Virus record (IMG/VR): IMGVR_UViG_3300048872_000006
Coordinates: 1 to 31,820 of that record
Source of the DNA: a virus
DNA: 31,820 bases
Strand: one strand, 5' to 3'
The notes beneath the pieces were generated by a model, which did not search any database, was not told the origin of the DNA, and saw only the letters and a program-made list of their open reading frames with translations. This document shows, piece by piece, positions 1 through 31,820 of this stretch (within the stretch, counting starts at the first letter, position 1; the number at the start of each line of letters is the position of its first letter). A program made the translations under genes and the position numbers.

Positions 1-372
1 CACAACCTCTTTCACTTCTGCTGCATCAATGAGGTTCGAGCACTGCAGGCAGGGCTTCTCCGTTACGTACAAGGTGCCGCCTTTCGAGGCGGCATGTCCA
101 GCTCGAAGCAGAGCATTCGCTTCTGCATGAATCGCTACACATGCGAACTGATTGTAGTCCGAATCCTTCGGAACCTCAAGGTGTGTGAACCTACCTCGCG
201 GACATCCGCCATCGATACAGTGGGCCCGCCCTGAGGCGGACCCGTTGTATCCGGTACTGATGATCCTGTTGTCCTGGACCAGCACGGCCCCCACCTGACG
301 GCGGGAGCACGTGCTTCGCTTTGAGACTATCTCAGCGATGGCCAAGAACGTATCATCCCACGTCGGACGCAT
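1..372 (-). CDS. dCMP deaminase (3' end outside window)
   Basis: Deoxycytidylate deaminase converts dCMP to dUMP and so feeds dTMP synthesis. I translated 124 residues from an ATG at 372 (MRPTWDDTFLAIAEIVSKRS...); the C-terminus runs off the left edge. The zinc-dependent cytidine-deaminase signature is complete: HAEANALL (His82, catalytic Glu84) and PCLQC (Cys108, Cys111). A Cys/His-rich insert at about residues 51-63 (HCIDGGCPRG) is typical of phage dCMP deaminases. The start overlaps the end of the upstream 95-aa gene by 20 bp, suggesting coupled translation in the leftward replication operon. Family is confident; dCMP rather than another pyrimidine substrate is inferred from the insert and context. 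Confidence 0.9.
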   Translation of the reverse strand, partial: MRPTWDDTFLAIAEIVSKRSTCSRRQVGAVLVQDNRIISTGYNGSASGRAHCIDGGCPRGRFTHLEVPKDSDYNQFACVAIHAEANALLRAGHAASKGGTLYVTEKPCLQCSNLIDAAEVKEVV

Positions 373-640
373 TGTCACGTTCGAAGTTGAAGATCTCGTT
401 GATCAGTCCATCGAACTCCCGATCAGGGAAGTTCATGTAGGCGCGAACGTAGCCTTCGGTGTTCTCCACATCCACCTTGAGGCTGACGAACAGCGAGCTG
501 CTGTAGTCGCACTCGCCGTAGCCTCCATCGTGGTCCACGTCCAGCTCAACGAACGCACTGGTCACCTGACCGTCAGGCTCCCACTCCTTGCGGTTGGCAT
601 CCCACTGCTTCTGCCAGAACCGAAGGCTGATCTCAGACAT
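353..640 (-). CDS. hypothetical acidic protein, 95 aa
   Basis: I do not recognise the family. The protein is acidic, and its middle alternates hydrophobic and polar residues (SSSLFVSLKVDVENTEGYVR), suggesting a small beta-rich fold. It has no membrane segment or metal motif. The ATG at 640 sits 4 nt after a GGAG ribosome site and overlaps the stop of the upstream 72-aa gene by 8 bp. Its own end overlaps the dCMP deaminase start. This tight packing supports it being a real gene in the leftward operon. Confidence 0.7.
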   Translation of the reverse strand: MSEISLRFWQKQWDANRKEWEPDGQVTSAFVELDVDHDGGYGECDYSSSLFVSLKVDVENTEGYVRAYMNFPDREFDGLINEIFNFERDNASDVG

Positions 641-851
641 GACTCTCCATTTCGAATACCGCAGTGATCAGATCGTAGTACGGGTGGCCAGAGAACGTCA
701 CGAGGAATTCATCCCATGCGTTGTCGACCACGTAAGTCTCCGCATCGTAGCTCTCGCGCAGTTCCTTGAACTTCAAGAAGCGCTTGCGCTGGATGTCGTT
801 GAGGCTGATGACCTCACGAGCGGGCTCAGAGAACTCAATCCAGACGTTCAA
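633..851 (-). CDS. hypothetical protein, 72 aa, TTG start
   Basis: Unrecognised small acidic protein beginning NVWIEFSEPAREVISL. The best start is a TTG at 851, two bases after the TAG of the upstream 55-aa gene; no in-frame ATG lies nearby. It has no transmembrane segment or cysteine cluster. The end overlaps the next gene by 8 bp, in keeping with the coupled gene string here. Confidence 0.62.
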   Translation of the reverse strand: MNVWIEFSEPAREVISLNDIQRKRFLKFKELRESYDAETYVVDNAWDEFLVTFSGHPYYDLITAVFEMESHV

Positions 852-853
852 CG

Positions 854-1021
854 CTACTTGCCCTTCTTGTTGTTCTCGTAAGCCGTCAGTGCCGGATAGA
901 GATCCGGCTCCTTCTCTTGCAGCTTCGAGTCCATTTCATCGAAGTTCAGCATCTTCCGAAGAGCGCTCTGATTCGAATCCCATTGATCCTCAGGATTGCC
1001 ACGGTGCCTACCGAATGCCAT
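854..1021 (-). CDS. hypothetical protein, 55 aa
   Basis: A 55-residue protein read by hand from the ATG at 1021 (MAFGRHRGNPEDQWDSNQSA...) to TAG at 854. It is highly charged, with a Lys/Glu-rich C-terminal half that looks helical and ends NNKKGK. Its start lies inside the last codons of the upstream 98-aa gene (14-bp overlap) and its stop is two bases before the next gene's TTG, so it fills an otherwise empty slot in the operon. No function is assigned. Confidence 0.6.
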   Translation of the reverse strand: MAFGRHRGNPEDQWDSNQSALRKMLNFDEMDSKLQEKEPDLYPALTAYENNKKGK

Positions 1022-1304
1022 CTACAACCAACTCCACGATGTAGTACTCGTCAGTTTCCAGGTGCGTGCCCTTGACGGGCACGTACACCGAGGTGCTCTC
1101 GGAATCCAGAGTGACTCCCGCTTCCGCTGCGATGTCACGAAGGTCCTGAAGGGCATCGTCATAGCTCCAGCGCAGAGGCTGGACTACCTCGGTGAGAACG
1201 AGATCGGTTCCGGTAGGAGCCGACTCGTTGAAGATTGCGTACACGCTTGTCACGTTGTCCTCCGGGTCATCGAATGCAGGCCACGTCCGTATGTAGCTCA
1301 ACAT
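1008..1304 (-). CDS. hypothetical acidic protein, 98 aa
   Basis: Unrecognised soluble acidic protein (MLSYIRTWPAFDDPEDNVTS...). A central helix-like stretch (YDDALQDLRDIAAEAG) is followed by two strand-like segments (TSVYVPV, EYYIVELVV). It lies directly downstream of the Toprim primase gene with 10 bp between them and overlaps the next small gene by 14 bp. The ribosome site is weak (AGG about 10 nt upstream), so translation may depend on coupling. Confidence 0.68.
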   Translation of the reverse strand: MLSYIRTWPAFDDPEDNVTSVYAIFNESAPTGTDLVLTEVVQPLRWSYDDALQDLRDIAAEAGVTLDSESTSVYVPVKGTHLETDEYYIVELVVDGIR

Positions 1305-1314
1305 ATAGCTTAAC

Positions 1315-1941
1315 CTACGTCCTTATCATGCCAGTCAATTGATCCGGACCGTACTGCATGTACACCGAGTTTACGTCCTGACCGGAGGGAAGAGCAATCC
1401 TGATGGCTCCAACCTCCCGCACCAGTACGTCGCCGAACTTCTTACCGGCTTCGTCCCCATCTTGGAATACGTAGATGCGAGTGAAGTCTTCGAACACGTT
1501 GTTCCAGTGCTCTTCCCACTTGGTTGCACCTCCGATCCCAACGGCAGGGATGCCACACATCTTCAACGTAAGGGAGTCTATTTCCCCTTCCGACACGGCT
1601 ATCCAGTCATCCGCTTGGCGGATGGCCTGGACCCCGTACAGGTTCGTCTCAAGGCCTGCCCACATCATGTACTTGGCATGCTTCGCAGCCTTGCAATCGT
1701 GGGCTTCGATGCATCTGAAGTTCATGTTGACAGGGCCATCGTCTGTCAGGTACGGGATTGCGAGACGACCCTCAAGGTACTCGTGCCCCGGGATTGGGTT
1801 TCTAACTACGCCAAGTCCTGCGGAACGCGCGACTTCCTCCGTTATTCCGCGACGACCGAGATAGTCGAGAGCCTCTTCCAGGTGCCTGAGATACTCCATT
1901 GTCGCTCGCTCCAGCGACCTTCTCTGTGTAACCGAGAGCAT
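1315..1941 (-). CDS. DnaG-type primase, Toprim catalytic part
   Basis: Primase synthesises RNA primers at the fork. The protein carries the Toprim catalytic signature: SEGEID (Glu118 from the ATG at 1941) and QDGDEAG (Asp161, Asp163), which coordinate catalytic magnesium. Residues 10-45 (LERATMEYLRHLEEALDYLGRR) resemble the DnaG segment just before the RNA-polymerase domain. At 208 aa it lacks the zinc domain, which is encoded in another frame by the overlapping upstream gene (140 bp overlap). A second ATG at 1899 has a better ribosome site (GGAG, 9 nt upstream) and would give 194 aa. I keep 1941 because residues before Met15 also look DnaG-like. Confidence 0.85.
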   Translation of the reverse strand: MLSVTQRRSLERATMEYLRHLEEALDYLGRRGITEEVARSAGLGVVRNPIPGHEYLEGRLAIPYLTDDGPVNMNFRCIEAHDCKAAKHAKYMMWAGLETNLYGVQAIRQADDWIAVSEGEIDSLTLKMCGIPAVGIGGATKWEEHWNNVFEDFTRIYVFQDGDEAGKKFGDVLVREVGAIRIALPSGQDVNSVYMQYGPDQLTGMIRT

Positions 1942-2194
1942 CTACGTAGTTCTTCCCCTCGTGTTTCATGACGCATTGAACAGCGTTGCCCTTCACGTCA
2001 CATGAATGACAGACGAATACGTTCAAGTCGGCATTCACGGACGCTGATGGCGTCCGTTCCTTATGGAAAGGACACTTGTAGCGTCTCCACCCAGTCCCCT
2101 CTTCTACCGGATCGCCACCGTAAGACTCAAGCAGCGGTCCGATAGGGAAGATTGGGAATTCTCGTTCGCTACTTCTCTTCCTTGAGGTAGTCAT
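1802..2194 (-). CDS. primase CHC2 zinc-binding protein
   Basis: This 130-aa protein (MTTSRKRSSEREF...) has the DNA-binding zinc ribbon found at the N-terminus of DnaG primases. The ligands are Cys41 and His44 (KCPFHKERTPS) and Cys62 and Cys65 (VCHSCDVKG), followed by the usual MKHEGKNYVDAL helix. It would select template DNA for the Toprim protein encoded next. I start at the ATG at 2194, preceded by AAGGTGG, rather than at the longer frame from 2245, whose first 17 residues overlap the 44-aa gene. The last 40 residues (rich in Arg, Ser, Gly) overlap the Toprim gene in another frame. Confidence 0.82.
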   Translation of the reverse strand: MTTSRKRSSEREFPIFPIGPLLESYGGDPVEEGTGWRRYKCPFHKERTPSASVNADLNVFVCHSCDVKGNAVQCVMKHEGKNYVDALGYTEKVAGASDNGVSQAPGRGSRLSRSSRNNGGSRAFRRTWRS

Positions 2195-2303
2195 CAACCA
2201 CCTTCTCGATGTCCTGGCATTGACTCTCGTTGGGCATGTGCCCAATGGAGTCCTTGTATGCCTGCGTCACATCGTGCACTAAGTCGTCTCGGTCACTGCT
2301 CAT
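2169..2303 (-). CDS. hypothetical protein, 44 aa
   Basis: Short acidic, probably helical protein (MSSDRDDLVHDVTQAYKDSI... ending DDYLKEEK). The ATG at 2303 has a strong GGGAG site 6 nt upstream and overlaps the stop of the 72-aa gene before it. Its stop overlaps the start of the primase zinc protein, so the three genes form a coupled chain. Function unknown; position suggests a small replication accessory factor. Confidence 0.62.
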   Translation of the reverse strand: MSSDRDDLVHDVTQAYKDSIGHMPNESQCQDIEKVVDDYLKEEK

Positions 2304-2511
2304 TGTTTACTCCCGGGAACAGGTGGGGCCATCCCCACACTTCTTCGTCGTCGACCAGAACGGCGCCTCCGCCGATGCGACGGAAGTCAGGACTTTCGAT
2401 CATGCACGCCGGGTGATAGTTCGAGGGCGCGTGGGGGACTACCCAATACTCTTCGGTGTAGTACTTCCCGGACGGCTTGAACAGCATGACCCTGGCGAGT
2501 TGTTGGATCAC
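2293..2511 (-). CDS. hypothetical protein, 72 aa, GTG start
   Basis: Unrecognised protein (MIQQLARVMLFKPSGKYYTE...) rich in aromatic residues and proline in its middle (YYTEEYWVVPHAPSNYHP). The GTG at 2511 overlaps the TGA of the endonuclease VII gene (GTGA arrangement), with a GGAAGAG site upstream. No cysteine cluster or membrane helix. Confidence 0.62.
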   Translation of the reverse strand: MIQQLARVMLFKPSGKYYTEEYWVVPHAPSNYHPACMIESPDFRRIGGGAVLVDDEEVWGWPHLFPGVNNEQ

Positions 2512-2912
2512 GGTTTCACTCTTCCGATCACGTCGAATGCTGGTGGCGCCTGAAGGTACAGGTAGATATTCATGGCCAGCTTCGGATCATCTCGAAGATG
2601 CCCAAGGATCTTGTTGCAGGGACCACACAGAAGCCCTCGAACGTAGCCAGAGGAGTGATCGTGGTCCACCGCTAGCTTCTTGCGCGCCCCGGTGGCGCGC
2701 TGGCAGATGGCACACGTGCCGTTCTGAGAGGCCTTCAGAAGGTCGTACTGACCAGGACCCAGACCGTACACGTTAGCCACTCTGGAACTGTGTGCAGCCT
2801 CTTTACGGGCCGCCTTAGCGGCCCGGTTGTGGGTTGCACAGCGGGGTCCAGGGAACGGGGCCGGACGCTTGACGTCCGGCCCACAATCCTTGCACGGCTT
2901 ACTTGCCACCAT
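2508..2912 (-). CDS. endonuclease VII-like recombination nuclease
   Basis: Phage endonuclease VII family (His-Me finger) enzymes cut Holliday junctions and branched DNA before packaging. The 134-aa protein has the hallmark motif: zinc pair CAIC (Cys67, Cys70), catalytic VDHDHSSG (His84-Asp-His86), and GLLCGPCNKILGHLRDDP with the second zinc pair Cys96/Cys99 and Asn100. The N-terminus has another Cys/His set (CKDC, Cys25, His28) of the kind seen in actinophage homologues. I choose the ATG at 2912, which overlaps the 25-aa gene and follows AAGGGTG; the longer reading from 2984 would run through the two tiny upstream genes. Confidence 0.87.
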   Translation of the reverse strand: MVASKPCKDCGPDVKRPAPFPGPRCATHNRAAKAARKEAAHSSRVANVYGLGPGQYDLLKASQNGTCAICQRATGARKKLAVDHDHSSGYVRGLLCGPCNKILGHLRDDPKLAMNIYLYLQAPPAFDVIGRVKP

Positions 2913-2976
2913 CACCCTTCGGTTTGGTGTCAGTAGTGCAGCCGCCTCGGCGGCAGTTGATATCCGGACAAGACAT
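2899..2976 (-). CDS. tiny Cys-containing peptide, 25 aa
   Basis: ATG at 2976 to TAA at 2899 encodes MSCPDINCRRGG followed by CTTDTKPKGDGGK. Three cysteines fall in the first 13 residues. It overlaps the endonuclease VII start by 14 bp and begins 5 bp after the stop of the 20-aa peptide, so it may couple translation of the nuclease. Too short to assign; real expression is uncertain. Confidence 0.4.
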   Translation of the reverse strand: MSCPDINCRRGGCTTDTKPKGDGGK

Positions 2977-2980
2977 GGCA

Positions 2981-3043
2981 TCAACCTTTCTTACAGATAC
3001 ACGTAGCGAGGGTTCGCTTGCAAGTGTTGCATACGGGGATCAT
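2981..3043 (-). CDS. tiny zinc-ribbon-like peptide, 20 aa
   Basis: ATG at 3043 to TGA at 2981 encodes 20 residues, MIPVCNTCKRTLATCICKKG, with a CxxC then CxC arrangement that could bind one zinc ion. The ribosome site (GGGAGGTG, 5 nt before ATG) is among the strongest in the window, which argues for translation. It heads a three-gene chain (20 aa, 25 aa, endonuclease VII). Confidence 0.45.
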   Translation of the reverse strand: MIPVCNTCKRTLATCICKKG

Positions 3044-3094
3044 GGTTCACCTCCCATAGTCTAGTTCCTACAACTATGGTACTCCTGGAGTGAG

Positions 3095-3283
3095 TTACCT
3101 CACGCCACCGAGGATTGATCCCGTACCACCGCAAGCGATGCACGAAACGATGTCGGTAACAGTCTGAGTCACGGGACTCGAAAGCTTGTTCCCGTCCGTG
3201 TCAGTGTAGTACACCGCCTGACGGTTCTCAGTCTTGGAGCCGCTGCCACCGCAGCTACCGCAGACCTGCCATAACTCACTCAT
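3095..3283 (-). CDS. DnaJ-type zinc-finger small protein, 62 aa
   Basis: The protein contains two CxxCxGxG-like repeats, CGSCGGSGS near the N-terminus and CIACGGTGS near the C-terminus, separated by a polar 30-residue hairpin-like linker. This is the central zinc-binding module of DnaJ (Hsp40) without a J domain, and would coordinate one zinc ion. I start at the ATG at 3283, which overlaps the helicase stop by 8 bp (ATGAGTGA); the longer frame to 3370 is antisense-like basic sequence inside the helicase. Such stand-alone modules are common in phages and have no settled role. Confidence 0.72.
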   Translation of the reverse strand: MSELWQVCGSCGGSGSKTENRQAVYYTDTDGNKLSSPVTQTVTDIVSCIACGGTGSILGGVR

Positions 3284-4136
3284 CTTCTTTGCTCTCTTCC
3301 GTCTTGACGAACGGGTCCCGGAATACGAACTCCGCATCCGGGTTGATGATGTCCTGCTCGCACTCCTCAATCAAGCCGATCGAAGGATCGGCTTTCATGC
3401 GGAAGAACTTCTTCGCCATCGCGTCACCTGGACCGAAGCGATTCTTAACCACGGCGACGTCAAGAGTTCCAGCATGACCGTCACCCCAAAGGGTGAGGAC
3501 GAGTACGGGAAGTTGAGATGCCTTTCCCATGATCGCGGACCGAGGCGGGGGAGTCCCTGCCTTGGTGCCTTCACTTGTATGGTGAACGATAGTAATAGCT
3601 GTCTGTTGATCACGGGCCATCACTTTCAACTCAGCCATGAGGGCCCAATAGTTCTGCTCACCGGCTCCGTCATAGTCGACATCCATCAGGATGTCGATGA
3701 CAGTGTGATGTGGATAGGTTCCACGAACTTCACGAAAGGCGTTGGCTTCACGCCACATGTGCTCCAACGTGGGAGCTGCGTGGAACGACCACTTGACATG
3801 GTCAAACTCTCGAAGAACTTCCTGAGCAAGGTGAGGAGTTGAGAGTACGATCTCCTCTGCTTCCGCTGCCTGCATACCAGATCGCATCGAGAGGACCCGA
3901 GCGGCCATGGTGAAGTCATCCGAGTCGGATGAGTGATACAGGGTGGGAACCGATGAACCCATCATGTTCACGACGTTAGTCATGAGTGTGGTTTTCATAG
4001 AACCGGGAGGACCGGCGATCATGTGCAGACTCGAACGTCTGAACTTGATCTTATGCTGATCGAAGATTGGATACGGAGAAGGAAGTGGCTCTCCTGCCGA
4101 GAGTCCACGCTTTACTGATCGAGCGAGAGTCTTCAC
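3276..4136 (-). CDS. DnaB/RecA-like replicative helicase ATPase
   Basis: A 286-aa RecA-fold ATPase that most likely unwinds DNA at the fork. It has a Walker A motif at residues 41-50 (AGPPGSMKTT), a Walker B region at 144-153 (TVIDILMDVD) and a downstream motif ITIVHHTSEG at 181-190 like the motif-3 histidine region of DnaB and RecA-like proteins. It is shorter than bacterial DnaB (about 450 aa) and lacks the N-terminal DnaB domain, as in many actinophage DnaB-like proteins. I use the GTG at 4136, which overlaps the stop of the 56-aa gene and follows GGGG by 9 nt. The genes around it (primase, nuclease) support a replication role. A RadA/RecA-type recombinase is the alternative. Confidence 0.8.
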   Translation of the reverse strand: MKTLARSVKRGLSAGEPLPSPYPIFDQHKIKFRRSSLHMIAGPPGSMKTTLMTNVVNMMGSSVPTLYHSSDSDDFTMAARVLSMRSGMQAAEAEEIVLSTPHLAQEVLREFDHVKWSFHAAPTLEHMWREANAFREVRGTYPHHTVIDILMDVDYDGAGEQNYWALMAELKVMARDQQTAITIVHHTSEGTKAGTPPPRSAIMGKASQLPVLVLTLWGDGHAGTLDVAVVKNRFGPGDAMAKKFFRMKADPSIGLIEECEQDIINPDAEFVFRDPFVKTEESKEDE

Positions 4137-4303
4137 TTGCCGAGGCCCCACCTTTCCAGTTCCCCAACGAGGGATTTGGACGCAGGCAGCGGGATAAACC
4201 TGAGATGGAACAGAATGGATTCCCATTCGTCAACCGTGCCTACCGCCATGAAGTAGCGTCGATCATCGTTGGGGTCCCGGTCGAACGTGAGCGATACTTC
4301 CAT
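4133..4303 (-). CDS. hypothetical protein, 56 aa
   Basis: Small protein MEVSLTFDRDPNDDRRYFMA... ending LERWGLGK. Its stop TGA overlaps the helicase GTG start, so the pair is probably co-translated. The ATG at 4303 follows an AGAGAAGAAG purine tract. No recognisable domain; position directly before the helicase suggests a partner, which is only inference. Confidence 0.6.
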   Translation of the reverse strand: MEVSLTFDRDPNDDRRYFMAVGTVDEWESILFHLRFIPLPASKSLVGELERWGLGK

Positions 4304-4320
4304 CTTCTTCTCTCTCCGTT

Positions 4321-4349
4321 AAAGGGGAGGGGCCCTGAAGCCCCTCCCC
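4321..4349 (-). terminator. GC-rich hairpin between two replication genes
   Basis: A perfect 10-bp stem (GGGGAGGGGC at 4324-4333 with GCCCCTCCCC at 4340-4349) and a 6-nt loop lies between the stop at 4359 and the next start at 4303. Read leftward it is followed by CCTTTAACGG, a short T stretch, so it may be a partial terminator lowering helicase and primase levels relative to the genes upstream. Confidence 0.55.
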
Positions 4350-4358
4350 GCTGCCTAC

Positions 4359-4802
4359 CTACTCACCCTTGGCAAAGTCCACGGACCACCCGTACGAGCG
4401 GCCCACGCCCTCGGTGCGAGTCATGCGGACGCCGACACCCGGACCAACCTCGCCACCGAACGCCTGCATCCCGACCTTCAACGCTTCCTTCTTGGCCTTG
4501 TTGTCGAAGTAGAAGGAAGCGGGAGTTCCGTCCATGAGCTGAACGGAGAGAACGAACTGGGTAAGGGCGATCTTGTCAAGGCCCTCGGTCAGATCGCCCG
4601 AGTGCTTGGGCTTCCACTTGCCGTCGGTCTGCTTCTCCAGGAACATCGGGTTCCAAGATGCATTAACCTCCAACTGCTGCTCTTCCGCGATGTCACTGGT
4701 GATCACACCAGTGAACGAGTCTCCAACGTTCAGCCACTTGGGCGCAGCCGCACGCTTCTCCGCGTAGTCCTTCTTGCCGAAAAGCTCGTCGTACGTAGCC
4801 AT
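4359..4802 (-). CDS. possible OB-fold ssDNA-binding-like protein, 147 aa
   Basis: The protein begins MATYDELFGKKDYAEKRAAA and has alternating strand-like segments (SFTGVITSD, QLEVNASWNP, TQFVLSVQLMDG, ASFYFDN) and a Gly-rich end (FGGEVGPGVGVRM). A small beta protein encoded between a nuclease and the helicase fits the usual place of a phage single-strand-binding protein, but I see no decisive motif and no acidic C-terminal tail. The ATG at 4802 follows AGGAG by 6 nt and is preferred over the frame extending to 4898 through the neighbouring gene. Confidence 0.68.
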   Translation of the reverse strand: MATYDELFGKKDYAEKRAAAPKWLNVGDSFTGVITSDIAEEQQLEVNASWNPMFLEKQTDGKWKPKHSGDLTEGLDKIALTQFVLSVQLMDGTPASFYFDNKAKKEALKVGMQAFGGEVGPGVGVRMTRTEGVGRSYGWSVDFAKGE

Positions 4803-4822
4803 GATATCTCCTGTTAGGTTTC

Positions 4823-5200
4823 TTACTTGAAGTTGAACTTGGGTGCTGCGTTGTTTTCCCAAGGCTTGGGGCTTACCGCTGGAGCGGCGGCCTGCCACGG
4901 CGGGGCCGACACCTCGTCAGCCGCTGCCTGCATGTCCTCTGAACTCGCCCCACTCGGGGGAGGGTTCTCCTTGGGGTTTTCCTCGACCGCTACGACCTTA
5001 CCACCGAGTGAGAGCATGCCCTCTCGGGCTCGCTTCTCGACCTCTTTGTAGGTATCGATCTCAGCGGACTGATACTCAACGAGTTGCTCAACGTACAGCT
5101 TGGCAATCTCGCCGGGTGTCAGGTTGTCGGTCTGGAACTTGTACTCCACAAAGCCGTACTGAACGGCTTTGCTTGGGAACCTGAAGGTAAGTTCTGCCAT
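4823..5200 (-). CDS. hypothetical replication-region protein, 125 aa
   Basis: The N-terminal half (residues 1-75) is a compact alpha/beta sequence (MAELTFRFPSKAVQYGFVEY...). The C-terminal half is low-complexity, rich in Pro, Ala and Glu, and carries two PW motifs (APPWQ, KPWENN) before a basic-aromatic tail ending PKFNFK. A flexible tail with a conserved-looking end is a common protein-docking design in replication proteins, but the family is not recognised. Its ATG shares one base with the TGA of the Cas4-like nuclease gene, so the two are coupled. Confidence 0.66.
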   Translation of the reverse strand: MAELTFRFPSKAVQYGFVEYKFQTDNLTPGEIAKLYVEQLVEYQSAEIDTYKEVEKRAREGMLSLGGKVVAVEENPKENPPPSGASSEDMQAAADEVSAPPWQAAAPAVSPKPWENNAAPKFNFK

Positions 5201-6012
5201 CAGAAAGGGTACCCGTCTTCTTCCGCTGTGTCATAGTACAACGCTCTAGGCGTTCTACCTGCATTCAGTTTGCAGTTCTCTTGATGGAAACAGAAGCGAC
5301 AGTTGTAACCAGCCTGAGTAGGATACAACTTCTGTTGCATCTTCTCGTATACTGCCTGATACTTCGCTCCGACATCCTTCGGTGACACGTTAGACAGGTC
5401 AACCGGTCTTGCCTTGCTGGCCTGAGGGGCCAGCATAGCCCACAACCCAGTGAACGTGTGCTGCTTTCCAGATGTGTAATCCTTGAGCCACTCACGCTCT
5501 AGCAGCAGGGCTTGGTATGTCTCCAACTGGAAGTTGTCCTTAGGCTTTTGCCGTCCAGTCTTCCAGTCAAGTATCACTGGACCGTACTTCTTGTGTCCAC
5601 CCATGATATCGATGAAGGCTTTGATCGGAATAGATAGACCAGGCAGGGAGCCTGATGCATCGTACTCGATCTCCCAGACTTCAATATCCTTGACGAACTC
5701 AAGACCTTTTTCGAGGCACTCTTGAGCGCGCTTCAGGGCGCGCTCTTCAACTACTGGTTCATCATCCGACCCACCATGAAGCCATGACGAAGTGTCAGAC
5801 TCAATGGCCATCTGACGTTTGATGAGATCGTAGAAGATTTGATCAAGGTCGTATGGCTCACCCTTGAGGTGAGCCTCTATCGCAACGTGTACCGCAGAAC
5901 CTATCGGAAGATACCACGTTTGCTTTTGTTCCGCTTCCTTCATCTTGGCTAGATACCAGGATCGAGGACAGCGAAGGTAATCGTTGGCCTGACTGTAACT
6001 GATGTGTCTCAT
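5200..6012 (-). CDS. Cas4/RecB-like PD-(D/E)XK exonuclease
   Basis: A 270-aa PD-(D/E)XK nuclease related to Cas4 and the AddB/RecB nuclease domain. The motif I helix is GSAVHVAIEAHL (His42, Glu46), the metal-binding core is AFIDIMGG (Asp135) then VILDWKTG (Asp149, Lys151), and QLETYQALL (Gln162, Tyr166) is the downstream RecB motif. Four cysteines, Cys15 near the N-terminus and Cys238, Cys241 and Cys247 near the C-terminus, match the iron-sulfur staple of Cas4. It would resect DNA ends in recombination-dependent replication. There is no CRISPR array nearby. The ATG at 6012 follows AAGGAG by 5 nt; the 215-nt stretch upstream is a structured leader. Confidence 0.87.
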   Translation of the reverse strand: MRHISYSQANDYLRCPRSWYLAKMKEAEQKQTWYLPIGSAVHVAIEAHLKGEPYDLDQIFYDLIKRQMAIESDTSSWLHGGSDDEPVVEERALKRAQECLEKGLEFVKDIEVWEIEYDASGSLPGLSIPIKAFIDIMGGHKKYGPVILDWKTGRQKPKDNFQLETYQALLLEREWLKDYTSGKQHTFTGLWAMLAPQASKARPVDLSNVSPKDVGAKYQAVYEKMQQKLYPTQAGYNCRFCFHQENCKLNAGRTPRALYYDTAEEDGYPF

Positions 6013-6227
6013 TCAACTCCTTGACCGGAGGAAGGAAGAGGTTTGTCTCCCCTCCTCCGACCGAGGAGCCTCGCTGCGTAGCTGTTTCCTGACCGACCGT
6101 GAAGCCCTTGCATCAGTTGGCTATAGCGCTACCTATGCCTGTCACTAGCTATCTCCCACCGCAGTGGGAGACCGGCGTTAACCGGCTTCCTCAGGTTCGA
6201 CCCTTCGAAATTCCCTAGCAACTTACG
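6013..6227 (-). other. structured untranslated stretch between tRNA and nuclease gene
   Basis: No convincing gene. The stretch holds several hairpins: CTCCCAC/GTGGGAG (6153-6159 with 6164-6170, 4-nt loop), CCGG pairs around 6172-6185, TTCGA/TCGAA-type pairing near 6196-6209, and CGGAGGA/TCCTCCG flanking the purine-rich segment just before the nuclease gene. It is probably the leader of the nuclease mRNA produced after release of the tRNA. Confidence 0.4.
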
Positions 6228-6301
6228 TAGGCCGCATCGGACTTGAACCGATGCCTCCCTCACTTTAAAGAGGGCGAGCTAACCATCTACTCCAGCGGCC
6301 T
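6228..6301 (-). tRNA. tRNA with 8-nt anticodon loop (specificity uncertain)
   Basis: Read leftward from 6301, the sequence folds as a complete cloverleaf. The acceptor is AGGCCGC with GCGGCCT (7 of 7 pairs). The D arm is GAGT/GCTC with a GG-containing loop, the anticodon stem CCCTC/GAGGG, and the T arm ATCGG-TTCAAGT-CCGAT; the discriminator base is A. No CCA is encoded (CGT follows). The anticodon loop, TTTAAAGT, has eight bases instead of seven, so the anticodon can be read as TAA or AAA depending on register and I do not assign an amino acid. The acceptor and T arm resemble tRNA-Ile. It is the only tRNA I find here. Confidence 0.72.
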
Positions 6302-6362
6302 TACCTACCCGGGTGATCAGTGCCGGGTTGAGCTTGGGGCCCGTCAGCCCCTCGCTCTATCT

Positions 6363-6845
6363 CTATCCTACCGCACGTCGGTCCTTGGCCGCATTGGTTT
6401 TAGCGGCGGCTCTGACGTTGATGCAAGTGCGGCACTTGACCCAGTCGGGCTCCTTGACGTGACCGTTCAAGCACCGACGTTCCTTGACGTAGGAGAGATC
6501 GTTGGGTGAGTAACCCTTCGGTCGACCAGGAAGCTTCCCGCTGAACTTGGAAGGTGCCCGGCCGCCACGATATGTGAAAGCACGGTCATCGAGAGTTGCA
6601 TTCTGCCAGCATTCGTCAATCACAGGGCAGATCTCGCACCACAACTTAGCTTCTTCGAAGTTGTCGACTGTCTTGAGAATCCTTGAAGGCAGATCCAAGT
6701 CCTCGCCGAGCGAGTCCTTGGCATGAGGATGATCTTCGTCCACGATCGAGAAGATAAACGGATCAGCCTTGACGCAGATAGCATCATCCTGCCAAGTCTT
6801 GGCAGGCTCGGATGACATGTCAGCCATATAGAGTTCGTAGGTCAT
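6363..6845 (-). CDS. WhiB-like iron-sulfur regulator with C-terminal zinc ribbon
   Basis: WhiB-like proteins bind a 4Fe-4S cluster and act with the housekeeping sigma factor in Actinobacteria. The four cluster cysteines are present: Cys24 (DDAICVKADP), Cys70 and Cys73 (LWCEICPV) and Cys79 (DECW). They are followed by the turn motif TYRGGRAPSK and a basic stretch. Unusually, residues 120-150 add a second Cys/His set (Cys125, His129, Cys138, Cys141) resembling a zinc ribbon, making 160 aa where most WhiB-like proteins have 80-130. The ATG at 6845 follows GGAG by 11 nt. It may redirect host transcription; phage homologues can mimic or block host Wbl proteins (family knowledge). Confidence 0.86.
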   Translation of the reverse strand: MTYELYMADMSSEPAKTWQDDAICVKADPFIFSIVDEDHPHAKDSLGEDLDLPSRILKTVDNFEEAKLWCEICPVIDECWQNATLDDRAFTYRGGRAPSKFSGKLPGRPKGYSPNDLSYVKERRCLNGHVKEPDWVKCRTCINVRAAAKTNAAKDRRAVG

Positions 6846-6869
6846 TCTGTTCTTTACTCCGATCAGAGG

Positions 6870-6896
6870 ACAGGTCCCCCTTCGGGGGGGACCTGT
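6870..6896. terminator. strong TTCG-loop hairpin upstream of WhiB-like gene
   Basis: ACAGGTCCCCC at 6870-6880 pairs with the G-run and ACCTGT ending at 6896 around a TTCG loop. It lies 25 bp before the WhiB-like start. Neither strand shows a clear T-run, so it may be a terminator needing a factor, or a 5' mRNA hairpin of the WhiB-like transcript. Confidence 0.45.
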
Positions 6897-7140
6897 CTTA
6901 AAGGTTACGTCAGCTCCGGCCCATCGGCCGAATTCTCACAGAGATCATAGCTATCCTTAAACCATCTCACCCCGGCCCCCTGGGGGGGGTCCGGGATCTA
7001 ACCGGTTCAAGGGGTCTTCAGCTAAAGACAGCATACATCGGTTTCGGGGGACCACGTCCAACGGGTTAACAGCGGGATTCGCACAGGTGACGGGCGCCAC
7101 CATACTTTGCTTTCATGGTGCTCCAAAATTTTCCCGCGAG
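6897..7140. other. gene-free stretch with G/C-run hairpin
   Basis: No supported gene. It contains a second GC hairpin (CCCGG...CCGGG, 6971-6995, with opposed C and G runs). At 7125-7146 it holds the AT-rich element AAAATTTTCCCGCGAGAAAA, which can pair TTTTC with GAAAA. The promoter of the WhiB-like gene should lie here but I cannot point to a convincing -35/-10 pair. A 16-codon frame with a GGAG site (7066-7116, leftward) is present but not called. Confidence 0.4.
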
Positions 7141-7163
7141 AAAAAATTGTGACCTACGTCACA
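7141..7163 (-). terminator. intrinsic terminator of the HTH gene
   Basis: Leftward, TGTGAC-GTAG-GTCACA (7163-7148) forms a 6-bp stem directly followed by ATTTTTT, the classical hairpin plus T-run. The stem overlaps the TGA stop of the HTH gene (7159-7161), so the mRNA ends immediately after the coding sequence. Confidence 0.7.
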
Positions 7164-7371
7164 CCGGCTTGGGTCCACTCGGCGTACCGGTTCGGATCGT
7201 TTGCATGGACACCTCGAAGGCGAGTGCAAGCTCCCGCCGGGTGGCGGGAGTCTCGACGAACAGTTGCCGGATGATGTCTCGATCCCGTGGAGTCAGCTTG
7301 GACTTCCTCTCATGAGCCGGGGCCCACCCGGAACCTTGGAGGATGTCATATCTTTTACCGTAGTTCGACAT
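7159..7371 (-). CDS. small helix-turn-helix DNA-binding protein, 70 aa
   Basis: Residues 26-59 (LTPRDRDIIRQLFVETPATR then RELALAFEVSMQTIR) form a clear helix-turn-helix of the sigma-region-4/RNA-polymerase-associated type, with the recognition helix near VSMQTIR. The rest is short and basic. The ATG at 7371 follows AGGAG by 7 nt. It is divergent from the phosphoesterase gene with only 20 bp between them, so it may control both directions. It ends in its own terminator, so it is a single-gene unit. The target is unknown. Confidence 0.75.
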   Translation of the reverse strand: MSNYGKRYDILQGSGWAPAHERKSKLTPRDRDIIRQLFVETPATRRELALAFEVSMQTIRTGTPSGPKPV

Positions 7372-7391
7372 TTGATTACTCCTGGTAGGCT

Positions 7392-8159
7392 ATGGCTATG
7401 AAGACGACCGTGATACTCCCGGACATCCAGTATCCGTACCACGATTCCTTGATGCTCACGAAGATCTTCAAGGTGATCGAGAAGATCCAGCCCGATGCTG
7501 TTGTCAGCATCGGAGATGCTATCGACTTTCCCCAAGTGTCACGCTGGAGTGTCGGAACCGCTGGAGCCTATGCCCCTACTCTTCAGCAGCACATAGAAGG
7601 TTTTTGCGTAGAGGTCCTTAAACCCCTCAGGGAGATAGTTCCGAACGCCAAGATAAAGTGGCTGGAAGGGAATCACGACCTTCGCCTCATGGAGTTCGTA
7701 GGGAAGTATGCCCCTGCTCTGCGGGTACTTGACGCACTCAAGATGGAGTCCCTGTTTGGTCTTGACGACCTCAACATAGATTACGTTCGCGGCCCTGAAC
7801 GCATTGGGACTAACACAATCATGGTTCACGGACACGAGAGTAGCGGGTACGCGAGCAGCCCACAGGCTTGGAAGGTAAAATTCGGGAACCGTTACGGGAC
7901 CGAGCGTAATGTGATCTTCGGTCATACTCATCAGCCTTTCTTGGTTACGCACGCCACGGGATACGACGGCAAGGTTACTCCTTGGTTCACGATGAACGTT
8001 GGGTCCATCATGGACCCAACTCACGCTACATACGTAAAGGATGGCAGCGTCAGTTGGACCATGAGTTTCGGTGTCATTCGTGACGACGGCAAGCGCGTGT
8101 GGCCTGAGCTAGTAACAGCTAACAACCGTCAGTTCTATTTCGAAGGCGAGAAGTACTAA
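7392..8159 (+). CDS. calcineurin-like metallophosphoesterase
   Basis: A 255-aa binuclear-metal phosphoesterase. The motif set is almost complete: PDIQYPYHD (Asp11, with Gln where many members have His), GDAIDF (residues 41-46), GNHD (93-96), MVHGHE (His146, His148) and GHTH (177-180). Phage members of this family can act on nucleotides, cyclic nucleotides or DNA ends, and the substrate cannot be read from the sequence. The ATG at 7392 is followed by a second in-frame ATG at 7398; the upstream AGG is weak. It is the first gene of a two-gene rightward unit, 1 bp before the sigma-like gene. Confidence 0.85.
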   Translation: MAMKTTVILPDIQYPYHDSLMLTKIFKVIEKIQPDAVVSIGDAIDFPQVSRWSVGTAGAYAPTLQQHIEGFCVEVLKPLREIVPNAKIKWLEGNHDLRLMEFVGKYAPALRVLDALKMESLFGLDDLNIDYVRGPERIGTNTIMVHGHESSGYASSPQAWKVKFGNRYGTERNVIFGHTHQPFLVTHATGYDGKVTPWFTMNVGSIMDPTHATYVKDGSVSWTMSFGVIRDDGKRVWPELVTANNRQFYFEGEKY

Positions 8160-8160
8160 G

Positions 8161-8844
8161 ATGTCTCTTGAATATGATGAGATCATGCCTTTGATTAAGA
8201 AGGTAGCCGCCTCTACGTCTCGTTCCTTCCCCGGATACATCGATGTGGCAGACGTAGAAGGCGAGCTACTTCTCTTTCTCTACAAGAAGAAGACCTGGGT
8301 GGAGAACACCATCGAATCTTCTCCCGGACAGTGGAAGAGTAAACTTGCACCCTTGATGCGTAAGCAGGCTTACGACTACTGCAACAAGGAGAAGGCGGCA
8401 ACGGAGGGATACGACCCAGCAGACGTATACCGCTACTCAATTCCAAAGATTCAGACACTCATTGTCGATGTGTTCGACTATGAGGACTGGCAGAGTTTCG
8501 GGAACCGATCGGACGGGCAGCCAAAGGCGCGAGCCCAAGCCAACACCACCGGAGATCGGATCGTAGAACTGATCGACATACGAACAGCCCTACTCAAGCT
8601 GACTGACGACGGTTACAACGCTCTCGTCTATCAGTACAAGTATGGATACTCCATGGCTGAGATCGCAGAGGCCCAAGACGTGAGCCTAGAGACTGCCAAG
8701 AAGCGGTGCCAGCGGGCCTTGAAGGCCCTACAGAAGGCACTCGGGTACAAAGACCCGGAGGACATGCGGAGGCGTCCAGAGAGGCGCACGGTCCGCTCCA
8801 ACGCAGCTTGGACTAGCGATCAATCCCACCAGTATGAAGGCTGA
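8161..8844 (+). CDS. sigma-70-like transcription factor
   Basis: The 227-aa protein has a sigma region-2-like N-terminus (residues 8-75, including FPGYIDVADVEGELLLFLYKK) and a clear region-4 helix-turn-helix at about 150-195 (YNALVYQYKYGYSMAEIAEA and VSLETAKKRCQRALKALQK). This two-domain layout without region 1 or 3 matches ECF-type and phage sigma factors. The C-terminal 30 residues are Arg-rich and look disordered. It would direct host RNA polymerase to phage promoters, possibly the late genes. The gene is followed by a strong terminator. An RNA-polymerase-binding anti-sigma or plain HTH role is the alternative. Confidence 0.72.
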   Translation: MSLEYDEIMPLIKKVAASTSRSFPGYIDVADVEGELLLFLYKKKTWVENTIESSPGQWKSKLAPLMRKQAYDYCNKEKAATEGYDPADVYRYSIPKIQTLIVDVFDYEDWQSFGNRSDGQPKARAQANTTGDRIVELIDIRTALLKLTDDGYNALVYQYKYGYSMAEIAEAQDVSLETAKKRCQRALKALQKALGYKDPEDMRRRPERRTVRSNAAWTSDQSHQYEG

Positions 8845-8858
8845 CAGTCAGCAGCAAG

Positions 8859-8882
8859 GGCCGCACCCTTCGGGGTGCGGCC
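8859..8882. terminator. bidirectional intrinsic terminator between convergent genes
   Basis: GGCCGCACCC (8859-8868), a TTCG loop and GGGTGCGGCC (8873-8882) form a perfect 10-bp hairpin, followed rightward by TTCACTGTTGTTAG. It sits between the stops of the sigma-like gene (8844) and the leftward membrane gene (8898), so it can end transcripts from both sides. The downstream ACTGTTGTTAG recurs after the hairpin at 18984. Confidence 0.8.
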
Positions 8883-8897
8883 TTCACTGTTGTTAGC

Positions 8898-9068
8898 TCA
8901 GTCTTGTATGGTCAGGGCGGCGAACAGGATGGAGTAGAAGACGACTCCACCGACTCCACTGCCGACGCTAGAGACGCTCAGGCCGTAGTGCAGGACGTTG
9001 TACATGCCAACGCCACCACAGATGGCGATGATGGCAGCGCCCAACGGGTTCATGGGCAACTTGTTCAC
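8898..9068 (-). CDS. small membrane protein, 56 aa
   Basis: Starts at the GTG at 9068 (VNKLPMNPLGAAIIAICGG...), which overlaps the preceding TGA and follows GGAG by 5 nt. Two hydrophobic stretches (GAAIIAICGGVGMYNVL and VGGVVFYSILFAALTI) with a Gly/Ser-rich turn suggest a two-helix inner-membrane hairpin. It is the last gene of the leftward accessory block. It could be holin-like, but it lies away from the endolysin and the usual charged tail is missing. Confidence 0.66.
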   Translation of the reverse strand: MNKLPMNPLGAAIIAICGGVGMYNVLHYGLSVSSVGSGVGGVVFYSILFAALTIQD

Positions 9069-9205
9069 TTGTTCTCCAGTTCCTCTAGGTCTTCCGGGTG
9101 TTTGTGTACCACCCAAGCAGCTAGGTCGTTGCGCTGCTCGCGGTAGATGCTTGCAAGTATGGCGATCGAGATGATGCCGACGGACAGGACGATGTCAACG
9201 ATCAC
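9065..9205 (-). CDS. single-span membrane peptide, 46 aa
   Basis: From the GTG at 9205 (GGAGGA site just upstream) to TGA at 9065. It has an N-terminal hydrophobic helix (VDIVLSVGIISIAILASIY) followed by a charged cytoplasmic-type tail ending EDLEELENK. The start overlaps the TGA of the upstream 135-aa gene and the stop overlaps the next GTG, so three genes are translationally chained. Function unknown. Confidence 0.6.
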   Translation of the reverse strand: MIVDIVLSVGIISIAILASIYREQRNDLAAWVVHKHPEDLEELENK

Positions 9206-9609
9206 ACTTCCTCCACGGACTTGTAAGCGTCCAGGTCTAGTATGGTCATCGAACTCTCTCCTGTTGGGAATGTCGTTATGGCGAGAGCCTGCTTGCTGGC
9301 GTACTCATGCTGGGGGTTGTCGTTGTAGTACACCTCCAAGACCTTGAACGACGGAGAACTCTTGTACTCGTACTTGTACGACTTGCCGATCTCGAAGAAC
9401 TCCGGCGCACCAAGGTAAAGGTTGTTCATGGACGACTTGAACCGTACCGTCAGCATGTCGCCGTAGGCCAGTCGACCATCGTTGTACTCGATGATCTGGA
9501 TGATCCACGACACCCGATCGTGGTGCTCACCCACGATCTGACCCTTCTTGATGATCGCACTGTCGTACTTCGAGGTGAAGTAGTCGCCGACTTTGAACTC
9601 GTGCTCCAT
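9202..9609 (-). CDS. hypothetical protein, 135 aa
   Basis: A soluble, probably all-beta protein (MEHEFKVGDYFTSKYDSAII...). The segment FKVGDYFTSKYDSAI resembles the opening of the next gene upstream (LKVGATFKSLITNKV), so the two may share an SH3-like or barrel fold, but I cannot prove homology. The ATG at 9609 is preferred over 9702 because the earlier residues overlap the neighbour in another frame. It ends inside the next gene's start. Confidence 0.62.
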   Translation of the reverse strand: MEHEFKVGDYFTSKYDSAIIKKGQIVGEHHDRVSWIIQIIEYNDGRLAYGDMLTVRFKSSMNNLYLGAPEFFEIGKSYKYEYKSSPSFKVLEVYYNDNPQHEYASKQALAITTFPTGESSMTILDLDAYKSVEEV

Positions 9610-9610
9610 G

Positions 9611-9961
9611 TCATCCTTCTTTCTTGTAGTACTTTTCGAGTGAGTCGTTCGGTTCCGAGTAGGGCCTGCCTGACAAGTCATACTCTCCGCGAAGAAGAAC
9701 ACACTTGTCAGCAGTGGAGATCACCGTATGGCAGTAGCTTCTCCGCATGGAAGTGAGTTTGTCACCAACTTTCCAGCCATCGGCGTTGTTACCAGGTGCC
9801 CCAGCCTTGGCTTTGGACTCAATGGCATACTCACGCCACGGAGCAGCCTCTCCCAGGTAGCCAAACCTGCTATCGGCAGTGATGATCCAGAACAAATCAT
9901 CCTCCTGCCACGCGACGTGATGAACCTTGTTGGTTATCAAACTCTTGAACGTCGCGCCCAC
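9611..9961 (-). CDS. hypothetical protein, 116 aa or longer
   Basis: The GTG at 9961 opens VGATFKSLITNKVHHVAWQE..., a small beta-rich protein with no known domain. The same frame stays open upstream to a TGA at 10124-10126. There it encodes protein-like sequence (IPTKSQLIARVANFLED..., then RTVDDVAKIIVNGFFEAL) but has no ATG, GTG or TTG start. The real protein may therefore be about 168 aa and begin near 10117-10120. There a single extra A would create GTG AGA ATC, so a one-base deletion or an unusual start is possible. Confidence 0.58.
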   Translation of the reverse strand: MGATFKSLITNKVHHVAWQEDDLFWIITADSRFGYLGEAAPWREYAIESKAKAGAPGNNADGWKVGDKLTSMRRSYCHTVISTADKCVLLRGEYDLSGRPYSEPNDSLEKYYKKEG

Positions 9962-10118
9962 CTTGAGGGTGGGCGGAGATTCCTTAAGGTCTTTAGAGAG
10001 AGCCTCGAAGAATCCATTGACGATGATCTTAGCGACATCGTCAACAGTCCTCTCGTCATTCTCCTTGTCCTCGAGGAAGTTAGCAACTCTTGCGATCAGT
10101 TGCGACTTGGTAGGGATC

Positions 10119-10325
10119 TCACATCACCTCGGTGCTTACGGTTGTGTTGGTGGAGGCCTTGAAGATCGGGCAGGACGTGATCTCGTGGACGTAGAACATC
10201 TGGCCGGTGTTCTCTGTAGCCAAGGCTACCGCCTCAGACTGAGCCTCTGTCAGGTCTTCGGAGTAGAACCGGTAGTAGTCCGGCCGTGCGCTCCCGGTAA
10301 TGCTGGAAACTCCATACCAAGCCAT
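10119..10325 (-). CDS. hypothetical protein, 68 aa
   Basis: I choose the ATG at 10325 (MAWYGVSSITGSARPDYYRF...) because it follows GGAAGG by 7 nt; the frame upstream to 10421 has no good ribosome site and overlaps the 33-aa frame. The middle (EDLTEAQSEAVALATENTG) looks helical, and the end contains CPIFKAST. It is a small cytoplasmic protein of unknown function. Confidence 0.6.
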   Translation of the reverse strand: MAWYGVSSITGSARPDYYRFYSEDLTEAQSEAVALATENTGQMFYVHEITSCPIFKASTNTTVSTEVM

Positions 10326-10374
10326 GAAGAAACCTTCCGTAGTTCCGGAAAGCAGCACGCTGTACGTGCTGCCA

Positions 10375-10476
10375 TTAGGAGTCGCGGAAGATGATCGGAG
10401 GAGTGATGAGCGAAGAAACACCCATCGCCGACAGAGAGGAAAGCGTTGAGTGGAGGGCCATATGGACCCAACCCAT
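10375..10476 (-). CDS. possible 33-aa peptide
   Basis: The frame MGWVHMALHSTLSSLSAMGV... ending PPIIFRDS starts at the ATG at 10476, just after a strong GGAGGAGTG. It is moderately hydrophobic and could sit at the membrane. Both its start and its last third fall in the arms of a 17-bp inverted repeat, so the start signal may be a by-product of the repeat. Low confidence. Confidence 0.3.
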   Translation of the reverse strand: MGWVHMALHSTLSSLSAMGVSSLITPPIIFRDS

Positions 10477-10490
10477 CACTCCTCCGATCA
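10392..10490. repeat. 17-bp perfect inverted repeat with 65-bp spacer
   Basis: TGATCGGAGGAGTGATG at 10392-10408 is the exact reverse complement of 10474-10490. Each arm contains GGAGGAGTGATG, a ribosome site followed by ATG, on opposite strands. In RNA the arms would form a long hairpin that hides the start site. Confidence 0.75.
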
Positions 10491-10498
10491 AGTCTATC

Positions 10499-10603
10499 TT
10501 ACAGCGTGTGGCTTACGTAGTAGGCCACGATTCCAACGCAGGTTGCGACTAAAGCCACTATCACGAAGCATCCCGTAAGGATGTCAGAGACTTTCTGAGG
10601 CAT
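10499..10603 (-). CDS. single-span membrane peptide, 34 aa
   Basis: From the ATG at 10603 (GGAAAG site 6 nt upstream): MPQKVSDILTGCFVIVALVA then TCVGIVAYYVSHTL. It has a short charged N-terminus, one 20-residue hydrophobic helix with two cysteines, and a short tail. It lies in a row with two other peptides of the same design (10613-10702, 10711-10815). Such peptides may alter host membrane or exclusion properties, but no function is assigned. Confidence 0.58.
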   Translation of the reverse strand: MPQKVSDILTGCFVIVALVATCVGIVAYYVSHTL

Positions 10604-10612
10604 ATTCTTTCC

Positions 10613-10702
10613 TTACTGCGTGATGATGTTGACCAGGACTAGGAGAGTGACGACTGTCGCGGCAACGAACACCAAGCAGCCGACACCCGAACCCTTGTGC
10701 AT
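10613..10702 (-). CDS. single-span membrane peptide, 29 aa
   Basis: ATG at 10702 (GGGGGAAAC upstream) to TAA at 10613. MHKGSGVGCLVFVAATVVTL followed by LVLVNIITQ is almost entirely a transmembrane helix. It starts 8 bp after the stop of the preceding peptide gene and ends 9 bp before the next start. Translation is plausible from the ribosome site and spacing; function unknown. Confidence 0.52.
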   Translation of the reverse strand: MHKGSGVGCLVFVAATVVTLLVLVNIITQ

Positions 10703-10710
10703 GTTTCCCC

Positions 10711-10815
10711 CTACTTAACGTTTATCCTGATTGCCACGATGATCACGAACGCCCACAGGGCAATCTTGTCCCCGTAGAGAAGTGCGTACCACAGAATGTC
10801 GGCAAGCTTCTTCAA
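10711..10815 (-). CDS. single-span membrane peptide, 34 aa, TTG start
   Basis: The TTG at 10815 follows GGGAG by 5 nt and opens LKKLADILWYALLYGDKIAL then WAFVIIVAIRINVK. Lysines at the N-terminus precede a hydrophobic helix that ends with Arg and Lys. A longer in-frame reading from 10893 would pass through the 56-bp repeat and is unlikely. It is the first of three adjacent membrane peptides. Confidence 0.5.
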   Translation of the reverse strand: MKKLADILWYALLYGDKIALWAFVIIVAIRINVK

Positions 10816-10838
10816 GGTTACTCCCGCGATAGTTCCTT

Positions 10839-10894
10839 TGATCCTAAGTGGATCGAGAAGCCCAGCCCTCAAGGGCTGGACAACTCCACTCACT
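10839..10894 (-). repeat. 56-bp intergenic repeat, copy 1
   Basis: Identical base for base to 11359-11414. It contains the hairpin CCAGCCC-TTGA-GGGCTGG, outer arms AGTGGA/TCCACT, and GATCC/GGATC just before the downstream gene. This copy follows the 148-aa paralogue and precedes the TTG-started membrane peptide. Confidence 0.85.
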
Positions 10895-11336
10895 TAGCGT
10901 ACGGAAGGATCTTCAGTTCGATCTCGTCAGCGATCTCCGAGAACGTGTAACCCTCATCGTCGTTCAAGCTCGTGAGAGCCTGACGGATATCCAAGTACGG
11001 GTCGTCCACGAACTCCCCGTCCTCCGTGATGCCCGCCCATGCCTGAACGGCGGTGGACACGACGGCACCCTGCCCATCGTATCGAAGACTCTTTGAGTCT
11101 TCCGAGTGAGCCGCCGGATCGATGATTCGATCCTGAACTGCCAACTCGCACAGAACCCCGAGGCAGCAGTACCGGATCGGGATAGCTCCATCCTGCTCCG
11201 ATGTGGTGAAGCGAGCCAGTACCGCACGGCCCTGGTGGTACTCACCCGAACGGAGAGCATCGATCCAGCGAGTGATCACGTCCTTGTTCGGGACGGGAAG
11301 TTCGGCCTTCTCGTGGTCGAAGCAGTCTTCACACAT
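10890..11336 (-). CDS. CCLGVLC-family protein, paralogue 1 (148 aa)
   Basis: One of three related proteins here (also 11414-11791 and 12639-12989). Shared landmarks in order are: W-I-D/A/S-x-L-R/I-SGEY-x-Q near residues 24-35, CCLGVLCELA at about 57-66, an A/LP-x-AVQ-x-WAG block, then LTSLNDDEGYTFSEIADEIE near the C-terminus. This copy has an N-terminal extension with two extra cysteines (MCEDCFDHEK). The double cysteine looks structural or metal-binding. The family is found in many phages, to my knowledge without a known function. The start follows AAGGAGAGAAC, the shared leader of this block. Confidence 0.72.
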   Translation of the reverse strand: MCEDCFDHEKAELPVPNKDVITRWIDALRSGEYHQGRAVLARFTTSEQDGAIPIRYCCLGVLCELAVQDRIIDPAAHSEDSKSLRYDGQGAVVSTAVQAWAGITEDGEFVDDPYLDIRQALTSLNDDEGYTFSEIADEIELKILPYAK

Positions 11337-11358
11337 GTTCTCTCCTTGGTTGTTCCGG

Positions 11359-11414
11359 TGATCCTAAGTGGATCGAGAAGCCCAGCCCTCAAGGGCTGGA
11401 CAACTCCACTCACT
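11359..11414 (-). repeat. 56-bp intergenic repeat, copy 2
   Basis: Exact second copy of 10839-10894, here between the stop of paralogue 2 (11414) and the start of paralogue 1 (11336). The pair of copies brackets paralogue 1, suggesting duplication of gene plus leader. Confidence 0.85.
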
Positions 11415-11791
11415 CAGAAGAACCGATCGATCATGTCAGCGATCTCATCGAACGTTGATCCGTGATCGTTCAGGCTAGAAAGAGAGTCTTCCACCTCCGG
11501 CCGCAAAGAACCGGACGCGCTGTTAACCCCAGACCACTCCTGAACCGCCATCGGGAGAGTGACCGGTGACTGATCTCCCGAGTCGGTCGCGCTCGTGCAC
11601 ATGTAGTGCTTAATGAAGCCATTCGGAATGCTAGAGGTGACGACACCCTGTTCCTCTGCCATCTGGCAGAGGACTCCGAGGCAGCAGAACAGGTCTCCGC
11701 CTACGTCGATCGTATGCAGAGCGCTAACGCCCTGCTTGTAGTCCCCACTGCGGAGACGGGCGATCCACTCAGTCTTGATTGCCTTGTCCAT
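11414..11791 (-). CDS. CCLGVLC-family protein, paralogue 2 (125 aa)
   Basis: Same family as its neighbours: EWIARLRSGDYKQGVSAL near the N-terminus, FCCLGVLCQMAEEQ at about 35-48, LPMAVQEWSGV in the middle, and SLSSLNDHGSTFDEIADMID at the C-terminus. The final motif is the best conserved part and looks like a helix packed after an ND turn. The ATG at 11791 has the common GGGAGAGAAC leader with a CCAGCTC-TCCG-GAGCTGG hairpin upstream. Cytoplasmic, unknown function. Confidence 0.72.
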   Translation of the reverse strand: MDKAIKTEWIARLRSGDYKQGVSALHTIDVGGDLFCCLGVLCQMAEEQGVVTSSIPNGFIKHYMCTSATDSGDQSPVTLPMAVQEWSGVNSASGSLRPEVEDSLSSLNDHGSTFDEIADMIDRFF

Positions 11792-11868
11792 GTTCTCTCC
11801 CTGGTTCGTTCCATTGGCCTAAACAGACCGCGCAGCCCAGCTCCGGAGAGCTGGACCACACCGCTCAT

Positions 11869-12309
11869 TTAGATCGGGAACAATTCCGCCTCGGATACGG
11901 TCCGATCCAGGTCAAGGCTGCCTGCCTTGACCGCTTCAACGATCATGTCATGGCCGGAGACCATCTTCTCGGCAGTGTCGTATCCCTGAACGAACCTGGT
12001 GGACATGGCTGGACCCTTGTTCGCGGCGCTGGCAAGTGCTCCGTCACCCACTTCCACCACCATGGTAGAGAAGGTGTTGGGAGTCCGACCGGAGCCACGA
12101 ACCATGTCCTCGAGGAAGGGGGCCGCCACGTAGATCATGTTGATGTACGTGTAGATGGCGTAGTCCCCCGTGTAGGTAACAGCGGAAAGCACTCCGGTCT
12201 CTTCGTCCAAGATGTAGGAATCCTCTCGCACGGAGTCATCGTAGGACTTCCTGAAGATATCCGAAGAGTCGTCCTCGAAGAACTCACCGAAGAACTCGTT
12301 GATGTCCAT
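11869..12309 (-). CDS. hypothetical acidic protein, 146 aa
   Basis: Begins MDINEFFGEFFEDDSSDIFR, very acidic. It contains strand-like segments (YILDEETGVLSAVTY, DYAIYTYINMIYVAAPF) and a helical C-terminal third (TAEKMVSGHDMIVEAVKAG). The ATG at 12309 directly follows GGGAGAGAAC, so the longer frame to 12369 is rejected. Not recognised; possibly an inhibitor-type acidic phage protein, which is speculation from charge alone. Confidence 0.66.
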   Translation of the reverse strand: MDINEFFGEFFEDDSSDIFRKSYDDSVREDSYILDEETGVLSAVTYTGDYAIYTYINMIYVAAPFLEDMVRGSGRTPNTFSTMVVEVGDGALASAANKGPAMSTRFVQGYDTAEKMVSGHDMIVEAVKAGSLDLDRTVSEAELFPI

Positions 12310-12400
12310 GTTCTCTCCCTGTTGTTGCCATTCTCGGTCTCTAGTAGACCAGACGCACCACGTCCCCACCTGAAGATGGAGACGTGGGTCATCCTACCGA

Positions 12401-12616
12401 CTAGATATCCGTTTCCCCATTGGAGCTAGGGGACTGAGCGAGGAAGTCGAGTACGTCGTTGTGCGCTTCACGCACAACCCTTTGCACTGTCGACAGTTTG
12501 TATCCCTTGGACTTCCCGATTACGAGATCGGGAGACGTGTCCTTGAGGAACACCCGGAACCGTGCCTGAGAGATGCCGAACTTCTTCTCAAGCGAGGAAA
12601 TGGTCTCGAACTGCAT
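12401..12616 (-). CDS. small putative DNA-binding HTH protein, 71 aa
   Basis: MQFETISSLEKKFGISQARF then RVFLKDTSPDLVIGKSKGYK reads as an excisionase or MerR-like winged HTH: helix (ISSLEKKF), turn (GIS), recognition helix (QARFRVFLK), wing (LVIGKSKGYKL). A helical tail ends SSNGETDI. The ATG at 12616 follows an AGAAGAG purine tract instead of the common block leader. It could regulate the accessory block; the target is unknown. Confidence 0.62.
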   Translation of the reverse strand: MQFETISSLEKKFGISQARFRVFLKDTSPDLVIGKSKGYKLSTVQRVVREAHNDVLDFLAQSPSSNGETDI

Positions 12617-12638
12617 AATGATTCTCTTCTCTCTGATG

Positions 12639-12989
12639 TTAGAAGTTGGTTGCGATGACTTCAGCGATTTGCGGGAAGGTGTAACCCCGCACGTCGTTGT
12701 CGAAGGCCAGAGAGCCTTCCTCTCCGTACAGCCCGGTATTGCTTTCGAGTCCGGCCCATCGCTGGACCTCGATCGGGAGCACGTCAGAGCGACTCTCATC
12801 CCCGTACAGGTGCCAGCCCATACGGTCGACGTGGGCGGGAGGGATTACTCCCTTGCGAACGGCCTGCTCGCACAGAACCCCGAGGCAGCAGTAGCCACCT
12901 TCGCGGCCCTTGAGTACGCCACCGGTCTGTTCGAACTCACCGGAGATGAGGTCAGAGATCCACTCAGCCTTAATGCTCGCATCCATCAT
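12639..12989 (-). CDS. CCLGVLC-family protein, paralogue 3 (116 aa)
   Basis: Third member of the family: AEWISDLISGEFEQTGGVL, then YCCLGVLCEQAVRKGVI, LPIEVQRWAGL and VRGYTFPQIAEVI. Two consecutive ATGs open the gene (12989 and 12986), and the first follows GGGAGAGAAC exactly. It is the most compact copy and is separated from the other two by two unrelated genes. The upstream gap carries a CGCTCCCC/GGGGAGCG hairpin. Confidence 0.72.
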   Translation of the reverse strand: MMDASIKAEWISDLISGEFEQTGGVLKGREGGYCCLGVLCEQAVRKGVIPPAHVDRMGWHLYGDESRSDVLPIEVQRWAGLESNTGLYGEEGSLAFDNDVRGYTFPQIAEVIATNF

Positions 12990-13074
12990 GTTCTCTCCCT
13001 GTTGTTTCGACACCCAACGTGTGATGCCGGGACAACGCTCCCCCCGAAAGGGGAGCGCTCTCCTTGGTCACATG

Positions 13075-13485
13075 TCAGTCGTTCTTCTTGCGATTGGCGT
13101 TATCCAACGCATGGTCCATGGAGGCACCCCACGTCTTACCGCAATCCTGCATCGCCTGGAGCGAGATCAGGAACTTGCGAGCCTTGGCCGTGGCGTACAG
13201 AACGTTGTCACGGTCCATCGCATCGAGTACGGACTCCGCACCATTGGCGGCATAGAGTCCAAAGTCATCCCTGGAGCGCCATTCCAAATCCTGCGCCGGA
13301 ACACCAACGGAAACCAGGATTCGACCCACAATGCAGTCGCCCTCGCCGTTCTCTGCGTATCGGCAGGCCGGACCGTACGGGTCCGAACCCTTACCCTCAT
13401 GACGAGTGTAGACGTAGTTCGCACCCATCTTGTCAAGCTCGGCGGCCGCCAGTGCTACGGCAGTCTTGTAGTTCAGCTTGAACAT
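13075..13485 (-). CDS. hypothetical protein, 136 aa
   Basis: MFKLNYKTAVALAAAELDKM opens a helical N-terminus. A Cys-containing middle follows (GPACRYAENGEGDCIVGRIL) and then a helical C-terminal part (LYATAKARKFLISLQAMQDC). The cysteines are spaced too widely for an obvious metal site. The ATG at 13485 follows AAGGGAGAGAAC and the first pseudoknot cassette (13486-13584). Unknown function. Confidence 0.68.
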   Translation of the reverse strand: MFKLNYKTAVALAAAELDKMGANYVYTRHEGKGSDPYGPACRYAENGEGDCIVGRILVSVGVPAQDLEWRSRDDFGLYAANGAESVLDAMDRDNVLYATAKARKFLISLQAMQDCGKTWGASMDHALDNANRKKND

Positions 13486-13584
13486 GTTCTCTCCCTTGGT
13501 TTAGATGTCTTTCGACACCACCCCGGCTGCTGGATGCAGCCGGACGCTCTGAGCCTAAGGCGGTTTATACTCGCTCAGACGAGT
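13486..13584 (-). promoter_or_regulatory. pseudoknot/hairpin leader cassette 1
   Basis: Read leftward. Hairpin ACTCG-TCTGAG-CGAGT (13584-13569) has a 6-nt loop that is complementary to CTCAGA at 13553-13548, giving an H-type pseudoknot. A GC hairpin (13523-13530 with 13536-13543) follows. Then comes GGTGTC-GAAA-GACATC (13519-13504), and the GGGAGAGAAC ribosome site before the ATG at 13485. The first strand starts inside an upstream TAA. Confidence 0.72.
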
Positions 13585-13614
13585 TAGTCGCAGTCCATGA
13601 AGTCTCGTTCGTCG

Positions 13615-13731
13615 TCAGTCTCGTTCACTACTGATCACGACCTTTCCACATTTCGTGCACTTCTTTGCCCACTGACCCGTTCCATCGGCCAGCGTGAACC
13701 ACGCCGACCAGGAATGGAGGAATAAACACAT
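13615..13731 (-). CDS. zinc-ribbon-like small protein, 38 aa
   Basis: ATG at 13731 (GAGGTG site 7 nt upstream) to TGA at 13615: MCLFLHSWSAWFTLADGTGQ then WAKKCTKCGKVVISSERD. A CTKC knuckle plus the N-terminal Cys/His pair would complete one zinc site. Short proteins with a hydrophobic W-rich start and a CxxCGK end are common in actinophages. A further 14-codon frame follows it before cassette 1 (GTG to TAA, about 13584-13628) and is not called. Confidence 0.52.
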   Translation of the reverse strand: MCLFLHSWSAWFTLADGTGQWAKKCTKCGKVVISSERD

Positions 13732-13737
13732 GCTAGA

Positions 13738-13950
13738 TCACCTCTTCACATCGCATTCATACCACCACTTACCGTCTTGCGACAGCAGTTCGCAGTCTTT
13801 GACGTTGATGTAGTCAGCTCCGGGATGGTGTGCGTCCCATTGTTGGTTTAGAAGGTGCTGGCGGCCGTCGTGGGCGCCTATCTCATAGCTACCGAGACAG
13901 AACCCCGAAGCCGCGAGAATGGCCGCTGAGATGGCGATATACGGCTTCAC
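13738..13950 (-). CDS. small secreted or membrane-anchored protein, 70 aa
   Basis: MKPYIAISAAILAASGFCLG is a typical signal peptide: basic start, hydrophobic core, small residues, with a cysteine at position 18. The remaining 50 residues are polar with two further cysteines (VKDCELL, YECDVKR) that could form a disulfide outside the membrane. It overlaps the next gene by 4 bp. Possibly a surface-exclusion type factor (inference). Confidence 0.6.
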   Translation of the reverse strand: MKPYIAISAAILAASGFCLGSYEIGAHDGRQHLLNQQWDAHHPGADYINVKDCELLSQDGKWWYECDVKR

Positions 13951-14114
13951 TTCTCGTACACCTCAACCTGATAGGCACCCGAACGCTTGACCACCTTGAC
14001 TCCATGAGACTTACCGCGACCCATGTTGGTGAGCAGGCGTGCTTGAGCATGCATCACGTCGTTAGCCTCATCCTTATCGGATGAGGAAAAGACGCTACCG
14101 ATGAACTTAGCCAT
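13947..14114 (-). CDS. hypothetical basic protein, 55 aa
   Basis: MAKFIGSVFSSSDKDEANDV... ends in a strand-turn-strand (GVKVVKRSGAYQVEVYEK). The ATG at 14114 lies at the end of the 75-aa gene and the longer frame to 14261 is antisense-like. Size and basic charge could suit nucleic-acid binding, but no motif is seen. Confidence 0.58.
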   Translation of the reverse strand: MAKFIGSVFSSSDKDEANDVMHAQARLLTNMGRGKSHGVKVVKRSGAYQVEVYEK

Positions 14115-14116
14115 CG

Positions 14117-14344
14117 TCAGATACCCCTCGGAGAGATGACGTGAGCGGTTATCCAGCCGTGCTCGGAGTCCAGCTTCAAGCACTGGACGTAGGAGACCAC
14201 CTGTTCGATGTTCATCCATGCGGTGAACATGTAGATCTCTTCTCCGAAGAACCGGAACCACGTCACGCTAGATCCGGACAGTTCACTCCAACCCTCAGAA
14301 GGGAAGTTGTGTCCAGTCCGGTCAAACCGACTGCCGATATCCAT
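14117..14344 (-). CDS. hypothetical protein, 75 aa
   Basis: MDIGSRFDRTGHNFPSEGWS... has an aromatic-rich core (VTWFRFFGEEIYMFTAWMNI) followed by a helix (EQVVSYVQCLKLD). The ATG at 14344 follows GGGAGAGAAC and the second pseudoknot cassette. The stop is 3 bp from the next start, so the two genes are co-translated. Unknown function. Confidence 0.63.
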   Translation of the reverse strand: MDIGSRFDRTGHNFPSEGWSELSGSSVTWFRFFGEEIYMFTAWMNIEQVVSYVQCLKLDSEHGWITAHVISPRGI

Positions 14345-14458
14345 GTTCTCTCCCTTGGTTCGGTCATCTCTTGCGAGATGCCATCCCCAAGCGATACCCG
14401 AAGGTATCGCCTAGGACGCTCTGAGCCTAAGGCACTATTTATACTCGCTCAGACGAGT
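14345..14458 (-). promoter_or_regulatory. pseudoknot/hairpin leader cassette 2
   Basis: Hairpin ACTCG-TCTGAG-CGAGT (14458-14443) has a loop pairing with CTCAGA at 14425-14420. Next is a GC hairpin, GCGATACC/GGTATCGC (14391-14398 with 14403-14410). CATCTC-GCAA-GAGATG follows (14380-14365, GNRA-type loop), then GGGAGAGAAC before the ATG at 14344. Confidence 0.72.
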
Positions 14459-14459
14459 T

Positions 14460-14888
14460 TTAGTCCTCGCACCCGCAGTCGCAAAGCGACTGGGGATCGA
14501 TGTAGTCGGGGTCGGCCTTCTCCCGCATCTCGATGATGCGGTTTCGCCACATGATGGTGAGATCTTCAGCGGCAAGCCTCGGCCGATAGTCGTCCCAGCC
14601 GTCCTGATCGGTGTCCCCGCTTTCGACGTTAAATCCGCACATCACGTACGAACCGATGTCGTGCATGTCCAGCTTCAGCATCTTGGCACCATCGACCCAC
14701 GAGTTGTACTCGTTGATCGACTTAGCGAACTGAGCCGTGACGCATCGCTGGCCGTTGTAGATGTCCAGGGTCTTGACGTCGATCTCCCAAAGCCAGTTCG
14801 GCCACGCTGCGGAGATCACGTCTACGCCCTTGTCGATCCGATCCGAGTAGTCGATCTCATCCGGAGTGTAGGCGTAGTTACCAAACAT
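14460..14888 (-). CDS. hypothetical protein with Cys-rich end, 142 aa
   Basis: MFGNYAYTPDEIDYSDRIDK opens a soluble alpha/beta protein with many aromatic residues, ending QSLCDCGCED. The terminal CDCGC cluster recurs in the 153-aa gene at 15910 (GCDCDLCML), suggesting a shared metal-binding end. The ATG at 14888 follows cassette 3 and GGGAGAGAAC. Unknown function. Confidence 0.67.
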   Translation of the reverse strand: MFGNYAYTPDEIDYSDRIDKGVDVISAAWPNWLWEIDVKTLDIYNGQRCVTAQFAKSINEYNSWVDGAKMLKLDMHDIGSYVMCGFNVESGDTDQDGWDDYRPRLAAEDLTIMWRNRIIEMREKADPDYIDPQSLCDCGCED

Positions 14889-14992
14889 GTTCTCTCCCTT
14901 GGTTTAGGAGTCTCTTGCGAGACGCCACCCCCAACCCTTTCGGGTTGGGACGCTCACAGCCTAAGGCTCTATTTAAAGTCGCTGTGACGACT
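14889..14992 (-). promoter_or_regulatory. pseudoknot/hairpin leader cassette 3
   Basis: Hairpin AGTCG-TCACAG-CGACT (14992-14977) has a loop pairing with CTGTGA at 14959-14954. Both the stem and the loop/tail differ from cassettes 1 and 2 yet remain complementary. A GC hairpin CCCAACCC/GGGTTGGG (14930-14949) and GTCTC-GCAA-GAGAC (14923-14910) precede GGGAGAGAAC. Confidence 0.75.
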
Positions 14993-15390
14993 TACAGCTC
15001 GTGCCACACCTTGACATCGGTGACAGGCTCCATGTTCTCTGTTGTGTCCAGCTTCGGGGAGTACGGGATCTCCTGCCACCAGTTGTGGGCACTCTTGGAG
15101 ATGAAACTGATCGAGTACGTCCACCAGTTACCGTATTGGTCCTGCTTTTCATCGAGGCCGTAGAACATGCTGCCACCGTTGGAACCGTATGCCCCGAGGT
15201 GGTCCCGGAGAACGTCTAGGATGTAGTCGTTCAGGTCCTCGTCATCCGCATCGATGGAGAGAACGGTACCGGCATCGTTCCGAGACTCGGCGAACTCGAA
15301 GATGGACCACTTCGGATCGATGTAGCCATCCGACTCCTCGCCCTTCTCGTCCACACGAGTGGCGGACATGAAGGCGTGAATGTAGGTCAT
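14992..15390 (-). CDS. hypothetical protein, 132 aa
   Basis: MTYIHAFMSATRVDEKGEES begins a soluble acidic protein. A helix-like stretch (EDLNDYILDVLRDHLGAYG) is followed by aromatic strands (WWTYSISFIS) and ends VTDVKVWHEL. The ATG at 15390 follows GGGAGAGAAC, so the frame up to 15435 is not used. Its TAA overlaps the pseudoknot stem of cassette 3. No family recognised. Confidence 0.67.
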   Translation of the reverse strand: MTYIHAFMSATRVDEKGEESDGYIDPKWSIFEFAESRNDAGTVLSIDADDEDLNDYILDVLRDHLGAYGSNGGSMFYGLDEKQDQYGNWWTYSISFISKSAHNWWQEIPYSPKLDTTENMEPVTDVKVWHEL

Positions 15391-15494
15391 GTTCTCTCCC
15401 TTGGTTCTGGCATGGTTGCCACCCCCAAGCGGCACCCGGAGGTGCCGCCTAGGACGCTTAGGGCTTAAGACGGTTTAAAGTCGCCCTAACGACT
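15391..15494 (-). promoter_or_regulatory. pseudoknot/hairpin leader cassette 4
   Basis: Hairpin AGTCG-TTAGGG-CGACT (15494-15479) has a loop pairing with CCCTAA at 15463-15458. A GC hairpin GCGGCACC/GGTGCCGC follows (15429-15448), then TGGCA-ACCA-TGCCA (15421-15408) and GGGAGAGAAC. The stem overlaps the TAG of the upstream gene. Confidence 0.75.
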
Positions 15495-15804
15495 AGCTGT
15501 ACATCTTGCGCAGGCCGTTGTATTCGCTGGCGCTGATCTTGTAGGTGCCGTGGTGATACCGACCCTGGTGAGCGGGACCGAAGTTGATGCGCACCCACTC
15601 ATCCAGGGAGAAGTAACCCTGGAGGCCCTCCTCCACCCACCACTCAGTGGGACGGGGGGCGTCTTCACCTTCCAGCACCGTACCGGGCTGGAGGATTTCC
15701 TTGACGTGCCATCCACGGCGAGGAGACCCGTTCCGGTCGTTCGGTGCCATCAAGTAGTTGGCAACGATCGGACGGAAGTAATCACCGAAAGCGATGTCAG
15801 ACAT
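15493..15804 (-). CDS. hypothetical protein, 103 aa
   Basis: MSDIAFGDYFRPIVANYLMA... is rich in Trp, Tyr and Gly, with motifs such as GWHVKEILQPGTVLEGED and EGLQGYFSLDEWVRINFGPA. The strand-turn pattern suggests a small beta-barrel. The ATG at 15804 follows cassette 5. Unknown function, typical of phage early accessory genes. Confidence 0.67.
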   Translation of the reverse strand: MSDIAFGDYFRPIVANYLMAPNDRNGSPRRGWHVKEILQPGTVLEGEDAPRPTEWWVEEGLQGYFSLDEWVRINFGPAHQGRYHHGTYKISASEYNGLRKMYS

Positions 15805-15910
15805 GTTCTCTCCCTTGTTGAGACATCTAGCGATGTCACCCCCAAGCCTCGCATTCAGCGAGGCTTGGGACGCTTAGGGCTTAAGACGGTTTAAAGTCGC
15901 CCTAACGACT
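15805..15910 (-). promoter_or_regulatory. pseudoknot/hairpin leader cassette 5
   Basis: Hairpin AGTCG-TTAGGG-CGACT (15910-15895) has a loop pairing with CCCTAA at 15879-15874. The strongest GC hairpin of the set follows, 12 bp (15841-15852 with 15858-15869), then GACATC-GCTA-GATGTC (15837-15822) and GGGAGAGAAC before the ATG at 15804. Confidence 0.75.
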
Positions 15911-16371
15911 TACAGCATGCAGAGATCGCAGTCGCAACCATTGGTGATCGCGTCGTTGATCTCTTTGTTAATCACACACTGACCGCACACGCAGTCCACG
16001 TTGACGTGGCGGATGCAGCGCTCCTCCAAGACCGTCACGCACTCCACGTCGAGAGAGGTTCCCACGATCATGTAGGTCTCACCCTGTAGCGGCGTGTTGG
16101 ACTTGACCACATCGTAGTGAAGCCCGACGAATTCGGCGCGCTTCTCCCGGGTGGGGAAGTACATGGTCTCCGGAGTCTCGAACATCCCGTCGGAGACGGT
16201 GGTCGTTGCCAGGAACGCGCAACGGTCACGGTACTCCTGCCGGATGTTGGCCTTCTCTCGCTCGGTCACGAGAGTCAGTTCGCACAGGTACTCATCGATA
16301 GAGATGAGACCACGGACGTACTGACGCTCCAACTTGTTGATGCGGTCGGCAAGGCTCAGGTTGGTGTTCAT
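15910..16371 (-). CDS. hypothetical protein with coiled coil and Cys-rich C-terminus, 153 aa
   Basis: The N-terminal 55 residues (SLADRINKLERQYVRGLISI then EYLCELTLVTEREKANIRQE) look like a helical hairpin or short coiled coil. The C-terminal 40 residues hold eight cysteines (VECVTV, ERCIRH, DCVCGQC, GCDCDLC), suggesting one or two zinc sites. It is the first gene after the control region, so probably the earliest expressed leftward gene. Its leader (GGGAGAACAGAATG) is a variant of the common GGGAGAGAACATG and resembles that of the WhiB-like gene. Unknown function. Confidence 0.7.
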   Translation of the reverse strand: MNTNLSLADRINKLERQYVRGLISIDEYLCELTLVTEREKANIRQEYRDRCAFLATTTVSDGMFETPETMYFPTREKRAEFVGLHYDVVKSNTPLQGETYMIVGTSLDVECVTVLEERCIRHVNVDCVCGQCVINKEINDAITNGCDCDLCML

Positions 16372-16800
16372 TCTGTTCTCCCGTTGTTCGAGAGTAGCGA
16401 AGCGCCACTCAGAACGGAGGACGAACCCTACTAGGCCCGTAGGCTGTTCGGTTAAGGACGCTTCGACTCCGAAGAGACGTGATTCGGCGCATTACCGCCT
16501 ACTAGGGGTGATCACACAGGCCCCACAACACCACTTACTACCCGTAGGCCGAACCTACTCGGTTTGACTCATGGCTGTATCCATTAGCGAGTCGGTGTGG
16601 TTTCGCGTCCAAGTTCATCCCCCATTCTGAGAGCCACTAGGAACAGTGACTCTCAAACAAAGGGAGGAAGGAACATTACCCGTAAACCACCTAGCTCCCG
16701 AGTCGGACAAGTCCCAGCCACCCCACAAGGGTGGCGTTCAACGACTGGAAGAGCTATTAGGTGACACGCCGTGGCGTGTCGTCTAGTTCTCCGGGTTGCT
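16372..16800 (-). other. hairpin-rich leader of the leftward accessory operon
   Basis: No gene is supported. Leftward transcripts from the promoters near 17 kb would carry these hairpins: GACACGCC/GGCGTGTC (about 16769-16786), GCCACCC/GGGTGGC (16717-16735), a 10-bp stem GAGAGCCACT/AGTGACTCTC with one mismatch (16629-16654), and CCTAC/GTAGG inside CGAAC/GTTCG (about 16424-16452). The run of stable hairpins before the first coding gene fits an attenuation or antitermination leader. Confidence 0.5.
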
Positions 16801-16802
16801 CT

Positions 16803-16822
16803 CTGTTGAGTTCTCAAGTAAC
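16803..16822 (-). promoter_or_regulatory. rRNA-leader-like antitermination motif, copy 1
   Basis: Leftward GTTACTTGAGAACTCAACAG. It resembles the TTTGAGAACTCAACAG element of actinobacterial rRNA leaders and spacers (from memory), where boxA recruits Nus factors. It lies about 140 nt downstream of the leftward promoter at 16961-16990. Confidence 0.45.
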
Positions 16823-16956
16823 AGTCGATATGTCGGGGGACCTTTTCTAGTTCCGGTTCCCTCCCGCAGGAGTTCATTTACGGAGCTATGGATTGGATCT
16901 TCCCGGCCTCGATACAGGTTGTGTAGATGACGTTCCATCTTCACTCGCTGCCGTGC

Positions 16957-16991
16957 CTTGACTCTAGACTAGCGAGCTAGTCACTGTCAAG
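16957..16991 (-). promoter_or_regulatory. leftward promoter P2 inside a nested 35-bp palindrome
   Basis: Leftward TTGACA (16990-16985), 18-nt spacer, TAGAGT (16966-16961): a good -35 and an acceptable -10 for the housekeeping sigma. The whole site is a palindrome: CTTGAC/GTCAAG outer arms and GACTAGC/GCTAGTC inner arms around GA, so it is also a strong candidate operator for a dimeric repressor. Confidence 0.6.
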
Positions 16992-17105
16992 TCTCAGTTT
17001 GTTCGAGCTTTCCGTGCCGCACTAGGCGACGCGTTCCGCAGGCTAAGCATCCTCTAAGGGTTCGCTTTGGCCCGCATCCTGCTTGGAAACTTCCTAACGA
17101 GTGAG

Positions 17106-17135
17106 ACTCTCTCAGACTAGCTAGCAGGGTGTCAA
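17106..17135 (-). promoter_or_regulatory. leftward promoter P1
   Basis: Leftward TTGACA (17135-17130), 18-nt spacer containing GCTAGCTAGTC, then GAGAGT (17111-17106). Geometry and spacer resemble P2 at 16957-16991, so the two look like duplicated early promoters. The -10 is weaker (5 of 6 match to P2). Confidence 0.5.
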
Positions 17136-17143
17136 CCCATGAA

Positions 17144-17163
17144 CCTTGTGAGTTCCAAAGCGA
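17144..17163 (-). promoter_or_regulatory. rRNA-leader-like motif, copy 2 (diverged)
   Basis: Leftward TCGCTTTGGAACTCACAAGG keeps the CTTTnGAACTCA core of copies 1 and 3. It lies just upstream of P1, so it belongs to a transcript started further right. Confidence 0.35.
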
Positions 17164-17609
17164 TTCGGTAGGGAGGTACGACCCATAAAGGGACTTGCTG
17201 CCTCATCGGACGGACAGACTGCTCCGCACGTCCTAGCCACTCATGCGATCCACGCTCCCTCGAAAGGGCCTAGTGGACATGGTGGCATCCTGGCCGACCA
17301 CACCGTCTTGACACTGTTGCCCTACCTGGCCCCGCACGCCGAACTAAGGCCGAACGACCTAAGTCGTTCGCCGTCGCCCGGAACCCTAGGACCCCGAAAG
17401 GCCGAAAGTACGTACATCCCAGATAGCTCGGTCCTGCTGATCGCCTACCGCGTCGCCCTAAGGCGACGGCTTGAGACTCGCGGCCGCTGTAGGCACCGCT
17501 GTGTGTTGCTCACCCTACGTTTCAGGGTCACCCTTACGGGTGGTCCCCCTACGAACCGGGGAACGTGGTCGCGGCCCATGTAGGCACCGACTTACTGAGT
17601 CAAGGCACG
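17164..17609. other. gene-free stretch with hairpins
   Basis: Open frames here lack ribosome sites and have shadow-like composition, so no gene is called. Local inverted repeats include CGAACGACCTAAGTCGTTCG (17351-17370), GTCGCC...GGCGAC around 17451-17467 and GGGTGACC-type arms near 17520-17550. The sequence is probably untranslated control DNA or leader RNA. Confidence 0.4.
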
Positions 17610-17629
17610 CTGTTGAGTTCTAAAGGAAC
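17610..17629 (-). promoter_or_regulatory. rRNA-leader-like motif, copy 3
   Basis: Leftward GTTCCTTTAGAACTCAACAG followed by CGTGCC, the closest of the three copies to the actinobacterial rRNA-leader sequence as I remember it. A TTGACT lies just downstream but lacks a matching -10. Confidence 0.48.
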
Positions 17630-17789
17630 GATGATCCAGCCGCCGTACTCGCCGCTTGGGCTAGTGACTCCCGTTTGGCTTGCCGTGCTGCTGACAAGGA
17701 GGACACTCCTCCCTTTTGAAGATCCTTGCAAACTTGCAGGTCAGACATGGTGTGTGCGGTATGCATCTCACTGAGAGTAAGCCTTGTTG

Positions 17790-17819
17790 ATCATGGAAAA
17801 CCCTTAAAAATCATGGAAA
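17790..17819. repeat. two ATCATGGAAA direct repeats 20 bp apart
   Basis: ATCATGGAAA at 17790-17799 and 17810-17819 flank an AT-rich CCCTTAAAA segment. Spacing of two helical turns suggests a protein-binding tandem site. Confidence 0.5.
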
Positions 17820-17823
17820 CTCG

Positions 17824-18732
17824 TGTCCTTCTGCAGGTCAGCGCATGTGCGCTGCCTAGAACGGAGGAAATGCGGACAACCAAGACACGCAACCTCCCCG
17901 AGACCTGGCCGTTATCCAGCCGTTATCGTCCCTGCCCTACTATGGACCTAGATGTCCGAAAACCTGTCCGGTATGTCTGATTCTCAGGCTGCCTCTCGGG
18001 CAGCCACGCAGAGTGACACTCGATGGGTTTGCCGGCATTGTCCTAGTATGTCCGTTTCCCTGGGGCTGAGCGTCCTCTCTTCAACGCGTGACGCGAGGGA
18101 CGATGTGTGTGCACGCGTGATCCTTAGTGGCGCGTGTCGTGGGCGCGTGTGCACGTCATGCGTGCGTGTGCGTCGTGGGCGCGTGTGCACGCATCACGCG
18201 TATACAGACGTGTGTCTACGCGTAAGGGTTGCTCCCCTGGGTGAGCCCCTTACAGGGTCTAAGCGCTTGCTTAGGAACAGTCTCGTTCGCGTACGTGAAT
18301 GCCAGGCCAAACGCCCACTTTCCCTTGCATATGCAGGCCAAACGGACACATTACATGTCATATGATGTCATCTCATGTCGTATCAAAATGGACAGCCACT
18401 ATGTCCCCCAATGTCGTGACATGTATGTACACATTGGACAGGCCACTATATGTGTAGATGTCATGACATGTCCGAAGATGTAGCACATGCCGTACAAAAC
18501 TGGACATGATGTGACATAGTGGGGCAGGGAACAGATGCCTCAAATTAGGACATTCTATGGCAGACTAGGCTAAAACGGACCCGGGGGTTGTTAAATGATC
18601 ATGGGGGTGGGGTGTGTGAGTCCCCTTATAATTTTCACATAAATGCTCACTGTCCGTATAGATCCCAGCACAGACCTGTCACTGTATGTGATAGTTTGTA
18701 ACAGTTTGGCAAAGTATAGGTTTAAGCTGTCC
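17824..18732. repeat. TGTCC/GGACA-rich repeat region (origin-like or switch)
   Basis: I count 15 copies of TGTCC or its complement here by eye, where about two are expected. Longer related units include TGGACAGCCACTATGTC (18389-18405) and TGGACAGGCCACTAT (18435-18449), an inverted CCACTATGTC/GACATAGTGG pair (18396-18405 with 18513-18522), and CAGGCCAAACG twice (18303, 18334). No gene is supported. The density of iterated and inverted sites beside the junction of two operons fits an origin of replication or a regulator-binding array. Confidence 0.5.
18136..18191. repeat. 20-bp direct repeat in alternating GTGCACGC sequence
   Basis: GTCGTGGGCGCGTGTGCACG occurs at 18136-18155 and again at 18172-18191. 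The surrounding 18100-18225 is an alternating purine-pyrimidine GTGCACGCGT stretch of the kind that can adopt Z-DNA, unlike the rest of the window. Confidence 0.7.
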
Positions 18733-18983
18733 TGGGACGGGTACTTAAATAGTGAGAAGATAACTACGCAAGATGTGCAACGGACCGCCCCTAAGGGCGG
18801 GCCAGTGCAACCCTGGCGTACACAGTAAGAAGGTACTACGCAAGAGGGATGATGGACACCCCCTGAGGGGGGTCCACTATCCAAGAGGCGTAAAGGGACG
18901 ACGAAGCCAAAGCTTGACCGGAGGATGAAGACGAAGAGAACGCCTTACCGACTCTACGAGATCGGAACCATACCTCCGTTCCA
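18733..18983 (+). other. untranslated stretch upstream of terminase with two hairpins
   Basis: No gene called. It contains CCGCCC-CTAA-GGGCGG (18785-18800) and a second hairpin GGAC..CCCCC-TGA-GGGGG..GTCC (18854-18875), each following a similar ACTACGCAAG sequence (about 18763 and 18836). A perfect TATAAT at 18627-18632 upstream lacks a -35 and may be a late promoter for a phage sigma; this is speculative. Confidence 0.38.
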
Positions 18984-19008
18984 AGCCCCGCCCTTTAGGG
19001 TCGGGGCT
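18984..19008 (+). terminator. hairpin terminator before terminase gene
   Basis: AGCCCCG (18984-18990) pairs with CGGGGCT (19002-19008), with CCC-TTTA-GGG stacked inside. It is followed by GTACTGTTGTTAG, the same tail as after the 8859-8882 terminator. It would separate the control region's transcripts from the late operon or act as a regulated attenuator. Confidence 0.62.
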
Positions 19009-19047
19009 GTACTGTTGTTAGAAATGTTAAAAGGGGTAGGGTAGGAG

Positions 19048-20991
19048 ATGAAAGATCAAGTTGTAAAGGTCGAGAAGAACAAGAAGGTTCTTCGAGCTGG
19101 TCGCTCCATCAAGGAGCGAAAGCAGACGTTCATCTCGTACGTCAAGAATGGCAAGAGCATCAAAGAAGCCTGCAATGACATGAACCTCACTGAAGCACAG
19201 TACAAGTACCTTCGTCAGTCTGACGTAAATTTTAGAGAGGAGATGGACAAGCTTCGACTGATCCGCTCCTCTAGCACGGAAGCTGAAGAGAATCGATCGA
19301 ACATCGCTCCCTTCGAGGAGTGGTGTGAAGAGTACCTTGATACTCAGTTGTTCAACCATCATCTCCAGTGGGTAGATCTCCTCGAGGATCGTGAACCTCG
19401 GAATCTACATTCATCCCAGACTTTTATCAAGGGCAACCCAGACTTCATCTTGATCAACACTCCACCAGAGCACGCTAAGTCCACTACGATCACCGTCAAC
19501 TACGTGACGTACCGGATCTGCCAGGACCCTAACATCCGTGTGATCATCGTGTCTCAGACCCAGGAGATGGCAAAGCGGTTCCTTCGAGGCGTCAAGGATC
19601 GTCTAGCTTCTGAGAACAGGAACTATCAGAAGCTTCAGATCGACTTCGGCCCCGAGGGTGGCTTTGATGCTAACTCGTCAGCTTGGACGGCTGACTCTAT
19701 CTATGTGTCCGCTTCCGCTCGTGACAGCGGTGAGTCCTCTCCTACAGTTCAGGCTCTCGGCATCAACGGTCAGATCTACGGTTCTCGTGCCGACCTCATC
19801 ATCTTCGATGACACCGTAACTGGCAAGAACGCTCACGAGTACCTGAAGCAGATGGACTGGATGCAGCGAGAGGTGTACAACCGTAACTCCCAGTTCGGCT
19901 CCAAGATGCTTCTCATCGGTACTCGCCTGGCTCCCGTGGATCTGTACGGTGAGATCCTCAAGCCTGAGTACTACAACGACGAAGAGTCTCCCTGGACCTA
20001 CCTGAGTCAGCCTGCCGTCCTGGAGTTCGCGGACAAAGCGGACGACTGGGTAACGCTATGGCCTCGCACTAACCGTCCTCCCGTGTCGTTCGCTGGCCGT
20101 CAGGTCGTAGAGGTCGATGAGGACGGCTTGTATCCCATGTGGACTGGAGAGGCGCTCCGAAAGCGCCGCTCCGCTATGTCTCCACGCAACTGGGCCTTGG
20201 TCTATCAGCAGGAGAGCATCCTTGAGGATGCGATCTTCACAACCAAGGCAGTCAACGGTGCAGTGGATGGCATGCGTCGAGCTGGCGTCATGGTCAAGGG
20301 CGCTCCGGGCCACAGGCAGAACGGAATGGATGGCCTCTATATAGTGGGTGGCTTCGACCCTGCTATGACTGGCAACTCGGCTTCATTCGTCATGGGCGTG
20401 GATCGCATGTCTGGTGAGCGTTGGGTCTTGGACGTCTGGACCAAGGGCCACCTAAAGCCTGACGACATCTTCGACAAGATCAAAGAGCTCACGGTCAAGT
20501 ATCAGATCAACGAGTGGCGTATCGAGAAGAACGCCATGAACCTGATGGTTACGCAGAACCGTGAGATCCGGAACTTCCTCGGTAGTCGTGGTTGCATCCT
20601 GAAGGAACACTTCACGGGCTCCAATAAGTGGGACTCAGACTTCGGTGTAGCTTCTATGTCGATGCTCTTCGATGGATGGGAAAACAAGAAGCAGCTCATC
20701 CACCTTCCGTCCAGATCTCAGGATGAGGGCATCAAGGCCCTCGTCGAACAGCTCACCACGTGGGAGCCACTCCCTCCCGGCATGAAGACCAAGAAGAAGA
20801 CGGACTGCGTCATGGCGATGTGGTTCGCCGAGATCAGGGCACGAGAGCTTGCTGGCGAGCAGGAAAACATCTTCCATGTCAACAACTCCTTCCAGTCACC
20901 CAGAGACAAAGAACGGACCATGACTATCGACTTGGACTACATGAGTCAGGCAGCAATGACAGATGGCAACAGCGGATCTTGGTGGGGATAG
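19048..20991 (+). CDS. terL: terminase large subunit with N-terminal HTH
   Basis: The packaging motor: an ATPase that pumps DNA into the prohead and a nuclease that cuts it. Residues 20-70 (IKERKQTFISYVKNGKSIKE and NLTEAQYKYLRQSD) form an HTH like that of small terminases. The ATPase has Walker A at 138-147 (TPPEHAKSTT) and Walker B at 249-255 (DLIIFDD), with the coupling motif near LLIGTR (288-293). The RNase H-like nuclease starts at GGFDPAMTG (Asp437), with IEKNAMN and KKTDCVMAMWFAE further on. At 647 aa it is longer than most (450-550 aa) because of the HTH. No separate small terminase is seen nearby. It starts the rightward late operon and lies 3 bp before the endolysin gene. Confidence 0.92.
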   Translation: MKDQVVKVEKNKKVLRAGRSIKERKQTFISYVKNGKSIKEACNDMNLTEAQYKYLRQSDVNFREEMDKLRLIRSSSTEAEENRSNIAPFEEWCEEYLDTQLFNHHLQWVDLLEDREPRNLHSSQTFIKGNPDFILINTPPEHAKSTTITVNYVTYRICQDPNIRVIIVSQTQEMAKRFLRGVKDRLASENRNYQKLQIDFGPEGGFDANSSAWTADSIYVSASARDSGESSPTVQALGINGQIYGSRADLIIFDDTVTGKNAHEYLKQMDWMQREVYNRNSQFGSKMLLIGTRLAPVDLYGEILKPEYYNDEESPWTYLSQPAVLEFADKADDWVTLWPRTNRPPVSFAGRQVVEVDEDGLYPMWTGEALRKRRSAMSPRNWALVYQQESILEDAIFTTKAVNGAVDGMRRAGVMVKGAPGHRQNGMDGLYIVGGFDPAMTGNSASFVMGVDRMSGERWVLDVWTKGHLKPDDIFDKIKELTVKYQINEWRIEKNAMNLMVTQNREIRNFLGSRGCILKEHFTGSNKWDSDFGVASMSMLFDGWENKKQLIHLPSRSQDEGIKALVEQLTTWEPLPPGMKTKKKTDCVMAMWFAEIRARELAGEQENIFHVNNSFQSPRDKERTMTIDLDYMSQAAMTDGNSGSWWG

Positions 20992-20994
20992 AAG

Positions 20995-21753
20995 ATGAAG
21001 TTCAGTAAGGCCACTTGGCACCCGGTACAGAACCACACGACCGATGGACAGGATCGAGTCCTGGGAGTCGTACTACACATCATGGAGGGGACCCTTGAGG
21101 GGTCCCAGGCGTGGTTCGACAATCCCGAAGCTCAGGCTTCTAGCCACTTCGGAACCGGCAAGGATGGAGAACTGCGACAGTGGGTTGACACCAAGGATCG
21201 AGCTTGGGCTCAGGGTGCTGGCAACCATGACTACATCTCCATCGAGAACGAAGGCTATGCTGGTGATGTCCTTTCCTCCGGTCAGCTTGAAGCGTGTGCT
21301 CAGGTTCTTGCTTGGGCCGTGAAGACGTACAACATTCCATACTTGCTAGCCGACAATCCAGGTGATCGCGGACTGGGCTGGCATGGCATGGGAGGCGCCC
21401 TATGGGGCGGCCACACGGGTTGCCCGGGTGAACCCATCAAGGCGCAGCGAAGGGCCGTTATATCGCGGGCTAAGGCCATTAACAACCCTCCTAAGCCAAA
21501 GCCTGTCTATGCTCCGTTCCCTGGTCCCTCGTTCTTCAAGATCGGGAAGAAGAGTCCACTGATCACGGCCATGGGTAAGCGCTTGGAAGCTGAAGGTTAC
21601 AAGGGCTACAAGAAGGGTCCGAGCCCCGAGTTTACCCGCTCCGACATGGCCGCCTATACGTGGTGGCAGAAGAAGCTCGGATACACAGGCCCGGATGCTG
21701 ATGGCATCCCGGGCGCCGACAGTTGGAACAAGCTAAAGGTTCCGATGGTATAG
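20995..21753 (+). CDS. endolysin, N-acetylmuramoyl-L-alanine amidase with cell-wall binding domain
   Basis: Residues 1-150 are an Amidase_2/PGRP zinc amidase: His28 (VVLHIMEG), then GWHGMGGALWGGHTGCPG with His130, His140 and Cys143 as candidate zinc ligands. A Pro/Lys linker (NPPKPKPVYAPFPGP) leads to a C-terminal domain (about 175-252) with the pattern FFKIGKKSPLITAMGKRLEA and later GADSWNKLKVP, a peptidoglycan-binding module common in Streptomyces and their phages. It cleaves the bond between muramic acid and the stem peptide. There is no signal peptide, so release needs a holin; none is recognised next to it. Its place between terminase and portal is unusual. Confidence 0.88.
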   Translation: MKFSKATWHPVQNHTTDGQDRVLGVVLHIMEGTLEGSQAWFDNPEAQASSHFGTGKDGELRQWVDTKDRAWAQGAGNHDYISIENEGYAGDVLSSGQLEACAQVLAWAVKTYNIPYLLADNPGDRGLGWHGMGGALWGGHTGCPGEPIKAQRRAVISRAKAINNPPKPKPVYAPFPGPSFFKIGKKSPLITAMGKRLEAEGYKGYKKGPSPEFTRSDMAAYTWWQKKLGYTGPDADGIPGADSWNKLKVPMV

Positions 21754-21766
21754 CAGGAGGTACCAC

Positions 21767-23584
21767 ATGGCGTTGAATCTCGATAACGTCGCCCTCAAGG
21801 TAGAGAGTCTTCGCCGTGCGGCATCAGACAGGGACCGGAGGCATAAGGACGTTCACGATGTCCGGTCAGGTGACGTTGACTCCGTCATGCCGGGGGCCAT
21901 GCCTGACGCATGGCCACGACCTATCGTTGCGAACCTGATCGACACGTCGGCCCGGGACTTCGCCGAGACGATGGGCAGCATGCCCTCGATCAACTGTTCC
22001 GCTGGCGTAATGACTACCGACAAGGCTAAGAAGTATTCGAGCAAGCGTACGAAGATCGCAAACCACTACGTCCAGTTCAGTAAACTTCAGTCTGGTCATC
22101 AGGTTGAGTTCTGCGATCACTACAACACGTACGGCATGGGAATCTACGTTATCGAGGCAGACTTTGAAAACAAGATGCCTCGCATTCGCGTAGAAAATCC
22201 CATCGGGGTTTACCCCGAGTTCGACCTGTACGGTCACGTACGCTCGTACACAAAGGTCTGGCGCGAGGAAGCAATCCACCTGGCAGCCAAGTTCCCACAC
22301 CTCATGCGCATCCTTCAGTCCAATGAGAGTGGTGGGCAGGCTCAGATGGGTTGGGCTGAGCGTGAGATCGAAGTGGTCAAGTACGTTGACCCGGATCAGA
22401 TCACGATGTTCCTTCCGCAGCACGGCAACCAGGTTGTAGACATGATGCCCAATCCTTTGGGTAAGGTCTACGTCTCCATTGGGAAGCGTCCCGGTTTCGA
22501 CCGGGAGGTTCGAGGTTCCTTCGATGACGCTATCTGGGTTCAGCTAGCCAAATCGCGCATGGCGCTTCTTGGACTGGAAGCTACGGAGAAGTCTGTACGA
22601 GCCCCGCTGGCTGTTCCTCGTGACGTTCAGAAGATGACCTTCGGTGACGACGCGATCATTCGAACCGACTCTCCGGAGAAGATCCGACGGGTCGCACTAG
22701 ACGTTCCGCAGTACGCCTTCCAAGAAGGTCAGATGCTGGACAACGAACTACGGACTGGCACTCGGTCACCCGAGGCCAGGTCCGGCAACATGGACGCTTC
22801 GATCATCACTGGTCGTGGCGTTCAGGCGTTGATGGGTGGATTCAATACTGTCATCTCCACCGGTCAGAACACAATCGCTCAGGCTCTCATGCACGCGCTC
22901 ATGCTGTGCTTCGAGATGGATGAGAAGCTATGGCCTTCCGACAGGAAGACCATCAAAGGAATCGTTCAGGGTGTTCCGTTTGAAGAGACGTACATTCCTT
23001 CTAAGGACATTGCTAACGGCTATACCGTCGATGTCACCTACGGCTTCGCGGCGGGGCAGGACCCCGCTCGGGCTATCGTTGCACTACTCCAGCTCCGAGG
23101 GGATCAGCTTGTCTCTCGGGACTTCGTGCAGCGACAGCTTCCCATGGACCTTGACGTTGTCCAGTTGCAAGTGCAGATCGACAACGAGCAAATGACCGAC
23201 GCGCTCAAACAGGGCATGATGGCATTCGCTCAAAACATCCCAGCCATGGCGGCCCAAGGTCAGGACCCACTTGAGAGCATCACCAAGATGGCGAGGCTCA
23301 TCGAAGAGCGCGACAAGGGCACTACCTTCCACGATGCGGTGCTCAAAGTGTTCACCCCTCCAAAGCAACAGAATGCCCCCCAGAATCCACTAGAGGCCAT
23401 GTTGGGCACGGGAGGCCAAGGAGCCCCCCCAGGGGCGCCACAGGGCCAAGGGGAGGCACCTGGGGGCAACTCAGGCCTTCCAGGTCAACAGCAGGGCAGA
23501 GACATGCAGTCCCTGCTAGCTGGTCTGACTGGAAGTGGACAGACCCAGATGTCAGCTAGCGTTCGTAGGCAAGGAGCCGTGTAG
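21767..23584 (+). CDS. portal protein
   Basis: A 605-aa protein that forms the dodecameric ring through which DNA enters the head. The order terminase-lysin-portal, the size, and the N-terminal layout (MALNLDNVALKVESLRRAAS, then an Asp/Arg-rich segment and RPIVANLIDTSARDFAETMG) fit actinophage portals. The C-terminal 80 residues are Gln/Gly/Pro-rich (TGGQGAPPGAPQGQGEAPGG), typical of portal tails that contact the head interior. The ATG at 21767 follows GCAGGAGG. The stop TAG overlaps the next GTG start. Confidence 0.82.
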   Translation: MALNLDNVALKVESLRRAASDRDRRHKDVHDVRSGDVDSVMPGAMPDAWPRPIVANLIDTSARDFAETMGSMPSINCSAGVMTTDKAKKYSSKRTKIANHYVQFSKLQSGHQVEFCDHYNTYGMGIYVIEADFENKMPRIRVENPIGVYPEFDLYGHVRSYTKVWREEAIHLAAKFPHLMRILQSNESGGQAQMGWAEREIEVVKYVDPDQITMFLPQHGNQVVDMMPNPLGKVYVSIGKRPGFDREVRGSFDDAIWVQLAKSRMALLGLEATEKSVRAPLAVPRDVQKMTFGDDAIIRTDSPEKIRRVALDVPQYAFQEGQMLDNELRTGTRSPEARSGNMDASIITGRGVQALMGGFNTVISTGQNTIAQALMHALMLCFEMDEKLWPSDRKTIKGIVQGVPFEETYIPSKDIANGYTVDVTYGFAAGQDPARAIVALLQLRGDQLVSRDFVQRQLPMDLDVVQLQVQIDNEQMTDALKQGMMAFAQNIPAMAAQGQDPLESITKMARLIEERDKGTTFHDAVLKVFTPPKQQNAPQNPLEAMLGTGGQGAPPGAPQGQGEAPGGNSGLPGQQQGRDMQSLLAGLTGSGQTQMSASVRRQGAV

Positions 23585-23769
23585 TGGATTGGTGCTGGAA
23601 CTGTAAGATTCGTCAGTATAAAGCTGACGACCTAGGTGTATCTCGTTGCCCGCTTCCGGGCTGTGAGGTGCTGGAGCTGGACGACCCCGCTCGTACCAAG
23701 CCTCCAACTCCGCAGGCTCCAAGGCCTGCGGTTAAGAAGGTAGCAACTAAACCGAAGGTTGTTTCCTAA
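23584..23769 (+). CDS. zinc-ribbon small protein, 61 aa
   Basis: The GTG at 23584 overlaps the portal stop (TAGTG). Cys4, Cys7 (CWNC), Cys22 and Cys27 (CPLPGC) make a four-cysteine zinc ribbon in the first 30 residues. The rest is a Pro/Lys-rich, probably disordered tail (TKPPTPQAPRPAVKKVATKP). Similar tiny zinc proteins sit after the portal in several actinophages (from memory). Role unknown. Confidence 0.72.
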   Translation: MDWCWNCKIRQYKADDLGVSRCPLPGCEVLELDDPARTKPPTPQAPRPAVKKVATKPKVVS

Positions 23770-23811
23770 AGCGCGTACTCAAAGCCGCGCACTACCTTGA
23801 AAGGACAAGAA

Positions 23812-24027
23812 ATGTCTGATGGAACTATGTTTGCGGGGGATCACCCCAAGGTGGGCGAATGGGAGACCTTGAAGGGGCGTATGCTAGCCCCACATATTGA
23901 GATGCCCCTGGAGTCCCACTCTATGGGCGACTCTCGCCACATCGACGAAGCCCCGTCTATCGATTGGGCAAGTACCACGATCGTCACTACGGGCATGACT
24001 CGTGGTGGCGGAACGATGGCTCACTAA
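23812..24027 (+). CDS. hypothetical protein, 71 aa
   Basis: MSDGTMFAGDHPKVGEWETL... is polar with few hydrophobic stretches and a Gly/Thr-rich end (TTGMTRGGGTMAH). I start at the ATG at 23812, which follows AAAGGA by 6 nt; the TTG at 23797 would add five residues. A short virion- or assembly-associated protein is likely from position. Confidence 0.66.
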   Translation: MSDGTMFAGDHPKVGEWETLKGRMLAPHIEMPLESHSMGDSRHIDEAPSIDWASTTIVTTGMTRGGGTMAH

Positions 24028-24036
24028 GGAGTTCCA

Positions 24037-24258
24037 GTGTATGAGGACGAGACCTACGAGATGGAATCCATAAAGCCGCTAAGGCATGACCGGTGGTCCG
24101 TCCTCATCGTTGGACTGAGCCACTTCACTGAGATTGCATCAGTGACAGCCAACACGCTCAACCAGTTCACTATGATGGCGGCTCAGCACGCCAATCAGAA
24201 GAAGATCGACAAACGGTTTGATTCGGTAATCGAGCCGCTCAAGATGTGGGGACGCTAA
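24037..24258 (+). CDS. hypothetical helical protein, 73 aa
   Basis: GTG start at 24037 after AAGGAG (5-nt spacing). VYEDETYEMESIKPLRHDRW is followed by a weakly hydrophobic helix (SVLIVGLSHFTEIASVTANT) and a basic helical end. The hydrophobic stretch is too polar for a confident membrane helix, so it is not called a holin. The stop shares one base with the next ATG. Confidence 0.64.
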   Translation: MYEDETYEMESIKPLRHDRWSVLIVGLSHFTEIASVTANTLNQFTMMAAQHANQKKIDKRFDSVIEPLKMWGR

Positions 24259-24677
24259 TGGGAACGCCAGTATCCGGGCCTGGACAGTTCAGCAAGAGGA
24301 CTGATACGGCCGTATCCAATGCCAACACATCTCTCCCCAACGCAGACTATGGTGAGAACAAAGATTACCAGGAACAGCGTCAGGGCGCTGCGATGGCTAC
24401 CGACTCCGGTCAGATCTCCAGCAACTTCAGCGCGTTGTTCGGTAATCCGTCAGCGAACGTAATCGGACTCAATGCCGACTCCCAGATGCCGGATGTACCG
24501 GTAACCGATGGAGCAGCGTTGGGTCCAGGACGGGGCACCGAGGCCCTGTCTTCCTCCCAGGCTCAACCCAATCAATATCTAGCAAGCTATCTCACAGCGC
24601 TTGAGTTCATTGCGAACCAGCCTGGATCTTCTGATGCGTCACGAAACCTCGTACGCCAGATCAAGTCTCAGCTTTAA
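24258..24677 (+). CDS. hypothetical virion-region protein, 139 aa
   Basis: The ATG at 24258 (TAATG overlap with the upstream stop, GGGG 6 nt before) opens MGTPVSGPGQFSKRTDTAVS. The first two thirds are Gly/Ser/Asn/Gln-rich and disordered-looking. The last 35 residues form a conserved-looking helical domain (QYLASYLTALEFIANQPGSS then RNLVRQIKSQL). It lies just before the very large protein and may be a small virion or chaperone component. Confidence 0.66.
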   Translation: MGTPVSGPGQFSKRTDTAVSNANTSLPNADYGENKDYQEQRQGAAMATDSGQISSNFSALFGNPSANVIGLNADSQMPDVPVTDGAALGPGRGTEALSSSQAQPNQYLASYLTALEFIANQPGSSDASRNLVRQIKSQL

Positions 24678-24682
24678 GGGAT

Positions 24683-27600
24683 GTGGTTAAGATTTCCAAA
24701 TGGTGGCAGCAAGATATGTCTGACTCAAGTCAGGCATTCTTCAACGACCCATCCCTAGCTATTCAGACAGCTACGATGCCCCCTCAGACTTTGCAGACTC
24801 AGGACGCTAGCGCACCAGAGGCTCAGGCTAAGCGTGGCGGCTTTCTGCATCAAACGCTGGATTGGTTCGGAAAGACGGGTAAGACCGTCGATGGTGCACT
24901 CCAGAAGGTTGGAGTCGGTGGGTATAACGCAAGCAACGCCCTTCACTGGGCTTGGACTCCAGTAGACAAGACTGCCTCTGGTGCTCGTTGGATATATTCC
25001 AACGGCATCAGCCAGCCCATCTCTACGGTTCTTCTTCAGGCTGCAACGTCAGAGGGGAGTCAGGTCGACACCAACAGCTACTTCAGTGCTAGCGACTGGG
25101 CAAAGAACTGGCATGCCGCGAACAAGATGTCTCCCGGCCAGGTGATCGAGAACACGGAGAATACTCTGCTCGCCCAACACGGAGCAGACGTCTTTGGGTT
25201 CCTATCCGGAAACGTCGGCTTGCACATCTCTCCAGAAGAGAAGGCACAGGTTAAGCGTCAGTCGGATCGGTTCATCTATGACACCGACTACTGGAAGAGC
25301 AAGGCCGGATGGAAATATGACGTTGGCAGTGGAACCCTAGACTTCATGCTCAACATGGGAGCCGACCCGGTAACCGCCGCTGGTAAGTTCCTGGCTCCAG
25401 TCGTCAAGGGCGCCCGGTCCATCAAGGTAGCCGAAGAGGCCCAGAAGACCAGTAAGAGCATCAGTGGGGTCAACCGTCTAGCAGAGTCCGCAGGCAACGC
25501 CCTAGGGGCGCGCCTAGCGAAGACTCCAGAGCAGGCCACACAGTCCAAGAAGATTCAGGACTTCTTCGAGTGGACCCAGAAGCCAGGCCTGACCGGAGAT
25601 AGGAAGACTCAGGACGAGATTGCCCAGCACCCCATCTGGGGTCGTGGTCGCAGGAAGATGGAAGAGCGGCATCAGCTTTCGTCTCTTTTGTCTCAGGCTG
25701 ACAACGTTGAGCAGCCACTTATTCTAGGCATGGCAATGGGCAGTCAGTCGGCAGCTCAGCAGTTGGCAGTGAAGAATACCGATCTACTTACTCAGATCGG
25801 TCGCATGCAGGACAATCGCAAGCTACTCGACAGCGTTAAGTACGATCCACTGATGATGACTTACGCAATGCGTGAGACTCGTGCAGGTCGGGAGTCCCTC
25901 ACCTCCGGCAAGGAGGGAATGTTCGGAAACACCTCAGCGTCCACGAAGAGCAACGAGATCAAGGAACCACCGTTCCCTCGCCCCACTGCGCCCGGACCGC
26001 GTCAGTCCGGTTGGGATGCTACATATGGCAAGAGGGATGTCAGCTCTAGGTTGTATCGGTCCCTCGCCAACGAAATGCTCAAGGGTTCTAACGGTGTTCG
26101 CCCCGCTGGAATCGGTAACCTACCTGATGCATGGGATGGCCTTCGCTTCCAGAACTGGAAGATGAATCAGGCCGATCTTATGGATCGGCAGCTACAAAGC
26201 ATGTCCATCAAGGACAGTTTCTACAGGGATATCCTCGGAAAGAACTGGGGCAAGGGCGTTGAGGAGTTCAGCCCAGGAGAGTCCAACCTGTTCGGTCAGT
26301 TGAAGACCCTATACCGGGCCGGTCCCCTTGGGGTGACCGACCTTGGTCGGGCTGCCGACCGTAAGTTTGGTGCAGCAATAGCGGATCGAAACGCCCCCAA
26401 GGGTCAGTTCACTTCTCGCTATATCCGCAATGGTTACTACTCCATTCCAGTCAAGGTCATTCAGACCTTGGGCGACGAGCTTCCTCAAACTCTGATCAAT
26501 CACAATGCATCAGATGCTAGTGACCGGTTCCTTGACATGCTCAAGAAGGTTCCTGATCTCGGGCCTGAAGCCCGAGCTGGGATGCTCAACCAGTACACGA
26601 TTGCTGGAGACAAGACCACTCGGTCTCGTGTGATGGAAACCATCAACAGTCAGATCGTCAGTCACATGGCTGGACGATACAACGTTGATGACGCTACGGC
26701 TCGTGTAGTTGCTCAGATGATCAAGGATGGCACCGATAATGCCATGAACACTCTGAGCGGTAAGGCCGCTCCAAGTAAGCCCATCTACACAGCAGCAACC
26801 AACCAAGTCACTGGGGTTCGAGCTGACATGATCGAGGATGGGGCTGGCCTCAAGGCCATGCCTCAAGCCGCAACCCAGCTTGCGTACAGTGAGCCGCTAC
26901 TTAACGTGAAGGAAGTAGAGGCATTTCTCAAGAGTCATTCTGGATATCTTCAGACTCTCCGGCGTGGAGGAATGCAAGCTAAGGATGTAGCCTTCGAGGG
27001 CTTGGATGGCCTGTCTAACATCTGGAAGGCTGCCACTCTGATTCGTCCAGGTCAGATGCTTCGCTCTCCATCGGAAGAGATGGCAGCCGGTGCTATCAAG
27101 TTCGGCCTGTTCTCTTCGATCATGATGAGTGCTCACGGAGGAAAGAACTGGACCCTCAATCGCACTCACCAACTCGAAGCTCTGGTTGGAAAGGGCGACT
27201 ACGCATCTGCGGTCGGAGGAAAGACTAGGGTTCGCGTAACCGATCCCGGCATAGTTTCAGCTACAAAGGCTCGCAGGGCCGCCGGTCAGAAGACCGCAGC
27301 CGACAAGCTGGTTCGCATCAACGTAGGCAAGGCTTACCCGATCGTCATGGCTCGCATTGACTCCGAGCGTGAACTTCTCAGCCCGCTGGAAGAGAAGATT
27401 GCGAAGATGAAGAAGGACCCGAAGCACGATCCCAACGAACTGTACGAACTGGAATTCCAGGCAGAAGAGCACGCCGACATAATCAAGGAGCACCGAGACT
27501 ACGCGGATGCCATCGTTTCAGCAGCCGTTAATGCCAAGGGTATTCGAGTCGGCGAAGGCACCATTGAGCACGCTGGTCACACCATCCCTCAGGCGTTCTC

Positions 27601-29932
27601 TCCCGAGTGGGAGCACCCGATCCCAAGGGATGAGGTGACTTCGGACTATGCCAAGGAAGCAGTCTTCGGACGTGGAGAATCTATCGACACGTCTCGTCTA
27701 GTAAAGACGGGCAAGTGGGTCGGGGTTACTCCAGGTCAGCCAAACCACATGAAGTCATGGCTTGATGCATTGAACAACCAGTTCCGCCAGGACCCACTCT
27801 TCCGCCTAGTGGCGGAAGATCCTTCGTTCAAGAAGGCTGGCAAGTGGCTTAACACAACAGATGGCAAGTACCACCTTTCCCTGCTAGGAAAGGCCGGACT
27901 TGACCGGGCCAATCTTCTCCAGGGAATCAGTGACACTCTGGACCAGTACGCCCCAACCGCTATGATGCGCAACAATCTGGCCAATAACGAACTGATTTCA
28001 GAGGCTGAGATCAAGTCTCAGATGTCAGCGGAGGACTATCCAACCGTCCACGGCGAAGAGGTTCTTGGTCTAACCGGCAAAGGTCACATGTCTACGACTA
28101 GTGCTCTCATGGATGGAATCCTCAAGAAGGGTTACCGACTCTTCCAGAGCATTCCAACAGACATCCTGTCTCGCCATCCCGCCTACGTCCGCGCATCTGA
28201 TGCACGCCTGAGGATTCTCCTCGACGAAGAGGTTGGCTACCAGAAGAGCGTGGGCAAGTCCGGTCAGGACATCAGCAAAGAAACGCTTAATGCCATGCTC
28301 CAGAAGGCTGACAGGCAGGCACGTCACGACATCTCCACTGTTGTGTTCGACCCCAAGAGGACCACGGCAACTCAGGCCCTTCGTTTCATCTATCCATTCC
28401 TCGGAGCCCACATCGATGGGCTCGAACGATGGGGTGGATTGATCGCGGAGAAGCCGGAGTTGGTCGGTCAGGCATCCAAGATCTACGGTGCTCCGGTAGC
28501 TGCCAACTTGGTGACCGACCCTCAGGGCAACCACGTCGACTCCAACGGATACGCGACGGTGACCGACGAGAACGGCAAGTCTGTCAGGAAGTTTGTTGGC
28601 CTTCAGGATCGGGTTCTTCACTTGAAGGTCCCCGATGGGACCAAGAACATGCCAGGAAAGAACCGGTTCGACATCCCGATCAAGCTCCAGGCTTTGAACA
28701 CGATTCTCCCCGGAGATCCATGGTTCAACCCGGGTACTGGTCCAGTCGTTCAGGTGGCCGCATCTCAGCTAGCAGTGAGGGAGCCCGCTATGGGCGACTT
28801 CCTACAGTGGGCGAAGGTTCTTCCGTATGGGCCTGGACAGGGAGGAATCCTTAACCAGGTCCAGCAGGCGTTCACTCCCAAGTACATGAGTGAAGCGTTC
28901 ACGGCGTTCCACACGGATGACGTGAAGTTCCAGGAGACCGTACTGCAGGAGTATCAGCGTCAGGTTGCTGAGTACCACAAGGGCGGAGACGCTCCCGACA
29001 TCAACAAGGCGAGGAAGCAGGCCAAAGACTTCTACTTCCTCAAGGCGTTCACGAGCTGGATGTCTCCAGCTCAGAACCAGACAACGCCATTGACCGGTAC
29101 TCCGTACCAGTTCTACGTGGACCAGTACAAGAAGCTTCAGCAGGCAGACCCCAAGTCTGCGGATGATCAGTTCCTCGCCAAGTACGGAGAGGACTACTTC
29201 GTCTTCACCGCTAGCCTAAGCAAGTCCATGGGGATCGCTCCAACCCTGTCGGCCCTCAACTCTTCGAAGATGTATAAGGATGAGATTGCCGGTGACACCA
29301 GTCTCGCCCCATTCATCATCGGAGACATCTACAACAAGGGGAACTTCTCTTCGTCCGCTTATGCGGCCGAGAAGAACATGACGATCGGAGGAGAGAAAGT
29401 AAGGTCCACTCAGTCCGTTGAAGATGCTCTAGCGGAGAACCAGACTAATCTTGGTTGGGCTGAATACGGTAAGCTGATGAACGGACTTGATGCCGCCTTG
29501 ATCCGTACTGGATTCCACTCGTACACGCAGTCGGGTGCGCAGAACTTCCTTCAGATCAAGCAGAACATCCAAGGATACCTAACCAACAAGTATCCTTCGT
29601 GGGAAGAGGCATTCGATACGACAGACCGAGGACTTGTCCCACGTCGCATCAAGTCGTTCGAGACACTAGTTCAGGACCCTAAGCTAGCTGGAGATCCGAT
29701 GAGGCAGGATATCCCCGCTCTTAGGAACTATCTGATAGCACGGCAGCAGTTCAAGCAGCAGCTAGAAAGCAGGGGAGCGAAGACCCTCAGCTTCGATCTC
29801 AACGGAATGCCGACTGGTCAGAATGCTGACCTCGGTCAGGCATGGAGGGACTATCAGGGAGTACTCAAGAGTCAGAACACGATGTTCGCTGACGTATTCA
29901 ATCGTTACCTGTCTAATGACGATCTACAGTAG
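24683..29932 (+). CDS. very large virion-type protein, 1749 aa
   Basis: One uninterrupted 5.25-kb frame, by far the largest gene in the window. The GTG at 24683 follows AAGGGAT closely; an in-frame ATG at 24716 (MSDSSQAFFNDPSL) is an alternative. The protein is soluble, helix-rich and has no enzyme motif I can name. Residues about 890-935 (SERELLSPLEEKIAKMKKDP then EEHADIIKEHRDYADAI) form a coiled coil. A segment near 1235-1260 (ALRFIYPFLGAHIDGLERWG) resembles recurrent motifs of phage internal or ejection proteins. It lacks the long hydrophobic repeats of tape-measure proteins. By size and position, an internal/ejection protein or minor tail protein is most likely; this is inference. Confidence 0.75.
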   Translation: MVKISKWWQQDMSDSSQAFFNDPSLAIQTATMPPQTLQTQDASAPEAQAKRGGFLHQTLDWFGKTGKTVDGALQKVGVGGYNASNALHWAWTPVDKTASGARWIYSNGISQPISTVLLQAATSEGSQVDTNSYFSASDWAKNWHAANKMSPGQVIENTENTLLAQHGADVFGFLSGNVGLHISPEEKAQVKRQSDRFIYDTDYWKSKAGWKYDVGSGTLDFMLNMGADPVTAAGKFLAPVVKGARSIKVAEEAQKTSKSISGVNRLAESAGNALGARLAKTPEQATQSKKIQDFFEWTQKPGLTGDRKTQDEIAQHPIWGRGRRKMEERHQLSSLLSQADNVEQPLILGMAMGSQSAAQQLAVKNTDLLTQIGRMQDNRKLLDSVKYDPLMMTYAMRETRAGRESLTSGKEGMFGNTSASTKSNEIKEPPFPRPTAPGPRQSGWDATYGKRDVSSRLYRSLANEMLKGSNGVRPAGIGNLPDAWDGLRFQNWKMNQADLMDRQLQSMSIKDSFYRDILGKNWGKGVEEFSPGESNLFGQLKTLYRAGPLGVTDLGRAADRKFGAAIADRNAPKGQFTSRYIRNGYYSIPVKVIQTLGDELPQTLINHNASDASDRFLDMLKKVPDLGPEARAGMLNQYTIAGDKTTRSRVMETINSQIVSHMAGRYNVDDATARVVAQMIKDGTDNAMNTLSGKAAPSKPIYTAATNQVTGVRADMIEDGAGLKAMPQAATQLAYSEPLLNVKEVEAFLKSHSGYLQTLRRGGMQAKDVAFEGLDGLSNIWKAATLIRPGQMLRSPSEEMAAGAIKFGLFSSIMMSAHGGKNWTLNRTHQLEALVGKGDYASAVGGKTRVRVTDPGIVSATKARRAAGQKTAADKLVRINVGKAYPIVMARIDSERELLSPLEEKIAKMKKDPKHDPNELYELEFQAEEHADIIKEHRDYADAIVSAAVNAKGIRVGEGTIEHAGHTIPQAFSPEWEHPIPRDEVTSDYAKEAVFGRGESIDTSRLVKTGKWVGVTPGQPNHMKSWLDALNNQFRQDPLFRLVAEDPSFKKAGKWLNTTDGKYHLSLLGKAGLDRANLLQGISDTLDQYAPTAMMRNNLANNELISEAEIKSQMSAEDYPTVHGEEVLGLTGKGHMSTTSALMDGILKKGYRLFQSIPTDILSRHPAYVRASDARLRILLDEEVGYQKSVGKSGQDISKETLNAMLQKADRQARHDISTVVFDPKRTTATQALRFIYPFLGAHIDGLERWGGLIAEKPELVGQASKIYGAPVAANLVTDPQGNHVDSNGYATVTDENGKSVRKFVGLQDRVLHLKVPDGTKNMPGKNRFDIPIKLQALNTILPGDPWFNPGTGPVVQVAASQLAVREPAMGDFLQWAKVLPYGPGQGGILNQVQQAFTPKYMSEAFTAFHTDDVKFQETVLQEYQRQVAEYHKGGDAPDINKARKQAKDFYFLKAFTSWMSPAQNQTTPLTGTPYQFYVDQYKKLQQADPKSADDQFLAKYGEDYFVFTASLSKSMGIAPTLSALNSSKMYKDEIAGDTSLAPFIIGDIYNKGNFSSSAYAAEKNMTIGGEKVRSTQSVEDALAENQTNLGWAEYGKLMNGLDAALIRTGFHSYTQSGAQNFLQIKQNIQGYLTNKYPSWEEAFDTTDRGLVPRRIKSFETLVQDPKLAGDPMRQDIPALRNYLIARQQFKQQLESRGAKTLSFDLNGMPTGQNADLGQAWRDYQGVLKSQNTMFADVFNRYLSNDDLQ

Positions 29933-29940
29933 GAGTTAGA

Positions 29941-30828
29941 ATGACACAATACGATCAGCAATACAGCGACATCTTGAACCAGATAGGAAATGCGGTGGGG
30001 ACTTCGTCAGGCCAGTACCTGAACAGCCCCATCCCGACTAGCGGGATCTACCTAGGTCCCATGAATACTCCTGGTTCCACCCAGTTCACCAAGCAGGGCC
30101 CGTACGCAACGGGCCCGAGAGTGTCTGCTGGAACCTCACAAGAAGACATCAGATCTTACGGTGATGCTCGTATCATCCCGAGGGACTGGACGTCAGCTCA
30201 GACCAACCAGTTCGTGACCAATGGAATCCTCCGTAAGATGAGCGGGTTCCATGTTGGGATGGGCCTGCCTGACATCCTTGATCAGTGGGATGAGCTGCTC
30301 AAGACTTCATTTGAGCTGAATCAGAACATCCCGGCGGGATCGAAGAAGTGGACTCCGTTCGATGTAATGAACAGCTACGCTGACAACAGTCAGAACGGAT
30401 TGATCAAGTCCGGAGAATGGATGATCGACCCAACCACGGGCGAACGAGTCAAGTACGTAGGCCCGAAGAGCAAGACCCAGACTTCAACCTCGGTTAACCT
30501 GTCATCCGCCGAAGACGTAAAGGCGCTGACCAATCAGGTGCTGACTCAAGCCCTTGGCCGTGCACCCACGGCCGATGAGGTCGCACAGTACAAGTCAACT
30601 ATCAACGCTCAGGAACAGGCCAACCCATCGTCCACAACTCAGACTCAGACCCTGAACGACATGGGTGAAGTCACCAACACCAGTTCGACTACTACCGGCG
30701 GCTTGAGTGCCGCCGCTGAACAGCAGTCGGTTCTCGACAAGGCGAAGGAAAGTCCCGAGTACGGCAAGTACCAGTCCGCTACAACGTATTGGGGCGCTCT
30801 CATGCAGGCTATCGGAGGCAATGGATGA
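29941..30828 (+). CDS. putative virion protein, 295 aa
   Basis: Follows the giant gene by 8 bp (AGGAGTTAGA ATG). The N-terminus is Gln/Gly/Ser-rich (MTQYDQQYSDILNQIGNAVG). The middle is a compact helical domain (GILRKMSGFHVGMGLPDILD). Residues 183-220 carry VKALTNQVLTQALGRAPTAD, the LGRxPTxxE helical motif that recurs in actinophage virion proteins. A Thr/Ser-rich linker and a short helix (AATTYWGALMQAIGG-like) end the protein. Its TGA overlaps the next ATG, so the two are co-translated structural genes. Confidence 0.7.
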   Translation: MTQYDQQYSDILNQIGNAVGTSSGQYLNSPIPTSGIYLGPMNTPGSTQFTKQGPYATGPRVSAGTSQEDIRSYGDARIIPRDWTSAQTNQFVTNGILRKMSGFHVGMGLPDILDQWDELLKTSFELNQNIPAGSKKWTPFDVMNSYADNSQNGLIKSGEWMIDPTTGERVKYVGPKSKTQTSTSVNLSSAEDVKALTNQVLTQALGRAPTADEVAQYKSTINAQEQANPSSTTQTQTLNDMGEVTNTSSTTTGGLSAAAEQQSVLDKAKESPEYGKYQSATTYWGALMQAIGGNG

Positions 30829-31820
30829 CAACGAGTGGCGAAGACATCGTCAACTATCTCAAGACGTTCCTTGGAACGCCCTACGTCTGGGGGGGCAATA
30901 AGCCCGGTGGGTTCGATTGCTCTGGGTTGATGCAGTACGGCTTCGCCCACTTTGGCATCAACCTTCCACGTGTCACGTATGATCAGATCGGCCAGGGCCA
31001 AGCCATCTCAATGAAGGGCCTACGTCCTGGCGATCTGGTCTTCTTCGATACGGAGAAGGGAACCGCTGGAGCTGACCACGTTGGCATCTACATGGGTGGC
31101 GGGAAGATGCTCCACACTCCACGGCCAGGCAAGTCCGTGGAGATTGTTGATATGACCCAGGGTTATTACATGGATCGATTCATGGGTGGTCGCAGGATGG
31201 CTGGAGTCACTTCTAGTGGAGCGTCGAGCAACGACTTCGCATCAACCGCTGACAATGTGAAGCTATCGCCCGAGGAACTAGCTTCTAACTACGGTTGGTC
31301 GTCGGCATTCCTTGACTCCAACCCAGAACTGAAGAAGCTGTTCGCTCAGGCCGTGGACGGATCGTGGACTGCCGATAAGTTCAAGGCTGAACTCGATGAC
31401 ACGAAGTGGTTCAAGGAGACGAGCGCTACAGCGAGACAGGCTCAGGTCTTGAAGCAGACTGACCCAGCCACGTTCAATGCGCAGCTCAGCGCTGCGAAGC
31501 TACAGGTTCAGGAGTTGGCTTCAGAGATAGGTGCTGCCATCCCGGTGGGGCAGCTCTCTCGTATCGCTAACAACGTAGTAATGACCGGAATGGATGAAGG
31601 CGGGCTGAGGAACGTTCTCGGCAACTACGTCACGTTCACGAAGAAGGGAACCATGTCGGGTGAGGCTGGTATGCACGCTTACACGATGCAGCAGTACGCT
31701 GCCTCCCAGGGTGTTTCCCTCTCCGATCAGACGTTGAAGAACCAAGCTCAGCTTGTAGTGAGAAAGCTAGCCACTACAGCAGACTACGAAGCGCAGGTGA
31801 GAGAGCAGGCTAAGAGTGCC
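30825..31820 (+). CDS. NlpC/P60 cell-wall peptidase virion protein (3' end outside window)
   Basis: Begins at ATG 30825 (GGAGG 6 nt upstream, ATGA overlap) and runs 332 codons to the window edge without a stop. Residues 1-125 are an NlpC/P60 cysteine peptidase with catalytic Cys32 (GGFDCSGLMQYG), His85 (GADHVGIYMGG) and a third polar site at His97 (MLHTPRPGKS). The LRPGDLVFF motif lies between. It cuts D-Glu-to-diamino-acid bonds in peptidoglycan. The following region (ASNYGWSSAFLDSNPELKKL, then FKAELDDTKWFKETSATARQ) is a helical virion module seen in other actinophage structural proteins. As part of a particle protein it would open the wall during DNA entry, while the 20995 amidase serves lysis. 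Confidence 0.86.
   Translation, partial: MTTSGEDIVNYLKTFLGTPYVWGGNKPGGFDCSGLMQYGFAHFGINLPRVTYDQIGQGQAISMKGLRPGDLVFFDTEKGTAGADHVGIYMGGGKMLHTPRPGKSVEIVDMTQGYYMDRFMGGRRMAGVTSSGASSNDFASTADNVKLSPEELASNYGWSSAFLDSNPELKKLFAQAVDGSWTADKFKAELDDTKWFKETSATARQAQVLKQTDPATFNAQLSAAKLQVQELASEIGAAIPVGQLSRIANNVVMTGMDEGGLRNVLGNYVTFTKKGTMSGEAGMHAYTMQQYAASQGVSLSDQTLKNQAQLVVRKLATTADYEAQVREQAKSA

Follow-up and report, generated by a model that had tools for sequence, protein, structure and literature searches.

Structured RNAs between genes yield single-gene mRNAs at the RNase III sites of the phage T7 early genes and in the tRNA punctuation of mitochondrial transcripts. In those systems the cut is made by a protein enzyme or by RNase P, whereas the elements described here are, by family, ribozymes. 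The class to which they belong, the pistol self-cleaving ribozymes (Rfam RF02679), is situated near phage genes (PMC4604425, PMC6154101). A pistol ribozyme is cut at the P3-P2 junction, that is, after P3 (PMC4604425; PMC6154101), and the active-site nucleotides in the published structures are purine 32, G33, G40, C41 and G42 (PMC6154101). No established biological role of pistol ribozymes was found in the open-licence literature, nor was a description of pistol arrays at gene junctions, or of the module exchange, pseudoknot and minihelix reported below. The nearest published operon-wide repeats that we found are the start-associated sequences of the cluster K mycobacteriophages, in which the SAS is a fixed 13-bp sequence and the ESAS a conserved 17-bp inverted repeat (PMC3203893). 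Like the present elements, these repeats lie at numerous translation starts, and an inverted repeat precedes some of them, but they are distinct: here the upstream element is a covarying RNA, catalytic by family, which starts at the previous stop codon.

Pistol elements in a small-gene operon

The window, that is, the stretch of DNA analyzed here, is the whole length of an IMG/VR virus record (31,820 bases). Its portal protein was about 74-76% identical to the portals of Streptomyces phages such as WRightOn, Manuel, Abafar, FlowerPower, and Immanuel3, and all fetched relatives whose records state a subfamily belong to the Beephvirinae. A leftward operon of small genes, whose functions are mostly unknown, extends from 16371 to about 10800, and five structured regions form the gaps between its first genes. 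Megablast of this region against named phages gave zero matches.

The initial annotation of this DNA had described five minus-strand copies of one RNA architecture, which the Rfam scan and the coordinates bore out, and had stated that no named element matches it, which was wrong. All five intergenic elements matched RF02679 and are pistol self-cleaving ribozymes by family (Table 1). Every match spanned model positions 1-68 of 68; the curated Rfam cut-off is 34.5 bits, and the E-values of the window scan (4e-11 to 4e-6) show the five copies to be far from a chance occurrence. The copies are thus new members of an already known class. The annotated stem 1 was found as described, with two copies carrying ACTCG/CGAGT and the other three AGTCG/CGACT, and is pistol P1. 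Likewise, the annotated pairing of its loop with a downstream tail, TCTGAG/CTCAGA in two copies, TCACAG/CTGTGA in one, and TTAGGG/CCCTAA in two, is the pistol pseudoknot; the spacing between stem 1 and the tail had been given as 14-15 nt and was 15-17 nt. The cmscan alignments showed the P2 helix and the P3 hairpin in all copies. P2 varied in sequence, being GCC/GGC in copies 2 and 3 and GUC/GAC in copy 5, and contained one mismatched pair in each of copies 3, 4, and 5. Purine 32, G33, G40, C41, and G42 were present in 5/5 copies of the alignment, as mapped by eye.

The position of the cut site in each copy was taken from PMC4604425 and PMC6154101. The dinucleotide at this junction, which is modestly conserved in the class, was G-U in four copies and A-U in copy 2, and the junction length was constant in all five. 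The window elements therefore share with the described pistols P1, the six-pair pseudoknot, P2, P3, the active-site bases, the position of the cut site, and the phage context (PMC4604425). They differ in that a single operon contains five of them, all starting at stop codons and all able to give a hairpin at the product start, and in that they belong to a relative of Streptomyces phages, whereas a Firmicutes setting is said to be common for the class.

Table 1. Positions of the RNA elements and associated features in the window.
Feature	Position	Strand	Details
Pistol copy 1	13516..13584	-	RF02679, 70.5 bits; predicted cut between 13521 and 13520
Pistol copy 2	14379..14458	-	RF02679, 63.3 bits; predicted cut between 14384 and 14383, A-U not G-U
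Pistol copy 3	14923..14992	-	RF02679, 65.6 bits; predicted cut between 14928 and 14927
Pistol copy 4	15417..15494	-	RF02679, 48.6 bits; predicted cut between 15422 and 15421
Pistol copy 5	15834..15910	-	RF02679, 56.9 bits; predicted cut between 15839 and 15838
Copy 1 upstream stop codon	13586-13584	-	One base common to P1
Copy 2 upstream stop codon	14462-14460	-	One base ahead of P1
Copy 3 upstream stop codon	14994-14992	-	One base common to P1
Copy 4 upstream stop codon	15495-15493	-	Two bases common to P1
Copy 5 upstream stop codon	15912-15910	-	One base common to P1
Copy 1 downstream-product start	13483..13520	-	Fold: hairpin GGUGUC-GAAA-GACAUC, then ribosome site, ATG
Small gene, phrog_572 family	13075..13485	-	PHROG match and slot comparison
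Pseudoknot c1	10840..10897	-	Strand A CUAAGUG, hairpin B, hairpin C GAUC-CACUUAG-GAUC
Pseudoknot c2	11360..11417	-	Descriptor
Pseudoknot c3	11816..11872	-	Descriptor
Pseudoknot c4	12336..12404	-	Descriptor
Pseudoknot c5, weak or variant	13008..13074	-	One strand A mismatch; by eye and looser descriptor

Covariation was analyzed in an alignment of the five window copies with seven other pistols (11 distinct rows). In P1 and the six-pair pseudoknot 100% of the cells were paired, whereas shuffles gave 81.4% and sliding of the partner strand no more than 43%; 21 cells were double-changed, compared with 5.9 in shuffles. The earlier claim of a selected RNA structure in which both helices covary was thereby upheld. 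These compensatory changes, which preserve both helices, count against a reading in which the genome is a mosaic and the pistols spread or hitch-hike at its recombination boundaries, persisting for their own sake and not for gene expression. In favor of that reading, copies 4 and 5 have almost the same sequence across the core, and none of the 22 portal relatives tested first contained a pistol. However, the exact placement from stop codon to ribosome site and the presence of other RNA modules of similar layout in the same slot of relatives also stand against this reading, which we regard as very improbable.

The full-length pistol match likewise leaves little room for elements that are an attenuator, a ligand sensor, or a promoter region and not ribozymes. 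The one point in favor of these is that structured elements lie upstream of genes. A consensus scan, which other promoter types would escape, detected nothing resembling a promoter in 12900-16600, and the five elements contained no terminator-like site. The attenuator, ligand sensor, and translation-restart functions that the annotation had listed are accordingly without support, the sequence being that of a catalytic core and not of a switch, and the promoter-DNA alternative fared no better within the limits of that scan; we consider such an identity hardly credible. Among the options that had been proposed, an mRNA processing element is the best.

Gap anatomy and predicted cleavage products

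Each pistol extends from the stop codon of one gene to a point shortly ahead of the next gene's ribosome site. In 5/5 copies it is followed by the tetraloop hairpin and then the GGGAGAGAAC ribosome site, both described in the initial annotation. In the hairpin following copy 1 the 5' arm doubles as the 3' strand of P2, and the layout after copies 2-5 is alike: in every copy the P2 3' strand (GGUG, GGCA, GGCG, GGCA, and GACA, respectively) also contributes to the tetraloop hairpin's 5' arm. Minimum-energy folds of the five predicted products placed the start of this hairpin at nucleotide 1 or 2 of the cut product, with no other predicted structure ahead of the ribosome site, and the individual product folds were just modestly better than their own shuffles. 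A hairpin at the product start was also found in 17 of 34 pistols of public contigs, while 6.6 were expected from shuffles.

Given this anatomy, it is likely that the five pistols divide the message of the small-gene operon into mRNAs of one gene each, which would have structured ends; cleavage and its role are what we infer from sequence evidence on the family, position, and pairing of the elements. In the leftward transcript, each element would fold into P1, the P1-loop pseudoknot, P2, and P3 and would cut itself where P3 meets P2, at G-U or, in copy 2, at A-U. Since the cut site lies 3' of P3, which is the GC-rich hairpin, the upstream mRNA would keep this hairpin at its 3' end and would finish in the P1/pseudoknot/P3 structure and a 2',3'-cyclic phosphate. 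A U with a 5'-OH would be first in the downstream mRNA, and the next few nucleotides would quit P2 and form the 5' arm of the tetraloop hairpin. The new hairpin could help the products to part and could cap or shield the 5' end, the ribosome site being left open. The operon would in this way give single-gene mRNAs whose ends are stabilized by structure, and in the infected cell punctuation of the operon may be the role for which the elements were selected. The A-U at the cut site of copy 2 and the mismatched P2 pair in copies 3-5 are points against this proposal, as is the lack of pistols in the 22 portal relatives, which means that the ribozyme is not conserved across the group.

A related reading accepts that the pistols cut and holds that the selected effect concerns the upstream gene only, the pseudoknot and GC hairpin serving as an exonuclease shield at the 3' end and downstream separation being a by-product. 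The start of every element at the upstream stop codon agrees with it, and the pseudoknot of relatives, which is without an obvious invariant core, would suit a pure shield. However, a hairpin also lies at the start of the downstream product in 5/5 copies, and we think this reading unlikely in comparison with separation of the genes.

Pistol elements at stop codons were also found in other phages. A pattern scan of IMG/VR, a method that biases samples, gave 54 stretches, and a pistol was found in 48 of the 50 IMG/VR records tested, with two to four in some. In two contigs (L073 and L086) the upstream stop codon lay within the P1 loop of several pistols, and in the named phages Troll and Count an annotated gene end overlapped the pistol match. 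Contig L043 is kin to the window phage, its terminase DNA being 73% identical to that of WRightOn, and it contained two pistols, both at stop codons. One of these lies before a gene with weak homology (E 7e-5) to the window gene at 14992-15390; in the window, too, a pistol stands before that gene. That pistols coincide with stop codons both in phages unrelated to this one and in a contig of its kin supports the punctuation reading. With five pistols placed at stop codons before ribosome sites, and swapped in relatives, it becomes directly testable whether they are gene separators of mRNA.

Exchange of RNA modules in related phages

Homologues of the phrog_572 gene of the window were preceded by different RNA modules across phages. 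Ahead of this gene there was a pistol in the window, a pseudoknot in contig L027, a tRNA-like minihelix in L043, L153, and L136, a type-II hammerhead in L157 and L180, and a long unnamed element in phage FlowerPower. The identities among the phrog_572 genes were low (26-36%), so that they are homologues and not proven orthologues. The automatic slot classifier missed several cases, among them L027 and window copies 2-4 (false stop codon), and these were assigned by eye or by Rfam.

The type-II hammerhead (RF02276) was not found in the window, and its fold and core differ from those of the window elements. However, it occupies the same slot from stop codon to ribosome site in L024, L157, and L180, with a product layout that was alike by eye: GC hairpin, cut, hairpin, ribosome site. 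In L024, one copy (867-932) starts at a stop codon and exceeded the 37-bit cut-off with 49.4 bits, and the other (about 2955-2890) fell short of the cut-off with 35.5 bits. The copies in L157, L180, and L192 were also under it (31.7 bits); those of L157 and L180, which precede the phrog_572 homologue, had an intact core by eye.

The exchange suggests that in related phages a long message is cut up into messages for the individual genes. Of the exchanged modules, two are self-cutting by family and one is like a processing substrate, so that separating the genes of one transcript, by splitting it into mRNAs with structured ends, would be the simplest common job. A broader proposal can be made only tentatively, and we hold it to be doubtful: that interchangeable RNA-processing modules (pistol, type-II hammerhead, minihelix, and pseudoknot) punctuate the early operons of small genes in Streptomyces phages, the pseudoknot being a new self-cleaving or enzyme-cut RNA. 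The common function may differ from cutting, which counts against the punctuation reading, because the pseudoknot, the module in most gaps of the relatives, is not known to be cut.

The pseudoknot and the minihelix

Besides the pistol gaps, four or five gaps of the window operon contained the pseudoknot (Table 1). It consists of strand A, usually with the stop codon, an imperfect hairpin B, and hairpin C just 5' of the ribosome site, and the 5-8-nt loop of hairpin C pairs with strand A. MAFFT alignments of the copies were too poor for a covariance model, and descriptors with shuffle controls were used instead. The strict descriptor matched 40 of 88 unique gaps in the window and relatives, whereas ten shuffle sets gave 1-8 matches and the reverse complements gave 2; since the descriptor selects for pairing, support comes from the contrast with the shuffles and not from its own pair counts, and since several contigs are perhaps close relatives of one another, the copy counts, here and for the other modules, are not of independent events. 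By adding a hairpin requirement it was cleaner than an earlier permutation test (50 matches, mean 29.6). Looser descriptors had little specificity. In one slot shared by four named phages, its sameness judged by gene order and length, there were 10 double-changed pairs compared with 4.4 in shuffles.

Scanning of the window and relatives with Rfam gave no match to the pseudoknot, which may be a new class, and no invariant core was obvious by eye among the listed copies. That the pseudoknot is also cut would follow only from its company, by analogy; it is possible that it is a pure 3'-end shield.

The minihelix is composed of a 5-pair acceptor, a 12-nt linker containing GGCANACA, and a T arm, and a pattern scan found 88 unique copies. 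In 21 sequences all helix cells were paired, and there were 57 double-change cells compared with 16.0 in shuffles, the T-loop sequence being set by the search pattern. Compared with a tRNA, the T arm and acceptor stem were present, but there was no anticodon arm for decoding, only the 12 nt between acceptor and T arm. Neither Rfam, at the gathering score, nor ARAGORN called the minihelix in the sequences scanned. Conceivably it might be processed by RNase P. An open-frame stop codon lay within 25 nt in 73 of the 88 copies, and 64 of these 73 had a downstream start too. The pseudoknot and minihelix share the pistol slots, and they can be tested in the laboratory phages Manuel, WRightOn, and RedBear; in RedBear, the minihelix was found in about eight gaps.

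Pseudoknots in the gene gaps

An unnamed pseudoknot with covarying pairs was found between the stop codon and the following ribosome site in many gaps of the window phage and its relatives. No Rfam family matched this gap pseudoknot. Upstream of the first gene of the leftward operon, a hairpin, GAGUGG-CGCUUCG-CUACUC, was also observed, and its loop can base-pair with a CGAAGCG sequence located some 48 nt upstream. This hairpin resembles the gap pseudoknots in its loop pairing, but differs from them in that no gene lies directly before it.

Other elements in the gaps

In Streptomyces phages and other contigs, successive gene gaps were occupied by a tRNA-like minihelix, which consists of an acceptor, a 12-nt linker with GGCANACA, and a T arm, and has no anticodon arm. 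Matches to the type-II hammerhead in relatives L024 and L157 started at stop codons, and only one of the three listed exceeded the Rfam cut-off.

A long conserved gap element was also observed, in which a hairpin around CCGAAACAUAAGUAGG, which looks like a sarcin-ricin motif, is closed by a long stem; the element had no match in Rfam. A further gap element, AGGGGUAACCAAGCCCUCAGUGGAGUGCAACUCUCCCCCGCUC in L159, has a similar counterpart in L043.

RNA elements in the window and in compared phage contigs (L-numbers)
Element	Contig	Position	Strand	Remark
Gap pseudoknot	window	10840-12404	minus	
Gap pseudoknot	L006, L015, L019, L027, L028-L031			relatives
Hairpin	window	16465-16390	minus	
Minihelix	L043	about 6556, 5771, 5252		
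Minihelix	L024	about 1843		
Minihelix	L125			RedBear
Minihelix	L153	4436-7300		
Type-II hammerhead	L024	867-932		above cut-off
Type-II hammerhead	L024	about 2890-2955		below cut-off
Type-II hammerhead	L157	7439-7499		below cut-off
CCGAAACAUAAGUAGG element	L028	12660-12833		
CCGAAACAUAAGUAGG element	L029	10381-10566		
CCGAAACAUAAGUAGG element	L030	10617-10797		
CCGAAACAUAAGUAGG element	L031	10995-11168		
CCGAAACAUAAGUAGG element	L142, L159			
AGGGGUAACCAAGCCCUCAGUGGAGUGCAACUCUCCCCCGCUC element	L159	upstream of 6968	minus	
Similar to AGGGGUAACCAAGCCCUCAGUGGAGUGCAACUCUCCCCCGCUC	L043	about 4740-4800	minus	
tRNA gene	window	6227-6301	minus	ARAGORN

tRNA gene of the window

The tRNA gene of the window was assigned an unusual four-base anticodon, taaa, by ARAGORN. 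A tRNA is similarly placed in relatives, where it separates the Cas4-like exonuclease from the gene that follows.
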